In this document: positions 1-64,000 of the stretch, piece by piece | Numbering within the stretch: position 1 is the first letter of the stretch | Layout: each line of letters begins with the position of its first letter | Assembly: GCA_016928395.1 (NCBI GenBank) | Contig: JAFGKV010000063.1 | Span: 4,106 to 68,105 of the forward strand | Origin: Candidatus Fermentibacterota bacterium | GTDB lineage: Bacteria; JAFGKV01 | DNA length: 64,000 bases | Direction of reading: 5' to 3' | The notes under the pieces: model-generated | What the model was told of the DNA's origin: nothing | What the model saw: only the letters and a program-made list of their open reading frames with translations | The model's database searches: none | Made by a program: the position numbers and the translations under genes

Positions 1-2270
1 TCGAGGAGATTCCTGGCCTCGCCAAGCACAAGAAACACACCATCGAAGTGGTCGTCGACCGGATTGCCGTGGATGGCGCGGTCAAGTCGCGGCTCGTCGA
101 GTCGATGGAGACTGCTGCCGGCCTGTCCGGTGGCCTGGTGATCGTCGTGCCTGAGACGGGCGAGGAGGTGCTGTATAGTCGGAACAATGCCTGCGCCGTG
201 TGCGAACTCTCCTTTGAGGAACTGCAGCCAAGGCTGTTCAGTTTTAACAGCCCCTATGGTGCATGCGACGAATGCAGCGGCCTTGGGGTCACCACAGAAA
301 TCGATTCCCGTCTTGTCATACCGGATCAAGGGCTTTCACTGGCCAGAGGCGCCATCGCCCCATGGTGCACAAAAGATGGTGGGCTGGATCGGTTTCGCAG
401 CCAGATGTTGCAGACTCTGGCTTCGGCTATGGGCTTCAGCCTCGAAACGCCCTTCGCCGAACTTCCGCCGGACGCGCAGCATGCGATTCTTCATGGCACC
501 ACCACCCCCCTACGGTTTTCCCTGGCCAGCGAGAGCGGACGGCAGCGGTGGGAGTGGACGGCGCCCTTCGAGGGGGTCATCCCCTTTCTCTCCCGGCGCT
601 ACCAGCAGTCTTCCCCGCGCAGGCGAGCCCTGCTGGAGAAGTACATGAGTATGCTCACCTGCGCCGCATGCGGCGGCACGAGGCTGCGCGCCCAGAGCCG
701 GGCCGTGCTGCTCCGCGAGGTGCCCATCCACCGGCTGACCGGATGGAGCATCAGCCAGATCCGCGCCTTCTTTGAAGGCTTCTCGCCCGACGCGCGAGAG
801 CATGCCATCGGAGGGCGGATCCTGACAGAAATTCAGCGTCGCCTTCGCTTTCTCGATGAACTCGGCATCGGCTATCTGACCTTGGACCGGGCCACGGGCA
901 CCCTAGCTGGCGGCGAGGCCCAGCGGATCCGCCTTGCCAGCCAGCTCGGTTCAGGGCTCGTGGGGGTGCTCTACGTTCTTGATGAGCCTTCCATCGGCCT
1001 GCATGCCAGGGACCAGGACAGGCTCTTGGCCGCTCTTTGCAGCCTCCGCGACGCCGGTAACACCGTGCTGGTAGTCGAACATGATCGCCAGACAATGCTC
1101 CTCAGCGACTGGGTGGTCGATCTAGGACCCGGAGCCGGGACCCATGGCGGGCACGTCATCTACGCCGGACCACCGGGTGGGTTGGCTGCCCAGGCAGGAT
1201 CCCTGACCGGGGACTACCTGGCCGGCCGCCGGCAGATCTTCACACCGGACACGCGCCGCCAGGGAAGCGGCCAAGCCATCGAGGTGGTTGGTGCCGCGGA
1301 GCACAACCTGAAGGATATCACCGCGTGCTTCCCCCTGGGATGTTTCATCTGTGTCACCGGCGTCTCAGGCTCCGGCAAGAGCACGCTGGTGCACGAAATC
1401 CTGCACAAGTCTCTTGCACGAAGACTCCACGGCGCCCGGTCGGTACCGGGGGCCCACCACACGATCCGGGGCGCCGAACACATAGACGGCGTGGTACTGG
1501 TCGACCAGGATCCTATAGGCCGCACGCCGCGTTCCAACCCGGCGACCTACGCCGGGGCCTTCGGCCCCATTCGCGACCTCTTCGCCAAACTGCCCGAGGC
1601 GCGGGCCCGCGGCTATGGGCCGGGGCGGTTCAGCTTCAATGTCGCCGGTGGGCGTTGTGAAGCCTGCCAGGGAGCGGGCGTGGTCAAGATCGAGATGCAT
1701 TTCCTGCCCGATGTCTATGTAACATGCGAACAGTGCGGCGGCCGTCGATTCGGCGAAGAAACCCTGGCAGTGAAGTACAAGGGCCTCTCCATTTCCGACA
1801 TACTGAACACCACGGTGGAGGAAGCGGTCACGCTGTTCGGCTCCTTCCCGGCTATCATCCGGAAGATAGCGGCTCTCCGCGACGTGGGCCTTGGATATCT
1901 CTCTTTGGGTCAACCAGCCACCACGCTGTCCGGAGGCGAGGCTCAACGGGTCAAGCTGGCCACCGAGCTATGCAAGGGCGGAAGCGGCCGAACGCTTTAC
2001 ATTCTGGACGAACCTACCACCGGCCTTCACTTCGAAGACATCCGGGTCCTACTCCAGGTGCTCTTCCGGCTGGTTTCCCGCGGGGATACGGTGGTCGTCA
2101 TCGAGCACAGCCTGGATGTCATCAAGTGCGCCGACTGGATCATCGATCTGGGCCCTGAAGCAGGCGCAGAGGGAGGCCGCATCGTTGTTGCCGGGACCCC
2201 GGAGGAGGTGGCCGAACACCCTCGGAGCTGTACTGGTAGATTCCTGAAGGCAGAGCTTGGAAGGGTATGA
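1..2270 (+). CDS. uvrA: UvrA, excinuclease ABC subunit A (5' end cut by window)
   Basis: The reading frame is open from the first bases (codons begin at base 3), so the gene starts upstream; about 755 of the usual 940 or so residues are present. UvrA is the damage-sensing ATPase of nucleotide excision repair and works as a dimer with UvrB. Visible features: a first zinc finger (CAVC ... CDEC), the insert cysteines CAAC, the first ABC signature LAGGEAQR followed by VLDEPSIGLH, the second Walker A GVSGSGKST, the second zinc module CEAC ... CEQCGG, then LSGGEAQRVKLA and ILDEPTTGLH. Both ATPase modules look intact. It ends in TGA, and 222 bases separate it from gcvT, so it is probably a separate transcript. 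Only the N-terminal Walker A region is missing, because of the window edge. Confidence 0.97.
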   Translation, partial: EEIPGLAKHKKHTIEVVVDRIAVDGAVKSRLVESMETAAGLSGGLVIVVPETGEEVLYSRNNACAVCELSFEELQPRLFSFNSPYGACDECSGLGVTTEIDSRLVIPDQGLSLARGAIAPWCTKDGGLDRFRSQMLQTLASAMGFSLETPFAELPPDAQHAILHGTTTPLRFSLASESGRQRWEWTAPFEGVIPFLSRRYQQSSPRRRALLEKYMSMLTCAACGGTRLRAQSRAVLLREVPIHRLTGWSISQIRAFFEGFSPDAREHAIGGRILTEIQRRLRFLDELGIGYLTLDRATGTLAGGEAQRIRLASQLGSGLVGVLYVLDEPSIGLHARDQDRLLAALCSLRDAGNTVLVVEHDRQTMLLSDWVVDLGPGAGTHGGHVIYAGPPGGLAAQAGSLTGDYLAGRRQIFTPDTRRQGSGQAIEVVGAAEHNLKDITACFPLGCFICVTGVSGSGKSTLVHEILHKSLARRLHGARSVPGAHHTIRGAEHIDGVVLVDQDPIGRTPRSNPATYAGAFGPIRDLFAKLPEARARGYGPGRFSFNVAGGRCEACQGAGVVKIEMHFLPDVYVTCEQCGGRRFGEETLAVKYKGLSISDILNTTVEEAVTLFGSFPAIIRKIAALRDVGLGYLSLGQPATTLSGGEAQRVKLATELCKGGSGRTLYILDEPTTGLHFEDIRVLLQVLFRLVSRGDTVVVIEHSLDVIKCADWIIDLGPEAGAEGGRIVVAGTPEEVAEHPRSCTGRFLKAELGRV

Positions 2271-2428
2271 CCCGGCGAAGAGGGGAATGGTGGAAGGACT
2301 AGCCGGCCGATAGAAAGCAGTCAGCAGTCTGGCCATGACCGAGAACTTGACGAGTAAGAGCTCCCCGCGAAGGAAGGGCCGGATCCGGAAAAGGTGGCTT
2401 CCGCGGGTTCGGTCTGTTACTTTGCGCG

Positions 2429-2455
2429 CCGCAACAACCATCTGAATAGTTGCGG
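2429..2455. other. Inverted repeat in the leader upstream of gcvT
   Basis: CCGCAAC and GTTGCGG form a perfect 7-bp stem around a 13-nt loop, 37 bases before the gcvT start. It could be an mRNA leader hairpin or an operator for the glycine-cleavage operon. It has no T-run, so it is not a standard terminator, and it does not look like a glycine riboswitch. Confidence 0.3.
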
Positions 2456-2492
2456 TCATGCCCCCTGGCCTGATCGCGCATGGGAGGATGCG

Positions 2493-3596
2493 ATGTCACA
2501 GATCAAGAAGACCCAGCTGACTTCTGAACATGAGCGGCTGGGCGGTAAGATGGTGGAGTTCGGCGGCTGGTGGATGCCGGTCCGCTTTCGCGGCATCGTA
2601 GAGGAGCATCAGGCGGTACGCTCCGGCGCCGGGCTCTTCGATGTGTCCCACATGGGCGAGATTCTCATCACCGGTCCGGATGCCCTCCGGTTCACAAACA
2701 CGATCGTGACCAACAACGTCGAGAAGCTCGAGCCGGATCAGGCACTGTATACCTGCATGTGCTATCAATCGGGAGGTATCGTGGACGACCTACTCGTCTA
2801 CCGTCTCCCCGAAGGATACCTCCTTGTTGTCAATGCGGCGAACACTGAGAAAGACTATGGATGGATCGTGGAACATGCCGAGGGCGACATCCAGATAGCG
2901 AACGAGAGTGACGACTATATCCAGATCGCCTTGCAGGGTCCCCGGGCAGCTGAGATCCTGGCGCCTCTGACCGATGAGAACCTCGATGCCATCCGTTTCT
3001 ACCACTATGCCAAAGGCGATGTGACGGGCTTGCCCGCCATCATCTCGCGGACGGGATACACCGGCGAAGACGGTTTTGAGGTGTACCTGAAGGGTGGAGA
3101 GGCGGAGGCTGCCCGCGTGTGGCGCGCACTCTTGGAGCAGGGAAAGCCCTTTGGCCTGGTGCCGATCGGCCTGGGTGCCAGGGACACGCTGCGGCTGGAG
3201 ATGGGGTACATGCTGTACGGTAACGACATCACCCAGGACACGACGCCTCTGGAGGCCGGGCTGGGCTGGGTAACCAAGCTCAAGAAGGGCCCGTTCATTG
3301 GCCGTGACGCGCTTCTACGGCAGAAAGAACAGGGCCTTCGAAAGAGTCTGATCGCGTTCACGGTGGAGGGCCGTAGCGCCCCACGCCACGGGTACCCGCT
3401 CCTGCTGGACGGCGAGACCCACGGGGAGGTGACATCGGGTACGTTCTCACCGTCACTGGAACGAGGCATCGGCTTGGGATATCTCTCCACCGAAGCTCAG
3501 GCTCGCGAGGGGATACTCGCTGTGAACATTCGAGGGAAGTCAGTCCCTGCTTCCCGGGTTTCATTGCCTTTCTACAAGCAGGGCTCTCATCTGTAA
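2493..3596 (+). CDS. gcvT: Aminomethyltransferase, glycine cleavage T protein
   Basis: GcvT releases ammonia from the aminomethyl group carried on lipoyl-GcvH and passes the one-carbon unit to tetrahydrofolate. The protein of 367 residues starts MSQIKKTQLTSEHERLGGKM, and shows the family signature MVEFGGWWMPV, the GVFDVSHMGE-type segment (AGLFDVSHMGEI), SRTGYTGEDGFEVY and the C-terminal R-x-L-R-L-E-M-G-Y block. I chose the ATG at 2493 rather than an upstream in-frame start because GGGAGG sits 6 bases before it and homologues begin there. It is the first gene of the gcvT-gcvH-gcvPA-gcvPB run; gcvH follows after 38 bases. Length is normal for the family. Confidence 0.96.
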   Translation: MSQIKKTQLTSEHERLGGKMVEFGGWWMPVRFRGIVEEHQAVRSGAGLFDVSHMGEILITGPDALRFTNTIVTNNVEKLEPDQALYTCMCYQSGGIVDDLLVYRLPEGYLLVVNAANTEKDYGWIVEHAEGDIQIANESDDYIQIALQGPRAAEILAPLTDENLDAIRFYHYAKGDVTGLPAIISRTGYTGEDGFEVYLKGGEAEAARVWRALLEQGKPFGLVPIGLGARDTLRLEMGYMLYGNDITQDTTPLEAGLGWVTKLKKGPFIGRDALLRQKEQGLRKSLIAFTVEGRSAPRHGYPLLLDGETHGEVTSGTFSPSLERGIGLGYLSTEAQAREGILAVNIRGKSVPASRVSLPFYKQGSHL

Positions 3597-3634
3597 ATCA
3601 TGCGTGGCACCAGCGGTGCCATCGAGGAGGAATC

Positions 3635-4021
3635 ATGGACGAAGCAATCCGCTGTACCAGCGAACATGAGTGGGTCCGCGCGGAGGAAGGGTTCGCGGTG
3701 GTGGGCCTGACCGACTACGCGCAAGGCGAGCTCGGCGACATAGTCTATGTCGAGCTTCCGGAGATCGGGGCGCGATTCGAGAAGGGAGAGGTGTTTGGCA
3801 CCATCGAGTCGGTGAAGTCAGTCAGCGATATCTACTCGCCCATTTCTGGCGAGGTGCATGCGGTCAATCACGAGTTGGAGGCCCATCCGGAACTTGTGAA
3901 CCAGGACTGCTATCATGCAGGTTGGATTGTCAAGCTCGACATGTCCGACCCGTCCGAACTGGATGACTTGATGACCGATGCGGAGTATGAAGAGTTCATT
4001 TCGGGAGGCGCTGAGGAGTGA
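3635..4021 (+). CDS. gcvH: Glycine cleavage system H protein
   Basis: GcvH is the lipoylated carrier that shuttles the aminomethyl group between the P, T and L proteins. The 128-residue sequence has the typical start (CTSEHEWVRAEEG) and the lipoyl-lysine motif IESVKSVSD with Lys-61. GAGGAGG precedes the ATG. Its TGA stop overlaps the GTG start of gcvPA by four bases, implying translational coupling. No dihydrolipoamide dehydrogenase gene is in the window, so the L protein must be encoded elsewhere. A lipoyl-transfer enzyme gene at 6862 could supply its cofactor. Confidence 0.96.
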   Translation: MDEAIRCTSEHEWVRAEEGFAVVGLTDYAQGELGDIVYVELPEIGARFEKGEVFGTIESVKSVSDIYSPISGEVHAVNHELEAHPELVNQDCYHAGWIVKLDMSDPSELDDLMTDAEYEEFISGGAEE

Positions 4022-5349
4022 GCCGGCTTCCGCTGACCACGCGCGACCGGGAACTGATGCTCTCCCGGATCGGTGTGGATCGCTTCGACGACTTGCTCCG
4101 TCCCATCCCTGAGACTGCGCGCTTCTCGGGGCTGCTTGACCTTCCGCCTTCCCTGGCGGAGGGCGCGCTGGCCCGGCATGTGAAGGAACTCTCAGAACGG
4201 AACGTGCCTGTGCTCAGCTTCATGGGTGCGGGATCCTACGAGCACTTCCGGCCGGCGGTGGTTGACTATGTCTGCGGGCGCCCCGAGTTCCGCACCGCCT
4301 ATACTCCCTACCAAGCCGAAGTGAGCCAGGGGACCCTCCAAACCATCTATGAGTTTCAGACGGCCATCGTGGAACTCACCGGCATGGAAGTCGCGAATGC
4401 GTCCATGTATGAGGGTGGAAGTGCCGTTGCAGAGGCGATGCTCATGGCCGTATCCGCCACCGGTAGATCCTCGATTCTCATCAGTGAGGGGGTCCACCCG
4501 CTGGTTCGCAGGGTCGTGCATACCTATGCACGACCCAACGGCATCGCGGTGATTCCGGTACCGCTGCACCAGGGCACCACGCCCGACACCGCGGTTCGCG
4601 AACGAGCAGAAGGGGCAGCGGGACTCATCTATCAAGAGCCGAACTTCTTCGGCTGTATCGAGAACCAGCAACGTCTCATAGAGGCGTCCCATGCCGCGGG
4701 TGGCCTGGCCATCGCCAGCGTTGATCCGCTGTCTCTATCCGTTCTTGAGCCGCCCGGCGCTTTGGGTGCCGATATCGCGGCGGGAGAAGGGCAGGCCCTG
4801 GCCGCTCCCGTATCTTTCGGAGGCCCCGGGGTTGGGTTTCTCGCCTGTACTCAGCGACTGATCCGCAAGCTTCCGGGCAGGCTGGTCGGCGCAACGGTAG
4901 ACGGCCAAGGGAGGCGAGGCTTCGTGCTTACACTGCAGGCCCGGGAGCAGCATATCCGACGCCAAAAGGCTACCAGCAATATCTGCACGAACCAGGCTCT
5001 GGTCGCTTTGGGTTTCTTGGTAACGGTCTCGGCCCTGGGCCCCCACGGATTGGCCAACATGGCGAGCCAAGCGACTCAGAAAGCCCATTACTACCAGCAC
5101 GCGCTTCAGAAGCGAGGGTTCCCCCTGGCGTTTGACGCGCCGTTCCTTTGGGAGTTCACGGTGCGCACCGGCATACCCGCCGCCACCTATGTGGAGGGGC
5201 TGCTCTCCCGTGGCGTGCTCCCGGGCCTTGATTTGGGCACAGTGTCTCCTGACCTGGCTGAGCGCCTTCTCGTCTACGTATCGGAAATGCGAACCCGCGA
5301 GGAGCTTGATCGTACCGCCGAGCTGATGGGGGAGGTGAGTCATGGCTGA
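4018..5349 (+). CDS. gcvPA: Glycine dehydrogenase (decarboxylating) subunit 1
   Basis: This is the N-terminal half of the split P protein, as in Thermus and many anaerobes; with GcvPB it forms the PLP enzyme that decarboxylates glycine and loads GcvH. The 443-residue protein shows the family segments [52 protein letters not shown] and [12 protein letters not shown]. It starts with GTG overlapping the gcvH stop and ends overlapping the gcvPB start by 8 bases. There is no catalytic lysine in this half, as expected; that residue is in GcvPB. Confidence 0.95.
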
Positions 5350-6799
5350 GAAGATCATCTACGAACTGGGCTCGCCCGGCCGCCAGTCGGTGGATCTTCC
5401 TCCTCTGGACGTACCCTCCGAGGACGCGGGTGCCATGATCCCTGCGGGTACCCGGCGTGTGAAGCCGCCCATGCTCCCCGAGATCGACGAACTGGAGTTG
5501 ATCCGCCACTTCGTCCGCTTGTCCGTACTGAATCATCATGTAGAGAAGGGGTTCTATCCCCTGGGATCGTGCACCATGAAGGCCAATCCACCGGTGAACG
5601 AGGTCTTGGCGGCCCTCCCCGGCTTTGCCTTGGCTCATCCGTGGTGGCCTGCACGTCTGGCGCAGGGATCATTGCGCCTCATGGCCGAACTGGAGGCAAT
5701 GCTGGCGGAAATCTGTGGCCTCTCCGCCACGACGCTTCAGCCGGCCGCAGGCGCCCATGGCGAACTCACCGGCCTCATGGTGGTACGGGCCTATCATGAG
5801 TCGCACGGCAATCCTCGCAAGCGGGTGATCGTGCCAGACTCGGCCCACGGCACCAACCCGGCCAGCGCATCGCTGGTGGGCTATGAGATCGTGGAGATCA
5901 AGTCTGACGGTGACGGCCTGGTGGACTTGGCCGCCTTGGAGAGGGCGTTGGACGAGGACACCGCCGTGTTCATGCTGACCAACCCGAACACGCTGGGCCT
6001 GTTCGAACGCCGCATCTGCCAGATCCAGCAGATGGTCCATGCGAAGGGCGCCCTGCTCTACATGGACGGCGCCAACATGAACGCCCTCCTGGGCATCGTC
6101 CGCCCGGGTGACACCGGCTTTGACCTGGTGCACCTCAACCTGCACAAGACCTTCTCGACGCCCCACGGAGGCGGAGGACCGGGCGCGGGACCGCTGGTTG
6201 TAGCGGAGAAGTTGGCGCCATTCCTTCCTGTGCCTCGCATCGTTCAGGCAGAGGACGGATCCCTGCGGTGGGACTATGATAGGCCCCAATCAATCGGCAA
6301 GGTCATGACATGGTGGGGCAACTTCGGGGTGCTGGTGCGGGCGTATGCCTACATCCGTTCGCGGGGAGCCCGGGGCCTGGCTCAGGTGAGCGAAGCCGCC
6401 ATACTCAATGCCAACTATCTTCTGGCGTTGGTACAGGATCGTTTCGATCTGCCCTACCCTGGCCCGTGCATGCACGAATTCGTGCTCAGCGGCGACCGGC
6501 AGAAGAAGCGTGGCGTCCGCACACTAGACATGGCGAAACGACTCTTGGACAAGGGCATGCATGCACCAACCATCTACTTCCCGCTGATTGTCAGCGAAGC
6601 CATGATGATCGAGCCGACGGAGACGGAATCCCGGGAGAGCGTCGAGGAGTTCGCGCGCGCGCTCCTCGAGGTAGCCGATGAGGCGGAAGAGAACCCCGAG
6701 TTCGTTCATGCCGCGCCCCACTCGACCCCTGTGGGCCGTTTAGATGAAACCAGGGCAGCCCGCCAGCCTGACCTGGCCTTCAAACGGCCAAAGACTTGA
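5342..6799 (+). CDS. gcvPB: Glycine dehydrogenase (decarboxylating) subunit 2
   Basis: This is the PLP-binding half of the split P protein. The 485 residues include [13 protein letters not shown], the [12 protein letters not shown] stretch, [17 protein letters not shown] and the PLP-lysine motif [16 protein letters not shown] with Lys-269. The start overlaps gcvPA by 8 bases with GGAGGTGAG in front of the ATG. The stop lies 62 bases before the chosen start of the lipoyl-transfer gene, so that gene is likely cotranscribed. Length and motifs are normal. Confidence 0.96.
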
Positions 6800-6861
6800 C
6801 GCAAACGGGGGATGGAAGGCAGGAACACTGCAGGCAGCCGCACCCGCGAGAACGAGGTCGG

Positions 6862-7659
6862 ATGAGCGAGACACGGTCTTCCTCACCTGCTGATCGGGCA
6901 GCTTCATGGCGAGTTATTCTTGATGGCGAGGCGTCACCGGGGTTCAACATGTCCTTGGATCAGGTCATCGCGGAATGTGTCGCCGGCGGCGAAAGCCCCC
7001 CGACCCTGCGGTTTTACGGATGGGATCGACCCGCGGTGTCCTTGGGCTACCACCAGAGTCCGGAGAAAGTATTGGACATGGCGGCCGTGAACGCACATGC
7101 TCTGACGGTGGTGAAGAGACCGACGGGAGGCCGGGCGGTCTTGCATGGAGACGATTTGACCTATTCCGTGGCCTTGCCCGCGAATGGACCGTGGGCTGTC
7201 AGCGTGACCGAGGCGTACCGCATGCTCAGTGAGGCATTACAGCGAGGCTTCAGGCGAGCCGGTGTCGAGGTCACTCTCGCCCGGGGCCATCGTGGAGGAC
7301 TCCGCCCGGGCCCGCTGCCCTGTTTCGCGAGCACCGCGCGCCACGAACTTGTGTGGAACGGCCGCAAGCTAGTGGGCAGCGCGCAGCGACGCCTTCGGGG
7401 GGGGTTGCTTCAGCAGGGGAGCATTCCTCTGGCGAGGGGCACCATCAGACTGGATGAACTGGTTCCTCCCGGCCAGAGAATCGAGGTTGAGGATCGATGG
7501 GCCACGGTGGAGGAGGCCGCCGGTCGCCCCGTGGACCGTCTACACCTGGCCCGCGAATTGGCCCATGGTTTCGGCGAGCAGTTCGGCGTTTCGTTGTGCT
7601 TCGAGTCGCCACGAATCGACGAGACCATTGCTGCCCAAAGGATTACGGCAACTCCATGA
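6862..7659 (+). CDS. Lipoyl/octanoyl-transfer enzyme, LipM/LplA family
   Basis: This is a BPL/LplA/LipB-fold enzyme that attaches octanoate or lipoate to carrier proteins such as GcvH. The 265 residues show KRPTGGRAVLHGDDLTYSVA at about 85-104 (the RRxTGG...H block) and NGRKLVGSAQRR with Lys-169. A cysteine at 154 in the context PCFAS, shortly before the lysine motif, matches the catalytic cysteine position of LipM-type octanoyltransferases as I know that family; that favours LipM over LplA. I chose the ATG at 6862 (GAGGT in front) over an upstream TTG that overlaps the gcvPB stop. Placement directly after the glycine-cleavage genes fits a role in H-protein lipoylation. Confidence 0.85.
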   Translation: MSETRSSSPADRAASWRVILDGEASPGFNMSLDQVIAECVAGGESPPTLRFYGWDRPAVSLGYHQSPEKVLDMAAVNAHALTVVKRPTGGRAVLHGDDLTYSVALPANGPWAVSVTEAYRMLSEALQRGFRRAGVEVTLARGHRGGLRPGPLPCFASTARHELVWNGRKLVGSAQRRLRGGLLQQGSIPLARGTIRLDELVPPGQRIEVEDRWATVEEAAGRPVDRLHLARELAHGFGEQFGVSLCFESPRIDETIAAQRITATP

Positions 7660-8048
7660 ACGGATTCGACATACCCAACGATCCGCAGAGAGCCCCTGAA
7701 GTACCGCTCCTGCTATCACGTCTCGCGAAGGAGATCGTCGATCGCAGCCTCACCGCTCCGGCGATGATGTTCCTGGAGTCAACCAAGCCCTTGAGTTTCC
7801 TGGGAAGCCAGATTATGGTGTTCTTCTCCCCGTTCGTGAAGGCGTTCTGGGATGGCGCAAGCTACGATCAGCTTTCCGCCCTCCTGGAAGACCGGGCGAA
7901 CATCGAGATCCTGCTCCAGGAGATGGAGCGTCTTGAGGCGGAACGCTCGGCGATCCGAAAGGAAGAGAAAGCACGACGCAAGGCGGAGAAAGACCGCGTG
8001 AAGGCTCAGAAGAAGGAGAGACGGTTATGGCCGAAGAACGACAACTGA
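7656..8048 (+). CDS. Unknown 130-aa protein with hydrophobic core and basic coiled tail
   Basis: I do not recognise this family. The start ATG overlaps the stop of the lipoyl-transfer gene (ATGA), and the 3' end overlaps the next gene by 22 bases, so it sits inside the operon and is translated in step with it. Residues about 45-62 (FLGSQIMVFFSPFVKAFW) are hydrophobic and could be membrane-associated or a buried helix. Residues from about 75 on are an acidic then strongly basic helix rich in Glu, Arg and Lys (EKARRKAEKDRVKAQKKERR), likely a coiled coil or a nucleic-acid- or lipid-binding tail. The part before about residue 75 looks like a folded domain. Confidence 0.75.
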   Translation: MNGFDIPNDPQRAPEVPLLLSRLAKEIVDRSLTAPAMMFLESTKPLSFLGSQIMVFFSPFVKAFWDGASYDQLSALLEDRANIEILLQEMERLEAERSAIRKEEKARRKAEKDRVKAQKKERRLWPKNDN

Positions 8049-9859
8049 ACCTCGCGGAGCTGAGGAGCATCCTTGCCACCGATTGTGGCAGCACGACCAC
8101 CAAGGCGATCCTCATCGAGAAGGAAGCTGATGAGTACCGGCTGAAAGTGCGCGGCGAGGCGCCCACCACGGTGGAAAGGCCCGCCGAAGACGTGACGAGG
8201 GGTGTGCTCAATGCCGTGAGCGAGGTGGAGGAGCTCACGAACCGCACCATCCTTGACGGCGAGATCATCATAAAACCCCGCACCGAAACGAAAGGAGTCG
8301 ATATCTATATTTCGACCTCCAGCGCCGGGGGAGGGCTGCAGATGATGGTGGCGGGGGTGGTGAAGAGCATGACCGGGGAAAGCGCCCAGCGTGCCGCGCT
8401 GGGCGCTGGCGCCATCGTGATGGATGTACTCGCATCGAATGACGGCCGCCTGCCCCACCAGCAGATCGAGCGTATCCGCAATCTCAGACCTGACATGATC
8501 CTCCTCTCCGGAGGAATTGACGGAGGGACAACCACCCATGTCGCGGAACTGGCGGAAATCATCTCCGCCGCAGATCCCAAGCCCCGGCTCGGCCACGGCT
8601 ACAAGCTTCCGGTGATCTATGCGGGAAATGCTCAGGCGCGCGACATCGTGCGGGATATTCTGGGCAACAAGGTCGAACTGTTCATCGTCGACAATTTGAG
8701 ACCGGTGTTGGAACGGGAGAATCTCGGCCCGGCCCGCGAGAAGATCCATGAGCTCTTCATGGAGCACGTCATGCAGCAGGCGCCTGGTTATGCCAAGCTC
8801 ATGCAGTGGACCGATGTGCCCATCATGCCGACCCCAGGAGCCGTGGGCCTCATCATCCAGACCATCGCCCGCCAACACGGCATCGATGTCGTCGGAGTCG
8901 ACATCGGCGGCGCCACCACCGATGTGTTCAGTGTGTTCTCGGACACGTTTAACCGCACAGTGAGCGCCAATCTCGGAATGAGCTACTCGGTCTCCAACGT
9001 ATTCGCCGAGACGGGCCTGGACAATGTCATGCGCTGGGTCCCATTCGACATGGATGAACTGGATCTCCGTAACCGCATAAAGAACAAGATGATTAGACCG
9101 ACCACCATCCCGCAGCTCATGGAGGAGTTGATCGTCGAGCAGGCCATCTCCCGGGAGGCGCTGCGGCTGGCGTTCATTCAGCACAAGTCATTTGCCGTGG
9201 GATTGAAAGGCGTCCAGCAGGAGCGGACGATCTCCGACACCTTCGAGCAGAAAGGCTCCGGCGAGACGCTGGTCAACATGATGAGCCTGAAACTCCTGGT
9301 CGGCTCCGGCGGCGTTCTCTCCCATGCCCCTCGACGCAACCAGGCTGCGATGATGCTCGTTGATGCCTTCCTGCCCGAGGGATTCACGCATCTGGCGGTT
9401 GACTCCATCTTCATGATGCCTCAGTTGGGCGTACTGTCAACGGTGCACCCGGATGCCGCGACCCAGGTGTTCGAGCGCGATTGCCTCATCCATTTGGGTA
9501 CCTGCATCGCCCCGGTGGGCCCTGGCAAGCCTGGCAAGACGGCTCTGGAACTCGATATCGAGCTTCCCGGCGGTTCGACTCATGTCGAGATGGAGTATGG
9601 GAAGATGAAGCTGATCCCACTGGGGGTCGGCGAGAAGGCCATGGTGAGGGCCCGGCCCGGCAAGGGGCTGGACCTCGGTGCCGGCAGGGGCGCCGAGATG
9701 AGCGAGGAGGTCGAGGGTGGTGTCGTGGGCATCATTCTGGACACGCGGGGGAGGAATCCTTTCGTACTGCCCGTGGATGCCAAGGAACGGGTGCCGAAGC
9801 TCGTTGAATGGATCGCTGCCCTGGATGCCTATCCGGCGGCTGCGCTGCAGCGGCACTAA
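8027..9859 (+). CDS. MutL/GlmL-like ASKHA ATPase
   Basis: A 610-residue protein resembling MutL/GlmL, the actin/hsp70-fold ATPase encoded with B12-dependent glutamate mutase and related aminomutases and thought to act as a reactivating chaperone. Phosphate-1 loop: LATDCGSTTTKAIL at 17-29. A second ASKHA motif is VVGVDIGGATTDVFSV near residue 290, with DMILLSGGIDGGTTTH between them. GAAGGAGAG precedes the ATG, and the gene overlaps the previous one. No mutase subunit, cobalamin-binding protein (DxHxxG) or B12 gene is visible nearby. The substrate it serves here is therefore unknown. The partner is more likely the next gene, 47 bases downstream. Confidence 0.85.
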   Translation: MAEERQLNLAELRSILATDCGSTTTKAILIEKEADEYRLKVRGEAPTTVERPAEDVTRGVLNAVSEVEELTNRTILDGEIIIKPRTETKGVDIYISTSSAGGGLQMMVAGVVKSMTGESAQRAALGAGAIVMDVLASNDGRLPHQQIERIRNLRPDMILLSGGIDGGTTTHVAELAEIISAADPKPRLGHGYKLPVIYAGNAQARDIVRDILGNKVELFIVDNLRPVLERENLGPAREKIHELFMEHVMQQAPGYAKLMQWTDVPIMPTPGAVGLIIQTIARQHGIDVVGVDIGGATTDVFSVFSDTFNRTVSANLGMSYSVSNVFAETGLDNVMRWVPFDMDELDLRNRIKNKMIRPTTIPQLMEELIVEQAISREALRLAFIQHKSFAVGLKGVQQERTISDTFEQKGSGETLVNMMSLKLLVGSGGVLSHAPRRNQAAMMLVDAFLPEGFTHLAVDSIFMMPQLGVLSTVHPDAATQVFERDCLIHLGTCIAPVGPGKPGKTALELDIELPGGSTHVEMEYGKMKLIPLGVGEKAMVRARPGKGLDLGAGRGAEMSEEVEGGVVGIILDTRGRNPFVLPVDAKERVPKLVEWIAALDAYPAAALQRH

Positions 9860-9906
9860 CGGCATGCACACCCATGGATACACAGTGCATCGATAGGAGG
9901 TGAGTC

Positions 9907-11034
9907 GTGGCTCATGCATATACACCAGGATTGAGGGTTGCCGACCTCACCATCGTCCAGAAGGAGCGCCGGCTGCCGTTACCCGGACAGGTGCTGGTGA
10001 ATGTCGGCGACAGGGTGACTGCGACTCAGGTCGTAGCACGCACCGAGCTTCCGGGGAATGTCGAGAGTGTCAACGTCGCCAATCGTTTGGGCGTCCCCCC
10101 GGAAGATGTGCCCCACTGCATGCTGAAGAAGGAAGGCGACCCCGTCCAGAAGGGCGAAATCATGGCCCAGAGCAAGAGCTTCTTCGGCTTGTTCAAATCA
10201 TCGTGCCAGGCAACGGTCGACGGCACCGTTGAGACAGTGTCCTCCGTAACGGGACAGGTACTCCTCCGAGAGCCCCCCATGCCGGTAGAAGTCCGGGCCT
10301 ATGTAGATGGCGTCGTTACCGAGGTGCTGCCCCGGGAGGGTGTGATCGTCGAGACCCCCGCGACCTTCATCCAAGGAATCTTCGGCATCGGCGCTGAAAC
10401 TCAAGGTGAACTGGTCATGGTAGCCAGTAGCTCGGATGAGGTGCTCGAGGCCGACCGCCTCACCGAGGCGGTACGCGGCAAGGTCGCGGTTGGCGGATCG
10501 CTGGTGACCGCGGCGGCCATCCGCAAGGCCATCGCCGTCGGCGCCAAAGGGATTATCGCCGGAGGCCTTCACGACAAAGACCTGCGGGAGTTTCTGGGAT
10601 ATGATCTCGGCGTCGCTATCACCGGTAACGAGGACAAGGGGATCACCCTGATTGTCACGGAAGGATTCGGCACTATCAGAATGGCAGAAGGGACTTTTGC
10701 ATTGCTCAAGCGATGCGAGGGGATGGAATGCTCGATGAACGGGGCAACGCAAATTCGGGCCGGCGTGATCCGGCCGGAGGTCGTCATTCCCCGACGCGAC
10801 GAGCAGGTCGACGTCGATGGAGACGCCCGGGAGGGAGCCGGCAACATGGTGATCGGGAGCCCTGTCCGGGCTATTCGTGAGCCCTATTTCGGCCGCCTCG
10901 GCACAGTAAGTGCTCTGCCCTCAGAGCTGCAGCGTGTCGAATCCGAGACCATGGTGCGCGTCCTCGAGGTGCAGTTCGATGACGGCACCCGGGCCGTGGT
11001 CCCCCGCGCCAACGTGGAACTCATCGAGAAATAG
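9907..11034 (+). CDS. Unknown 375-aa protein, barrel-sandwich-like repeats plus KOW-like C-terminus
   Basis: No named family recognised. The first 180 residues hold several short beta motifs of barrel-sandwich type: VLVNVGDRVTATQVVAR, then KKEGDPVQKGEIMAQ, then ATVDGTVETVSSVTGQVL and AYVDGVVTEVLPREGV. These resemble biotinyl/lipoyl or RnfC/NqrA-type hammerhead folds but carry no modifiable lysine motif. Residues about 180-280 form an alpha/beta region (GAKGIIAGGLHDKDL). The last 55 residues (PYFGRLGTVSALP ... VVPRANVELIE) look like a KOW/SH3-like domain. It starts with GTG after a strong AGGAGGTGAG. I believe a similar protein accompanies MutL-like genes in other phyla, but I cannot verify that here. 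Confidence 0.8.
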   Translation: MAHAYTPGLRVADLTIVQKERRLPLPGQVLVNVGDRVTATQVVARTELPGNVESVNVANRLGVPPEDVPHCMLKKEGDPVQKGEIMAQSKSFFGLFKSSCQATVDGTVETVSSVTGQVLLREPPMPVEVRAYVDGVVTEVLPREGVIVETPATFIQGIFGIGAETQGELVMVASSSDEVLEADRLTEAVRGKVAVGGSLVTAAAIRKAIAVGAKGIIAGGLHDKDLREFLGYDLGVAITGNEDKGITLIVTEGFGTIRMAEGTFALLKRCEGMECSMNGATQIRAGVIRPEVVIPRRDEQVDVDGDAREGAGNMVIGSPVRAIREPYFGRLGTVSALPSELQRVESETMVRVLEVQFDDGTRAVVPRANVELIEK

Positions 11035-11089
11035 GGCGAGCCTCCACGCATCTTGAACGAGACGCCTCCGGGCGTCATGGAGGGCCGGC

Positions 11090-12325
11090 ATGAGCCCGAC
11101 GCTCATCTCCAGCCTCTTGGCAGGGTTCTTGGTTGGTGTGGTTCTCGGGCTCATCCTGCTGCGCGTAGGCCCACCGCGCCAGGCCAAAACGAGCCGTGAG
11201 GAAGACGCGGCAGCGTGGGCGTCGGTGCTCAATCAGGCCGTACGAGAGATGAAGACACGCCAGGTCACGGCGGACTCTCAGCGTGAGGATGCAGAGCACC
11301 GGGCAATACACACCGAAATGCTCTACCGGATGATCCTGGACGCGGTACCCAACGGAGTCGTAGCTTTCGACACCTCCGGTGCGGTGGTCACCGCCAATCC
11401 GGTGGCTCGCCGCCTCCTGGGGATAGACAAGACCAATGCGGTGGAGATGCCCCCCACTCTGGCGAGCTATCTCAGATCGGCTTTGAACGGGTCGACTCCT
11501 CCCTACGTGGAAACCGACCTTTTGGTTGGGCATGCCGTCGTGCCTGTCGGCGTCCAGATCCGCCCGCTGTCCGTGAGTACGGCGACACCCGGCGCGGTTA
11601 TGGTAGTCGCTGAACTGGCCGAACTCCGGCGGCTGCAAACCCGTGCCCGGCTCATGGAGGATCTGGCCGATCTGGGGCAGCTCACCGCGGGCATCGCCCA
11701 TGAGTTTCGTAACGCCTCAGGAACCCTTCGGGCATCGGCCCAGTTTCTGGCAGACAAGGTCGACGGAGCGGCCAAGGAGGCGGTACACGATCTTCTTGAA
11801 GAGACAGACAAGCTCGCGCGTGTCACGACCGAGTTGCTTGATTTCGCGAAACCCTGGGACCGAGGCATCGAGTCGGTCGAGTTGGATCCCCTGATTCGTC
11901 AGGTGTCCGGCCAGCTTGGGGCAGCCTTTCCCTCGCACCCGGTGGAACTGCGGCTCACCTGCCCCACACGTTCAGTGATGGGCAAAGGCACACTACTGGC
12001 CCGAGTGATCGATAATCTCATTCGTAACGCCGCCGAAGCCAACCCGCCAGGTGCGCAGATCAGGGTGGAATCATCCTCGACCCGCGACGAAGGCGGCTCA
12101 TGGCTCGTGGTGACGGTTATGGACCGCGGCTGCGGTCTTGCCTGGGGTGATGCGGAGGAGGCCTTCCTCCCCTTTCGAAGCACTAAGCCTGGCGGCACTG
12201 GCATGGGTCTAACTCTGGCGAGGAAGATAGCCCGCCTGCACGGCGGCACGCTGACCCTAACCAATCGTGATGGAGGCGGTGCCGTCGCGACGCTCAGGCT
12301 GCCATTCGGCGACGAAGAGGTATGA
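11090..12325 (+). CDS. PAS-domain sensor histidine kinase, NtrB/PilS type
   Basis: A membrane-anchored two-component kinase of 411 residues. A single N-terminal transmembrane helix lies at about 5-25, followed by a short coiled region. A PAS domain covers about 75-180 (ILDAVPNGVVAFDTSGAVV). The HisKA motif is GIAHEFRNASGTLRASA with phospho-acceptor His-204. The ATPase has the N box (NLIRNAAEA), G1 (DRGCGLAW) and G2 (GGTGMGLTLA). GGAGGG precedes the ATG. It lacks the multiple transmembrane helices of classical PilS. The likely partner is the sigma-54 response regulator at 13007, with a prepilin-like gene between them on the other strand. Confidence 0.92.
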   Translation: MSPTLISSLLAGFLVGVVLGLILLRVGPPRQAKTSREEDAAAWASVLNQAVREMKTRQVTADSQREDAEHRAIHTEMLYRMILDAVPNGVVAFDTSGAVVTANPVARRLLGIDKTNAVEMPPTLASYLRSALNGSTPPYVETDLLVGHAVVPVGVQIRPLSVSTATPGAVMVVAELAELRRLQTRARLMEDLADLGQLTAGIAHEFRNASGTLRASAQFLADKVDGAAKEAVHDLLEETDKLARVTTELLDFAKPWDRGIESVELDPLIRQVSGQLGAAFPSHPVELRLTCPTRSVMGKGTLLARVIDNLIRNAAEANPPGAQIRVESSSTRDEGGSWLVVTVMDRGCGLAWGDAEEAFLPFRSTKPGGTGMGLTLARKIARLHGGTLTLTNRDGGGAVATLRLPFGDEEV

Positions 12326-12521
12326 CATATCACTCGGGCGAGGCCGACGGCATGCACATGCGCCGAGTGTTAAAGCGATACGACAATGGCAACGGCCGAC
12401 GCACCTCTGCAACACGGAAAATCCCAGGGACGGGGCTCGCAGAGAGCGACGCGACGCCCCCCTGCGGCCGCGGGTATCGGGAAGTCACACGGGCGATGGC
12501 CCACGCGTGGCTCAGCAAGGA

Positions 12522-12851
12522 TTAGTGGTCGTGGGCATTCAGGTTGATGATGCAATATCCGTCGAAATCGTAAGGAGCCCCAAACGGGCACGATGGAATG
12601 ACCGGCACGAATTCCGGGGCCAAATCCTGCAACGAAGCGGCCACTTCTCCGTTGCCAGCCAAGTACATGGATGCCGCGCTGTTCAGGGTTGAGATGTTCC
12701 CATGGCACTTGGCCAGCTTGGCAGTATCCGTCACTTCAAGATACCGGGGAAGCAACAGCGCCGTCAGAATCATGATGACGGCGCAGATCACCATCAGTTC
12801 AACCAGTGTGAACCCTTGTTGGCCACCTCTGCAAAAGGGCTGGAACATCAT
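12522..12851 (-). CDS. Prepilin-like protein (type IV pilin / pseudopilin)
   Basis: A 109-residue protein with the class III signal peptide RGGQQG|FTLVELMVI: the prepilin peptidase site lies after Gly-13 and Glu is at position +5 of the mature protein. It is followed by a hydrophobic helix (MVICAVIMILTALLLPRYLEV) and a small C-terminal domain with Cys residues (CHGN ... CPFG ... GYCII). I chose the second of three in-frame starts because GGGAG lies 8 bases before it. It would be a minor or major pilin, or a type II secretion pseudopilin. It lies between a PilS-like kinase and a PilR-like regulator, and a sigma-54-like promoter stands upstream. No other pilus assembly genes are in the window. 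Confidence 0.85.
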   Translation of the reverse strand: MMFQPFCRGGQQGFTLVELMVICAVIMILTALLLPRYLEVTDTAKLAKCHGNISTLNSAASMYLAGNGEVAASLQDLAPEFVPVIPSCPFGAPYDFDGYCIINLNAHDH

Positions 12852-12939
12852 GTGGATCACTCCCATAGGTGAGAGGCACGAGACGACCGGCAGCACATAC
12901 CACGAACTCCGGAGACCTCACTGCGGTCAATGGTCCTCC

Positions 12940-12955
12940 TGCAATTCTCGGACCG
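12940..12955 (-). promoter_or_regulatory. Sigma-54-type (-24/-12) promoter candidate for the prepilin gene
   Basis: Read on the minus strand the site is CGGTCCGAGAATTGCA. It has GG and GC at the invariant 10-nt spacing and the -12 core TTGCA, plus C and G at two further consensus positions; three of the -24 bases differ from TGGCAC. Initiation would give a leader of about 80 nt before the prepilin ATG. The neighbouring activator keeps the GAFTGA loop needed for sigma-54, which supports the reading. Confidence 0.45.
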
Positions 12956-13006
12956 CCTTCTTCGCAATGCCTTTTTCCCTTCGTGCAGCGATTTCGGAGG
13001 CTGGTC

Positions 13007-14413
13007 ATGAGTGATCGGTCGCAGAGTGCCCGGGCAAAAGTACTCCTGGTTGAGGATCGCGAGACCCTGCGAAGATCCTTCGCCCGCCTGCTGACCGAAC
13101 GCTCATACGAGGTCCAGGAAGCGCCCGATCTGGCCCGCGCCCGTGCCGAGTTGGAGAATCATCCCCCCGATGTGGTGCTCACTGATCTCAAGCTCCCCGA
13201 CGGCGAGGGTACCGAACTACTCTCACTGTGCCAGCAACTCCCCAAGCCACCTCCGGTGATTCTCCTTACCGCGTACGGTTCAGTGGAAACCGCGGTGCAG
13301 GCAATGCGGCGGGGCGCATACGACTTTCTCACCAAGCCGGTAGACTCGGAGCACCTTCTGCTCGTGACCCAACGCGCACTGCAGGATTCCGCCCGCCGGT
13401 GGCGCCTGGAGGCCTTGGCTTCGGTAGAAGACGAACCCACCCTTCTCGGCGATAATGCTCCCTTCCGAGAAGTCGTGCATCGCGCGTGCACTGCTGCGGC
13501 GACCGACACCACCGTTCTCCTTCTGGGAGAGAGTGGCACTGGGAAGGAGCTGCTGGCGCGCCTTATTCACCAGCGCAGCACGCGAAAGGATGGTGTGTTT
13601 GTGCCGGTCAACTGCGCGGCTATATCGGCTTCTCTGGCCGAGAGCGCCCTCTTCGGCCATGAACGCGGCGCATTCACCGGAGCCCGTGAACGCCACCGCG
13701 GCTGGTTCGAGCTCGCCCACGGAGGCACGCTCTTCCTCGATGAAATCGGCGACCTTGAGCATGGGCTCCAGGGCAAGTTCCTCCGTGTCTTGGAGGACGG
13801 GATGCTGCAGCGGGTGGGTGGTTCCCAGTGGCTGAAGGTCAATGTCCGCGTCATCGCGGCCAGCAACCGCGACCTCAGCACCGATGTTGCAGCGGGCCGG
13901 TTCCGTAGCGACCTCTACTACCGTCTCGCCGTATTCCCCCTGGTGTTGCCGCCTTTGCGAGAGCGCCTCGATGACATCCCGATCCTCGCGCTTCATCTCC
14001 TGAACCGCCATTCCAAGGCCTTGGGACGAGGACAGCTCTCCCTGAGTGTCTCTGCGCTGGACGCATTGGCGCACTACCATTGGCCCGGGAACATACGGGA
14101 GCTGGCCAATGTCCTGGAAAGAACTGCGATTCTCGCCCGGGAACCGCTAATCACCCCCGAGATGCTGCCGCCTCTGCAGCGGCTTTCCGTCGAGACCGTT
14201 CCCGGGGAGGACCTGAGTCTGCCGCGCCAAGTTGCCGCCGTGGTCGAAAGAGTCGAGCGTGAGGCGATCACCCGCGCCCTGCGGAAGACCTCCGGTCGAA
14301 GAAGTGAGGCGGCGCGCCTGCTGGGAATCACCTATCGGACTTTGCTCAACAAACTCAACTCCTATGACATGGAATCCCCGAAGGGAGCCCCGCATACTCG
14401 TGGAGGAGAATGA
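13007..14413 (+). CDS. Sigma-54-dependent response regulator, NtrC/PilR type
   Basis: A 468-residue enhancer-binding protein. The receiver domain (about 10-125) has the phosphorylation site Asp-60 (VVLTDLKLPDG) and Lys-110. The AAA+ domain has Walker A GESGTGKE at 174-181, the sigma-54 contact loop GAFTGA at 221-226, Walker B TLFLDEIGD and the arginine-finger region. The C-terminus is a Fis-type helix-turn-helix (EAARLLGITYRTLLNKLNSY). The ATG at 13007 is preceded by CGGAGG; longer upstream starts lack support. It is divergent from the prepilin gene, and its stop overlaps the start of the transcarbamylase gene, suggesting that gene is cotranscribed with it. Confidence 0.95.
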   Translation: MSDRSQSARAKVLLVEDRETLRRSFARLLTERSYEVQEAPDLARARAELENHPPDVVLTDLKLPDGEGTELLSLCQQLPKPPPVILLTAYGSVETAVQAMRRGAYDFLTKPVDSEHLLLVTQRALQDSARRWRLEALASVEDEPTLLGDNAPFREVVHRACTAAATDTTVLLLGESGTGKELLARLIHQRSTRKDGVFVPVNCAAISASLAESALFGHERGAFTGARERHRGWFELAHGGTLFLDEIGDLEHGLQGKFLRVLEDGMLQRVGGSQWLKVNVRVIAASNRDLSTDVAAGRFRSDLYYRLAVFPLVLPPLRERLDDIPILALHLLNRHSKALGRGQLSLSVSALDALAHYHWPGNIRELANVLERTAILAREPLITPEMLPPLQRLSVETVPGEDLSLPRQVAAVVERVEREAITRALRKTSGRRSEAARLLGITYRTLLNKLNSYDMESPKGAPHTRGGE

Positions 14414-15402
14414 TGGCTGTTGATCCCGTGACCCTGAAGGGTCGTGACTACCTTCTCACTGCAGATTGGACCCGTGACGAACTGGATACTGCCCTGGAAT
14501 GGTCGGGGCGCCTCAAGGAACTGCGCAGGGTGGCCTTGCCTCATCGAATGCTGGAGTCCAAGACCGTCTTTTTGCTCTTTTTCGACAAGTCAACCCGGAC
14601 CAGGAACTCATTCGAGGCAGGAATCACCCAGCTGGGCGGCCATGCGCATTTCATCGCCGCCGAGACCTCGCAGATCGCCCATGGCGAGAGCCCGAAGGAC
14701 ATGGGGATCATCCTCTCCACCTACGGTGAGGCCATCGCGATTAGGCACGATCTTGTCCCGGGGGAGGGTCACTCCTACATGCGCGAAGTGGCCCATTACG
14801 CCTCGATTCCGGTGCTCAACATGCAGTGTGATGTGGATCATCCGTTCCAGACCCTGGCAGACCTCATGACAATTCGGGAACATTTCGGCAGCGATGTCCG
14901 CGGCCTCAGGGTCGCGGTGACCTGGGCCTACGCCCCTTCCTATGCCAAGCCACTCAGCGTGCCCCAGGGTTTGCTCATGTTGCTGCCTCGTTTCGGTATT
15001 GATGTGACTCTGGCCCACCCGCCCGAGTACACGCTGTTGCCTGAAGCCTTGGAACTGGCACACAAGGGCGCTGCCGAGGGTGGCGGCCGCATCATCGTTG
15101 CCCCCTCCATGGAGGAGGCTGCCGAAGGTGCGCACGTGGTCTACGCCAAGAGCTGGGGTGCGGCCAACTTGATGAAACAACCCGACGAGGCCTTGGCACT
15201 TTCCAGGAAGTATGCCCACTGGATCTGTGATGAACGCATCATGTCCATAGCAGGTCCGGAATCCACCTATATGCACTGCCTACCCGCCGACCGAGGTAAT
15301 GAAGTCACCGATGCAGTACTCGACGGCCCTCGATCACTCATCTACCCGGAAGCCGAGAATCGCTTGCACACCTGCAAAGCCATCATGGCACTGGTGATGT
15401 AG
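14410..15402 (+). CDS. Transcarbamylase of the ornithine carbamoyltransferase superfamily (YgeW/AOTC-like)
   Basis: The enzyme would transfer a carbamoyl group from carbamoyl phosphate to an amino acceptor. The 330 residues carry the carbamoyl-phosphate motif STRTR at 61-65, HPFQTLADL (HPxQ) at 144-147 and HCLPADRGNEV (HCLP) at 289-292. The central block VTWAYAPSYAKPLSVPQGLL resembles the knotted YgeW / acetyl- or succinyl-ornithine group more than anabolic ArgF, so the acceptor is not settled. The start overlaps the stop of the NtrC-type gene (tandem ATGATG; either could be used), with GGAGGAG ahead. No other arginine or purine-degradation gene is nearby. Confidence 0.82.
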   Translation: MMAVDPVTLKGRDYLLTADWTRDELDTALEWSGRLKELRRVALPHRMLESKTVFLLFFDKSTRTRNSFEAGITQLGGHAHFIAAETSQIAHGESPKDMGIILSTYGEAIAIRHDLVPGEGHSYMREVAHYASIPVLNMQCDVDHPFQTLADLMTIREHFGSDVRGLRVAVTWAYAPSYAKPLSVPQGLLMLLPRFGIDVTLAHPPEYTLLPEALELAHKGAAEGGGRIIVAPSMEEAAEGAHVVYAKSWGAANLMKQPDEALALSRKYAHWICDERIMSIAGPESTYMHCLPADRGNEVTDAVLDGPRSLIYPEAENRLHTCKAIMALVM

Positions 15403-15477
15403 ACTCGCGCGTGGTCTGGCGCCCGAGGCTCTTGTGCACCTGGGTCAAAGAACCTTTCGTTCTGGCTTGGGGTATCG

Positions 15478-16734
15478 TCAATCAGCGATATGGGGCGGCT
15501 GATAGTCGACGCAAGGATCCACCGATTCCGCGGAGGGGTTCGCCCATCCTGTCTCAAAATACCGGCCCACCATGTCAGGTAACGGCCCCCCGTCAATGAA
15601 CAGGCTGATATTGCGGGAGTCATTGAACCCGCCGTGCGTCCAGTTCGACGTGCCAATCCAGCAGCGCTGGTCATCCGCGATCGCATACTTGGGATGCTCG
15701 ACCCGGGCGAAGGGAATGAAGCCACCCGACCATTCAGGAAGGTTACTGAACCGCACCTCGATGCCCGGAGTCGCCGCGAGGCTCTTCACATAGGAGAGCG
15801 TGCCGGGGCGTTTGTTCCAATTGGAGAGTATGATACGCACCTGGACGCCGCGGGCTGCCGCCCGCTTCAGGGCGCACTCCAACGGCTCGTGGTACCTACG
15901 CGAACCCACGGGATCAAAGGTCAGAACTTGTGCGCGCAGCATCTTCGCCGCCGAATCGATCAACTCAACAAGAAGCGGTTCGTCCCAAGGGATGCCCGGC
16001 GGCAACGCCTGAGAAGGACTTGCCGCGACGCGAACCACGGTCGATTCATTAGGGGAGGATTCAAGAACGAAAATGCTTCTACAAGCCGTCGTCACTGCAC
16101 GGCCGGGGCTTTGCGCTTCTGCACCGGGATCCCGGCCGGAGTTGCCACGGCGTCGGCCCAAGCTCCAATCCATCGCCATGATCTCCCCGACGGCTGAAAC
16201 GATACCTGGATGGCGTACCCGTACGCCCAGTTCGCGGATATGCTCTAAGGATCGCCAGTCCCAGTTCTGTGACCCCACGACCAGGTCGTCATGGTCGACC
16301 ACCATGCATTTGGCATGAAGCACTCCGCCCCAGAGCGCCTTCACATCCAATAGCCGTACCTCCGCATCGGGCCACGAGGCTATGGTGTCCAGCATCTCGG
16401 GATAGGTGCGGGCGAACCCGGCATCCGCCAAGAGCCTGATGCGAACACCACGCTGCTGTGCCAGCTCCAGCTGTGCAAGCACCTCTGAAAATGCATGCCC
16501 GGCAGTATCAACACTGACGTAGAAGGTCTCGATCTGGATAAGGGAATCCGCCCCGGCGATCATCTCACACCACACCTCAGGGGTGTTTCTCATCATGGGA
16601 TCATCCAGGAGCGTCTCCAGCGGGACGCTCTCCACCAGCTCAAGTGCCAGTGAGATCTCACTCTGCTGAGCATGGCCGCTCCTGGCAAGAACCGCGCACA
16701 GAGTGATGAACAGCACAACCGCGAGACGATTCAT
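15478..16734 (-). CDS. Secreted phospholipase D-like protein, two HKD motifs
   Basis: The 418-residue protein starts with a signal peptide (MNRLAVVLFITLCAVLARSG, likely cut after AHA). It has two PLD motifs: HAKCMVVDHDDLVVGSQNW and HPKYAIADDQRCWIGTSNW, each HxKx4D, so both active-site halves look complete. PLD-fold enzymes cleave phosphodiesters in phospholipids or nucleic acids; the substrate here is unknown. AGGAGGAG lies just before the ATG. It follows the methyltransferase gene by 8 bases on the same strand, so the two are likely cotranscribed. A second, larger PLD protein with a different architecture lies at 51865. Confidence 0.88.
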   Translation of the reverse strand: MNRLAVVLFITLCAVLARSGHAQQSEISLALELVESVPLETLLDDPMMRNTPEVWCEMIAGADSLIQIETFYVSVDTAGHAFSEVLAQLELAQQRGVRIRLLADAGFARTYPEMLDTIASWPDAEVRLLDVKALWGGVLHAKCMVVDHDDLVVGSQNWDWRSLEHIRELGVRVRHPGIVSAVGEIMAMDWSLGRRRGNSGRDPGAEAQSPGRAVTTACRSIFVLESSPNESTVVRVAASPSQALPPGIPWDEPLLVELIDSAAKMLRAQVLTFDPVGSRRYHEPLECALKRAAARGVQVRIILSNWNKRPGTLSYVKSLAATPGIEVRFSNLPEWSGGFIPFARVEHPKYAIADDQRCWIGTSNWTHGGFNDSRNISLFIDGGPLPDMVGRYFETGWANPSAESVDPCVDYQPPHIAD

Positions 16735-16742
16735 GACTCCTC

Positions 16743-17912
16743 CTATTCCGTTACGAAGGCGATGTCGATGAGGCCCTTGCGCCACAGCCCCCGGAACAGG
16801 CGCCTCGCAGACTCAGCCAACCCGCTGGGATTACCCTGAAGCGGGACTGCATCCAGGATCGCCGCGATGGTGCGCGTCCCGTCCATGAAGCGGAACAGCG
16901 TAGAGTCGAGGGGATTCATGGAATCCAGCAGCCTGTGGCCGAAGCGTCGCAGCCTGCCCTGGTCCGGCAGAGGCACCATTTGCATGAACGAATCGTCGAA
17001 GAAATCAACACGGTAGTCATCGTCGGGCCTCACCGCGGGGCAGGCAATGACGTAGTGCTGGTTCGTGGCGTGGAAGAGCTCCATGGCGGCCCAGACATCC
17101 GGTTCCGGAAGGGCCGCAACAGCTCTCGCCAGGGCGTGGCCCATGCCGAGGTGGGCGTCGGGATAGTACAGCTCATTGTTCGCCCACCGCTGAAAACGAA
17201 GACCGCACCCGTCGAGCAGTTCGATAAGCGCACCTACAGTGTAGTCAATGTCTCGCCTGTTGAGAAAGGTGTCGACAAACACGGTATCGTGGGTGAACCC
17301 GAAGGCCGCGATGAAGCGTTGGGCTGGATGGTGTGGCCCTAAGGCCGCCACCGTGGATCGAACCAAGGCCAATCCTTCCTCGTCCTGCCCGACGCCCATC
17401 GATCGAAACAGCCCCGCCAGCATGCGGATCCCGGCCCGGCCGTGGGCGCCGTACACCATGAGGCTCAGGGACCCGTGCGGACGAAGGATTGTGGCAAGCT
17501 CCGCCAGGCCTGCGGCAGGATCCTCCAGATGATGGAGCACGCCGTGACACAAGATGAGATCAAATGAGACGTCAAGGGCGCTCGCCCTCTCAATAGGGAG
17601 GTGGTGGAGGCTGAGGTTGGAAAGACCATAGTCGGCCTTCAGCCTCCGCTGATGGCGAAGGCTTGTGGCGCTCACATCGATGCCGGTGACTCGCGCGTCG
17701 TGGTTGTAGTGTGCGATGAGGGCCGCCTCCCTGGTGCCGCATCCGGCCACCAGTATCTCGATGGGCCGGGCAGGGACGCGCCGCGGCCAGTATCGCTCCC
17801 ACCGCAACCGTGCCTCCTCCAGCGACGGATGATCAAGACAGTAGAGAGGCGAAGGGTACGGCCAGCGTTCGTACTGCTGCGCGAGGCTGTCATTCATCGG
17901 TTCATCCGTCAT
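16743..17912 (-). CDS. SAM-dependent methyltransferase with extra C-terminal domain
   Basis: A class I methyltransferase of 389 residues. Motif I is EILVAGCGTREAAL at about 52-65, the acidic residue is in TGIDVS, and post-motif segments include FDLILCHGVLHHLEDPAAGLAEL. Its N-terminus (QYERWPYPSPLYCL) is typical of a group of large methyltransferases of unknown substrate. Residues from about 290 onwards (DDDYRVDFFDDSF ... FRFMDGTRTIAAILD) resemble a small winged-helix or PqqD-like domain. The PLD gene lies immediately downstream. No substrate can be assigned. Confidence 0.8.
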   Translation of the reverse strand: MTDEPMNDSLAQQYERWPYPSPLYCLDHPSLEEARLRWERYWPRRVPARPIEILVAGCGTREAALIAHYNHDARVTGIDVSATSLRHQRRLKADYGLSNLSLHHLPIERASALDVSFDLILCHGVLHHLEDPAAGLAELATILRPHGSLSLMVYGAHGRAGIRMLAGLFRSMGVGQDEEGLALVRSTVAALGPHHPAQRFIAAFGFTHDTVFVDTFLNRRDIDYTVGALIELLDGCGLRFQRWANNELYYPDAHLGMGHALARAVAALPEPDVWAAMELFHATNQHYVIACPAVRPDDDYRVDFFDDSFMQMVPLPDQGRLRRFGHRLLDSMNPLDSTLFRFMDGTRTIAAILDAVPLQGNPSGLAESARRLFRGLWRKGLIDIAFVTE

Positions 17913-18244
17913 GGACCCTCCCTATGCTCTGTGCCGCACCGCTCTCGTCACACTGGGTGCATTCGACTCAGTCAACATGGATCAAGATCACCAAATCAGA
18001 GTCCTCCGAGAGAGGAAGGCAACAGGAACGACTCAGGTGGACGAAGGGAAGACCGGAATCATTGATGGAGGCGCGATGAGTCGGCAATCCGCAGGCAATC
18101 TCAACGTTCATGCCGGATGGCGTATACTCTCCCCGGGCGCGAGACTTCAGACCTCGCGCCCGCGACCCGAAATGGTCGAAAGCACCTGCGTGTGCCGGAT
18201 TGAATCCTGTGGGCCTCTTCCTGAACCCCTGCCCAGAGCCCTAG
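17913..18244. other. Intergenic region with a strong GC-rich hairpin
   Basis: I see no convincing gene in these 332 bases. At 18134-18162, CGGGCGCGAG and CTCGCGCCCG form a perfect 10-bp stem with a 9-nt loop. It lies 83 bases beyond the stop of the SdpI-like gene and upstream of the methyltransferase gene. No T-run follows on either strand, so it is a stable mRNA end or an operator rather than a classical terminator. Confidence 0.5.
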
Positions 18245-18892
18245 TCATCCCTTCTGCTGCTCCTTTCGGAAGAGCGCGTATGAATACGTCACGGAAAACA
18301 GGGTGACCAGAATCAGGGGCGCCATGACACACCACAGCCAGCGGTCGCCAAAGGCGAAACCGATCACCGAGATGACGCCGCAGACACGGAACAAGGCGCC
18401 GGTGACTCGGTGGGTCTGATCCCACACGCGGTCACTGCGCAGAGTCCAGGGAGTGCGTACGCCGACAAACCAGTTGCGCTTTGCATGCTGAATGAGCACA
18501 CCGGCATAGTAGATCAGGATGCCGAACGGAATGGGCAGAAGCCTGTTGGGGCTGATCTTCGTTCCCAGGTTCCAGAACAGGATCTGGAGTTGAATCACCA
18601 GAAGAAACAGCAGGATTAGGATGAGAAAGGTGTCGTAGTATGGCCTGAACACGGCGATGTTGCGCTTCAGCGGATCGATCAGAGGCAGCAGCGTACACAG
18701 AGCGGCCACTCCTAGCATGGTGACCGGAATGAGGAACACGCCGATAGCCTTGGCCATCCAGCCGTCGGCGTCTCCGGCGGCGTTCCAATGCGAGGCGATC
18801 CGGTCGGGAAGGCGGGGATAGGCCAGCATCGTGATGATGAACGCCAGGCCTATGACACCCACAATGAGCGTGATGGCACGGCCTGCGGGCAT
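18245..18892 (-). CDS. SdpI-like membrane protein (DUF1648 plus SdpI domain)
   Basis: A 215-residue integral membrane protein with about six helices. The N-terminal block YPRLPDRIASHWNAAGDADGW is the DUF1648 signature. The C-terminal block NWFVGVRTPWTLRSDRVWD followed by THRVTGALFRVCG is the SdpI signature. Bacillus SdpI gives immunity to the SdpC toxin and signals to the repressor SdpR. No SdpR-like ArsR repressor or toxin gene is adjacent here, so immunity is not implied; many homologues are of unknown role. GAGGAG precedes the ATG. A long palindrome lies about 245 bases upstream and may regulate it. Confidence 0.88.
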   Translation of the reverse strand: MPAGRAITLIVGVIGLAFIITMLAYPRLPDRIASHWNAAGDADGWMAKAIGVFLIPVTMLGVAALCTLLPLIDPLKRNIAVFRPYYDTFLILILLFLLVIQLQILFWNLGTKISPNRLLPIPFGILIYYAGVLIQHAKRNWFVGVRTPWTLRSDRVWDQTHRVTGALFRVCGVISVIGFAFGDRWLWCVMAPLILVTLFSVTYSYALFRKEQQKG

Positions 18893-19330
18893 GGGTTCTC
18901 CTCATGATGAAGCCAAGAAGCGAGAATGCCTAAACGCAGCACAGGGTACAATCCTCGGCTCCGAAACGCTATCCCTTCGTCCCAGACCCAGCCGCCAGAG
19001 AGAATGGGAAGTGCACGAATGCCTGGGGAAAACCACACCACTGCATGCTGAGGAATACCCGGGGATCACGCATCACGCGGCAATACGATTCCATTCGTGC
19101 CTCGCATACCTGAACCTCGCAAGCGCGCCTTCCCGACCATATAGGATCTGTCCTATATAGGACAGATCCTATATGAATCACAGAGAAATCAAGGCGAGTC
19201 GGGTGATGGATCGGCCTGGGAATGCAGGCCAGACGTCAAAGCCGTGTGGCAGACTCGATCCTGACAGGTAACCGATGGCGGAGGCAAAGGAAACATCGCT
19301 CACGGGTCGCGGAACCGGGCGGGTTCCCGA
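18893..19330. other. Intergenic region, 438 bases, carrying a long palindrome
   Basis: This lies between the maf 3' end and the SdpI-like start. Short open frames on both strands have no recognisable features or ribosome sites, so I call no gene. The notable element is the perfect 38-bp palindrome listed separately. The region is AT-richer than its surroundings around 19138-19195. Confidence 0.5.
19138..19175. repeat. Perfect 38-bp palindrome, two overlapping operator-like dyads
   Basis: The half-site is CATATAGGATCTGTCCTAT and the other half is its exact reverse complement with no spacer. Each arm is itself a near-dyad: TATAGGA-N4-TCCTATA occurs twice, sharing the central TATA. This is the architecture of a doubled binding site for a dimeric repressor (ArsR, TetR or BlaI class), or of a cruciform or mobile-element target. 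The nearest downstream gene on the minus strand encodes the SdpI-like protein. Confidence 0.85.
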
Positions 19331-19918
19331 TCAGGTCGTGCGGTACCCCAAGGATCTGAGACAATGCCCAAGACTCAGCATGGGCAGGCCCAGGATGGCG
19401 GTGAAGTCGGGCGTGTCGATGGAGGAGAACAGACGGATGCCGAGACGCTCCAACTTGTAGCCACCCGCACAGCCGGCCGGGTGATCGGCCGCCACGTATG
19501 CCCTGATCTCCTCGTCCGTGAGATCAGGGTGGATTCGCAGAGTGGAAACGACGACCTCCTCAAGGACCCAGCCTTCAATGGGGTAATGTACGAGTAGCGA
19601 TGTGTAGAGCCGATGCGCAACGCCTCGCATCTGGGAGAGCAGCGCCGCTGCGTGGTCATCGGTGACAGGCTTGGCACGATGCTCACCGCGAAAGACCAGA
19701 AGTTGATCCGATGCCACGATGGTGGCGTCCGCATGGATCGTGCACACGCTGACCGCCTTGCCGCGGGCCCGCTCCAGCGACTCTTCGCGGGGTGCAAGCC
19801 CGAGATTGTGTTCCACATACGCGGGGGCGACCATGGAGAACGGAACGCCGAGCGTGGCAAGCAGCTCGCGCCGGATAGAGGAGGTCGATGCCAAGACAAG
19901 AGCCGGTAGCGCCGCCAT
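19331..19918 (-). CDS. Maf-family nucleotide pyrophosphatase
   Basis: A 195-residue Maf/YceF-type enzyme. Maf proteins hydrolyse non-canonical or canonical nucleoside triphosphates to monophosphates. Family motifs are LASTSSIRRELLATLG near the start, ATIVASDQLLVFRGE (the SDQ form, as in YceF) in the middle and GGYKLERLGIRLFSSI near the end. The start ATG lies close to the 3' side of the M32 peptidase gene on the same strand. Length is normal. I do not assign it to the MafA or YceF subgroup with certainty. Confidence 0.9.
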   Translation of the reverse strand: MAALPALVLASTSSIRRELLATLGVPFSMVAPAYVEHNLGLAPREESLERARGKAVSVCTIHADATIVASDQLLVFRGEHRAKPVTDDHAAALLSQMRGVAHRLYTSLLVHYPIEGWVLEEVVVSTLRIHPDLTDEEIRAYVAADHPAGCAGGYKLERLGIRLFSSIDTPDFTAILGLPMLSLGHCLRSLGYRTT

Positions 19919-20035
19919 TCAGGAACTCCTCGCCACTTCAAAGCCCACGCCCGTCACGCCACCATCTCCACGCCTATTCGGCCGCGTCCCAAGGCCCGGG
20001 CCTCTGACCGTTCTCCACCGGGTTCGCGGCGTACC

Positions 20036-21571
20036 TCAACTGGAAGGCCCAGGCACTGCAAGGTCTCCCACATTGTACAGCTCCCCGTACTTTGTGGCCA
20101 GATACCGCATATAAGGTCTGACGCTGAGCGGCGCGCCGGTTGCCCGCCGGATCAATTCCTCGGGCTGGAACTTCCGGCCATGACGATAGATGTGTTCGCC
20201 AAGCCAGCCCAGCAGCGTGTCACACCGGCCGTGCTCCATGTCATGCTCGATGTTTGGGTGGGCCGCCAGTGCCGCCCCGTGGATCTGGGCAGCCATCACA
20301 TTGCCCAAAGTGTAGCCCTGGAACGCGCCTCCGACGATGCCGCCGAACCAATGGACATCCTGAAGCACCCCCTCGCGATCTGAAGGCGGTGTGACGCCAA
20401 GATCCTGTTCATACCGCGCATTCCACGCATCGGGCAGATCCAGGACGGAGAGCGAACCCTCCAGCAGTTGGCATTCGAGATCGAATCTGATCATGACATG
20501 GAGGTTGTAGGTCAGTTCGTCGGCCTCGGTCCGGATGAGCGAGGGACGAACCGCATTGATCGCCCGGTAAAAGGTCTCTAGGGCAACATCGTCTAGCTGG
20601 CCGGGGAAGGCTCCCTGGAGTCGCGGGTAGAAGAATGCCCAGAAGGGCCGGCTGCGCCCGACGATGTTCTCCCACAGCCGCGATTGACTCTCGTGCATCC
20701 CCGATGAGACTCCCCCCGCAAGGAGACCACCGTCAAGATCGGGGCTGACGCCCATCTCATAGAGCGCATGCCCCGTCTCGTGAATGGCGGCGAACAGAGC
20801 CTCGCCCAGGTCATCTTCCCGGATCCGCACCGTGAGCCGGACATCGTTCACCCCGAAACTGATGGTGAAGGGATGAGGGCTGATCTCCCGTCGCCCGCGA
20901 GAGAAGTCATACCCGATGCGTTTCTGGAGGAAGGTGCAGAACGCCGCCTGCTCGGCCCGCGGGTAGCCCAGATGCAGGCATGCCTCATCCGCGGGGTCAC
21001 AGGCCGCGATTCTCTCCACCAGCGGCGCAAGCCCCATCCGCAGTTCGGCGAAAAGGGGCCGAAGCGTAGCCACGGTCATGCCCGGATCATGCTCTTCGAT
21101 GAGCGGATCCACGATGTGATCGAACCCAGGGAAGAAGCCGGCAAGGCGTCGCGAGAGTTCCACGGTGCGCTTCAGGTGCTCGGCAACCCGCGGGAAATCT
21201 GCCGCCTCCTTGGCTCGTGACCACACCTCGTAGGTCTCCGACTGATGCGCGCTGAGTTCAGCGATGAAGGAGGAGGGCACCTTGGTGGCGCGATCCCAGT
21301 CTCGCCGGGCGACCCGGAGAAGACTGGCTTCGTCGCAGTCATGCGGCAGAGTCTCCCCATACGGCGCCAGCTCATCCAGGAGTCTGCCCACCTGCGGGCT
21401 GGTGAGCAGCTGGTGGCTCAGCCGCGAGAGGGTGGCCGACTGTCGGCCTCTGGCTGATGCACCCTGCGGCGGCATCTGGGTTACCTGATCCCAATAGAGC
21501 ACCGCTGCCGCGGCGTTCAGGTCGGACACCTCCCCCAGCAGTCTCTTCAGTTCCGCGAGCTTTTCCCGCAT
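20036..21571 (-). CDS. M32 family metallocarboxypeptidase (Taq-type)
   Basis: A zinc carboxypeptidase of about 511 residues, cytoplasmic (no signal peptide). The zinc motif HETGH is at 264-268, followed by GVSSGMHESQSRLWENIVGR, which contains the downstream glutamate ligand, both hallmarks of family M32. C-terminal blocks EADELTYNLHVMIRFDLE and HWFGGIVGGAFQGYTLGN also match. I chose the internal ATG (GGAGG six bases ahead) over a start 10 codons upstream. It removes C-terminal residues from peptides, with broad specificity in known members. Confidence 0.93.
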   Translation of the reverse strand: MREKLAELKRLLGEVSDLNAAAAVLYWDQVTQMPPQGASARGRQSATLSRLSHQLLTSPQVGRLLDELAPYGETLPHDCDEASLLRVARRDWDRATKVPSSFIAELSAHQSETYEVWSRAKEAADFPRVAEHLKRTVELSRRLAGFFPGFDHIVDPLIEEHDPGMTVATLRPLFAELRMGLAPLVERIAACDPADEACLHLGYPRAEQAAFCTFLQKRIGYDFSRGRREISPHPFTISFGVNDVRLTVRIREDDLGEALFAAIHETGHALYEMGVSPDLDGGLLAGGVSSGMHESQSRLWENIVGRSRPFWAFFYPRLQGAFPGQLDDVALETFYRAINAVRPSLIRTEADELTYNLHVMIRFDLECQLLEGSLSVLDLPDAWNARYEQDLGVTPPSDREGVLQDVHWFGGIVGGAFQGYTLGNVMAAQIHGAALAAHPNIEHDMEHGRCDTLLGWLGEHIYRHGRKFQPEELIRRATGAPLSVRPYMRYLATKYGELYNVGDLAVPGPSS

Positions 21572-21665
21572 CTTCAGCCTCCAATGGCCAATGGTGTTCA
21601 ATCCGCAGACCGGCCGGCACGCGATGTGCTACTCGAAGGTGAGACAAAGTGGTGAATCACCTCTC

Positions 21666-21694
21666 TTGTTGCGTCTATGTTTCTATCGCATACA
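21666..21694 (+). promoter_or_regulatory. Possible sigma-70 promoter for the glutaredoxin operon
   Basis: TTGTTG, 17 bases, then CATACA (or TACATT with a 19-base spacer) in an AT-rich stretch about 50 bases before the glutaredoxin start. The match is moderate; the location between divergent genes supports it. Confidence 0.35.
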
Positions 21695-21745
21695 TTCTGC
21701 AGTTGTAGATACGCTCATGCCAGCCTTTTGTGAGGTAGGATACCA

Positions 21746-22015
21746 ATGTACGACCATGAAATCGCCAGTCGAACCCCGCTTCTCTTCGCCATAAGCACGT
21801 GCCCCCGGTGCCAACGAGTGAAGTCGTTCCTGAAAGACCACGGGGTACACGCACACATAGTAGACGTCGATCTCCTTACCCTCTCCGAGAAACGACAGCA
21901 GTTCGAGTTCGTACGCAGGGTCAACCCCGAAATCTCCTTCCCGACTTTGGTAGTAGGCGACACCGCGGTCTTGGGTGAAGACTACGATGGAATCAAGGAG
22001 GCGCTGAACCTGTGA
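21746..22015 (+). CDS. Glutaredoxin-like thiol-disulfide protein
   Basis: An 89-residue thioredoxin-fold protein. The redox site is STCPRCQRVKSFL (Cys-19 and Cys-22, CPRC) and the cis-proline loop is ISFPTLVVGD. It resembles NrdH/glutaredoxin proteins that accept electrons from a thioredoxin or ferredoxin reductase. Its TGA overlaps the GTG start of the next gene, which encodes a ferredoxin-thioredoxin-reductase-like protein; the two probably form an electron-transfer pair. GAGGTAGG precedes the ATG. Confidence 0.88.
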   Translation: MYDHEIASRTPLLFAISTCPRCQRVKSFLKDHGVHAHIVDVDLLTLSEKRQQFEFVRRVNPEISFPTLVVGDTAVLGEDYDGIKEALNL

Positions 22016-22350
22016 CATCCATCGACACGTACCAGGAGGTTCTCAAGAAGCACGCCGCTTCCCGGGGGCTGACCATGAACCCCGACGAGACAACGGTGCA
22101 GCCGCTATTGGAAGGGTTGCTCGCCAATGGCATGCGGCACGGCCTTCGGACCTGCCCATGCCGGCCCGCAGTGGGCACTGTCGAGGCAGACCGCGATATC
22201 GTCTGCCCCTGCGTCTACGCCGAGGCTGACGTCGAGGAGTATGGAGCCTGCTACTGCTGGCTTTTTGTCTCAGAGGGGTGGGTTGACGGCACCGTGCCTC
22301 GCCGTCGCGTACCTGAACGCCGCCCACCGGAAAAGACCCTCGGTTTGTAG
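22012..22350 (+). CDS. Ferredoxin-thioredoxin reductase catalytic-subunit-like protein
   Basis: A 112-residue protein with the six-cysteine pattern of the FTR catalytic (beta) chain: CPC (48/50), CPC (65/67) and C-Tyr-C (80/82) instead of the usual C-His-C, followed by WLFVSEGW. In FTR these residues hold a 4Fe-4S cluster next to a redox disulfide, passing electrons from ferredoxin to thioredoxin. The gaps between the cysteine pairs differ slightly from the cyanobacterial protein as I know it. No variable (alpha) subunit is encoded nearby, as in other non-photosynthetic members. The start is GTG overlapping the glutaredoxin stop. Confidence 0.82.
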   Translation: MTSIDTYQEVLKKHAASRGLTMNPDETTVQPLLEGLLANGMRHGLRTCPCRPAVGTVEADRDIVCPCVYAEADVEEYGACYCWLFVSEGWVDGTVPRRRVPERRPPEKTLGL

Positions 22351-22399
22351 ACCGCCAGGCTCCTACACCCACATCGCGCTCTCGAGCCGTGTGCCCCTG

Positions 22400-23521
22400 A
22401 TGATGCGAACTAAGCTGCTGCGCTTTGGCGGCATAGGCGTGCTGGTGGCCTCGTCTGTGCTGCTGGGGTTCGCGATCGTGGAAGTCGGGCTACGGTGGAG
22501 GTTCGGAAGACCCCTGCCGCTCCAGGACGAAGTGCTTGATCTCACCAAGCTAGGCTTCCGTTATGGCGTACACAGCATCCACAAAGACCCCTTTACAATC
22601 AGAATCGTCGGCATTGGTGACTCCTTCGCATTCGGCCCGGTACAGCCTACGTACAACTACCATCACGTCATCGAGCAAGAGCTGCGCGTGAGGCTACGCC
22701 GACCAGTGGAGGTGATCAATCTGGGGCGTCCGTCCATCGGTCCTGCGGCAGAACTGACCATTCTGAGGGATCTTGGGCTCCGGTTCCAGCCCGATCTTGT
22801 CTTGTGGACATTCTTCGTGGGCAATGATTTCACCGACGATCCCCCGGGGGTAACCTATGACCTTGAGGATATCCTGGGAAGACGTCACTGGGAACATGGT
22901 CTCACGACGAGTACGCTGCCATGGTACGACCGTCTGCGTCTGTCGGGTTATGTGCGTTTCTTGCTGGCCTACCAACACCACGTGGAGTTGCCAGGAGAAG
23001 ACCGCGAGGGCAGAATTACCATGGATGAGATCGCCTTTCAATGGGTGGAGAAACAACGGATGAGGCTTCTGCTCTCGGATGACAGCCTTTCAGAGGCCTA
23101 TGTCCGGTCGGTGAAACCCAGACTCCAGGCCGCCATCAGACTGTGTGACGACCGTTCGATACCATTCGCTATGGCCATCGCTCCCGATCAGGCCCAAGTC
23201 GAGAAGGCGCTGGCAAGAGACGTGCTTCTTCACCTGCGCACGGCCAACGAACTCGATCCCGACGATCAGGACCGGTTCGAGGAGAGCCACCAAAGGGGAG
23301 ACCTCTCGCCGCTGACCGTGGCCCATGATTCCCTGGCAACCCTGGCCCAGCGAGGCGCCATAGTGGTGGACTTGTACGAACCATTCCGAAGGGAGGGTGC
23401 CCAGGGCGGGTTGTACATTGAGCGTCACACCCATTGGAACCGGGCGGGCAATCAGCTCGCCGCCGACGCCCTTGCCGATACCCTGGCCATGATCCTGCGC
23501 ACGACGGGGCGTGGCCGATGA
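22400..23521 (+). CDS. Membrane-anchored SGNH/GDSL hydrolase-like protein
   Basis: A protein of 373 residues with an N-terminal transmembrane helix (about 10-28) and an extracytoplasmic SGNH-like domain. Block I is VGIGDSFAFGP (Ser-75), an asparagine is in WTFFVGNDF, and the C-terminal Asp/His block is near HTHWNRAGNQLAAD. This is the layout of AlgX/AlgJ-type and other SGNH enzymes that add or remove acyl groups on polysaccharides; the substrate cannot be told. The start is uncertain: tandem ATGs at 22400 and 22403, and a GTG at 22391, all with weak ribosome sites. The stop overlaps the next start (ATGA). Confidence 0.78.
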   Translation: MMRTKLLRFGGIGVLVASSVLLGFAIVEVGLRWRFGRPLPLQDEVLDLTKLGFRYGVHSIHKDPFTIRIVGIGDSFAFGPVQPTYNYHHVIEQELRVRLRRPVEVINLGRPSIGPAAELTILRDLGLRFQPDLVLWTFFVGNDFTDDPPGVTYDLEDILGRRHWEHGLTTSTLPWYDRLRLSGYVRFLLAYQHHVELPGEDREGRITMDEIAFQWVEKQRMRLLLSDDSLSEAYVRSVKPRLQAAIRLCDDRSIPFAMAIAPDQAQVEKALARDVLLHLRTANELDPDDQDRFEESHQRGDLSPLTVAHDSLATLAQRGAIVVDLYEPFRREGAQGGLYIERHTHWNRAGNQLAADALADTLAMILRTTGRGR

Positions 23522-24075
23522 AAGCCCTGCAATGCCATGGCCCGCATCGAGGGTTTGTGCGTGCCCTTTTCCTCTCGCGCCTCCCACCGGCGGCCTTGAT
23601 ACTGGGACTGGCCTGGTTACCGACACTGACACGCGGGTGCAGCTGCGCTCCAATGCCGCGCCCGCTGGCCGTAGAGCTCGCCCGTCCCACTGATAGCGCT
23701 CACGTCGACGGATCGACGAGGCGTGCTCTCGTGACGGTTGAAAGCCCGACGGGCATTGGTTCGGCACGCATTGTAAGGGCAGGCACGTCCTGGCCTGAGA
23801 CTATCATCCTGGGCCTCTGCTATGCCGATGGCCGACCGTTCTCGCGCCTGGAATCTCTGCGAATCGAGACGGGAGAATGCTCCTGGAGCACCTTCCTCGG
23901 AAATGCCGACACCGTGGCATGCACCGGAGGGAGTGATGCGTCTGCCGAGGGCTCGTTGATCTACGTGCCTGTTCGACGGGGAGAACAAGCCCTCTCGGTG
24001 GAAATCCCCGCTCAGTCTCTTGGCTCCACATGCGACACGCTCCGCGTGTCGTGGATCGACGTCTACCGTCACTGA
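23518..24075 (+). CDS. Unknown exported protein, 185 aa
   Basis: I do not recognise a family. The start ATG overlaps the stop of the SGNH gene, so it is the last gene of that small operon. Residues about 20-38 (ALILGLAWLPTLTRGC) are hydrophobic and end in GCSC, suggesting a signal sequence, possibly a non-canonical lipoprotein signal. The rest is beta-rich and has several cysteines (GECSW, ACTGG, GSTCDTL) that could form disulfides, consistent with an extracytoplasmic protein. It converges on the MFS gene, with a strong hairpin between. Confidence 0.65.
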   Translation: MKALQCHGPHRGFVRALFLSRLPPAALILGLAWLPTLTRGCSCAPMPRPLAVELARPTDSAHVDGSTRRALVTVESPTGIGSARIVRAGTSWPETIILGLCYADGRPFSRLESLRIETGECSWSTFLGNADTVACTGGSDASAEGSLIYVPVRRGEQALSVEIPAQSLGSTCDTLRVSWIDVYRH

Positions 24076-24083
24076 GTGGGCCG

Positions 24084-24123
24084 CGCCCCCGGCGTACGGC
24101 TCATCCCCTCAGCGCCGGGGGCG
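24084..24123. terminator. Hairpin between convergent genes, possible two-way terminator
   Basis: CGCCCCCGGCG and CGCCGGGGGCG form a perfect 11-bp, very GC-rich stem with an 18-nt loop. It begins 8 bases after one stop, and its right arm lies inside the last codons of the opposing MFS gene. No T-run follows on either strand, so termination would be factor-dependent or the hairpin would protect mRNA ends. Confidence 0.5.
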
Positions 24124-25626
24124 AAGCAAAAGATCCGAGATCCACTCAACGCGCACCTTGGCGAACTGCCATAGGTAGAGCAGAGTCTTCTCACGGCGTC
24201 TCACCAGCGGTTCTGAGATCCACGAAAGCGGTATCAATGTGGTCCACCTCAGCACCCCAGTGAGGGCGAACAGGGTCTGCTCAGGCTCGAAGATCCGCCC
24301 ACCGAACTCCAGGCCTGGCGGGAGCAGAGCACCTGAGAGGAGCATGGTGGTCATCATGGCCAGACCGGTGCATGCGCCGTACACGCCGGAGTAGATCTGC
24401 TTCCTATCCTCAGGAGCGATGGAGAGAACGAAATTCATGGCGATGAGCCCGGCACCGGCCCACATGATTCCGGAGGTCACCGCCTCCAGGTAGAGGACTC
24501 CGTGGTGTTGCGATGTCACGAAGACCCAGACCAGAGGATTGATGCCCCCCAGTACGATGGCTATGCGCATACACGCCTTGTTGCCCAAACGATCGATCAG
24601 AACGCCCCAAGGGCGGAGCACGGCAAGCGAGGCCAGCGTGCTGACCAGACCGTACATCTGTATGTCAACCAACGACATGTGAAGTGTGGTGATCATGAAT
24701 GGTTGCCAGAAGGGCGAACCGATGCCGACGGTCAGCATCCACCAGCACCCATAGGCAAGCAGCATCCTGAAGTTGCGGTCCCGAAACGGCCCTGCAACAA
24801 GCTGGGCGGCCCCGATGCGCTCCAGAGGCTTCTGTCGCTCAGGCTGCGTAACGAGGATTCTCAGCCCGATGAGACCTACCACCGAGGACAAAGCGAAAAG
24901 AGCAGCGAAGCAGTACGGCAGGTTGAGCGGGGCAAAGGTCGATGAGGATGCAAAGATCTTCTTCACCACCCCCGTGATTGCTCCTGTCCCGTGTTCAAAG
25001 GCATCGATAACGGATCCCAGGAGCACGCCGGTGGCGAGGCCCGCCGCTAAGAGGATCTGCGCCCTCCGCGCAAGAAAGCGTGCCCTGATCTCGCGAGGAA
25101 TCATGTCGCTGATCCATGCGATCCACGCATTGCCGGCCACCGACTGGAGGGTGGTGCTGAGCAGAAACACCACGAGCACTGCGATAATGGCCAAAGGAGG
25201 CTCAAGCACGAGCGGAACCAGCCCATAGAACACGACAAGGACTCTCGCTATCCCCGACAGGGTCACCACGATTCCCTTTCGGGAGGTGACCTTCCGGGTA
25301 ACCACCGCTCCCAGTGGCTGGAACACCTGGGAGAACTGTCCGATGGCCGCTAGGAGTCCGAACTGAAATGGCGTTGCCCCGAGCATGACCAGGAGTTTGG
25401 AGAGGAAGACACTGCCGGGCCACGCGATACTGGCGTGAACCTGCGCGTAGACTCCCTCGACGATGGAGACGTGCATGGTGCGTCGGATGGCCGAGGCAAG
25501 ACGCGGCTGCCGCAGGGAATCGCGTGATACGGGTGCACTGGGATGAGGAGAATTGCTCTTGAGCAAATGCACCTTCCGGCTCCTGGAACAACGGGCTTCG
25601 GGTTGAAGGCATGGAGGAAGCTGCAA
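24109..25626 (-). CDS. Major facilitator superfamily transporter
   Basis: An integral membrane protein with about 12 predicted helices. An MFS-like cytoplasmic loop lies between helices 2 and 3 (QPLGAVVTRKVTSRKG), there is a related loop in the second half (PWGVLIDRLGNK), and an EGVYAQ segment lies at helix 1. The substrate is unknown. Start choice is uncertain: the 505-codon frame opens with TTG at 25626, while an ATG at 25476 would remove 50 residues that include part of a basic amphipathic N-terminus (SLRQPRLASAIRRT); neither has a clear ribosome site. It converges on the unknown exported-protein gene. Confidence 0.85.
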   Translation of the reverse strand: MQLPPCLQPEARCSRSRKVHLLKSNSPHPSAPVSRDSLRQPRLASAIRRTMHVSIVEGVYAQVHASIAWPGSVFLSKLLVMLGATPFQFGLLAAIGQFSQVFQPLGAVVTRKVTSRKGIVVTLSGIARVLVVFYGLVPLVLEPPLAIIAVLVVFLLSTTLQSVAGNAWIAWISDMIPREIRARFLARRAQILLAAGLATGVLLGSVIDAFEHGTGAITGVVKKIFASSSTFAPLNLPYCFAALFALSSVVGLIGLRILVTQPERQKPLERIGAAQLVAGPFRDRNFRMLLAYGCWWMLTVGIGSPFWQPFMITTLHMSLVDIQMYGLVSTLASLAVLRPWGVLIDRLGNKACMRIAIVLGGINPLVWVFVTSQHHGVLYLEAVTSGIMWAGAGLIAMNFVLSIAPEDRKQIYSGVYGACTGLAMMTTMLLSGALLPPGLEFGGRIFEPEQTLFALTGVLRWTTLIPLSWISEPLVRRREKTLLYLWQFAKVRVEWISDLLLRPRR

Positions 25627-25952
25627 AGGTACAACATCGATGTCCTATGTTCCATCTACGCGCAACCCGCTCCCCGGTGTTTCATGCGATCACCGCGTGG
25701 TCGAGTGCGTGGGGCCAGAATCCAATGGCCAGGCTGCTCCCATGACACCTTTTCCCGCACTCGGGGTATGAGTGAGAAGTGCCGCTGTGGCAAGGACGGA
25801 AGCGCGCCTTCTGCGTGAGTGGGCGGGGACTGCAAAGTCCCCAGTGGAGTGACCCTCTGCGGGCCGGCGCAGGATCGCGCTGCCCGGGTGTGGCGCGCAC
25901 TCGGCGGAGTCTTCGTTCCTGGAATCCATCGGAGTATGCGAGGGAGGCCACG
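25627..25952. other. Intergenic region with a GCAA-tetraloop hairpin
   Basis: There is no supported gene in 326 bases between the divergent MFS and glutathione peroxidase genes. At 25825-25842, GGGGACT and AGTCCCC form a perfect 7-bp stem closed by GCAA, a stable GNRA tetraloop. It is 110 bases before the peroxidase start and could belong to a structured 5' leader. Confidence 0.5.
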
Positions 25953-26537
25953 ATGAGATCCAATGTCCTGATAGTTCTCAGTTCGGTGCTGCTGGTGAAT
26001 GCACGGCTTACAGCGGGGGAATGCGCCGCTGGGGATAGTCTCGTCACCGGCGGCGTATACGCCTTCACCGTTCACGGGGTCGACGGGAGAGATGTTGATC
26101 TGGCAGAGTACAAGGGTCACGTTTCGCTTATCGTGAATGTGGCAACCAGATGCGGCTTCACCCCTCAACTCGAGGGCCTCGAACGCCTGTATAAGCGGTA
26201 TCGGGATGACGGGTTTGTGGTTCTTGGCTTTCCGGCAAACAACTTCATGAACCAGGCTCCGGGGTCCGATGAACAGATTCTCGAGTTCTGCACAAGGGAT
26301 TTCAGCGTGACGTTCCCTCTATTCTCGAAAATCTCCGTCAAGGGCGATAACCGGCATCCACTTTACGACTATCTCAGCTCCAAGGAAACCAATCCTGAGT
26401 TCGGTGGCGAAATCACCTGGAACTTCAACAAATTCCTGATCGATCGCGCCGGCAGGGTCGTGGATCGGTTTGGGAGCGCTACGAACCCTGACAGCCCCTC
26501 GGTAGCCCAGGCAATCGAGGCCGCGTTGAAGCGCTGA
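25953..26537 (+). CDS. Exported glutathione-peroxidase-family peroxidase
   Basis: A 194-residue thiol peroxidase with an N-terminal signal sequence (MRSNVLIVLSSVLLVNARLT), so it acts outside the cytoplasm. The catalytic set is present: Cys-67 in NVATRCGFTPQ, replacing selenocysteine; Gln-101 in NNFMNQ; Trp-156 and Asn-157 in ITWNFNKFLI. A further Cys in ILEFCTRDF may be the resolving residue, as in thioredoxin-dependent members. AGGGAGG precedes the ATG; an upstream in-frame start is unlikely. It reduces peroxides, probably with thioredoxin-like donors rather than glutathione. Confidence 0.93.
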   Translation: MRSNVLIVLSSVLLVNARLTAGECAAGDSLVTGGVYAFTVHGVDGRDVDLAEYKGHVSLIVNVATRCGFTPQLEGLERLYKRYRDDGFVVLGFPANNFMNQAPGSDEQILEFCTRDFSVTFPLFSKISVKGDNRHPLYDYLSSKETNPEFGGEITWNFNKFLIDRAGRVVDRFGSATNPDSPSVAQAIEAALKR

Positions 26538-27061
26538 CGGTCGGTCCATTAGGGTACACCCCGCGCCAGGCGCGCCCCAGGATCAGTCTCCCACGCACTA
26601 CCGAACCTCAACACACCACCCCTGCGGACAGGGTGGCACATTGGCGGCCATGCGTGCCACCAAGGTGCCTGCGACGGGCGATCACGACAGATACGGCGGT
26701 TTTCGGAGAGGGAGTAGCCCTTCGCAAGGGTAGCGTCAGAATGTTCGCAGGCGCAGTGGCGCAAGAGGGCTCGGGTAGGTACCTTTCCTGTGCCGTTCTC
26801 TCGTGTTCTGTTCCGGCGCTATATTCCGGCACCGGTCGTACGAGGGCCTCCTCCTCCCCGGCGCAAGGAGGGAAGGTAGCAGTACTGTTCGCGTGCCGAC
26901 GAGCAATGCGGGTGGTGGAGACCCATCGTTCGCAGAATGCAGGGGTAGTCCCGGTAGAGAGCACTGGCTGAAGGTCACAGTGAACGGGGCTTTGGTGTAC
27001 AGCTCCGCTTGCCTGGCCACCGAATTCTACACACTGGCCTCATCCTCGCGGGAGGTTTGTC
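26538..27061. other. Intergenic region, 524 bases, no gene seen
   Basis: No open frame here has recognisable protein features. At 26632-26661, GGTGGCAC and GTGCCACC form an 8-bp stem with a 14-nt loop about 95 bases after the peroxidase stop. A small hairpin CCCTT-CGC-AAGGG lies at 26718-26730. A TATATT sequence near 26820 could be a -10 box for the universal stress protein gene, but I see no matching -35. Confidence 0.45.
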
Positions 27062-27553
27062 ATGGAGATGTTCCGCACGATCGTGTGTCCTGTTGATTTC
27101 AGCGATGCCTCGTATGCCGCGTTGGAGACGGCTCAAGGCCTGGCCCGGCATTTCGGCGGCGAGCTGATAGTCATACACGTCGTGGAGCCCATACCGCCGG
27201 TACCTGTCGATACCGACGGCTCAATGCGGTTTGATGTGTTCCAGTATGAGGACGAGTTGATGACATCGGCCGACAGGCTGCTCCAGGAGACCATGGCAGA
27301 GCGCCTGACGGATGATGTGAAGACCCGCCTGGTAGTGGTCGGTGGCGTGCCGTGGGAGGAGGTGGTTCGGGTTGCCGCAGAGGAGAATGCCGGCCTCCTG
27401 GTCATCGCAACCCACGGGCGGGCCGGATGGAAGCATCTACTCTTCGGGTCAGTGACCGAAAAGGTAATCCGCGTGGCTCCGTGCCCCGTGCTGGTCATCC
27501 GCGCGCCAAAGGATTCGGAGACGCCACCCGAACACGATCAGGCCTCGGGCTGA
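27062..27553 (+). CDS. Universal stress protein, UspA family
   Basis: A 163-residue cytoplasmic protein of the ATP-binding Usp class. Motifs are the N-terminal TIVCPVDFSDASYAAL and the nucleotide-binding G-x2-G-x9-G-S loop in ATHGRAGWKHLLFGSV, followed by PCPVLVIR. The ATP-binding residues are intact. GGGAGG lies 7 bases before the ATG. The next gene is a RsbU-type phosphatase 84 bases downstream on the same strand, so the two may share stress-related control. Confidence 0.93.
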   Translation: MEMFRTIVCPVDFSDASYAALETAQGLARHFGGELIVIHVVEPIPPVPVDTDGSMRFDVFQYEDELMTSADRLLQETMAERLTDDVKTRLVVVGGVPWEEVVRVAAEENAGLLVIATHGRAGWKHLLFGSVTEKVIRVAPCPVLVIRAPKDSETPPEHDQASG

Positions 27554-27636
27554 AACAGATTCGGCGGGCTTTCCCTCCGTTGCAGACCCCACCTGCGGTC
27601 ACACATTTCGGGATTCGGCCACACGACGGCCCGTGA

Positions 27637-28881
27637 ATGATAGGATCGGGAATGTTTCAGGCGAAGCGCTTCTACCGGAAACTCGAGACGCTGTTTCATG
27701 CAATCGACGCCGCCAAGGAGGGGGATCGGCTTCTCGGCACCGTGCTCAACGATGTGGTTGGGGTCTTGGGGGATGAACTGCGCATCTCGCGTGGCGCCAT
27801 CTATCTCTTGATCGAGGGCTCCTACCAAATGGCGGATTCGGTCCCCCCCGACGGCACGAGGCAGCCCATTGCGGCAAGCCATGAGGGGCTGCACCTCATC
27901 TTCCAGCATGGCACCTATATTTTCGAGGCGGATGGCTCGCCCCATCACATCCCGGGATGGTCGGGTGCGGTCTTGGGTCTCGCTCTCGGTCCCGATCGAT
28001 CCAGCGTCATGCTGTTCGGTCTGGAGGGCGGTTGGGAACGCGAACAGCTTGAGTTTTCGTTCAACACGCTGCGCACCTATATCAATCAGCGTCTCGCCTC
28101 CGCCCAGATGCAGCATGACCTATTCGAGGCCCATGACGTCCAGACAAGCCTCTTGCCGAGGACGCCGCCTGCCTTGAAGGGCTTTCGCTCCGCCGCACGT
28201 TCGGTTCCCGCGGAGGTGGTCGGCGGCGATTTCTACGATTGGGTACAACTCTCTGGTGAATCCATCCTCCTCGCCGTGGGTGATGCCAGCGGCCACGGGA
28301 TTCCCGCGGCCTTGCAGGTTCGCGACGTGGTGACGGGTCTGCGAATGGGGGTTGGCATGGAGTTCCGCCTGACAAACATCGCAGCGCGCCTTAACCAGGT
28401 TGTGTACGCCAGTGCCCTCTCTACACGGTTCGTCTCAGCCTTCCTTGGTGAACTAGAGACCAATGGCGACCTGCTCTACGTCAACGCCGGACATGTCGCT
28501 CCTCTGGTGATTCGCCGACGGGGCGTCGAAGCCTTGTCGTCCACGGGACTCGTTCTTGGCCCGACGCGGGAGGCGCACTACAGGAGGGGCTATACGCGGC
28601 TGCGTCCGGGAGACCTACTTGTCCTGTACACCGACGGTATCACCGAACGAGCGGCCTCTGATGACAGCCAGTTCGGCGACGGGTCGTTCCTCCAGCTCCT
28701 GAGAGAAGGCCGCTCCGACAACCCAGAACAACTCATAGAGGCTCTGTTCGATGCGGCCGGGGCCTACGGTCACGGACCGTGGAAGGATGACGCCACCCTT
28801 GTGCTGGTGCAACGGCTCCCGACGGACGCGGCTGCCGCACGACAGACGGCCATCGTGAGAAAACCCGGACGCCGACTCTGA
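27637..28881 (+). CDS. SpoIIE/RsbU-type PP2C serine phosphatase with N-terminal sensor domain
   Basis: A 414-residue protein. The first 170 residues look GAF-like (LLGTVLNDVVGVLGDELRIS, then a coiled linker with NTLRTYINQRL). The C-terminal phosphatase has metal-binding motifs VVGGDFYDW, VGDASGHGIPA, LVLYTDGITE and WKDDATLVLV, so it should be active. RsbU-like phosphatases dephosphorylate anti-sigma-factor antagonists in partner-switching systems. No antagonist (STAS) or anti-sigma kinase is encoded next door. Start may be the ATG at 27637 or at 27652; the second has the better purine stretch ahead. Confidence 0.92.
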   Translation: MIGSGMFQAKRFYRKLETLFHAIDAAKEGDRLLGTVLNDVVGVLGDELRISRGAIYLLIEGSYQMADSVPPDGTRQPIAASHEGLHLIFQHGTYIFEADGSPHHIPGWSGAVLGLALGPDRSSVMLFGLEGGWEREQLEFSFNTLRTYINQRLASAQMQHDLFEAHDVQTSLLPRTPPALKGFRSAARSVPAEVVGGDFYDWVQLSGESILLAVGDASGHGIPAALQVRDVVTGLRMGVGMEFRLTNIAARLNQVVYASALSTRFVSAFLGELETNGDLLYVNAGHVAPLVIRRRGVEALSSTGLVLGPTREAHYRRGYTRLRPGDLLVLYTDGITERAASDDSQFGDGSFLQLLREGRSDNPEQLIEALFDAAGAYGHGPWKDDATLVLVQRLPTDAAAARQTAIVRKPGRRL

Positions 28882-28891
28882 TCTTTCCCGG

Positions 28892-28921
28892 GTCGCGTCT
28901 GACCATCACGCGCATCGCGAC
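28892..28921. terminator. Weak hairpin between convergent phosphatase and rluD genes
   Basis: GTCGCG and CGCGAC pair across 18 nt, with outer TTTCC and GGAAA able to extend the pairing after small bulges. It lies in the 83-base gap where two genes converge. No T-run follows. Confidence 0.25.
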
Positions 28922-28964
28922 GAAACAGGAAAGCCTCGGATGCCACGCGCAAGCGGGGCCACCC

Positions 28965-29957
28965 TCACCTCTGACCTCGTGAGCCATCCATGGGAAGGAA
29001 CAGCCGATCAAGGGTTCCAACTGCCGCCTGGTAGTCCTCCGGGGGGTTCGCTTCGAACTCCAGTCGCCCTCCGTTGACAGGGTGCGTAAACGCGAGACGC
29101 CATGCATGAAGCGCCGGCCGCTGGATGACGCCCAACAGTAACTGCGCGGCCGCTCGTCTCGCCGGTGCCAGGCCAAGAACCGCAGAACGCCTTCCGCCGT
29201 AGTCTCCATCCCCCACCACTGGGTGACCCAACCACGACATGTGCACCCTGATCTGATGAGTGCGGCCTGTATGCAGCGAAACCTCCAGTTCACTCGCCAT
29301 ATCCCAGGAGCGTCGGAGAGCGTACGAGGTAAGTGCGGGCTTCCCTTCAGGAACGACCGCCATCTTCTTGCGGTCCCGGTGGCTTCGGCCAATGGGTCGG
29401 TCGATGCTCCCGCGGGCGTCGAGGAGCGTTCCCCAGATTATGGCACGATAGGTGCGCGAGACCTTTCGCGTAGCGATCTGCGTGACCATGTTCAGATATG
29501 CAGGCTCCGATCGGGCAACCACCATCAACCCACTGGTGCCCTTGTCCAACCGGTGGACGATGCCGGGACGATCCGGCGCGCCGGGAGCGGCAATCGGGCC
29601 GTACCGATGCTGAAGCGCATTCACCAATGTGCCCGCGCGGAGCGGACCGGCGGGATGAACGACCATGCCGGCAGGCTTGTTCAGTACCACGATGTGCCCA
29701 TCCTCGAACACGACCTCCAGCACAACGGCTTCGGGGACGATATCGCTGCGGGGAGGCTCTGGAACAGAGTAGAGGACTACCTGGCCCGCCCGCACCCTAT
29801 ACCCGGGTTTGTGGTGGCGCCCGTCCACGGTGACGCATTCTCGAAGGATCCAATTCTGCACGGCACAGCGGCTGAGGTCGGGATGTCGCCGGTGAAGAAC
29901 ATGATCAACGCGGACACCAGCCTCGGATTCGCTCACCGTGAACTCCAGGGCGCGCAT
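28965..29957 (-). CDS. rluD: RluD-type 23S rRNA pseudouridine synthase
   Basis: A 330-residue RluA-family enzyme. An N-terminal S4 RNA-binding domain (GVRVDHVLHRRHPDLSRCAV) is followed by the catalytic domain with VLNKPAGMVVHPAG and the active-site motif HRLDKGTSGLMVVA (Asp-138), then LHTGRTHQIRVHMSWLGHPVVGD. RluD makes pseudouridines in helix 69 of 23S rRNA. The internal ATG at 29957 has AAAGGA in front and matches homologues; an ATG 22 codons upstream is possible. It lies 169 bases after lspA, its usual neighbour. Confidence 0.92.
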   Translation of the reverse strand: MRALEFTVSESEAGVRVDHVLHRRHPDLSRCAVQNWILRECVTVDGRHHKPGYRVRAGQVVLYSVPEPPRSDIVPEAVVLEVVFEDGHIVVLNKPAGMVVHPAGPLRAGTLVNALQHRYGPIAAPGAPDRPGIVHRLDKGTSGLMVVARSEPAYLNMVTQIATRKVSRTYRAIIWGTLLDARGSIDRPIGRSHRDRKKMAVVPEGKPALTSYALRRSWDMASELEVSLHTGRTHQIRVHMSWLGHPVVGDGDYGGRRSAVLGLAPARRAAAQLLLGVIQRPALHAWRLAFTHPVNGGRLEFEANPPEDYQAAVGTLDRLFLPMDGSRGQR

Positions 29958-30126
29958 CGTGACAGTCCTTTGGTCACGCCTCCCGATTTGAGAATCCCGC
30001 ACTCGAATATGTCGGCCCTCCATGGCATGGATTCATCTTGATAGGCTGGGGGATGTGGGCCAGGTCTGGGTCGCTGTGGGCGCCCATGAGAGCCCGCTGT
30101 CAACCGCCAGCGTGTGGCGTGCCCCG

Positions 30127-30660
30127 CTATGGCCCAACGGATGCGCGGGGGCTAGAGTCGGCCGGTTTTTCACCGGTCTCGCTCTCACGGGCCTCTGCAT
30201 GCTCGATCAGCAACAGGAGCACGACTCCCACCACCACCACGCTGTCTGCGACATTGAATACCGGCCAGCGATAGCGGGCCAGGCCTATGTCGAGAAAGTC
30301 GACCACTTCACCCCAGCGAAGCCGATCGATGAGATTCCCGATGGCGCCACCCAGGATGAGACCCATCATAACCGACCGCCTCCATCCCAGTGGACTCTGC
30401 CGAACCAAATAGATCGTGATGGCGACGACGCCGCACACGGTGACCGCAGTGAGAAACCACCCACTCAGGATTCCGAACGAGACGCCGAAGGCAATCCCCG
30501 GATTGCGGGTGTGGGTGATCCGCACCACATGGCCGATTACCGGGATGCTGTCATACAACGGCAACCGGGAGTTGACCAGGGCTTTCGTGCCTTGGTCGAG
30601 CAGCAACGCCAACCCGGCAGTGATGGCGCCTGGCAGCCAGGGAAGTCTCTTGGTCAGCAT
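30127..30660 (-). CDS. lspA: Lipoprotein signal peptidase II
   Basis: A 177-residue membrane peptidase with four helices that removes signal peptides from diacylated lipoproteins. Family motifs are LLLDQGTKALV, ITHTRNPGIAFGV, GGAIGNLIDRLRWGEVVDFLD and FNVADSVVVVG; the aspartates of the VVDF and NVADS blocks are the catalytic pair. The short C-terminal tail is polar. Several proteins in this window carry lipoprotein-type signals that would be its substrates. The ribosome site is weak. Confidence 0.95.
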   Translation of the reverse strand: MLTKRLPWLPGAITAGLALLLDQGTKALVNSRLPLYDSIPVIGHVVRITHTRNPGIAFGVSFGILSGWFLTAVTVCGVVAITIYLVRQSPLGWRRSVMMGLILGGAIGNLIDRLRWGEVVDFLDIGLARYRWPVFNVADSVVVVGVVLLLLIEHAEARESETGEKPADSSPRASVGP

Positions 30661-30829
30661 TATCGTTTCATGGGTCGCGGGAGACGTCTCTCAAGGGGCT
30701 CGATGAGGCCAGGGACCACACATTTCACAGCCCGACGCTGTGGTGGAAGGATGCGAACTCCCATTTCGGCTTCGTGGCGAAGCCCTTGTAGCCCAACGAG
30801 CCTGTCGCCACAAAGGCTGTACCGCGGCA

Positions 30830-31294
30830 CTACGTGCTCACCGGGCCTTGCACATCCTCGTAGAACCGTAGAATGCTGAGCTGACGCTCGGCAAGGCTTC
30901 GGAGTTTCTCGATGTAATCCAGCCGCCTGCGTTCCAGGTCCTCCGTTTCCCGGCTGAGCTTGGAGACCGCCATCTGCACCACCATTACTCGTTGCCTGGC
31001 ATCCTGCTCTGCCTTTTCCAACACGAGTTCCGCCTCCTTCTCCGCGGCCTTGCGCATCATCTCGGCGTTCCTCTTTGTCTCCACCAGCGTCTCCTGAAGG
31101 GCGCTCTCGACGCGCTGGTACTTGCGAAGCTCCGACTTCAGGCTCTCGTTCTCACGCCGAAGCCCATCAAGCTCTTTCTGCAGGTTGTGGACCCGATGGT
31201 CGATCAATTCAAGATAGCTATCGACCTCATCCGGATTGTAGCCGCGCAGGCTCTTACGGAAGCTATGAAGGGACAGTTCAGAAAGTGTTTCCAC
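30830..31294 (-). CDS. DivIVA-domain coiled-coil protein
   Basis: A 154-residue protein. The N-terminal DivIVA signature FRKSLRGYNPDEVDSYLELI is followed by a coiled coil from about residue 35 to 140 (ELDGLRRENESLKSELRKYQ and on). DivIVA-type proteins bind membranes at curved sites and recruit division or envelope factors; here the job is unknown. It starts with GTG after GGGGAGA. It lies between yggS and lspA, a grouping seen in other bacteria (yggS, DivIVA, lspA, rluD). Confidence 0.88.
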   Translation of the reverse strand: METLSELSLHSFRKSLRGYNPDEVDSYLELIDHRVHNLQKELDGLRRENESLKSELRKYQRVESALQETLVETKRNAEMMRKAAEKEAELVLEKAEQDARQRVMVVQMAVSKLSRETEDLERRRLDYIEKLRSLAERQLSILRFYEDVQGPVST

Positions 31295-31309
31295 TGTGTT
31301 CTCCCCGTT

Positions 31310-31999
31310 CTATTCCGTCCGTGGACCAAAGAGGACCGTTCCGATGCGCACCATCGTAGCACCTTCCTCCACGGCCACCGCATAATCTGAGGACATACCC
31401 ATGGACAAATGACGAATCCCAGGATGCTCCTTGGCAAGACCATCTCGCAGCTCTCGGAGAGCCCGGAAATGGGGCCTCGATTCTTCCGGGGTAGCCAGCG
31501 GACCTATCGTCATAAGGCCAACAACCCGAATCCCGGGCAACGGTTCCAGTCTTGACAGAAGCCGTCGGACATCGGCATCACCGATGCCGTGTTTGGCCGG
31601 GTCCAGAGCGACATTGACCTGCAGCAGCACATCTACCACGCGGCTGGCGTGAGCCGCGGCGGATGATAGCCGACTCGCCAGTTCCTCGCTGGCCACAGAG
31701 TGTATAACGTCAAACATACCAGCCGCCTTGGCCGCCTTGTTTCGCTGCAGATGGCCAACCAGATGAAACCGAGTTTCCGGAGTCAATGCCGCGATCTTGG
31801 CGGCAGCCTCCTGCACACGATTCTCACCTATGTCAGTCAGGCCCGCCTCAATAGCCATCCGGACCGCCTCTGCGGGCCAGTTCTTGGTCACGGCCACGAC
31901 AGTGACGTCCCTGGGGTCGCGATTCACTCTGTGGGCAGCCTGCGCGATGCTCTCACGTACCAAAACGACACGATGATGAAGGTCGCCAAGGGTGACCAT
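31310..31999 (-). CDS. YggS/PROSC-type pyridoxal phosphate homeostasis protein
   Basis: A 229-residue single-domain PLP-binding protein of the alanine-racemase-N fold. The PLP lysine is Lys-39 in VTVVAVTKNWPAEAV; other blocks are IGENRVQEAAAKI, FHLVGHLQRNKA, and LSMGMSSDYAVAVEEGATMV followed by RIGTVLFGPR. Known members control free PLP levels and have no catalytic reaction. The stop lies 15 bases before the DivIVA-domain gene on the same strand, so the two are cotranscribed. Confidence 0.94.
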   Translation of the reverse strand: MVTLGDLHHRVVLVRESIAQAAHRVNRDPRDVTVVAVTKNWPAEAVRMAIEAGLTDIGENRVQEAAAKIAALTPETRFHLVGHLQRNKAAKAAGMFDVIHSVASEELASRLSSAAAHASRVVDVLLQVNVALDPAKHGIGDADVRRLLSRLEPLPGIRVVGLMTIGPLATPEESRPHFRALRELRDGLAKEHPGIRHLSMGMSSDYAVAVEEGATMVRIGTVLFGPRTE

Positions 32000-32053
32000 G
32001 TCAGCCCAAGGCGGGCGTTCGGCCCGTGCAGACAGCCTGCAGTGCGGGAATCC

Positions 32054-33862
32054 TCACCGGATACGCACCGTTCGATGCACCGCCCGGCCACCCTCGTCAT
32101 CAATGACCATCAGCATGTAAGTCCCCGCGGGAAGCGTTCCCGGCTGCAGCCACCCTCCACAGGAGGGAAGATGCCATTGTCCGACTACCCGTCCGGCCAC
32201 GTCGTACAGAGCGGCCTCTCCATTGGAATGGGCTCCTCGGAGCGCTACCCAAAACCCCGTGTGCCACGGATTGGGAGCAGTATCAATGCGAAGCACGGCA
32301 GGAGAACGGTCTGCTCCGAGCCCACCATACGCGACCCAGATACACGATCCACTGCTCTCCAAATGGACGGCCGACTCCCGGAACCGGACATTCAACCCGA
32401 ATGCAGGCCCCGATCCGGTCAGCAACCATCGCGTTGCCTGGCCGGAAACCCCCGCCCCCGAAGCACCCACGGCATACCCGTACATGCCCGCAGGAGTGCC
32501 GCAGGCCCCCGCCCCTGCGGCATACCCCGCCGTGTCGGCATCCACGGGATTCAGGCTGCTCAGCACCGCGACGGCCTCTTCCAATTCACCCGGAGGCACC
32601 AGGGCCGGTGACGAGCCATCGGCCAACAGTACCGGCGATGCAAGGCCGTCAGCGGCGATAACGTAGACGCCGTCACGGCAGAAGGCAAAGGGCCGTGACG
32701 CGCCGGTCAGATCCGAACCGACCACAATGCCCAGCACGCCATTGAGGGGTTCCCCCTCTACCGTCCAGCACGCCGTTGCCGGTTGCCTGAGCACCCAGGC
32801 GCCTTCGGGATTCCATGAAACCCAAATGCCGTTGGTCCAGATGACGCCCATCATTTCGTCGAGCGCCTCGTCCGTGGCCGTGCGATACTCAATGGATGTG
32901 CCCGCAAGGCGGTAGACGCCATCCCGAGTCCACGCGACGGTGGTGGTCGAATTGGCCACTACGCCCCGCACGCCGCATAAGGATGATCCATCTGAGTGCA
33001 AGTACTCCACGGCCGGGGTCGTCAGTTGCCAGGCACTGGAATCGGACCATGCCACTGGCGCACCCAGGCCGGACACCACGCCTCGGATGCCCTTCAAGGA
33101 CGCTCCATCCACCGTCACACACTGCTCGCATGGACGACCCACACGCCAGACCGCGCTATCCGTCCACGCAATGGCGTACTCCCCTGCCGACACAAGACCT
33201 CGGACCCCCGCGAGTGGATCTCCTCCGGGAAGCGACGCCTCCTGCGAAACCGGCGCAAGGTAGTACACACGATCGCCGGACCAGCCGAACGCCGTGGAAG
33301 CAACGCCGACTACCGCATACACACCGGGGATTGACTGCCCCGCGGTGTCTCTATACTCCAGAGCGGTGACTCCCGACAGTTGAAAGACCCCTTCACCGGT
33401 CCAGCCAAGCACGCTGCCGCTCACCTGCGTTGCTCCCCGGAGACCGACGATCGAGTCACCCGAGGGAAGCCGATACTCCCGGCACTCCTGACCCAGTGCC
33501 CACACTGCCTCTGCCGTCCATCCCACGGGGTCTCCGGGCGAGAGGGCGACACCCCGAAGGCCCGCCAAGGGAAGGCCTTCGGGAAGAAGATAAGAGATAG
33601 CGGGTGATGTGAGCAGATAGGCAGCAGAGTCAGTCCATGCGATGGTTCCGTTGCGGGCCCTGCACCCGGCCTCTACCCCGCGGATTGCCTCCCCGGATGG
33701 GCCAAGAACCTCAACAAGGCCCGGGCCGATTCTCCACACATGATCAGCGTTCCACACGAAGCCCTGCTCTGCACTCACCACGCCTCCGCTGATACCCGCA
33801 CTCGCACCGGCTGCGCAGAGGATGACAATTGAGAAGAGAACTGTGGCCAATCTGCAGTACAT
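32054..33862 (-). CDS. Secreted protein of nine 39-residue repeats with a T9SS-like C-terminal domain
   Basis: A 602-residue exported protein, signal peptide first (MYCRLATVLFSIVILCAAGA). Residues about 35-390 consist of nine repeats of about 39 residues. The pattern is W-[TS]-x2-x-[AV]-[WY]-x-L ... YxxxDGxxLxGVRGVVxx ... VA, for example WTDSAVWRVGRPCEQC continuing to GASLKGIRGVVSG. Such short repeats suggest a beta-propeller or beta-solenoid. After a Gly/Ala-rich linker the C-terminus (APNPWHTGFWVALRG ... ALYDVAGRVVG ... LPAGTYMLMV) is a FlgD-Ig/type IX sorting-like domain. I cannot assign a function. GGAGG precedes the ATG. Confidence 0.85.
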   Translation of the reverse strand: MYCRLATVLFSIVILCAAGASAGISGGVVSAEQGFVWNADHVWRIGPGLVEVLGPSGEAIRGVEAGCRARNGTIAWTDSAAYLLTSPAISYLLPEGLPLAGLRGVALSPGDPVGWTAEAVWALGQECREYRLPSGDSIVGLRGATQVSGSVLGWTGEGVFQLSGVTALEYRDTAGQSIPGVYAVVGVASTAFGWSGDRVYYLAPVSQEASLPGGDPLAGVRGLVSAGEYAIAWTDSAVWRVGRPCEQCVTVDGASLKGIRGVVSGLGAPVAWSDSSAWQLTTPAVEYLHSDGSSLCGVRGVVANSTTTVAWTRDGVYRLAGTSIEYRTATDEALDEMMGVIWTNGIWVSWNPEGAWVLRQPATACWTVEGEPLNGVLGIVVGSDLTGASRPFAFCRDGVYVIAADGLASPVLLADGSSPALVPPGELEEAVAVLSSLNPVDADTAGYAAGAGACGTPAGMYGYAVGASGAGVSGQATRWLLTGSGPAFGLNVRFRESAVHLESSGSCIWVAYGGLGADRSPAVLRIDTAPNPWHTGFWVALRGAHSNGEAALYDVAGRVVGQWHLPSCGGWLQPGTLPAGTYMLMVIDDEGGRAVHRTVRIR

Positions 33863-34194
33863 GGTTTGCCTCCGGCTTTGATCCCAACACGGCACTCCTC
33901 AGCGTTGGCTCAATATAGCCTCCGACAGCCCCGTCACAAGGGGCTACTACTCAGACCCATCAGGGTTCAGCCTTCAGACAGCGACGCGTACCCGGGCGTG
34001 TCACCGTCCGCGTGCTTCATTCCGTGCTCGGGATTCCTGCGGCGATTCCCGCTCAGGAAAGGCGAATCGTCGAGTGCTGAGTGCCGACCGCACGCGTAGC
34101 GGGCGCGCTCCACACCGTGCCAGATCACTCAGCCCCGAACCAAGGCCGACCGGACAGTTGCCGTGGCAGGGTCGCGCCGTCGACGGGAGAGAAA
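33863..34194. other. Intergenic region, 332 bases, nothing recognised
   Basis: It lies between the SDR gene's 3' end and the repeat-protein start on the minus strand. I see no convincing gene, tRNA or strong hairpin. Confidence 0.5.
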
Positions 34195-35157
34195 CTAAAG
34201 AAGCCTGGCCTCCCGGTACCATTGTGCCGTTCGTTCCATGCCGGCGTGAACCTGGACCGACGGCGCAAACCCCAAGATTGTTCGGGCCTTGGCGATGGAG
34301 AACTCCCTGTTCTTGGTGAAAAAGTCCATGCGCCGCTTGAAGATGGGAGGGGTAAGCCCTAGGAGAGGACACAGTCGCTCGGCCACGGAAGCCGCAGCCA
34401 TGAACGGCCATACGGGGAGGTGTAGCCGGGGTGCGGCAGCTCCCAGTACGTCGGCAACGGTGGCGGCCCACTCATTCAGGGTCGGCGCATGAGGGCCGGC
34501 CAGGATGAAAACCTCACCCGCCGCCTGGGGTAGCCGGCCGCACAGAAGAATGCCCTCGATCAGATCATCTATGTAGGTAAGATGATACCTCGGCGTGCCA
34601 TCGCCGATCATGAAGAACCGGCCCCGGGCGATGAGCCTGAAGAACTTCAGGAGGCGCCGATCGCCAGGACCGTAGATGCCGGATGGTCTGAAGATGACCA
34701 GCTCCATGGATGATGACTGCCGCTGTAAGTACTCCTCGGCGGCACACTTGCTCGCCTGATACGGATCCGTTGGTGCAAAGGGCGAGTCTTCTGCGGCGGC
34801 GGCCCCGTGGATTTCCCCGTGAACCCCCACCGTACTGCAGTACACGAAGCGCCGCACGCCGGCATTCCGGGCCGCGGCGTACATATGCTCGGTACCGTGG
34901 AGATTGGCGGCCATGTGATCCGCTTCACCGAACCCCGTGTCACGGTACGAGGCAGCGAGGTGATAGACAGTGTCGATGCCCTCTACGGCCCGGGCGCAGG
35001 CTGCCGGGTCACGAACATCCCCCGTGGTGATCTCGCTCATGAACCTCGCGGCGGGCGCCCGTCTGAGCATGGCGCGCACCGACTCCCCCTCGCGTACGAG
35101 CCGGGCGACCAGGTGGCCCCCGGTGAACCCTCCGGCACCGGTTACAAGTACAGCCAC
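34195..35157 (-). CDS. NAD(P)-dependent epimerase/dehydratase, extended SDR
   Basis: A 320-residue Rossmann enzyme. The nucleotide loop is VTGAGGFTGGHL at about 5-16, the catalytic pair is Tyr-133 and Lys-137 (DPYQASK), and RPSGIYGPGD follows. It belongs to the sugar- or sterol/dihydroflavonol-modifying extended SDRs; the substrate is unknown. I chose GTG at 35157, since longer versions would run into the upstream gene; there is no clear ribosome site, so it may rely on coupling with that gene, which ends 25 bases upstream. It is the last gene after the four-gene membrane cassette. Confidence 0.85.
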   Translation of the reverse strand: MAVLVTGAGGFTGGHLVARLVREGESVRAMLRRAPAARFMSEITTGDVRDPAACARAVEGIDTVYHLAASYRDTGFGEADHMAANLHGTEHMYAAARNAGVRRFVYCSTVGVHGEIHGAAAAEDSPFAPTDPYQASKCAAEEYLQRQSSSMELVIFRPSGIYGPGDRRLLKFFRLIARGRFFMIGDGTPRYHLTYIDDLIEGILLCGRLPQAAGEVFILAGPHAPTLNEWAATVADVLGAAAPRLHLPVWPFMAAASVAERLCPLLGLTPPIFKRRMDFFTKNREFSIAKARTILGFAPSVQVHAGMERTAQWYREARLL

Positions 35158-35182
35158 GAGAGAAGAAACCCGGCCGCGAATC

Positions 35183-35818
35183 TCAACCGAGAATCGCAGC
35201 CAGGGTAGGACGAACCCAATCGTCGACCAAAAAGGTGAGCCGGCCAACCAACAGCGAGATGCGTGCCATCACGGTGTAGCCGAAGCTCGCGCCGAAACAG
35301 ACCATGATAAACCATATGCCGAGCCGGCTGACAGGCCTGAGTATCCCCGTATGAGGCCGGGAGAAGTAGAAATAGACCAACACCGAAAGCACGCCCACCA
35401 GCACCAGCAGATTCTGCACACTGGCCAGGGAAAGGGGCAGAAGAGGCAGCATGGTATCCTTCACTTGGGGGAGTACATCCCCGTGCAGCCGTTGCATGAG
35501 CTCCACACCGACGAAGTATCCCATGTAGACGGCCAAAGCCCAACGGCCCAGGAACGAGACACGCTGTACATACCGGAGGTAGAGCATGATGCCCAACACG
35601 CCGCCGATGACAAGATACCAGTTCCTGCCGGGATCCGCGGCCAGCTTCTGGAAAAGATTGGGTATGATGGTTCGGTGGAGGACGATGCCGATCTCATATC
35701 CCAGGGAGAGTCCGACGAAGAGACTCTCTGCGAACCGGTAGAGGGGGTTATCCTTGTAGAGGAAGCTGTAGATCGCCAGCGTGAGAAACGCAGCAACCCA
35801 GGCACTAACGAGGTCCAA
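35183..35818 (-). CDS. Cassette protein D: multi-pass membrane protein of unknown function
   Basis: I recognise no named family. The 211 residues contain about six hydrophobic helices (for example AWVAAFLTLAIYSFLY, WYLVIGGVLGIMLYL, LLVLVGVLSVLVYFYF) with a conserved-looking start DNPLYRFAESLFVGLSLGYE. The start is TTG at 35818, chosen because GGGAGGA lies six bases upstream; it overlaps the end of gene C by 14 bases. It belongs to a minus-strand run of four membrane genes downstream of rplI. Confidence 0.75.
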   Translation of the reverse strand: MDLVSAWVAAFLTLAIYSFLYKDNPLYRFAESLFVGLSLGYEIGIVLHRTIIPNLFQKLAADPGRNWYLVIGGVLGIMLYLRYVQRVSFLGRWALAVYMGYFVGVELMQRLHGDVLPQVKDTMLPLLPLSLASVQNLLVLVGVLSVLVYFYFSRPHTGILRPVSRLGIWFIMVCFGASFGYTVMARISLLVGRLTFLVDDWVRPTLAAILG

Positions 35819-36680
35819 GTCTTCCTCCCGCGCGGGTGCGCTCACTTCGCGAGAGCACGTAGAAGACATTACCAAGAAGGATGAACACGATGATGATGAG
35901 GTGAACTATGGACTGCACATCCATGCCCCTCCTGGCAACCCGAGCCCTGTCTCGCAACTCAGGGTAGGCACTGGCAAGGAGCTCCTCGTACTCGGCCGCC
36001 CCCTTCAGCCCACCCAGAAGCCCGATCATCTGGCCGGCCTTCAGATAAGTATAGTACTTGGGCGCGGAGACCGCGGTGGCCCCGACGGCCACCGTCTGCC
36101 CAAACTGGGCATTGACGAGGTTTGCCCAATACTCGCCCAGAATGCCGGTTGCCAGGCTTACGGCCACGCCGATCTGCGGATAGCCTCTCACCTCCTGCAT
36201 GAGAGGAATCTCTTTTAGAGGAATGCCCCGATGATCCCGGGGAAACGCTGCCGAGATATCTTCCGCCATCCTGCGCATCACCGCCTGGGCGCCGTCTTTG
36301 TAGCCCAGGTAGACGAAATCGCGGCCCTCTTCAACGGAGAACTCACCAGTCACTCGATCCAGGCTTCCCTGGGCCATGTTGGGCCCACCCAACGGAAACA
36401 ACGCCAGCACGACCACCCTGACACCACGCGTGAAGCAATGGCGTAGAATCGCATCGGCCATGGGATCTAGCTCAGGAGCCGAGCTGGGGCCGTAGTCGAA
36501 TGAGAGCATGAGAACATCCTGCGGGCCAAACGACTCAACCCGCTGGAACAGGGCTTCCACGGCGGGGGTGGTCAGGATTGGCAGGCCCATGGGGATGAGG
36601 ACCGGGAGCAAGGCGCCCACGGCAACCAGGAGATAGACCCAACGCCGGTCAATACCGCCTACCTGTTGTGCATCCGACAT
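35805..36680 (-). CDS. Cassette protein C: membrane-anchored protein of unknown function
   Basis: A 291-residue protein with one transmembrane helix near the N-terminus (about 15-35), a soluble alpha/beta domain, and one helix near the C-terminus (about 258-278, VHLIIIVFILLGNVFYVL). The soluble part begins DVLMLSFDYGPSSAPELDPM, followed by a Rossmann-like segment (RVVVLALFPLGGPNM). No family is assigned. It starts with ATG one base after the stop of gene B, with GGGAGA ahead, and its 3' end overlaps gene D. Confidence 0.75.
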   Translation of the reverse strand: MSDAQQVGGIDRRWVYLLVAVGALLPVLIPMGLPILTTPAVEALFQRVESFGPQDVLMLSFDYGPSSAPELDPMADAILRHCFTRGVRVVVLALFPLGGPNMAQGSLDRVTGEFSVEEGRDFVYLGYKDGAQAVMRRMAEDISAAFPRDHRGIPLKEIPLMQEVRGYPQIGVAVSLATGILGEYWANLVNAQFGQTVAVGATAVSAPKYYTYLKAGQMIGLLGGLKGAAEYEELLASAYPELRDRARVARRGMDVQSIVHLIIIVFILLGNVFYVLSRSERTRAGGRLGPR

Positions 36681-36681
36681 C

Positions 36682-37320
36682 TTACTCTCCCGCCCCACCC
36701 ATATATGGGCGCTCGATGCCGAGAATGATCCTGATGGCCATGGATGCAGCTCCCAAGGCCGCACCGATGAGGATGCCCCGCTGCGCGGCAAGGTTGGGGA
36801 CATTCATGATCCACTCGGTCAGTGCGGCGCTGGGCGGGAGCACGAACTTTCCGATGGGCACCCGGCCCAGCATGACGATGACAGCCGAGATCATCAGGAT
36901 TGCAGCCTCGAGGTTCTTGACCCGGAAGGCCCGGAAGGCCGCCGAGGCAATCATGAAGGCGAGGAGGCTGAACATCGTGGCCTGCAAAGGAGTGAAGACG
37001 GTGTCGAAGAGCCAGTTGAAACCGACGGCCCTGCCCTGGGCCGATACAAACGGCTCCACAATGCCTAAAGAAGCCATGACCGCGAATGACGCGACACTCA
37101 CGATGGAGTTACGCCACCCGATGCTGCGCCGTCCAATCTTCTTGGAATGGTGCTGCAAAAAGCTGACGACGCCCAACGGCAAGGCGAACGCGGTCACGAT
37201 CATGAGGAGTTCATCCAGCTTCTCGTTGAGCCCCACCACCACTGGAGCGCTAACGAAGAAGGCGACGACGACGAAGGTGCCGGTGAGAAACGCGAGTAGA
37301 ACCGGTATTTGCCGCTTCAA
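36682..37320 (-). CDS. Cassette protein B: multi-pass membrane protein of unknown function
   Basis: The 212 residues have about six hydrophobic helices (IPVLLAFLTGTFVVVAFFV, LLMIVTAFALPLGVVSFL, and others). A basic loop HHSKKIGRRSIGWRNS lies between helices 2 and 3. No family is assigned. The start is TTG at 37320, preceded by AGGAG that overlaps the gene A stop codon region, a tight coupling. Confidence 0.75.
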   Translation of the reverse strand: MKRQIPVLLAFLTGTFVVVAFFVSAPVVVGLNEKLDELLMIVTAFALPLGVVSFLQHHSKKIGRRSIGWRNSIVSVASFAVMASLGIVEPFVSAQGRAVGFNWLFDTVFTPLQATMFSLLAFMIASAAFRAFRVKNLEAAILMISAVIVMLGRVPIGKFVLPPSAALTEWIMNVPNLAAQRGILIGAALGAASMAIRIILGIERPYMGGAGE

Positions 37321-37324
37321 GGGT

Positions 37325-38335
37325 TCACTCCTGGGTGAAGAAGTCGGCGAACTCGCCGATTCCGAGAGATGACAAGACCATCCCCACCACGATGAGGACG
37401 ATCAGCGCCGCCTTGACGAGATCCTGACCTTTGATAGAGCCAAGGATCAGCGGTTCCCGCGATAGGTACGCGCTGGCAGCGTACAGCTCTTCTCCGATGA
37501 GCGTGTAGTCACACGCCACCACGAAAAACGGGAGCTGCGCCAGCTCCGCGGTGCCGGCTACCTGGATGGCCCCTGCCGCATTGCCGGCCTCCGCCATAAT
37601 CAACGATTCGGCGTAGAATGAACCGATGAGGAAGTTGGTGGCAGGCTTTTCCCTGGTCATGAGCCCCTGAATCGCGGCCGTATAGGCGAACTGGTCATAC
37701 GTTACATAGTTGACCATGTCTTCCTGGAAATAGTCAGGCCGGCCGGCCTTCATGTACGCTTCCTTCACGACCTCACGCGCCGTGGCCAGGACAAGGGGAT
37801 CCTTGTTCGGCACCTCCAGCTGCGTACCATAGGCGGCTGTTCGTTCTGCAACATACCCAAGGATCGACATGGAGGCCACAGTCTGGATATTGTCCACAGA
37901 CATGATCCCCGGAATGTAGAGCACCTTGCGGCCCATCTCGGTAGCGCGGCCCACGGCCTCATCAACAGCGTCTAAACCAGCAATCTTCCGGATGAAGAGC
38001 GGCGCTCCCTTCTTGGCCAGACCAATGTACGCCAGTATCGCACCAGCAAAGAAGGTGAAGAGTAGCAATGCGTTCAGCCGCTCCTCTCGGAAAAACCTGG
38101 AGGGTGTAGCTGTGGTCTCCATGCCGCTCAGGGTGACCAAGGCTATGGCGGAGTCTGCCGAGGCGCCGGCCAGATCCGACATGCAGGGTGTCGCCGACAC
38201 GCACAGCATCAGCAGGGCCCCGCCGAACAGAACACTTGCCGCCCGCGCCGCCCGATGGACGGCAGAACATCGCCGCGACAACCACGGCACGAAGACCCTG
38301 GCTTTATCCCACCACCCAACGGTCATCGAGCCCAC
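37325..38335 (-). CDS. Cassette protein A: membrane protein resembling DUF6754
   Basis: The first of four linked membrane genes. Hydrophobic helices lie near residues 20-45, 80-100 and at the C-terminus (ALIVLIVVGMVLSSLGIG). The soluble core contains RKIAGLDAVDEAVGRATEMG, VLYIPGIMSVDNIQTVASMS and LPFFVVACDYTLIGEELYAA. These blocks match what I recall of DUF6754 proteins from uncultured phyla, whose function is unknown; I cannot confirm the name without a search. GTG at 38335 has GAAGGAG ahead; an ATG at 38326 is the alternative. It begins 6 bases after the rplI stop. Confidence 0.75.
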   Translation of the reverse strand: MGSMTVGWWDKARVFVPWLSRRCSAVHRAARAASVLFGGALLMLCVSATPCMSDLAGASADSAIALVTLSGMETTATPSRFFREERLNALLLFTFFAGAILAYIGLAKKGAPLFIRKIAGLDAVDEAVGRATEMGRKVLYIPGIMSVDNIQTVASMSILGYVAERTAAYGTQLEVPNKDPLVLATAREVVKEAYMKAGRPDYFQEDMVNYVTYDQFAYTAAIQGLMTREKPATNFLIGSFYAESLIMAEAGNAAGAIQVAGTAELAQLPFFVVACDYTLIGEELYAASAYLSREPLILGSIKGQDLVKAALIVLIVVGMVLSSLGIGEFADFFTQE

Positions 38336-38340
38336 ACCGT

Positions 38341-38784
38341 CTACTCCTTCACGACCCACAATTTGATCCGGGTAGTAACATCAGCGTGAAGCCTCAGTTC
38401 AACAGCGAAGATGCCCAAGGTATTGATGGGATCATCGAGGACGATCTTCTTCTTGTCAATATCGAATCCCTTTTCCTTGAGAAGGCCGGCAATGTCCGCG
38501 GTAGTCACCCGGCCAAAAATCCTATCCTCTTCGCCGACTTTGACTCGGGCGGTCAAGGACACCCGCCGCAACTGATTGGCGAGGTGTTGTGCCTCTCGAC
38601 GTGAGCGGCTCTCGGCCATCTGGGCCTGCTTGTCGCGCTCCATAAGCTGGTTCCGCGCGGCATCGCTGGCTGGAAGCCCCGTGCCGCGGGGAATCAGGAA
38701 GTTGCGGGCGTATCCATCGGCGACCTTGACCACATCGCCGCGTTTGCCCAGCGTAGGCATATCCTGCATCAGAATAAGGTCCAT
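38341..38784 (-). CDS. rplI: 50S ribosomal protein L9
   Basis: A 147-residue protein with the L9 signature LGKRGDVVKVADGYARNFLIP near the N-terminus, a long central helix and the C-terminal domain. The ATG at 38784 has AGAGGAGAGAGAGG ahead; the much longer upstream frame is not coding. It follows ssb by 28 bases. In most bacteria rpsR lies between ssb and rplI; there is no room for it here. Confidence 0.95.
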   Translation of the reverse strand: MDLILMQDMPTLGKRGDVVKVADGYARNFLIPRGTGLPASDAARNQLMERDKQAQMAESRSRREAQHLANQLRRVSLTARVKVGEEDRIFGRVTTADIAGLLKEKGFDIDKKKIVLDDPINTLGIFAVELRLHADVTTRIKLWVVKE

Positions 38785-38812
38785 AACCTCTCTCTCCTCT
38801 CGCCGTCTCGGC

Positions 38813-39238
38813 TCAGAAGGGCATCTCGTCGTCCACCGGTTCGTCAAATGCCTCCCGCTCAGGGGGCGGGGGGGCGTACTCGCGATCACCCTCGGCCTTG
38901 CTGAGCATCTGCAGTCGTTGTGCGTGAATCTCAATGACACTGTGGCGCTGACCATCGGAGCTCTCCCAGGTCCGAGAATGGAGTCTCCCTTCAACCAACA
39001 CCGAAGAGCCCTTATGGGCCAGCTCTGCGACGCGCTCCGCAAGCTTCTGCCAGGCGACGATGGTGAAAAAGCTGGTTTCTTCTCGTGATTCGCCGCTGGA
39101 GTCCTTATAGTAGCGGTTCACCGCAATGCCAAAGGTCGCGACGGCTACTCCGGAGGGCGTGTACCGCATCTCGGGATCGCGGGTCAACCTCCCGGTGAGC
39201 TGCACGAAATTGAGGCTGGGCAGTCTCAGGTCCGCCAT
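38813..39238 (-). CDS. ssb: Single-stranded DNA-binding protein, second copy
   Basis: A 141-residue SSB. The OB fold is shown by LNFVQLTGRLTRDPEMRYTP, VAVATFGIAVNRYY and TIVAWQKLAERVAELAHKGS. The C-terminal acidic tip DDEMPF is the form used to recruit DNA-repair and replication partners. It lies between the first ssb and rplI. It shares the same length and layout as its neighbour, pointing to an old tandem duplication. Confidence 0.95.
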   Translation of the reverse strand: MADLRLPSLNFVQLTGRLTRDPEMRYTPSGVAVATFGIAVNRYYKDSSGESREETSFFTIVAWQKLAERVAELAHKGSSVLVEGRLHSRTWESSDGQRHSVIEIHAQRLQMLSKAEGDREYAPPPPEREAFDEPVDDEMPF

Positions 39239-39293
39239 GTCATGCTCCTCTCCACCCTACCAGACCCTGGGGGCGTTGGATCTCCATCGGATG

Positions 39294-39737
39294 TTAGAAT
39301 GGGAGATCATCCACCAGGTCGTCAACCTGCACGATGCTCTCCTCCTCATCGAGCCCTTCCGAACCGTGGGATTGATCGGTACGCGACTCGTCCATTCGGT
39401 TGAGGAACTGGACACGAAACGCTCGGATCTCCACCACAGTTCGCCGGGCACCGCCCTCTGTCTCCCACTGGCGGCTTTGCATCTCTCCCTCGATCAGGAC
39501 GGCGCTACCCTTCCGGAGGCGTTCACCTACGAGTTCGGCCAGGCGCTGCCAGGCTACGATATTCACATAACACACGTCCTCGCGCCGCTCACCGTCAGGC
39601 GAGCGATACCATCGATTCGACGCAATCCGAAAGTTGGCCACGGGCACGCCCGACGCGGTGTACCGCAGTTCAGGATCCCGCGTGAGATTTCCCGCAATAA
39701 ACACTCTGTTCAACGCGGGCAAGCGGAACTCAGCCAT
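39294..39737 (-). CDS. ssb: Single-stranded DNA-binding protein, first copy
   Basis: A 147-residue SSB paralogue: LNRVFIAGNLTRDPELRYTA, VPVANFRIASNRWY and VNIVAWQRLAELVGERLRKG in the OB fold, and the C-terminal tip VDDLPF. Both copies keep the partner-binding tail, so both are likely functional. It lies 82 bases after rpsF and 55 bases before the second ssb. Confidence 0.95.
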   Translation of the reverse strand: MAEFRLPALNRVFIAGNLTRDPELRYTASGVPVANFRIASNRWYRSPDGERREDVCYVNIVAWQRLAELVGERLRKGSAVLIEGEMQSRQWETEGGARRTVVEIRAFRVQFLNRMDESRTDQSHGSEGLDEEESIVQVDDLVDDLPF

Positions 39738-39819
39738 ATCGGTGCCCTCCCTATGTCAGAGCTCTTGGTCGGTGGCGGCTGGCCGGCTGATTGGATGGGG
39801 GCCGGACTACTGCTCACGC

Positions 39820-40266
39820 TCAGGTGTCATCCTCGACATTGTCGGCTCGCACGTCGCTGTCGTCAAGTTCGTTCTCATGCTCATCCCGATGGCTGTCGTC
39901 GGGTTCTGCCACCGGATGCTCCGCGGCCTCAGCCTGGCCCTGTTCCATAGCGACAGGAGAGATCATGCCTTCAGGCGAGGGAGCTTCCCGAACGATGGTG
40001 AGATACCGCAGAACCGATTCCTGCATTCGGTAGTACTGGTCGAGGGCCGCTACCGTCTCACCCTGCGCCTCAAACTCCACCAGGAAGTAGATCCCGTCAC
40101 GGCGATGCTTGATTGAATACGCGAGCTTGCGCTTTCCCCACTCCTCGATCTTGAGGATTCTCCCGCCTCGTGACTCGATCTGCTCCTTGACCCTGTCCAT
40201 GTGCTTCTCGAACGCATCTTCGGAAGCCAGGGGGTCGACAACTACCACGGTTTCGTAAAACGCCAC
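39820..40266 (-). CDS. rpsF: 30S ribosomal protein S6 with acidic C-terminal extension
   Basis: The 148 residues comprise a normal S6 domain (YETVVVVDPLASEDAFEKHM, WGKRKLAYSIKHRRDGIYFL, YRMQESVLRYLTI) followed by about 50 acidic residues rich in Glu, Asp and His. S6 partners S18 on the 30S platform; the S18 gene is not in this cluster. It starts with GTG after AAGGAGG. A hairpin in the leader may bind S6-S18 for autoregulation. Confidence 0.95.
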   Translation of the reverse strand: MAFYETVVVVDPLASEDAFEKHMDRVKEQIESRGGRILKIEEWGKRKLAYSIKHRRDGIYFLVEFEAQGETVAALDQYYRMQESVLRYLTIVREAPSPEGMISPVAMEQGQAEAAEHPVAEPDDSHRDEHENELDDSDVRADNVEDDT

Positions 40267-40288
40267 GCTATCCTCCTTGTATTCCCCT

Positions 40289-40309
40289 GCGCCCGCCTTG
40301 ACCGGGCGC
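40289..40309 (-). promoter_or_regulatory. Hairpin in the rpsF leader
   Basis: GCGCCCG and CGGGCGC pair perfectly (7 bp, 7-nt loop), 22 bases before the rpsF start on the minus strand. rpsF leaders of many bacteria contain an S6-S18-binding hairpin with a CCG element, but I cannot confirm that this is the same motif. It lies between the hppA stop and rpsF, so it could instead limit read-through. Confidence 0.4.
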
Positions 40310-40441
40310 CGCAGCCTCTCTGCCTCAGGCGACCGCCATGGGCGACGGCGGTGTCGAGACGAAGCTCCAATGAGTGTGCCTCACCATCCATGCTCAGCCA
40401 GATCGAGACCCCTGGCAGCATCTCTGGACCCAAGACCATGT

Positions 40442-42601
40442 TTACCGCAACAATGTGTACTTCACTACGAGCCCCGCAAACACAATGGATACCATCGACA
40501 TGAGCTTCAACAGGATGTTGAGCGAAGGCCCTGAGGTATCCTTGAACGGGTCTCCCACCGTATCGCCCACCACGGCGGCTTTGTGCGCGGGAGACCCCTT
40601 TCCACCGTGATGACCTCTTTCAATGAACTTCTTTGCATTGTCCCATGCGCCACCCGAATTGGCCATCATCACCGCCAGCACAAATCCGCTGACCAAAGAA
40701 CCCGCCAGCAGGCCGATTACCGCCTCGGCCCCCATGGCCACACCCACCACTATGGGGGCCAGTATGGCCACCAACGATGGAGCAATCATCTCCTTCTGCG
40801 CACCGGCGGTGGCTATGCTCACGCATCGGGCATAATCCGGTTTCCCTTCGCCAGTCATGATTCCCGCGATCTCACGGAACTGACGGCGCACTTCCGTCAC
40901 GATGCTCTGAGCGGCCCGCCCCACAGCCCGCATGGTGAGTGAACAGAAGAAGAACGGCATCATGCCCCCGACAAAAAGCCCCGCGATGATCTTGGGGTTC
41001 ATCAGATGCAGCCCCTTATCGACATCAAGGATCATGCCCATACGCTGCGCGACAATGGAAAGCTGATCACGATACGCCGCGATGAGGGCCAGGGCAGTCA
41101 GAGCGGCCGATCCGATGGCGAACCCTTTGCCGGTGGCCGCAGTGGTATTCCCCAAAGCATCCAATGCATCGGTGCGCCGCCGGACCTCCGGCTCCAGATG
41201 GCTCATCTCTGCGTTACCGCCGGCATTATCCGCCACCGGGCCATAGGCATCGGTCGCCAATGTGATGCCCAGAGTGGACAGCATACCCACGGCGGCGGCG
41301 GCCACACCGTAGAGGCCTGTGTTGATCGTCTGTTCGGGCGACAGCACCACGCCCGCGGCCAGAGCGAGCTTAATGGGAAGGAAGTAGGACAGCAGGATGG
41401 CTACTCCCACGACCAACACCGGCAATCCGGTGGACATCATGCCCACGGCGATGCCGCTGATGATCACCGTCGCCGGGCCGGTGACCGACGCGTCAGCAAT
41501 CGTCCGCGTGGGGCCATAGCGGTCCGACGTGTAGTACTCTGTGCTGAGACCGATGATGACGCCCGCGGCAAGCCCGGTGAGCACAGCCCAGTACACGCCG
41601 ATATAGTCCATGCCCAGTGATGCCCGAATAAGGAAGTACGCAGCGACGGCGACAAGGCCTGCGCTGACGAACACGCCGCGGCGAAGCGCCGCCAGAAGTG
41701 CCCCCTGCTCAGCCTGCTCGCCGGAACGAACGAAGAAGGTGCCGATGATGGAGGCAAGCACGCCGACGGCGGCCATGCTCATGGGAACCGTCACGCCTTT
41801 GACGCCCAATCCGGCCGCAGCAGCCAACGCGCCGGTGGCGACGATTGAGCCGACGTATGACTCGTACAAGTCAGCCCCCATTCCCGCGACGTCACCCACA
41901 TTGTCACCCACATTATCGGCGATGACCGCGGGATTCCTCGGATCATCCTCGGGTATGCCTGCTTCGACCTTGCCGACCAAGTCCGCGCCGACATCAGCGG
42001 CCTTGGTGAAGATGCCGCCTCCGACGCGGGCAAACAGCGCCTGCGATGAGGCCCCCATACCGAAGCAGAGCATGGTCGAGGTAATGGCGCCTATCTTGTC
42101 TGCGACGCCTCCCGGCAGCGGATGTGAGCCATAATACCAGTCGAGGAAGTAGTACCAGATGGACAGGTCAAGCAGCCCCAGTCCTACGACCGTAAGCCCC
42201 ATCACGGCTCCGCTGGAGAAGGCAACCCTGAGCCCGGAATTGAGGCTTCGCCGGGCGGCATTGGCGGTTCGGGCACTGGAGTGGGTCGCGACCGTCATGC
42301 CGATGAATCCACTGAGCCCGGAGAAGAACCCACCGCTGATGAAGGCGAACGGCACAAAGATGACCACGAGCTCAAGTCTGGCCAGGAGAAGGAGGACGAG
42401 GAACATAAAGACAAAGTAAATCGTAACTACCGTATACTGGCGCTTGATGTAGGCGCGAGCGCCCTCGCGAACCGCGGCTGCGATCTCTTTCATGCGGTCC
42501 GTGCCCTCATCAAGCTTCATGATCCTCACCGCGAGATAGAAGGCAAAGCCGAGTGCGACGATGGATCCGACCGGCGCCAGCCACAGCAGATCACTGAACA
42601 T
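40442..42601 (-). CDS. hppA: Membrane-bound ion-pumping pyrophosphatase
   Basis: A 719-residue integral membrane enzyme of about 15-16 helices that couples pyrophosphate hydrolysis to H+ or Na+ export. The catalytic core is visible: DVGADLVGKVEAGIPEDDPR followed by NPAVIADNVGDNVGDVAG. The segment LGNTTAATGKGFAIG carries alanine where potassium-independent enzymes have lysine, so this is the K+-dependent type. Whether it pumps Na+ or H+ I cannot decide. GGGAGA precedes the ATG. Confidence 0.95.
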   Translation of the reverse strand: MFSDLLWLAPVGSIVALGFAFYLAVRIMKLDEGTDRMKEIAAAVREGARAYIKRQYTVVTIYFVFMFLVLLLLARLELVVIFVPFAFISGGFFSGLSGFIGMTVATHSSARTANAARRSLNSGLRVAFSSGAVMGLTVVGLGLLDLSIWYYFLDWYYGSHPLPGGVADKIGAITSTMLCFGMGASSQALFARVGGGIFTKAADVGADLVGKVEAGIPEDDPRNPAVIADNVGDNVGDVAGMGADLYESYVGSIVATGALAAAAGLGVKGVTVPMSMAAVGVLASIIGTFFVRSGEQAEQGALLAALRRGVFVSAGLVAVAAYFLIRASLGMDYIGVYWAVLTGLAAGVIIGLSTEYYTSDRYGPTRTIADASVTGPATVIISGIAVGMMSTGLPVLVVGVAILLSYFLPIKLALAAGVVLSPEQTINTGLYGVAAAAVGMLSTLGITLATDAYGPVADNAGGNAEMSHLEPEVRRRTDALDALGNTTAATGKGFAIGSAALTALALIAAYRDQLSIVAQRMGMILDVDKGLHLMNPKIIAGLFVGGMMPFFFCSLTMRAVGRAAQSIVTEVRRQFREIAGIMTGEGKPDYARCVSIATAGAQKEMIAPSLVAILAPIVVGVAMGAEAVIGLLAGSLVSGFVLAVMMANSGGAWDNAKKFIERGHHGGKGSPAHKAAVVGDTVGDPFKDTSGPSLNILLKLMSMVSIVFAGLVVKYTLLR

Positions 42602-42741
42602 GGTGTCTCCCTTCCACGGTTCTCGATGTTCCTACTCTGGGCCGATACCCGTGCCGGCGGTGCCCCGGCACGACCGAAATAGCGCAAGGCGTCTGTGCCC
42701 GATCCTCGGACTCCTTGACAGGTGGCCGCGGTCCCATGGTG

Positions 42742-43386
42742 CTACGAGAGCCCAGCCCCTCCGGGCGAATCCTCTCCCTCCGGCGCGAGTCGCGCCCTCA
42801 TGGAATCCAGGGTCATTGCCGAGAACGCGCCCTGTTGAACGCAAGACTCAATCATCTCAGCGGCCTGCCTGCAGGCAAGTACAAAGCCTCTCTGCTCATC
42901 CCCCGTAAGCGGCCTCAGCACAAAATCACTGAGATCATCCTCCCCTGTGCGGAAACTGCCGACTCCGATACGAACCCTCACAAACTCATCTGTTCCAACA
43001 GCCTCGATGATGGAAGCCAGTCCTTTGTGCCCGCCGGAGGATCCACCCGTCCTCATCCGGATTCGGCCATCCGGCAGTGCGACATCATCGCACACCACCA
43101 CTAGCCGCTCGGGCGGAAGCCCCGTCGAGGACAAGGCCGAACTGACTGCCCCGCCACTCCTGTTCATCCATCCGAGAGGCTTGACAAGCATCACCGCCGT
43201 GGCACCTATCTGTGCCGGTGCGCGGGCCATCATGACGCTATTCTCCCAGAGAGAGACGCCGGCTCGATCCGCGATTTCCTCGATGACCCAGAATCCAAGG
43301 TTGTGTCGCGTTGTGTGATACGCCCCGCCGGGGTTTCCCAATCCCACCATGAGCCAGGCAGGCGACGCACACACACGACCCGACAT
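42742..43386 (-). CDS. pth: Peptidyl-tRNA hydrolase
   Basis: The 214-residue enzyme recycles tRNA from peptidyl-tRNA. Active-site residues are Asn-18 (VGLGNPGG), His-28 (TTRHNLGF) and Asp-100 (VVVCDDVALP), with KPLGWMNRSGG and GGSSGGHKGLASI supporting. It starts 9 bases after the rplY stop, without a clear ribosome site, so translation is likely coupled. rplY-pth is a standard pair. The C-terminal tail is a few residues longer than in E. coli. Confidence 0.95.
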   Translation of the reverse strand: MSGRVCASPAWLMVGLGNPGGAYHTTRHNLGFWVIEEIADRAGVSLWENSVMMARAPAQIGATAVMLVKPLGWMNRSGGAVSSALSSTGLPPERLVVVCDDVALPDGRIRMRTGGSSGGHKGLASIIEAVGTDEFVRVRIGVGSFRTGEDDLSDFVLRPLTGDEQRGFVLACRQAAEMIESCVQQGAFSAMTLDSMRARLAPEGEDSPGGAGLS

Positions 43387-43395
43387 GAGGGCCGG

Positions 43396-44031
43396 CTACG
43401 AGCCTTGGACCGATTCCGTCTCCTCTGTGACCGCCTGTTCGCCCTCCTCCGCGGTCGCCGCAACTGCCTCGATGCGCGGCCTCGCCACACTTGCCACTGC
43501 CAGCGTGGGGTCACTGAGGATGGCGCCGTCGGTCCAGGCGATATCGGAGACGTGGAGCGAACTCCCCGCCCGAAGCCCACCGACGTCAAGCACGAGGTGA
43601 TCCGGTATGTGGTGGGGCAGGCTTTTGATCTTCAGCCGCCACACGTGCTGCTCGAGATGGCCGCTTTCCTCCCGCACGCCGACAGGGATACCCTGAAGTT
43701 CCAACGGCACATCGACGACAAGCTCCTGCGTGGCCAAGACGACCTGGAAATCAAGATGAACGGGCCGGCCGGTCACGGGGTCTCGCTGCATCTCTCTCAG
43801 CAACGCCACTGACGGCGTGCGTTCGGTACCCACCGACAACTCGACCAACCGCCCCAGCCGCAGGCCCTTGCGGAGGGCTGATCGCAAGGCCTTCTCCTCC
43901 AGGGAGACTGACTCAGGATCGGTTTCCTTACCATAGACGATCGCAGGTACAAACCCCTGCCGCCGAAGCTTCCCTGCATTGCCCTTACCCAGCCCGGTCC
44001 GCGGCTGTACCTCCAGTGAAATCCTCTCCAT
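43396..44031 (-). CDS. rplY: 50S ribosomal protein L25, long (Ctc/TL5) form
   Basis: A 211-residue L25. The N-terminal 5S-rRNA-binding domain has RTGLGKGNAGKLRRQGFVPA and REMQRDPVTGRPVHLDFQ. The C-terminal beta domain has VDVPLELQGIPVGVREE and ends in an acidic tail. I chose the ATG at 44031 (GGAAGG ahead) over one 5 codons upstream. prs, often upstream of rplY, is not here. Confidence 0.94.
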   Translation of the reverse strand: MERISLEVQPRTGLGKGNAGKLRRQGFVPAIVYGKETDPESVSLEEKALRSALRKGLRLGRLVELSVGTERTPSVALLREMQRDPVTGRPVHLDFQVVLATQELVVDVPLELQGIPVGVREESGHLEQHVWRLKIKSLPHHIPDHLVLDVGGLRAGSSLHVSDIAWTDGAILSDPTLAVASVARPRIEAVAATAEEGEQAVTEETESVQGS

Positions 44032-44356
44032 GTTCCAACCTTCCATGTGGTGCAGACAGGTACCGCTACCCCAGTATGGCGCGTGCCATCGTTGCGTCGG
44101 CCCTGCTGAACGGAAATGACGCGGTGTGGCCGACCGTCGATCTCGTACGAATCCGGTCTCCTATCGACACCCGTGCGACTGAGTGGTGCACAGGGATGCG
44201 GCACACCATCGCTCTCATGAGATCGCGCGATGCCAAGTGGCCTTATGGATAGCCGCTCCAAAAAAGGGTACTTGACTGTACCGTCAAGTCTAGAGAACCA
44301 CGCACGCACCGCGACGAAGTGCGGTGTGACCATGAAAGCCCCCACGCCAGTGAACA
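44032..44356. other. Intergenic region, 325 bases, holding a terminator
   Basis: No gene or tRNA is seen. It contains the terminator at 44261-44289, so the promoter for rplY-pth should lie between about 44040 and 44260, though I could not pick a convincing one. Confidence 0.5.
44261..44289 (-). terminator. Rho-independent terminator of the fRMsr-like gene
   Basis: Read on the minus strand, ACTTGAC and GTCAAGT form a perfect 7-bp stem with a 6-nt loop, followed after ACCC by TTTTTT. It lies about 70 bases past the stop of the gene at 44357. Confidence 0.65.
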
Positions 44357-44887
44357 TCAACCCGTCTTCGTCGGAGTGCCGTGCCCAGTCGTGGCCGACG
44401 AAGCGTCAATGAGGGTCAGGCGGAATCGGTCAACGGCTCCCGCTGCGGTGGCGGCGATTGCCTCCAGAAGTTCCCTGTCCCGGTCTCCGAACCGTCGAGG
44501 CTGATGCGAGTCGATGTCGAGTTCTCCTACGATGTGTCCGGCCGCCCGTACTGGTACTACGATCTCTGACTTCACCGCGAAACTGCAGGCGAGGTAGTTG
44601 CACTCCCGTGCTACATCATACACTACCACCGTGCGGGACTCGGCGGCTGCCTGCCCACAGATACCATGGCCGAAGGGGATGCGGGTGTGCTCGGTTGGTT
44701 CGCCCACAAACGGCCCCAGGACCAGCTCCCGCGGATGGAGCGGGTCGACCACATAGAACCCCACCCAGTCATAGCCATCACACTGTGCAGCCAGAATACG
44801 GCAGATCTCCAAGAGTTGCTCCACGGCGGAGGAGTTCTCGGAGGCAATCTCATCGATGCTCCGCAAGAGACCCGCGTCATGCCCCAT
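44357..44887 (-). CDS. Free methionine-(R)-sulfoxide reductase-like GAF protein
   Basis: A 176-residue single GAF domain of the fRMsr family, which reduces free methionine-R-sulfoxide. Motifs are WVGFYVVDPLHPRELVLGPF, GHGICGQAA and the C-terminal SEIVVPVRAAG, then GELDIDS. Cys-77 and Cys-101 are 24 apart, matching the second and third conserved cysteines of known enzymes. The first conserved cysteine, expected about 10 residues before Cys-77, is absent; an extra Cys-96 is present. The ATG at 44887 has GGGAGG ahead. A terminator follows, so it is probably monocistronic. Confidence 0.82.
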   Translation of the reverse strand: MGHDAGLLRSIDEIASENSSAVEQLLEICRILAAQCDGYDWVGFYVVDPLHPRELVLGPFVGEPTEHTRIPFGHGICGQAAAESRTVVVYDVARECNYLACSFAVKSEIVVPVRAAGHIVGELDIDSHQPRRFGDRDRELLEAIAATAAGAVDRFRLTLIDASSATTGHGTPTKTG

Positions 44888-45145
44888 TGTTAACCTCCCG
44901 CGCAATGCTTCATGACGGCTCAGCTTTCGGATTCGGTATCGGTAATGGACAGACAATGGTAAAGGACTGAAGGACGCATGTCGTGTGCCCGGTCATCCAA
45001 ACACGGAGTGCGCAAAGTGGGATCCCTGCCCACCAACGGTGAACTGGGGAACAACAGAGACAAAGAACCCCGGCGCGATGGCAGTATGCGCATGTTCCTT
45101 ACCACGCAATCCGAATTAGGAAGCCCAACTCTGGGGTACAGGGCA

Positions 45146-47413
45146 CTAGCGCGCAATGACCCTGACCTCGGCAGATGACTCGTTGCCCACCCGGTCGTGC
45201 GCCGTGATGCGAATCAGATGCTCCCCACGCTCCAACCCCTTGGTCGCCCTGTGAATCCACGTGATCCCCTCCGGGCACGCTGGTACCGGAACACCATCAA
45301 TGTGCATCTGGACGGAGGCGGGATCCACACCCGATCCCCGGTCGCGAACCTGCGCACGGATCACTGCCTTGTTCCGATTGATGACGGCGCGGTCGCCGTA
45401 TAGGAGGCTCACCTCCGGAGCCTCCGGATCGTGCAGAAGCACAAAGGTCCCCAGCCTATCCGTGGATCCCACCATAGCGCGAGAGACCTCATCGCGGGTC
45501 GAGGGCACAAAGTGGTAGCCACTCTCGTGATCCCAACGGAACATGCCGACGCCCCGTATGTCTTCGCTGCCATCCGGAAGTGTGATACCGATCACCACAG
45601 GCCGCTTCAGCGGTGCATTCTCGGGACTGAACTGGTATCCTATACTAAGAGGTGCCATCGCCGAAGGCGGGTGAAGCACCTGAGCATCCACCTTCACATA
45701 GAGGTCGCTGAACACCGCATCGGGACCGGATGAAAGCCACGCGACGCCATCGTCGCTGCTGACCGAAGACTGACCATCCATTGCCAGAGGAGCTACTGGC
45801 ACAAACAGCTCCGCTCTCCCCGATCCTCCCTCCAGACAATCCACCATGAAGATAATCCGGAACCCAGGGGATGCCTGAGGGAACAGAAGTAAATCCATAC
45901 TATAGGTCCGTTCGTCGTCTGCCCTCATGACGGCCCGGCTATATCCCAGGCCGCCGGGGGCGACAAAGGCATGGGGAGCCTGGGATAGATCGTGGGAAGA
46001 GGTGAGGATGATTCGCACGTAGCCATCCACCAGCTCGTGCGAAGCGTCCACATGCACGATACTGGCATCTGTGCCGGGGTCTCCCCGGAAAAATGGCTTG
46101 GAGGCCGCACCCAGTGTATCCTTGGCAAGCACCGACAGCAAAACCCCGGGAGCCGGCCGCCGCACGTGCCAGCGCCGGCCACCCAGCGCGCGGGATTCCA
46201 ACCCGGCCCAACGCCCACCCTTCTTCTGCGAGAAGGACAGCACGCACGAGCCGGGTTCTTCGTCCCCAATGTCCACCTCAAGAGTATCCTCTGAAACCCA
46301 GGTGAGGCCGACGATCTCCGGTGGATGGTTCACCGTCAAAGGAAGAGTGATCGTCGCGCAGTTCCCCGCGATGTCTCCCAGTTGGATCTCAACTGTGTGT
46401 GCGCCATAGTCAAGCCCGCCCAGCCCCGCCCTGATGACCCCATCTCCGGGAGAGTTGTCGTGGAAGCTCAAATGATCTCCCGGCAATCGGTACAAACGCT
46501 CGCACCTGCCGAAGCCGCGCCGGAGAAGATCAGCATCGTACACCAGATGAAGCAGACGAAATTGGGCCTCCGGGAAGCTGTCGTATTCGCGGCGGAAGAT
46601 CTCCTCGCCGTCGATGAAGGTCTGCAAGCGGTACAAGCCCACCTGGTCACCGCCATTGTTGATCCGGTCTCTGGCACGAACGGCCACACCGATTTCTCCC
46701 CACACCTGCAGACTCCCCAGGGCTTCCCATCTGTCGGAACCGCTCACCTTCCGCACCCTGACCGAGAGTGGCTTTGATCGACCATTGATAGAAGCAGTGG
46801 CGGTGAGTGGTGACAGCACCAGCCGGTACACGGTCGGCGCCACTGTATCCGGTACCGCGTACCAGTGGAGCAGGGGATTGATGGCCTCGCCCTCGGGCGA
46901 ATGCACCTCCATGTGCAGATGAGGCGGGCCCGCGCCCGTCCCTCCCGACCGCCCGACCGCATCTCCCCTGGCGACCCTAACTCGGTGTGGCTCCAAGAAG
47001 AAGTCCACCATACAGTGACCGAGTTCATCCTGCATTTCCCTCACGACTGCCTCTACTTGGGGCGCGAATCGCTTCATATGGGCATAGGTCACGATATGGC
47101 CATCGTCCAGGCGGAGAGACAGTGTCCTGCCGTAGCCCCGAGGATCGACACGGACGCGCCACACTGAACCCGAACCCACCGCGGTCAGGACATGGCCGGA
47201 CGTCCCGTAGGTCGAAAGATCGATGCCTGCGTGAAAATGATCGCGACGATACTCGCCAAAGGTGGATGTCACCTTGGTGGGAAACGACAGAGGCCACGGT
47301 CGCTCGTCGGCCGTGTGCTGTGGATCCCCACCACCCGAGGAAGAGGCCAGATTCACTGCGAGGAGAAGCCCGATACCGCCGATACCGAGGGATGAGCCTG
47401 ACGGGACAAGCAT
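45146..47413 (-). CDS. Exported M23 metallopeptidase with long beta-domain tail
   Basis: A 755-residue protein. A hydrophobic N-terminus (IGGIGLLLAVNLASSS) is likely an export signal. The M23/LytM domain is near the N-terminus: His-61 and Asp-65 (HFHAGIDLSTYG), His-112 (VTYAH) and His-165/His-167 (PPHLHMEVHSPEG), so the zinc site is complete. M23 enzymes cut peptidoglycan cross-bridges or act as endopeptidases. The remaining 550 residues look like several Ig/cadherin-type beta domains (for example VRDRGSGVDPASVQMHIDGV). The start may be ATG at 47413 or GTG at 47431. The TPR lipoprotein gene ends 24 bases upstream. Confidence 0.88.
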   Translation of the reverse strand: MLVPSGSSLGIGGIGLLLAVNLASSSGGGDPQHTADERPWPLSFPTKVTSTFGEYRRDHFHAGIDLSTYGTSGHVLTAVGSGSVWRVRVDPRGYGRTLSLRLDDGHIVTYAHMKRFAPQVEAVVREMQDELGHCMVDFFLEPHRVRVARGDAVGRSGGTGAGPPHLHMEVHSPEGEAINPLLHWYAVPDTVAPTVYRLVLSPLTATASINGRSKPLSVRVRKVSGSDRWEALGSLQVWGEIGVAVRARDRINNGGDQVGLYRLQTFIDGEEIFRREYDSFPEAQFRLLHLVYDADLLRRGFGRCERLYRLPGDHLSFHDNSPGDGVIRAGLGGLDYGAHTVEIQLGDIAGNCATITLPLTVNHPPEIVGLTWVSEDTLEVDIGDEEPGSCVLSFSQKKGGRWAGLESRALGGRRWHVRRPAPGVLLSVLAKDTLGAASKPFFRGDPGTDASIVHVDASHELVDGYVRIILTSSHDLSQAPHAFVAPGGLGYSRAVMRADDERTYSMDLLLFPQASPGFRIIFMVDCLEGGSGRAELFVPVAPLAMDGQSSVSSDDGVAWLSSGPDAVFSDLYVKVDAQVLHPPSAMAPLSIGYQFSPENAPLKRPVVIGITLPDGSEDIRGVGMFRWDHESGYHFVPSTRDEVSRAMVGSTDRLGTFVLLHDPEAPEVSLLYGDRAVINRNKAVIRAQVRDRGSGVDPASVQMHIDGVPVPACPEGITWIHRATKGLERGEHLIRITAHDRVGNESSAEVRVIAR

Positions 47414-47437
47414 CGAAGGGCCTCGCGTCACCGTACG

Positions 47438-49405
47438 CTATGCACTGGTGTCACGGTGAGCCGGCATGAACGGAACGCTCACTTCCAGCCAGGCTTCAAC
47501 TCGATCCGCTCCCTTCTGCGCGCTGACGTAATCCGCGGTGCGAGCAGCCACCAGGGCAGCATCGTCGCACAGCAGTGATCCGGTTCCCTTCAGCAGTTCT
47601 ACTTCCCTGGCATTGCCTGACGTATCGACCAGCACCTTCACCATGACGGCTCCCAGCTTGAGGAGGGAATCCACCGGCGCGATCTCATGGCAGGTAATCG
47701 TGTCGATGCGCACCACGTGCGGGAGCACATCAATGGCCCTGCCATACGGGGTGGCTCCCATCCCGAAGGCCAGGGAAGCCCATTGTGCGGGTTCTGTGTC
47801 CGGATAGCGTTCGAGGGCTGTCTGAAGAGTGGCCCGGGCCGTGGCGGTATCCCCGAAGGTCTCTGAGGCAATCCACGCCAAGGAAAGAAGCGCCTTGGGC
47901 GCTTGCGCAGACGAGGGAAACGAATCTACCACGGTCTGGAACAGAGTCCTGGCGCTCTGCGGGTCAGCTTCCTGCAACCAGGCCCTCTCTGCGAGGAGGT
48001 ACGTCCACTCCGGGGTACTCAAAGTCCCGGATTCGGGAGGGATCTCGCCCCAGAGCGCGCGCACCGAACGGGCCTGGCGTGAGTGAGAGTACCTCCCCAC
48101 CAGCTCACGATGCAGGCTGTCGGCCTCAGCAGAATCACCACGGGAATTATACACTGTGGCCGCGGCGTACAGCGCTCTGGGGGCCCACACGCTGTCCGCG
48201 TGCTCCGCGCTGGCCAGCAGCAGCAGCGGTAGGGCACTGTCGGGAAGCTGCAGCCGCAGGAGGAACAACTCTGCCAGTTCCATCAGAGCCGACGCCGCGA
48301 CACCGTCTGAGTCTGCCACGGCTGCCCGGAGACGCTCGACATCTCGCAAGGCCTTGGCCCGGCGCCCGGCATCCTCGACCAGAAGGCGTGGCGTCCCCTG
48401 TTTCGACAGATCCTCATACTCGGCCAGAGCACGGGTGAAATCCCGGAGGTCCTTCTCGAGCATAGTCGCCAGCGCCATGCGCGCCCGCTTGGAAACATCT
48501 TCCCTCGGATAGGCCTGTATCACGTCACGCCACGCGTCCTCCGCAGCGGAGAAGTCACCCAGAGCCCGCTGGCTGGATCCGACCGCAAGCCCGACCAACG
48601 CGAGTTCGGAATCAGCCCGGGCAATCTGCCGCAAGCGGCCAAACGCTTCCAACGCCTCCTCGCCTCTGCCCATGCGGGCCAGGGCCTCGCCCATGAGAAG
48701 CCGAGCCTGGAAGCGGAGATTACGGTTGGGGGCGACCCGATCGCCCTCCTGGAACCATCGGAACGCCTGATCGTCGTCTCCTCCGGCAGCCAGGCAACGA
48801 CCGCGAAGAAGGTGGGCAACACTCAGAATGTCCCGCCGATGTGACCTGGAGAGGAGGGTGTCCAGTCGCGCCAGAGCATCGGCACACGATCCTCGGCTTT
48901 CCCCTATTTCAGCGTAGAGCAGGGCTGCACGCTCATGCCATTGGCTCCATGACCCGGCGGCGCCAAGATGTTCCTCGATGACGCTCTCGGCTACCTCGAA
49001 CTGGCCCAGCTTCGCACGTGCCTGCGCTTCGTGATACATTGAGGCCGCGGCATACTCCGTGGAGGGGAAGAACCGTCTAAGCTCCGCATACTTCTCGGCC
49101 GCCGCATTGTGCTGTTCCTTGAGGGCCAGCGCCCGGGCCATGAGAAAGAGCGCGTCATCGGCCAGGCCGCTCCCGGGATGACGGGCAAGGATGACGGCAC
49201 ACTTCTCCAGGCATTGCTCAAGATAGGCCAGCTCCTGCGAACTCGGGGAACTCCCCGGTGCCCTCTGAGCGCGCAGCTCCTCCGCACCGCGGAATGCACG
49301 ACGGGCATTGTAGTAGGTGTTGAAGCGCACACACGCGACCGACACCAGTGCACTTGCCAGGATCACAGGCGCCGCAAGACGGAGACAGCGATGTGTGCGT
49401 GTCAC
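47438..49405 (-). CDS. TPR lipoprotein with TonB-like C-terminal domain
   Basis: A 655-residue envelope protein. The N-terminal signal ends ASALVSVAC and the mature protein would begin CVRFNTYYNARRAF, a pattern I know from TPR lipoproteins of Fibrobacter-like and candidate phyla. About ten TPR-like helical repeats follow (for example LADDALFLMARALALKEQHN). The last 100 residues (GAVMVKVLVDTSGNAREVEL ... DDAALVAARTADYVSA) resemble a TonB C-terminal domain. It starts with GTG. The rtcB stop lies 7 bases before its start, and the M23 gene follows, so the three may be one operon. Confidence 0.88.
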   Translation of the reverse strand: MTRTHRCLRLAAPVILASALVSVACVRFNTYYNARRAFRGAEELRAQRAPGSSPSSQELAYLEQCLEKCAVILARHPGSGLADDALFLMARALALKEQHNAAAEKYAELRRFFPSTEYAAASMYHEAQARAKLGQFEVAESVIEEHLGAAGSWSQWHERAALLYAEIGESRGSCADALARLDTLLSRSHRRDILSVAHLLRGRCLAAGGDDDQAFRWFQEGDRVAPNRNLRFQARLLMGEALARMGRGEEALEAFGRLRQIARADSELALVGLAVGSSQRALGDFSAAEDAWRDVIQAYPREDVSKRARMALATMLEKDLRDFTRALAEYEDLSKQGTPRLLVEDAGRRAKALRDVERLRAAVADSDGVAASALMELAELFLLRLQLPDSALPLLLLASAEHADSVWAPRALYAAATVYNSRGDSAEADSLHRELVGRYSHSRQARSVRALWGEIPPESGTLSTPEWTYLLAERAWLQEADPQSARTLFQTVVDSFPSSAQAPKALLSLAWIASETFGDTATARATLQTALERYPDTEPAQWASLAFGMGATPYGRAIDVLPHVVRIDTITCHEIAPVDSLLKLGAVMVKVLVDTSGNAREVELLKGTGSLLCDDAALVAARTADYVSAQKGADRVEAWLEVSVPFMPAHRDTSA

Positions 49406-49412
49406 GCTCCAA

Positions 49413-50840
49413 CTATCCCTTGAGGCAACCCAGCGGCTTCACGCGTGCGACCGTGGTGCAGATGCCGGCCCCGGTCACGGCCTCCACCACGGTTGACACA
49501 TCCTTGTATGCCTCAGGCATCTCTTCCTCCAGGGTACCCCTACCGGTGGCGATGACATACACGCCCTGTCGAGCCAGTTCCTGGGCGATGGATCTGCCCC
49601 GAGCCCGCTGCACGGCCTTCTTGCGGCTCAACATGCGGCCGGCCCCGTGACACGCGGACCCAAAAGTCTCCGTCATGGCTTTCTGGGTACCCAGCAAGAC
49701 ATAGGAGTACCGACCCATGTCGCCGGGCACCAAAACTGGCTGGCCGTAGTCTCGGTACCGGGCGGGCACCTCCGCCCGATGTGGCCCAAAGGCTCTGGTT
49801 GCACCCTTTCGATGGACACACACTGTCGTCGGCACAGCGTCCACCACGTGCTCCTCCATCTTGGCGATGTTGTGGGCAACCTCATAGACCGTCCAGATCT
49901 CTACACGACGTTCGCCGAAGAGCGTGCCGATGGCCGTCCGGCTTCCGTGAGCGAGGAGTTGCCGGTTGGCAAAGGCATAGTTCACTGCCGCGCCCATCGC
50001 GCCCACATAGGCCTGCCCTTCAGGGGACTTCACCGGGGCACAGCACAACTGCCGGTCAGGAAGGGCAATGCCGTATTTCGCCGATGCCTTGAGCATGATG
50101 TGGATGTAATCATCACACACCTGATACCCAAGCCCTCGCGATCCTGAGTGAATGCACAAGGTCACTGATCCGGGAGTCAGGCCCATGCTCGCCGCCGCGT
50201 CGACATCAGCGATTTCGTCCACATAGCCCACCTCCACAAAGTGATTACCCGAACCCAGCGTGCCAAGCTGAGGTCGCCCGCGATCCAACGCCCGCGGGCT
50301 CAGTCGGCCGGGATCCGCCCCGGCCATACAACCGCCCTCCTCGATGGCATCAAGATCGTCCGGTTGGCCGTAGCCCGCCTCGATGGCCCACTGAGCGCCC
50401 TCCACCAGCACCCGGCGCTCGTCCGCCTTTGACAGCCGCATCGTCGACATTGATCCAACCCCACTGGGGATGACTGCGGCCAAGGCGGTGATGACCTCGC
50501 GTATTCGCGGCTCCACTTCCTCGCGGGAGAGATTCGTCCCCATCAGCCGGACGCCGCAGTTGATGTCATACCCCACCCCTCCGGGCGATATCACGCCGGT
50601 ATCGACGTCAAAGGCTGCAACACCGCCGATGGGAAAACCATAGCCCCAATGGATATCAGGCATGGCGAGGCTTCTACCGACAATACCAGGCAGCGTGGCG
50701 ACGTTCTGAACCTGCTCGGCCGCCTTGTCACCCACGATCTGGGGCAGAAGCTCCTCGGAAGCGTAGATCAAACCTGGGACCCGCATACTGCCGGTTCTGG
50801 GGATCTCCCAGCGATAGGCATCGATGCGATGAAGGTGCAT
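49413..50840 (-). CDS. rtcB: RtcB RNA-splicing ligase
   Basis: A 475-residue GTP- and Mn-dependent RNA ligase that joins 2',3'-cyclic phosphate or 3'-phosphate ends to 5'-OH ends. Metal and active-site blocks are present: GGVGYDINCGVRL (metal cysteine), GTLGSGNHFVEVGY, CIHSGSRGLGYQVC, and the guanylated-histidine motif ACHGAGRMLSRKKA. There is no intein. The usual activator archease is not encoded in the window, nor are RtcA or RtcR. AAGGA precedes the ATG. Confidence 0.95.
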   Translation of the reverse strand: MHLHRIDAYRWEIPRTGSMRVPGLIYASEELLPQIVGDKAAEQVQNVATLPGIVGRSLAMPDIHWGYGFPIGGVAAFDVDTGVISPGGVGYDINCGVRLMGTNLSREEVEPRIREVITALAAVIPSGVGSMSTMRLSKADERRVLVEGAQWAIEAGYGQPDDLDAIEEGGCMAGADPGRLSPRALDRGRPQLGTLGSGNHFVEVGYVDEIADVDAAASMGLTPGSVTLCIHSGSRGLGYQVCDDYIHIMLKASAKYGIALPDRQLCCAPVKSPEGQAYVGAMGAAVNYAFANRQLLAHGSRTAIGTLFGERRVEIWTVYEVAHNIAKMEEHVVDAVPTTVCVHRKGATRAFGPHRAEVPARYRDYGQPVLVPGDMGRYSYVLLGTQKAMTETFGSACHGAGRMLSRKKAVQRARGRSIAQELARQGVYVIATGRGTLEEEMPEAYKDVSTVVEAVTGAGICTTVARVKPLGCLKG

Positions 50841-51429
50841 GTACTATCCTTCGGCAGGCGAAGTGGTGGTCACGGTGAATGCCTTGACCCGCCAAGCAAG
50901 AGTCTGTGACACCGGGACGTCAAGGGTCGAATTGGTCCGTTCAGGTAAGAACCCGTAGCATCTCCACAGGATCCCATGAAGGTGATCTTCTGGACTCGAT
51001 CGCACGAAAAACAACTGTCCTACGACGTCACGGACGGCAGGATGGAATGGCCGTCCTTACGGTGCTGGTTGCCATCAGGCCGAACTCAGAGCCCCGAAAG
51101 ACATGACGGCGCTCGGTGCCCTCACCGGCCGGCTTGAACCCTTGGATCCTATTCCCTCCACCTTGGCCATCTCCGTCTGAAGTGAGTATGGTTCCCCTCT
51201 GCTACGGGTAGATCAGCGTCGTTGCGCTGGGCCGCGTGTCATCACATGACCATAAGGATTATCGCATGGGACACTCGAGTTGCGCGAGTGTCAGTCGTCG
51301 TATCGACGCGAGGGTCTGGTTGACGAGAGAGCTTCATTGTGCTATTCTGCAGGGGTTAGGCCTTTCCATCGGTTCCGTACACGACGGTGTCGGTGGTCAG
51401 GTCCGGGTTTTTGTCGAAGGAGACCCTAA
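50841..51429. other. Intergenic region, 589 bases, with hairpins and a promoter
   Basis: No gene is recognised up to 51430. GGACGGC and GCCGTCC form a 7-bp stem at 51032-51056, and GACACTCG with CGAGTGTC an 8-bp stem with 7-nt loop at 51270-51292. The promoter at 51320 serves the lipoprotein gene. The length and the two hairpins leave room for an unrecognised small RNA. Confidence 0.5.
51320..51348 (+). promoter_or_regulatory. Sigma-70-type promoter of the small lipoprotein gene
   Basis: TTGACG, exactly 17 bases, then TATTCT: five of six at -35 and four of six at -10 against consensus. Transcription would start near 51355, giving a leader of about 75 nt. Confidence 0.65.
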
Positions 51430-51705
51430 ATGCTCGTTCGATTCATCATGGTCGCATTCATGGCTATCGCCATCGTGGCCGCCTGTCAGCCCAAATCCCA
51501 GGAACAAGTGCCGCCGACCCCCAGCCCCGCGCTTCAGGTGGCTCCCCGCGTCGCGCCGGATACGGCCGACGTCGCGGCAGATACCGTGGAGGGCATCGCC
51601 AGTGATGCTGCTGATGCGGCAGAAGAAGCAGCCAGTGATGCTGCTGATGCGGCAGAGGAAGCAGCCAGTGATGCTGCTGATGCCGTGAAGGAAGCTACCG
51701 ACTAG
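51430..51705 (+). CDS. Small lipoprotein with three 11-residue helical repeats (Lpp-like layout)
   Basis: A 91-residue protein. The lipoprotein signal is MLVRFIMVAFMAIAIVAAC with lipobox VAAC, so Cys-19 would be lipidated by Lgt and cut by LspA. A Pro-rich linker follows (QEQVPPTPSPALQVAPRVAP), then an Ala/Asp/Glu helix with three tandem copies of ASDAADAAEEA or close variants, ending KEATD. An 11-residue period suits a right-handed coiled coil. The layout resembles E. coli Lpp, though there is no C-terminal Lys for peptidoglycan linkage. It has its own promoter and terminator and lies alone between minus-strand genes. AAGGAGA precedes the ATG. Confidence 0.85.
   Translation: MLVRFIMVAFMAIAIVAACQPKSQEQVPPTPSPALQVAPRVAPDTADVAADTVEGIASDAADAAEEAASDAADAAEEAASDAADAVKEATD
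51598..51696 (+). repeat. Three tandem 33-bp repeats inside the lipoprotein gene
   Basis: Units start at 51598, 51631 and 51664, each beginning GCCAGTGATGCTGCTGATGC. The first two differ at a single base near the end; the third diverges over its last 12 bases. Near-identity at synonymous sites indicates recent expansion, so copy number may vary between strains. Confidence 0.9.
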
Positions 51706-51731
51706 CCTACGAGTCGCCCGCGATCCCCTGG

Positions 51732-51758
51732 GTGGAACCGCTGGTGTGGCGGTTCCAC
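51732..51758 (+). terminator. Terminator hairpin of the small lipoprotein gene
   Basis: GTGGAACCGC and GCGGTTCCAC form a perfect 10-bp stem with a 7-nt loop, 26 bases after the stop codon, followed by T-rich TCATTCATTTCC rather than a pure T-run. Confidence 0.65.
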
Positions 51759-51864
51759 TCATTCATTTCCGCCAGTCCCGACGACCGGGGCCAGGAAATG
51801 CCATGCGGTCTGACGTAGAATGGCTGCCTCGCGGCCCAGCTCGACCCCTGCGTTCTCGTTCGCC

Positions 51865-54156
51865 CTATGGACCCGTGTAGACTATCCGCTGCGACCGTGT
51901 ACCCCATGGCCCTGATCCCGTGATGACAAACGCCCCGGCAGGCAGTGAGGGAACATACAAGCGCAGCGAAGCGGCCGGCATCCGGCTGGCGGCACGGCCT
52001 AGCACACGCCCCGATAGATCATAGATAGCGGCCTCCTGGATACCCGGAGCAGAAATCGTCAACCTCGGGCTGCCAAGCCATGGGCACGGACCCACTACCA
52101 GTTCAAGGGTGCGGGTCTGAGGCCACACCGCCGCGTCCAGTGCCAAGGTGTCGCATCCTCCTGACTCGTGGTACCGGGCCATGAACTCCTGCAGGAACAA
52201 GTTGGCCACTCGCGGATCGTGGATCACCAGAGTGTTCTCGTCGTTCGATCCTTCCGCGGAGTAGGACCAGTTGTAGCTGCCCGTGATCACTGCCGCATCG
52301 TAGGCGCTGTTGTCCGCGTCGATGAGAAGGTACTTGTGATGCATCGAGGGATACGATCCAAGCAGATGTACGTCGGCTGGCGGATTCCACGCATTGCCGC
52401 CCACGCCGCTCATGGGCCAGTACCTGCTGCTGCTCGTGGCCTGGCCGGCATCGAAGACGCCCGCGACGCGCACGCCATGATAGTCGCGTGCCGCGTGCAA
52501 GGCTTCATCGACTGCTTCATTGGTGAACCCGAAGATGGAAAAGTATAGCCCGCGCGTGGCCTCCCCGATAGCTTCGACCAGATGCGTCACACACCCATCA
52601 CTGGGACTCATATAGAGCTCCGCCGGGTGTGCGCCGATGAGAAACCGGTGGGGCGTATTGTCTCGTTTGCGGGCCCCGAATCGCGCCTCAGTGGGCTCCG
52701 GCAGGGGCCCCGATGATCCCCACATCTCCTCGAACTCGGCCGTGTATGCACCCGCGAGGGCCTGATCTTGAACGAGGACGACGTTCTCCGCGTTGTGATA
52801 GAACCCATTGTACGTGACGTTGGCGCTCCCGGTCCACACGAAATCGTCTGCGGCCGATGACCGGTCGGCGAAATCAAACACGAGGAACTTGTTGTGCATG
52901 TAGGCTGCGCCGTCGTTGACGCCTGCTGTGTCGGCGAGTACCGGGATACCGGCTGCCATCAATCTGAGCATCTCCGTACCGATGTTCTCCGCCTCAGCGA
53001 TAACGCGAACTCGTACACCCCGGTTCTTTGCGACTATCAGGGCGTTGGTGATTTCGGACACCGTGAGGTTGTAGAGACAAGCATCTATGGAGAAAGCGGC
53101 GCCGTTGATGCGGTCCAGAAGCCGCCGCTCAAGAAGGGCGTCGCCATTGGCCTGTTCCATCGTAGCATACTGATGCTCTACCGATTGTGTGAAGAACGCA
53201 GTGATGCCCCCGGTGCAGTCAGGAGCCGACGAGGTGGATGCCGACCACACAGGGCTGCGGTTCTCCCCCTCGGCATTCCAGATCACGGCCTGAAGCCGGT
53301 AGATGGTGGCGGGCTCCAGGCCATGGACTAGCAGCGTATGGGATAGGGCCATGGTCGAATCCGTCACGAAGCCGAGATCTCCCGGATTCAGCACACCATA
53401 GAGAACGCCGGCCCCGGCGGGAACGTCAGTACTCCACTCGACGGTGAATCCGGTGGGAGTGAAGCTCCCCTCGATGGGGTCGGTGATAAACTGCGGCCCT
53501 GCAACGGCCTGGATATCGGAAGAAAATCGCGGCACGAGCTCGTAGGAGTCTACATACGGTAGCGTCAAATCCCACTGGCGCACGACACCCGTGATGTCAT
53601 AGAGCCCAGTCTGGAGAGAGATCCCCGTGTCGGTGTCGATATGCAGCGTGCAAGATCCAGAAGTGTCGGTGATGATGCCCGAGGCGGCGTCATACCAGGC
53701 GAATACCACGCGAACCAGTCGGCTCTCATCTGGCTCGCTGAAGTCGGGGTGGAAGGCGTCGGCGATGGCCGCACAAGTCAGCATACGGGGCTCCGACGGA
53801 GAGCCTGCATGACCGGCGATGGCGACATTGCTGGGGACGATTCGAGTGGTTCCGAAGTACTGGTCAATGGTACCATGGACCACCACGGAGTCTCCCAGGA
53901 CGACCTGGTGGGTGTGATCGCTGCGATAGACCAGAATGCCTCCGGTCGCATCCTCCACGTAGATCTCGGTTCGAATGGCGCTGAACACACCGGTCGGCAC
54001 CGTCACGATGCCGCCGATCTGAACCTGGGCCCCAACGCCATACGGCTCGGCAGGCAGGCCTTGCGCATCGTTGCGGTGGAGATCGCCGATGGGAACGTGC
54101 GCCTCCGTCACGACGACGAGGAGAGCCAGCGTGCCGGCGACGGCGCGGACCGCCAT
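51865..54156 (-). CDS. Large secreted protein with OB-like, Fn3-like and two PLD domains
   Basis: A 763-residue exported protein with a hydrophobic N-terminus (VRAVAGTLALLVVVTEA). In order: an OB-fold-like region (VQIGGIVTVPTGVFSA ... VVLGDSVVVHGTI), a fibronectin-III-like domain (TGFTVEWSTDVPAGAGVLYG), then two PLD half-sites, HNKFLVFDFADR and HHKYLLIDADNS, each HxKx4D, so an active enzyme is plausible. The C-terminus (AAIYDLSGRVLGRAA ... LPAGAFVITGSG) resembles a type IX/FlgD-like sorting domain. The first domains suggest nucleic acid or cell-surface binding, but the substrate is unknown. The ATG overlaps the upstream stop (TGATG). Confidence 0.85.
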   Translation of the reverse strand: MAVRAVAGTLALLVVVTEAHVPIGDLHRNDAQGLPAEPYGVGAQVQIGGIVTVPTGVFSAIRTEIYVEDATGGILVYRSDHTHQVVLGDSVVVHGTIDQYFGTTRIVPSNVAIAGHAGSPSEPRMLTCAAIADAFHPDFSEPDESRLVRVVFAWYDAASGIITDTSGSCTLHIDTDTGISLQTGLYDITGVVRQWDLTLPYVDSYELVPRFSSDIQAVAGPQFITDPIEGSFTPTGFTVEWSTDVPAGAGVLYGVLNPGDLGFVTDSTMALSHTLLVHGLEPATIYRLQAVIWNAEGENRSPVWSASTSSAPDCTGGITAFFTQSVEHQYATMEQANGDALLERRLLDRINGAAFSIDACLYNLTVSEITNALIVAKNRGVRVRVIAEAENIGTEMLRLMAAGIPVLADTAGVNDGAAYMHNKFLVFDFADRSSAADDFVWTGSANVTYNGFYHNAENVVLVQDQALAGAYTAEFEEMWGSSGPLPEPTEARFGARKRDNTPHRFLIGAHPAELYMSPSDGCVTHLVEAIGEATRGLYFSIFGFTNEAVDEALHAARDYHGVRVAGVFDAGQATSSSRYWPMSGVGGNAWNPPADVHLLGSYPSMHHKYLLIDADNSAYDAAVITGSYNWSYSAEGSNDENTLVIHDPRVANLFLQEFMARYHESGGCDTLALDAAVWPQTRTLELVVGPCPWLGSPRLTISAPGIQEAAIYDLSGRVLGRAASRMPAASLRLYVPSLPAGAFVITGSGPWGTRSQRIVYTGP

Positions 54157-54521
54157 CACGCGACCCAGACCCGATGCGGGGCGAGGCGGGCCAGCCCTTC
54201 CAGGCGGGTTCGGGCAATCACCTCCTTGTTCCAGATGAAGACGAATCCACCGATGCCCAGAGGCACCGGGTACCGGCACGTCACCTCGTAGCCAGCGGCG
54301 CGGGGCAAAATGAGAATGGCGCCCGGAGGGACGTTAACTCCCACGTCAGCAGCGATCTCGCGTATCCTATGCTCCAGCTCGTGGGGAGGAACTCTCACGG
54401 CGTTTTGCACATACCCCGAGACCTTGCTGTCGAAATCCATCGAACGCCACAGAGCGCCACCCACCGAAAACACAAGCGCGATTGCCAAAGCGAGCAGTGC
54501 CCATCCGAAAAGCCTTTTCAT
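54156..54521 (-). CDS. Unknown 121-aa membrane-anchored protein
   Basis: No family recognised. There is one N-terminal transmembrane helix (LFGWALLALAIALVFSVGGA) and then a small extracytoplasmic alpha/beta domain (HELEHRIREIAADVGVNVPP, YEVTCRYPVPLGIGGFVFIW). It lies between two genes with overlapping ends: its ATG overlaps the stop of the GT-C-like gene, and its stop overlaps the start of the PLD-protein gene. GGAGG is ahead of the ATG. The coupling suggests a joint role, but nothing in the sequence shows which. Confidence 0.72.
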   Translation of the reverse strand: MKRLFGWALLALAIALVFSVGGALWRSMDFDSKVSGYVQNAVRVPPHELEHRIREIAADVGVNVPPGAILILPRAAGYEVTCRYPVPLGIGGFVFIWNKEVIARTRLEGLARLAPHRVWVA

Positions 54522-56242
54522 GGCGTAACCTCCTGGGCCTTGTCGGCCCATGTCACGAATCTCAGATCACCTTCGCGAGGCACTCCCGCCACATGCAGGG
54601 CGCCGTCCAAATACGTATCACCCAATGCAAACCAGAGAGATAGTGTGCCTTCAGGGTCTTGCTCGGCAAGCCGTACGGTGAAACGAAGCAGCCGATTCCC
54701 TGACTTCATGACCGGGGCGAAATAAAACCGGTGATATCGCCTTGGCACAACCAGCTTCGATGGTACCGTGACGTCCCTAAGAACCCGGCTCGAAGCCTCA
54801 TCGCGGAGAGTCATCACGATATCTGAGGCAGCCACCGTGCGACCCTCGAACACCAGATCCACAGCCCGCAGGCCCGGATGCGTACAATGAAATGTCTGCC
54901 CGACCTCAGCCCCGTGGGACAGCGTCTCCAGAACAATGCGGTCCGCAGAGCACTGGTGCGCATCCATCAGCAGTTCATCGGGCCACTCCGCGGGCCGGTA
55001 GTCCCCATGCAGTTGGCAGAGGGATACCACGTTGGATCCAACCAGCGCGATGGGTATCACAACCCCGAGACCAGGCAGGGGAAGCACGCCGATTCCGCGG
55101 GCCACGAGCAGGGAGATAACCCCTGCGAACGGGAAGAGGAACCTCCCCTGCACCTGGTGTGATGAAGAAAGAGTCAGCATCCAGCCGAGTACCGCGGCGA
55201 TGAGCATGGGCCACAGAGACAACCACTGCCGGCCTGCGGCATGCGAACGCGCCATCCATCCCAGGGTGGCCAACACCAGTATCACGAGCCAGACTATCTT
55301 CACCGCTGTTGCCGGCTCGATATCCATCCATCCGAAGCGAGCCCAGTATGAAGAGAAAAGGTCAGGGATCGCGGACAGATAGTCCTTGGAGAGCGTGTCA
55401 GGCAGCACTGCAATCCGCCCGATGAAGCCTCGCTGATCAACCCAGGCATGCCACCGGTGCAGAAGAACACCGGGTGCGGCCACGGCCGCCACACCCACGA
55501 CAAACATGCCCAGAGCGCGTCCTGGTCGCCGTGGGCGAGCCGCAACCATGAGCAGAGGCGCACCGGCAAGATAGGGCGCCAGATTGAGCTTGACTCCGAA
55601 GCCGAGCACGGCCAAAGCTCCGGCAGCGCAAGCCCAGACACCACCGGCGGCGCCGGCGTGCACCGCCAGTGCGAGAACAAGACTCCCCATCACGAGCGCA
55701 AGAGTGTCATTGGTGACGCTGCTAGCGATGAACAACACTTGGGGAGTAAGCAGTGAGAGCCCTGTCGCCAGTATGACCTGGCTTTGCGTTCCCCCCAGCA
55801 TCCGCGCCGTGAGGAACACGAGCACGCCCGATCCCATGGCGCAGGCAAGCCCGAGCAGCCTGAGCAGTGTCGCATGAAGAGGAGGATCAGAGGGCGCATC
55901 CAGCGTGAATCGCCGTGAACGTTCGACACAGCCCACGAACCGGGCAGGGCTGATGCTCCACTCGATGTCAGGGAGACGGCGCACAACCCATGTCGCCAGC
56001 CAGTAGTAGAACGGCGGCTGGACGGCCTCGTAGGTGACCACATTGGGAAACACGGGAGCACTGGCTACCGGCGGTGTCCGACCGAATCTCGCCTCATACA
56101 CGATCCGCGCCATATGACTTGGCTCATCGGGCTTTTCTCCAAACGGGACCACCATCGCGTAGCCCACGCCCAGCCCTAGGGCCGCAGCCACCAGCAGGGT
56201 GAGGCCGATCACAGAATGATCCCGGGGAATGCGTCTGGCCAC
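54518..56242 (-). CDS. Multi-pass membrane protein, GT-C glycosyltransferase/DUF2142-like
   Basis: The 574 residues have about 11 transmembrane helices and a C-terminal extracytoplasmic beta domain. The first loop after helix 1 contains FGEKPDEPSHMARIVYEARF, with the acidic DEPSH motif, and a late loop contains HQVQGRFLFPFAGVI. Both are typical of GT-C-type polyprenyl-sugar transferases and DUF2142 proteins. It probably transfers a sugar to an envelope polymer; the acceptor is unknown. The start is GTG at 56242 with a poor ribosome site; a GTG at 56212 is possible. Confidence 0.75.
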   Translation of the reverse strand: MARRIPRDHSVIGLTLLVAAALGLGVGYAMVVPFGEKPDEPSHMARIVYEARFGRTPPVASAPVFPNVVTYEAVQPPFYYWLATWVVRRLPDIEWSISPARFVGCVERSRRFTLDAPSDPPLHATLLRLLGLACAMGSGVLVFLTARMLGGTQSQVILATGLSLLTPQVLFIASSVTNDTLALVMGSLVLALAVHAGAAGGVWACAAGALAVLGFGVKLNLAPYLAGAPLLMVAARPRRPGRALGMFVVGVAAVAAPGVLLHRWHAWVDQRGFIGRIAVLPDTLSKDYLSAIPDLFSSYWARFGWMDIEPATAVKIVWLVILVLATLGWMARSHAAGRQWLSLWPMLIAAVLGWMLTLSSSHQVQGRFLFPFAGVISLLVARGIGVLPLPGLGVVIPIALVGSNVVSLCQLHGDYRPAEWPDELLMDAHQCSADRIVLETLSHGAEVGQTFHCTHPGLRAVDLVFEGRTVAASDIVMTLRDEASSRVLRDVTVPSKLVVPRRYHRFYFAPVMKSGNRLLRFTVRLAEQDPEGTLSLWFALGDTYLDGALHVAGVPREGDLRFVTWADKAQEVTP

Positions 56243-56471
56243 TCTGGTCTCAGGTGTGGGGATGGGAAGGGCGAATCCGGCTCACACACAGAGCATCCAG
56301 CCCAAAGAAAGGGGCGAGGGTCAGAATCAGGGGTTGTATCAGGAACGTGCACTCGTGTCCGTGCGCCTCTTCACCGTGTGGCTCGCTCGGCGTTCCAGCC
56401 GCCTGCTTCGCATATGCGGCGGCCCGTCGACACACCCGACCACCATTCCATGCACTCATCGTTGCGTTTTC

Positions 56472-57548
56472 CTACTTCCGTACCTTCGCAAGGACCACAA
56501 GCCCGGCCGCAAGAAACACGATATCGGGCAGCCATGCCGCCACAACAGGCGGGAGACTCTGGTGATGGCCCATGGCCTGACATGCCCGGACGCTCCCGAA
56601 AAACGCGAAGCTGATGGCAATAGAGATACCAAAACTCAACGCCAGGCCCGAGCGTCGGGGTGTCGAAGCCAACGGCGCGCCGATGAGTACCATGAGGAGA
56701 TTGGCCAAAGGAAAACTGAATCGGATGTGAAGCTCAACCTGCTGCTTTGCCGTAGGCAGACCCGAGCGACTTAGAGTGCGGATCAGGCGTCTCAGATCGG
56801 CAACGCCCAGCTCTTCCGGCTGCCTGGGTTTCCTGAGCAACTCCTCGGGCGAGGCCGAGAGCCCGGTCGATCGAAAGGTGACAAAAGGAGCGACATGCTC
56901 CCTGATCGGCGTGAAGACCCGCAGGTACCCGTGGCCCCAGTTCCATGATCCATCCCGGAACTGGGCATTGCCCGCATCCAACCGCCAGGCAACAACCCCA
57001 TCCTTCTCGGCAACGACGCCCATCCTCTCAGCCACTCCCCGCTCGGGATACAGCACGCCCAGATGATAGATTAGGCCGTCGCTTTGATGCACCAGGCTCC
57101 GCTCCGGCTCCGTCCCCAAGGCGGGCCGGTGTTCAATCTCGAATCGTCTAATGCGCCGGGCCCTGGCGTTGGTCTCCGGAAGGAGCCAGCCTCCCCCGAG
57201 GACAACCAGAAGGCTCAGCAGTATTCCGATCGCCCACAGGGGGAGCAGAAGCCGGTACAGGCTGACCCCGCTTGTCTTCATGGCAACCAGTTCGTTGTTC
57301 CTGGCCAATGATCCAACCGCCAGCATGGATGCAAGTAGCGTGGACATGGGCAGCGTCAGGATTATGATGTAGGGGCAGAGGTTCACATAGTAGAGAACGA
57401 CGCGGTCAAGGGGTGCATCTCGATCGATGAACGTGTCGATATTGTCGAAGATATCCACCAGGAGGTACACAAAGACGAACCCCGCCAGCGTAATGGCGAG
57501 CACCCGCAGGAACTCCCTCCCGATGTATCGGTCGAAGACGGTACTCAT
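56472..57548 (-). CDS. lptG: LptF/LptG-family permease, LptG-like
   Basis: A 358-residue inner-membrane subunit of the LptB2FG lipopolysaccharide extraction pump. Six helices are visible, in two groups of three, around a periplasmic beta-jellyroll. The N-terminal block FDRYIGREFLRVLAITLAGF, LPMSTLLASMLAVGSLARNN and ELVAMKTSGVSLYRLLLPL are family signatures. I name it LptG because it is the second gene of the pair and of shorter length; the assignment of F versus G is by position only. The ATG at 57548 lies 8 bases after the lptF stop. Confidence 0.88.
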   Translation of the reverse strand: MSTVFDRYIGREFLRVLAITLAGFVFVYLLVDIFDNIDTFIDRDAPLDRVVLYYVNLCPYIIILTLPMSTLLASMLAVGSLARNNELVAMKTSGVSLYRLLLPLWAIGILLSLLVVLGGGWLLPETNARARRIRRFEIEHRPALGTEPERSLVHQSDGLIYHLGVLYPERGVAERMGVVAEKDGVVAWRLDAGNAQFRDGSWNWGHGYLRVFTPIREHVAPFVTFRSTGLSASPEELLRKPRQPEELGVADLRRLIRTLSRSGLPTAKQQVELHIRFSFPLANLLMVLIGAPLASTPRRSGLALSFGISIAISFAFFGSVRACQAMGHHQSLPPVVAAWLPDIVFLAAGLVVLAKVRK

Positions 57549-57555
57549 GCCGCCG

Positions 57556-58887
57556 TCAACTGGCCTTCTTCGAGTCGATTGCGGGAAGACGAAGCCTTGG
57601 GCGCCACTCCAGCATGACCACACCGACAAGATACAAGCCCACCGAGCCGACGATGGCATTGGCTGCCCACATGGCCACCGCAGGAGAGATGAAGCGTCGA
57701 TCAGCGAGTTCCTCGCCGCCGATGAGGAATACGTAGTATACCACGAAGAAGATGAGACTCATGCCGAACCCCGTGCCCAGACCGCCGCGCCGCGTGATAA
57801 CACCTATGGGCGCGCCGATTACCACGAACACCAGGCATGACACCGCGACACTAAACTTCTTCTGGATCTCCACGGCATAGCGACTGACATCCCTCTCCTT
57901 GTATTCGATGGTCTGCACTTCGTTCTGCAGCTTCATGGACATCCGAAGTTCGGCTGGGCCTCCCCATGCTGGTTCGGCATGCACCGTTCCCGTCATCGGC
58001 CACAGCGGGCCCAGCGTGAAACTCAGGCGACTGTCCACCATATCAGTGATACGGCCGGTAAGCCCGTTGATCTCCTCGCGGAATCCTGCGATACGCTGTC
58101 GTATCTCTCGAGTCGTCATCTCCCGGTCGCTCTTGTAGCTGCGCTGCCGCTGCTCTAGCTGCAAATGGAGCCCGGCCAGGTTGAGGCTTGTCGTCTGAAA
58201 CTGAAGGCGCAGATACCGGTCAGGAGTGGTCGGATCGATCTGGTGCATCTCTCCCTCATAGAGGTGCAGGGTGAGCATGTCCTCATCTGGTCGCGACTCC
58301 AGCCGCCCGCGCTGGGCCAGGATGGTGCGGGGGCCTTCGTCCCCCTTGGCATCCTCGTACACCGTCACCCCGTGCAGGAGCCCTGTCTTTTCATCTTCCG
58401 AACGAATCAGAATGTGGTAGCCGGGAAAGTCATTGATGAATACCCCTGCCCGTATGTGCACCGCCGGCTTCTTGCGGCTGATGTCTGCGTACAGTGCCGC
58501 ATACTCATGGTTCACCTGGGGCAGAATGACGTTGTTGAAGTACATCATGGCGGCAGAAAGAAGCCCGGCCGCCACCAGAGCCGGAAAGAGGAGACGCCCC
58601 AAGCTGATGCCGCTGGTCTGTACCGCTACTGTCTCATTGTCGGCGCTCAACCTGCCGAACGCCATCAGCGTCGCCACCAAAGTCGACATGGGCACGGTGA
58701 GCGCGAAGGTAAACGGCAGCATGAGGAATAGGAGCTTGGCCACGGCCCACAACGGCACGCCGCGCCCCAGCAGCATGTCGAACACCTTGAGGAGGTGGTT
58801 CATGATCAAGATGAACGTCAAAACCGTGAGGGCGCCCACAAAGGGCAATGCAAGCTCCTTTAGGACATAGCGGCTGAGAACGCGCAT
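57556..58887 (-). CDS. lptF: LptF/LptG-family permease, LptF-like, with coiled-coil insert
   Basis: The 443-residue partner of the previous protein. It has the N-terminal SRYVLKELALPFVGALTVLT, VPMSTLVATLMAFGRLSADN, AVQTSGISLGRLLFPA and C-terminal helices. Between the jellyroll and the last helices there is an extra charged helical stretch of about 60 residues (YKSDREMTTREIRQRIAGFR and on) not present in E. coli. Its start is 2 bases after the DUF362 gene stop, without an SD, so it depends on coupling. Confidence 0.88.
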   Translation of the reverse strand: MRVLSRYVLKELALPFVGALTVLTFILIMNHLLKVFDMLLGRGVPLWAVAKLLFLMLPFTFALTVPMSTLVATLMAFGRLSADNETVAVQTSGISLGRLLFPALVAAGLLSAAMMYFNNVILPQVNHEYAALYADISRKKPAVHIRAGVFINDFPGYHILIRSEDEKTGLLHGVTVYEDAKGDEGPRTILAQRGRLESRPDEDMLTLHLYEGEMHQIDPTTPDRYLRLQFQTTSLNLAGLHLQLEQRQRSYKSDREMTTREIRQRIAGFREEINGLTGRITDMVDSRLSFTLGPLWPMTGTVHAEPAWGGPAELRMSMKLQNEVQTIEYKERDVSRYAVEIQKKFSVAVSCLVFVVIGAPIGVITRRGGLGTGFGMSLIFFVVYYVFLIGGEELADRRFISPAVAMWAANAIVGSVGLYLVGVVMLEWRPRLRLPAIDSKKAS

Positions 58888-58889
58888 AC

Positions 58890-59954
58890 TTACGGGAGGG
58901 TAATGAGGCGATAGGCGCGAGATCCGAGACCTATTGCCTCTGCGTGGAGGAGTTGAACGGTCGGATCGATCTGCCGGTAGCCCCACTCTTGTAGCGGCCT
59001 GCCGGTGCGCTCCTTGATGAGATCCAGAGCGGCCTGGTCGATGGCCACCGGATCGCGGGAGGCCAAAAGCCCGATGTCGCCAAAAAGCGGAGGTCCGGGG
59101 TCCTCGATGCAGTCACAGTCCTTGGTGATTCGCAGGGCGATGACGACATAGCCGAATCGTGCTTCTCGGCCAAAAACCACCGCCAGCGCATGTTCGGCAA
59201 TCTTCTGCTGCAGGGCTTGGGACGAGGCCTTCCAGTCAAACCCAACGGCGCCGAACCGGCACACGGCCAAGCACTCCCCGCATCCGATGCAGCGAGCCTG
59301 GTCGATGCTCGCCCGTTCTGTCACAGTGATGGCATCCTCCGGGCACCACAGGGCGCATTCTCCGCACGCGGTACAGACCTTCGCTCGGATGAACGGCTTG
59401 GACACCGAGTGCATGGCCAGTTTGCCCTTGCGCGCCGCGAGCCCCATGCCCAGGCTCTTGATGACGCCGCCGAATCCCGTGGCGAGGTGGCCGGTGGCAT
59501 GCGCGATGACGAGAACGCCGTGGGCTCTCCTTGCCATGCCGGCCACCGCGATGGGCGCGGGTCCCACTGCGGGCACGGCGACGGGTTCTTCGTCGGTGCC
59601 AAGCAAACCGTCAGCCACCAAGAATGGCGCCCCCGCCCTTTCCACCGAGTACCCGTGCTCGTGGGCGAGGATGGTGTGGTTCACCGCGTCGTCCCTGCGG
59701 GACTTGTACAGGACGCAGGTGTCCGTGAAAAACGGGTGCGCCCCCCTGGCATGGGTCTCGCTGGCGCACTCAGCCGCCAGTTCCTGACCCAGAAACTGTC
59801 GCTTCCGCGTCTCTCCGATATGCACCTTGATGCCCACCAGGTCTCCATGCCCGAGGCGGGAGAGGATGCCTGACGCGCCAAGCAGAGCTCGCATACGCTC
59901 TTGACACCCCTGCGGATCATCGGCAGTCGCGGGGATGAACCATACGTCGCTCAC
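58890..59954 (-). CDS. DUF362 family protein with two 4Fe-4S motifs
   Basis: The 354-residue protein has a DUF362 domain (GDLVGIKVHIGE, ATGHLATGFGGVIKSLGMGL) with an internal bacterial ferredoxin module: CTACGECALWCP and CIGCGECLAVCR, each CxxCxxCxxxC, so two 4Fe-4S clusters. The DUF362 domain resumes after the module (RDPVAIDQAALDLI). Members are iron-sulfur proteins of unknown reaction. GTG start with GGAGGTG ahead. It precedes lptF by 2 bases, but a functional link with Lpt is not known to me. It is divergent from the TRAP operon. Confidence 0.9.
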   Translation of the reverse strand: MSDVWFIPATADDPQGCQERMRALLGASGILSRLGHGDLVGIKVHIGETRKRQFLGQELAAECASETHARGAHPFFTDTCVLYKSRRDDAVNHTILAHEHGYSVERAGAPFLVADGLLGTDEEPVAVPAVGPAPIAVAGMARRAHGVLVIAHATGHLATGFGGVIKSLGMGLAARKGKLAMHSVSKPFIRAKVCTACGECALWCPEDAITVTERASIDQARCIGCGECLAVCRFGAVGFDWKASSQALQQKIAEHALAVVFGREARFGYVVIALRITKDCDCIEDPGPPLFGDIGLLASRDPVAIDQAALDLIKERTGRPLQEWGYRQIDPTVQLLHAEAIGLGSRAYRLITLP

Positions 59955-60096
59955 GACGGCACCTCCTTTCCCGGTAAGAGCAACGCAGCATGCCGTGCGC
60001 TGTCAAGAACGCCGCGCATTGCCGTCGCCGCCTCGACCGGTATCTTGGTTTGGTTCTCACCGCAGTGTTCGTGGGTGGCTAACGTAGGAGAGAATC

Positions 60097-60942
60097 ATGC
60101 GAATGTGGCCCCTTGGCTTGGCAGTGTGCGTGGGCTGCGCCGCGCCGGTCGGCATGACTATGCGCAGCATGATCCCCGTTTTGGAGGAGATGGAAGCGGC
60201 GGTCTCCGAAACCGACGACCTGGAGATCGTGAGGCGGGGTTTGCCCAGCGGCATGCTCCTGGTGGAAGGGCTTGTTCGACGGGAGCCGCGCAATGCCCGG
60301 GTACGTCTCCTGGCGGCAAAGCTGTATTCTGGCTATGCATTGGCGTTCACGGAGCACGACGATCCATGGGCGAAATCGTTGTATGAGAAGGCCAGAGATC
60401 ATGGCCTGGCCGGGCTTCGCTACGGGTCAACTCTCCGGGCCGGCACGTTCGCCCAGGCTGAAAACGCCGTCCTCAGGCTAGGCAAGGGTGATGTGCCGCT
60501 GCTGTTCTGGACCGCGCAGGCCTGGGCCTCGGTCATCCAGATGGGCCTTGACGACCCGAGGAACCAAGCGGATCTCGCCCGCGTAGAATCCATGATGGAA
60601 CGGGTGCTGGTCTTGGACGAGCAGTTCTATTATGGAGGAGCGCATCTGTTCAAGGGAGTCCTTCTGGGGGCGAAACCGCCGCCCGCCGGAGGAGACCCGG
60701 CGGCGGGCATCGCGGCCATGGAACGCGCGTTCGAGATCTCGGGAGGTCACTCGCTCCTCCCGCTCTATTTCCAGGCGAGCCTGCAGGCTGCAATACCGGG
60801 CATGGAAGACGATGCGCGGCGAACCATCAGGAGAATCCTCGGGGACCAAGGGTCTCACCCCTGCGAGTTGAACCTGACCAATGCCATCGCGGCGTTTAAG
60901 GCGAAATCTTTACTCCAGATGCTGCAAGAGGAAGAGGAATGA
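60097..60942 (+). CDS. TatT-like periplasmic helical lipoprotein of a TRAP (TPAT) transporter
   Basis: A 281-residue protein with a short lipoprotein-type signal (MRMWPLGLAVCVGC) and an all-helical, TPR-like body (RREPRNARVRLLAAKLYSGY, WTAQAWASVIQMGLDDPRNQ). It fits the TatT family found with DctP in tetratricopeptide-associated TRAP transporters, where TatT trimers bind the solute-binding protein and a hydrophobic ligand may be passed between them. The stop overlaps the dctP start, strengthening the assignment. AGGAGAG precedes the ATG. Confidence 0.85.
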   Translation: MRMWPLGLAVCVGCAAPVGMTMRSMIPVLEEMEAAVSETDDLEIVRRGLPSGMLLVEGLVRREPRNARVRLLAAKLYSGYALAFTEHDDPWAKSLYEKARDHGLAGLRYGSTLRAGTFAQAENAVLRLGKGDVPLLFWTAQAWASVIQMGLDDPRNQADLARVESMMERVLVLDEQFYYGGAHLFKGVLLGAKPPPAGGDPAAGIAAMERAFEISGGHSLLPLYFQASLQAAIPGMEDDARRTIRRILGDQGSHPCELNLTNAIAAFKAKSLLQMLQEEEE

Positions 60943-61931
60943 CTAGAAACCTATGGATCTTGGCTCTTGTCGCGTTCGCGGCATCGTCGCCGGCGGGCGC
61001 CGCCGCGCTAAAGTTCGCGTCCTTGGCCCCGGAGGGGACGAGCTGGATGAAGCAGATGCACCTCCTGGCCGATGAACTGGCCGCGGCCACGGAGCGACGG
61101 GTGACCCTCAAGCTGTATCCGGGGGGCGTCGCCGGCGACGAACGCGACGTGCTGCGCAAAATCAGGATGGGCCAACTCCATGGCGCCGGGTTCACGGGCA
61201 ATGGTCTGGGAGAGATCCTCCCGGCGGCACGGGTCTTTGATGCGCCTTTCCTCTTCCACACCATCGCCGAGTATGACTCGGTGCTGATCACGGTCACTGA
61301 CACATTGCAGGCGCTGTTCCGTGACAAGGGCTATGAGATGGCCGGGTGGGCCTCCGTGGGATGGGTCCACCTGTTCTCCAAGAATCCCATCGCCACGGTA
61401 GACGATCTGAAGAAGGCCCGGGCATGGGTCTGGGAGACGGATCCTCTGGCCTCGGCCCTGTTCGCCAAGATCGGCATCAGCCCTATTCCGCTGCCATTGC
61501 CGCAGGTCCTGACCAGCCTGCAGACCGGTGTGGTGGACGCGGCCTACATCTCGCCCTCGGCCGCTGTATCGCTGCAATGGTTCACCAGGGTCAAGTATAT
61601 GACGGATCTGCCGCTCACCCATTCCACCGGCGCCGTGGTAGTGGCCGACGAATTCCTGCGCAAGCTGTCCCCTGAGGATCGCGCCACGACGCTGCGCCTT
61701 TTCCGCCACCACCTGCAGACGCTGGAGCCGATCATCAGGGAGGAGGAACGCCGCTCCCTGGAGGTACTGGCTGCCGAGGGCATTGTCCCGGTCCCGGTCG
61801 CCCCTGAAGATGCCGCCGCCTTCTCGGCGGTCGGCGACGAACTTCGCCGCGATTTGGCGGACAAGCTCTACCCCGGCTGGCTTCTGGCCATGGTGGAGGA
61901 TCGGCTGGCCCAGCTCAGGGCGGCTGAGTGA
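60939..61931 (+). CDS. dctP: TRAP transporter solute-binding protein, DctP/TatP type
   Basis: A 330-residue periplasmic binding protein with a signal peptide (MTRNLWILALVAFAASSPAG). It begins LKFASLAPEGTSWMKQMHLL and has the ligand-region block KKARAWVWETDP, with an arginine where acid-binding DctP proteins bind a carboxylate, then LPQVLTSLQTGVVDAAYISP. In TatT-linked systems the ligand is unknown and may be hydrophobic. It overlaps both neighbours by 4 bases. Confidence 0.92.
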   Translation: MTRNLWILALVAFAASSPAGAAALKFASLAPEGTSWMKQMHLLADELAAATERRVTLKLYPGGVAGDERDVLRKIRMGQLHGAGFTGNGLGEILPAARVFDAPFLFHTIAEYDSVLITVTDTLQALFRDKGYEMAGWASVGWVHLFSKNPIATVDDLKKARAWVWETDPLASALFAKIGISPIPLPLPQVLTSLQTGVVDAAYISPSAAVSLQWFTRVKYMTDLPLTHSTGAVVVADEFLRKLSPEDRATTLRLFRHHLQTLEPIIREEERRSLEVLAAEGIVPVPVAPEDAAAFSAVGDELRRDLADKLYPGWLLAMVEDRLAQLRAAE

Positions 61932-62419
61932 CCCCTGCGGCGAGTCGACGGCTGGCCCGAATCCTGGCCGGGGCCGAAACCGCGTTTCTAGTCTTCTTGG
62001 TCTGCCTGCTGCTCATTGTCGGTCTCTTGCAGCTTGTGCTGCGCAATGTCTTTCACACGGGTGTGCTCTGGTTCGAGCCTCTCTCACGCTATCTGGTGCT
62101 CTGGATCGCCTTTGCCGGTGCGGTGGCTGCCGCGGGTGAGGATCGCCACATCCGCGTCGATCTCCTTCCCCGGCTTCTCAAGGGACGAGTCGGCGCCATG
62201 TTGGGGGCCGTGACGTCCTTGGCCGCGGCCTTCGTGTGTGCGGCACTGGCGAAGTCCGGCATCGTGTTCTTGGCCTCGGAACGAGAGTTCGGCACCGTCG
62301 CCTTCCTTGCGGTGCCAACCTGGATCGCTCTGGCCGCCATCCCGGTGGGGTTTGCCCTTACCGGCCTGCGTTTGACAGTGAGCGCTGTCTCCAAGCTAGT
62401 CCGGGCTCTGCGGTCATGA
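61928..62419 (+). CDS. dctQ: TRAP transporter small permease, DctQ
   Basis: The 163-residue membrane subunit has four helices, matching the family. The conserved segment between helices 2 and 3 is visible (WFEPLSRYLVLWIAFAGAVA, EDRHIRVDLLP). It starts with GTG overlapping the dctP stop, and its stop overlaps the dctM start. With DctM it forms the ion-driven membrane part. Confidence 0.9.
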   Translation: MTPAASRRLARILAGAETAFLVFLVCLLLIVGLLQLVLRNVFHTGVLWFEPLSRYLVLWIAFAGAVAAAGEDRHIRVDLLPRLLKGRVGAMLGAVTSLAAAFVCAALAKSGIVFLASEREFGTVAFLAVPTWIALAAIPVGFALTGLRLTVSAVSKLVRALRS

Positions 62420-63666
62420 CCGGCATCCTGGCCCTGCTGGCCCTATTGGGCACTCCGTTGTTCGCGGTTCTGGCGGGGTTTGCGCTCCTGGGATTCCACG
62501 GCCAGGAGATCCCGGGCACCGCCGTCATCATCGAGATGGCCCGCATGGCTGGCACCTCGACCCTGACGCCGATTCCCCTGTTCGCTCTGGCGGGGTATGT
62601 CATGGCCTCGGGTAGCGGCCCTCAACGCCTGGTAGCCTTCTCCCAGACATTGCTGGGGTGGATGCCGGGCGGCCTGGGCCTGGCATGCCTGGCAGCATCC
62701 GCCCTATTCACGGCGCTCACCGGCGCCTCGGGGGTAACCATCATCGCCTTGGGTGGCCTCCTGCTCCCCGCGTTGCTGTCTGCGGGATATCACGAACGGT
62801 TCAGCCTGGGGCTGGTCACGACGTCGGGCAGCCTGGGGCTGCTGTTTCCCCCCAGTCTTCCCCTCATCATCTATGCGTTCATCGCAGAAGTGCCGGTCGA
62901 CGATCTCTTCCGCGCGGGACTTCTCCCGGGTTCACTGCTAGTAGTGGTGCTGGCCTTGTACAGCGGCCTAGTGGCGCGACGCCACGGGGTCACGCGGACA
63001 CGGTTCAACGTCGCTGCCCTGGCCGGCGCATTCCGGCACGCTGTGGGCGAGCTGGTCTTGCCCGTGGTGGTGATCGCCGGAATCTACGGAGGATTCCTCA
63101 CGGTACCCGAAGCAGCCGCTTTTGCCGCGGGATACGCCATCCTACTGGCGGTCGTGATCCGGCGTGAGCTGTCGCCCCGGGCGCTGGTCGGCGTCATTCG
63201 GGAGAGCATGCTTTTGGTGGGCGGCATTCTGGTCATCCTCTGCGCCGCTTTGGGGCTGACCAGTTACCTGGTGGACATCCAGCTTCCCATGAACATCCTC
63301 GCCGCCATGGAAGGCCATGTCACGAGCAAGCTCATGTTCCTGCTTTTGCTCAACCTCCTGCTCTTGGCGGTGGGCTGCCTCATGGACATCTTCTCCGCTC
63401 TGGTGGTGGTAGTCCCTTTGGTGCTTCCTTTGGCAATCCAGTTCGGCGTCAACCCCATCCACCTTGGCATCATCTTCCTCACCAATCTGGAGATCGGCTA
63501 CTCGACGCCTCCCGTGGGCTTAAACCTCTTCGTCTCCAGCTTCCGTTTCCGAAAGCCTGTCGTCTCTCTCTACCTGGCGAGCCTGCCGTTCTTGGCCATC
63601 CTTCTGGCAGCCCTCGCCCTCATCACCTACTGGCCCACCTTGTCCCTCGCCCTAGTGAAGGGCTGA
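62416..63666 (+). CDS. dctM: TRAP transporter large permease, DctM
   Basis: A 416-residue membrane protein with about 12 helices. Family motifs are IPLFALAGYVMASG, FTALTGASGVTIIALGGLLL, GLLFPPSLPLIIYAFIAE and LEIGYSTPPVGLNLFV. It couples solute uptake to a Na+ gradient in known members. The ATG is embedded in the dctQ stop (ATGA). It is the last gene of the operon; repeat-rich intergenic DNA follows. Confidence 0.93.
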   Translation: MTGILALLALLGTPLFAVLAGFALLGFHGQEIPGTAVIIEMARMAGTSTLTPIPLFALAGYVMASGSGPQRLVAFSQTLLGWMPGGLGLACLAASALFTALTGASGVTIIALGGLLLPALLSAGYHERFSLGLVTTSGSLGLLFPPSLPLIIYAFIAEVPVDDLFRAGLLPGSLLVVVLALYSGLVARRHGVTRTRFNVAALAGAFRHAVGELVLPVVVIAGIYGGFLTVPEAAAFAAGYAILLAVVIRRELSPRALVGVIRESMLLVGGILVILCAALGLTSYLVDIQLPMNILAAMEGHVTSKLMFLLLLNLLLLAVGCLMDIFSALVVVVPLVLPLAIQFGVNPIHLGIIFLTNLEIGYSTPPVGLNLFVSSFRFRKPVVSLYLASLPFLAILLAALALITYWPTLSLALVKG

Positions 63667-63680
63667 GAGGCGCACTGTCG

Positions 63681-63715
63681 GCTATCAGCTATCAGCTATC
63701 GGCTATCGGCTATCA
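63681..63715 (+). repeat. Five tandem heptamers GCTATC[AG]
   Basis: The units are GCTATCA, GCTATCA, GCTATCG, GCTATCG, GCTATCA. They begin 15 bases after the dctM stop. Part of a 334-base intergenic stretch (63667-64000) in which I see no gene. Confidence 0.9.
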
Positions 63716-63720
63716 GCCCT

Positions 63721-63755
63721 GTAGGTTGGGGTAGCCCAGCGTAACCAAACAACCC
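63721..63755. repeat. GTAGGTTGGG-type dispersed repeat, first copy
   Basis: It begins GTAGGTTGGGGTAGCCC and continues AGCGTAACCAAACAACCC. The start repeats at 63859, and the end is an imperfect reverse complement of the start. It resembles intergenic repeats seen in many proteobacterial and metagenomic genomes. Confidence 0.6.
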
Positions 63756-63787
63756 TTCGCGCTCCACCCCGCATCCGCTTGTACGCT

Positions 63788-63845
63788 GCTCCTACACCGT
63801 CTGTGCACCGCATTCCCCCCCCGTTGTAGGAGCGGCTTCAGCCGC
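63788..63845. repeat. REP-like element with GTAGGAGCGGCTTCAGCCGC
   Basis: GTAGGAGC at 63826 continues into the hairpin GCGGC-TTCA-GCCGC (stem within 63832-63845). The reverse complement GCTCCTAC is at 63788-63795. Xanthomonads carry very similar abundant intergenic palindromes, by my recollection. Confidence 0.7.
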
Positions 63846-63858
63846 GAATGCAGCCAAT

Positions 63859-63893
63859 GTAGGTTGGGGTACGCATTGGCTAACCCAACCTAC
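63859..63893. repeat. GTAGGTTGGG-type dispersed repeat, second copy, inverted ends
   Basis: GTAGGTTGGG and CCCAACCTAC are perfect 10-bp inverted arms around 15 bases that include TACGCATTGGCTA. The left arm is the same as at 63721. Confidence 0.75.
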
Positions 63894-63955
63894 GTGAACT
63901 TCGCCTCGTTTCTCTAGGGTCTCTGTGGTGAGCTTCTCCCAGGCTTCAGGTCCGA

Positions 63956-63976
63956 CTGCCTACTGCCTACTGCCTC
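63956..63976 (+). repeat. Three tandem heptamers CTGCCT[AC]
   Basis: CTGCCTA, CTGCCTA, CTGCCTC. The period of 7 matches the GCTATC[AG] array 240 bases upstream, though the unit differs. Confidence 0.8.
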
Positions 63977-64000
63977 CCGCATCTCACGGTTCAACTAGGA

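Follow-up and report, generated by a model that had tools for sequence, protein, structure and literature searches.

A MutL-type ATPase, its partner p375 and a DUF6754 membrane module as a candidate envelope system of several bacterial phyla

Genes at the locus

The window is a stretch of 64,000 nucleotides from a Candidatus Fermentibacterota bacterium (GCA_016928395.1, contig JAFGKV010000063.1), and its start falls inside uvrA, of which a part is present. The plus strand then carries gcvT, gcvH, gcvPA, gcvPB and a gene for an LplA-type lipoate ligase (2493..7659, with the ligase at 6862-7659 and the gcvT start set from the conserved alignment), which are treated here as context lying outside the system. 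They are followed on the same strand by an ORF coding for a protein of ~130 aa (p130, 7656..8048), by a MutL/GlmL-superfamily ASKHA ATPase with a C-terminal extension of ~120 aa (MutL-610, 8027..9859) and by p375 (9907..11034), a putative adaptor that is modelled with barrel-sandwich hybrid, swivelling beta/beta/alpha and KOW domains. Neighbouring genes are joined by overlaps of 4 and 22 bp and one 47-bp gap, and the order described in the first-pass annotation (gcvT-H-PA-PB, ligase, 130-aa, 610-aa and 375-aa proteins) is present in the sequence with these joints. p130 has no Pfam family, and contains a conserved hydrophobic or amphipathic core (FLESxKPLxFLGSQ) and a Lys-rich coiled tail. Directly 3' of p375 lie a histidine kinase and an NtrC-type regulator (11090-14413), a pair that is kept within the phylum, yet is no general neighbour of p375 elsewhere.

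From uvrA to the NtrC-type regulator, the block has the same gene order in the two further genomes of the phylum that were examined, with identities of ~65-92% for the gcv proteins, 91 and 84% for MutL-610 and 77-85% for p375. In these two relatives MutL-610 ranks with the best conserved proteins of the block, only GcvH being comparable. Because p130, MutL-610 and p375 are conserved in these two genomes, they are considered to be real genes.

A second group of genes is found on the minus strand (35183-38359), just 3' of rplI, at 24 kb from p375 and on the opposite strand to it. It is headed by a DUF6754 protein (37325..38359; PF20539, E 8e-116), for which a signal or transmembrane (TM) segment, a TM segment, a cytoplasmic Rossmann-like domain and a C-terminal TM segment are predicted. 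The others are C3 (36682..37320), polytopic with ~6 TM segments, C4 (35805..36680, the start being likely at 36680), with a probable extracytoplasmic domain between two TM segments, and C5 (35183..35875), polytopic with at least 3 TM segments. C3 shares 47% identity with a family, named C3 here, whose genes elsewhere come after DUF6754 in loci where DUF6754 lies downstream of p375, and C4 (by alignment) and C5 are 45% and 46% identical to their respective families.

The DUF6754 model has a pLDDT of 75, and its domain is placed on the cytoplasmic side by the TM profile, a hydropathy estimate. Its fold search gave generic Rossmann-like matches to many families, which indicate no biochemical function, and searches by sequence for solved relatives returned none for C4 and Fn3 domains only for DUF6754; most DUF6754 proteins of the surveyed loci include an Fn3 domain. 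Representatives of C3, C4 and C5 were scanned against Pfam and matched no family, the one exception being a planctomycete C3 (L139:4594-5853) with a fused FHA domain, which hints at a phospho-signalling input to the membrane complex. A common origin of DUF6754 and C4, both of TM-domain-TM layout, found no support in a profile comparison (probability of 0.8%). This genome contains six DUF6754 genes and module copies beyond that of the window. A divergent DUF6754 module, present in this genome and in G002 (L124:124-7326 and L126:5059-13516), adjoins a 1300-aa protein that looks membrane-like by sequence.

MutL-610 and its partner p375

The MutL-like nature of the 610-aa protein, first proposed from the letters alone, is borne out by its match to PF13941 (E 6e-128), which covers the full 450 positions of the domain. 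The nucleotide motifs DCGSTTTK, DIGGATTDVF and GSGGVLSH are invariant in an alignment of 33 MutL-610 sequences, whose mean column identity across phyla is 72%. The protein is probably a cytoplasmic ASKHA ATPase, and we infer that it hydrolyses ATP; a sequence search for solved relatives found none. The curated NCBIfam models score it below their cut-offs in all three cases (GlmL, 229 against 475 bits; Or-4, 219 against 600; glmL_fam, 176 against 204), and the planctomycete orthologue is likewise below all three. In a tree, four GlmL-type proteins lie across a 100/100 branch from MutL-610 and its fused relatives, the GlmL branches being long. Gene neighbourhoods were surveyed by clustering homology-supported ORFs in 83 loci, with ORFs ranked by homology, and the true GlmLs that turned up there (L136, L138) adjoin GlmE or GlmS, a B12-binding protein. 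Judged by sequence, MutL-610 belongs to the PF13941 family but is not a true GlmL.

The first-pass annotation saw no mutase beside these genes, and this extends to the whole genome for two enzymes: methylaspartate mutase E (PF06368) and methylmalonyl-CoA mutase (PF01642) are absent from all three genomes of the phylum, their positive controls being detected. No aminomutase was found elsewhere in the genome either, where the search with PF09043 (Lys/Orn aminomutase), run without a positive control, gave no match in the phylum genomes nor in any control genome. B12-binding domains were matched at 32 places in this genome, mostly in ORFs of 450-600 aa that are presumably radical-SAM enzymes judging by their size, and no mutase large subunit was found. 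A "GlmL/MutL-family" annotation alone would falsely imply a B12 mutase in metabolic reconstructions.

The AF2 model of p375 has a pLDDT of 87, and an alignment of 56 sequences gives a mean column identity of 65%. Its N-terminal domain is beta-rich in the model, and weak sequence matches to RnfC_N (21.9 bits) and Biotin_lipoyl (21.5 bits), both under cut-off, suggest a barrel-sandwich hybrid. Residues ~130-297 match swivelling-type folds (RraA, the PEP-utilising mobile domain, AcnX-swivel-like) at Z 8-9, a level near the common-fold background, and these matches carry no sequence relation. In the fold search, residues ~312-375 correspond to a KOW domain resembling NusG/Spt5; a sequence search for solved relatives of p375 returned chance matches only. 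The hairpin lysine, K90, is not invariant (50 K, 4 R, 1 Q and 1 V among the 56 sequences), and p375 was consequently rejected as a lipoyl or biotinyl carrier.

Scanning genomes for p375 yielded more than 560 similar places, and the best 80 of these belong to Zixibacteria, WOR-3, Eisenbacteria, Coatesbacteria, Fermentibacterales, Hydrothermota, Calditrichota, CSSED10-310, Wallbacteria, Planctomycetes and one genome labelled Gemmatimonadetes. MutL and p375 are neighbours in 54 of the 83 surveyed loci. The stand-alone p375 is single-copy in this genome, which also encodes two paralogues of ~1000 aa in which MutL is fused to a p375-like part (C331, L004:492-3527; C20, L005:6826-9663), and such fusions, which have no KOW domain, occur in the phylum relatives and in one planctomycete too. 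This genome's two fusion genes have no DUF6754 neighbours in the stretches examined. Adjacency, fusion and co-occurrence uphold the pairing of the 610-aa and 375-aa proteins that had been suspected, and p375 is, as far as sequence data can tell, an obligate partner of MutL-610.

Several variations of the locus were observed. In several Zixibacteria (L023, L028, L039, L056, L087), p130 and MutL are separated by an NYN-domain protein. L041, L043, L051, L062, L066 and others have, between MutL and p375, a protein of ~260 aa whose N-terminus is signal-like and which matches no Pfam family, and in these ExbB/ExbD/TonB/Pal-like (Tol-Pal-type) genes are often found 3' of p375. In WOR-3 and related loci (L022, L024, L025, L030, L038, L047, L059, L063, L099), p375 comes after a membrane protein that resembles TMEM260 and contains TPR repeats, and not after MutL.

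Linkage of the pair to the DUF6754 module

The consensus order in the 83 loci is p130, MutL-610, p375 and then repeats of the four genes DUF6754-C3-C4-C5, with p130 directly 5' of MutL in 21 of the loci and in that of a complete genome (L140). All 27 p375-bearing genomes tested, which represent about ten phyla, contain DUF6754; the 14 control genomes all lack it. Physical proximity is less frequent: DUF6754 lies at most two genes downstream of p375 in only 16 of the 83 loci, and the module lies away from p375 in many loci of Zixibacteria and WOR-3.

A second, independent sample, in which the genes are patchily distributed, was composed of 246 genomes from the phylum to which G028 (labelled Planctomycetota) belongs, and there DUF6754 is present in 61, p375 in 58 and MutL-610 in 60. 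MutL accompanies p375 in 57 of the 58 p375-bearing genomes, and all three genes are found in 54 genomes and none of them in 181. The table of DUF6754 against p375 (55 genomes with both, 6 with DUF6754 only, 3 with p375 only and 182 with neither) gives a Fisher p of 4e-44, a value inflated by shared ancestry. In this sample, p375 lies directly 3' of MutL on the same strand at 48 places, with gaps mostly under 100 bp, DUF6754 follows p375 directly in 36 matches, and the three are consecutive in 31 genomes. One complete planctomycete genome (G209, locus L140) contains p130-MutL-p375-DUF6754-C3-C4-C5 in a single run, and L139 has an operon from MutL to C5.

Conserved gene order in such distant phyla does not follow from genome ancestry alone, and it is well supported that MutL-610, p375, p130 and DUF6754-C3-C4-C5 form one system. 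The neighbours of MutL and p375 are kept far outside the genome in which they were noticed, and tabulation of their co-occurrence and order links the two across phyla with the DUF6754 module as recurrent partner; a passing guess of the first-pass annotation, that of a membrane-linked system, is where this evidence leads.

Proposed mechanism, alternatives and related systems

We propose that MutL-610, p375 and p130 would constitute the cytoplasmic part, and DUF6754-C3-C4-C5 the membrane part, of an undescribed envelope system. MutL-610 would hydrolyse ATP and p375 would be its obligate adaptor, docking on it by means of the barrel-sandwich and swivelling domains, with p130 probably tethering the pair, which may act on the cytoplasmic face of the complex, at the Rossmann-like domain of DUF6754. 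The resulting ATP-dependent conformational cycle would assemble, gate or reset the membrane complex, with a logic comparable to that of PilM-type membrane actins or dehydratase reactivases, and one ATPase pair may serve several paralogous membrane modules. The presence of one pair per genome beside several modules suggests that the motor is shared and that the membrane parts are interchangeable. We give about an even chance to the proposal that the ATPase-adaptor pair assembles, gates or resets the DUF6754 complex, its contact with the complex, its ATP hydrolysis and its output all being part of what is inferred. More tentatively, and a little short of an even balance, this could be a new class of ATP-driven inner-membrane machine, in which a MutL-type motor and its adaptor drive several interchangeable DUF6754 complexes, and which would belong to the conserved core of envelope biology in Zixibacteria, WOR-3, Eisenbacteria, Calditrichota, Planctomycetes and further phyla that have been little studied.

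Among the alternatives, MutL-610 and p375 could be a soluble chaperone or reactivase of some enzyme, the DUF6754 module being merely a frequent neighbour. The ASKHA family and the swivelling-type domain of p375 would fit such a role by analogy, as would the many loci where the pair lies apart from DUF6754; but DUF6754 is what tracks the pair most consistently, in co-occurrence and in order, and no candidate client enzyme is common to the loci, making this reading unlikely. Less probable still is a function with ribosomes or transcription, for instance in co-translational assembly of membrane proteins, mediated by the NusG/Spt5-like C-terminal KOW domain of p375. Several loci, and the DUF6754 module of the window, do adjoin rpsF-rpsR-rplI or rplI, although KOW/Tudor folds are common, also in non-ribosomal proteins, and the domain is missing from the fused paralogues.

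A role in lipoylation, on the lipoyl-H-protein or in the glycine cleavage system is very improbable. The gcv-lplA-p130-MutL-p375 order of the window recurs in both phylum relatives, gcv genes are also found near Eisenbacteria-like loci (L035, L044, L045, L058, L064, L073, L089, L090), and p375 may contain a lipoyl-like barrel. However, only 11 of the 83 loci have gcv genes nearby, none of them from the Planctomycetes or from those Zixibacteria whose neighbouring genes are of rplI or Tol-Pal type, and no gcv gene is present in the complete planctomycete operon of L140. The linkage is clade-local and incidental, and was rejected as a general functional clue; as p375 also has no invariant attachment lysine, what the first-pass annotation drew from the linkage to lipoylation and glycine metabolism is not supported. 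The reading of MutL-610 as a true GlmL or Or-4, which would reactivate a B12-dependent aminomutase and to which its MutL domain would point, is mostly refuted and the least probable, having been rejected on the curated cut-offs, the absence of PF06368 and PF01642 from the three phylum genomes and the tree, and is opposed by the GlmE or GlmS neighbours of true GlmLs.

The proposal that the pair drives the DUF6754 complex concerns a gene set that is present in genomes of more than ten phyla without a recorded function, and the fact that the ATPase is ~70% identical across them points to a core function. With its seven genes in one operon, the complete planctomycete genome opens the question to direct testing. 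A literature search restricted to open-licence papers found none on DUF6754, PF20539 or PF13941. The MutL family is known, and the MutL-610 subfamily in its DUF6754 setting is undescribed in that literature. The head protein of the module is a clear member of DUF6754, a family without described function.

The GlmL/MutL and Or-4 mutase accessory proteins (PF13941, NF040745, NF040744) have the ASKHA/MutL domain and the ATP motifs in common with MutL-610, which is ~70% identical among phyla but only ~27-36% identical to GlmL and, unlike them, has a C-terminal extension, an obligate p375 and no mutase. The nearest soluble rival is a chaperone similar to dehydratase reactivases. The glycerol dehydratase reactivase joins an ATPase domain with a swivelling domain (PMC7674605). 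In the reactivases of glycerol and diol dehydratases the ASKHA ATPase works with the swivelling domain, as is proposed for MutL-610 and p375, whereas here the swivelling-type domain is predicted in a separate protein, together with barrel-sandwich and KOW domains, and no dehydratase-like beta subunit is seen. PilM, GspL and FtsA-type proteins are membrane-associated ASKHA proteins with a cytoplasmic actin fold, encoded in operons with inner-membrane components. MutL-610 shares with them this layout of a cytoplasmic actin-fold protein and inner-membrane genes in one operon, but it lacks sequence membership in their families and pilin, PilN/O or FtsZ partners, its membrane proteins being DUF6754, C3, C4 and C5.
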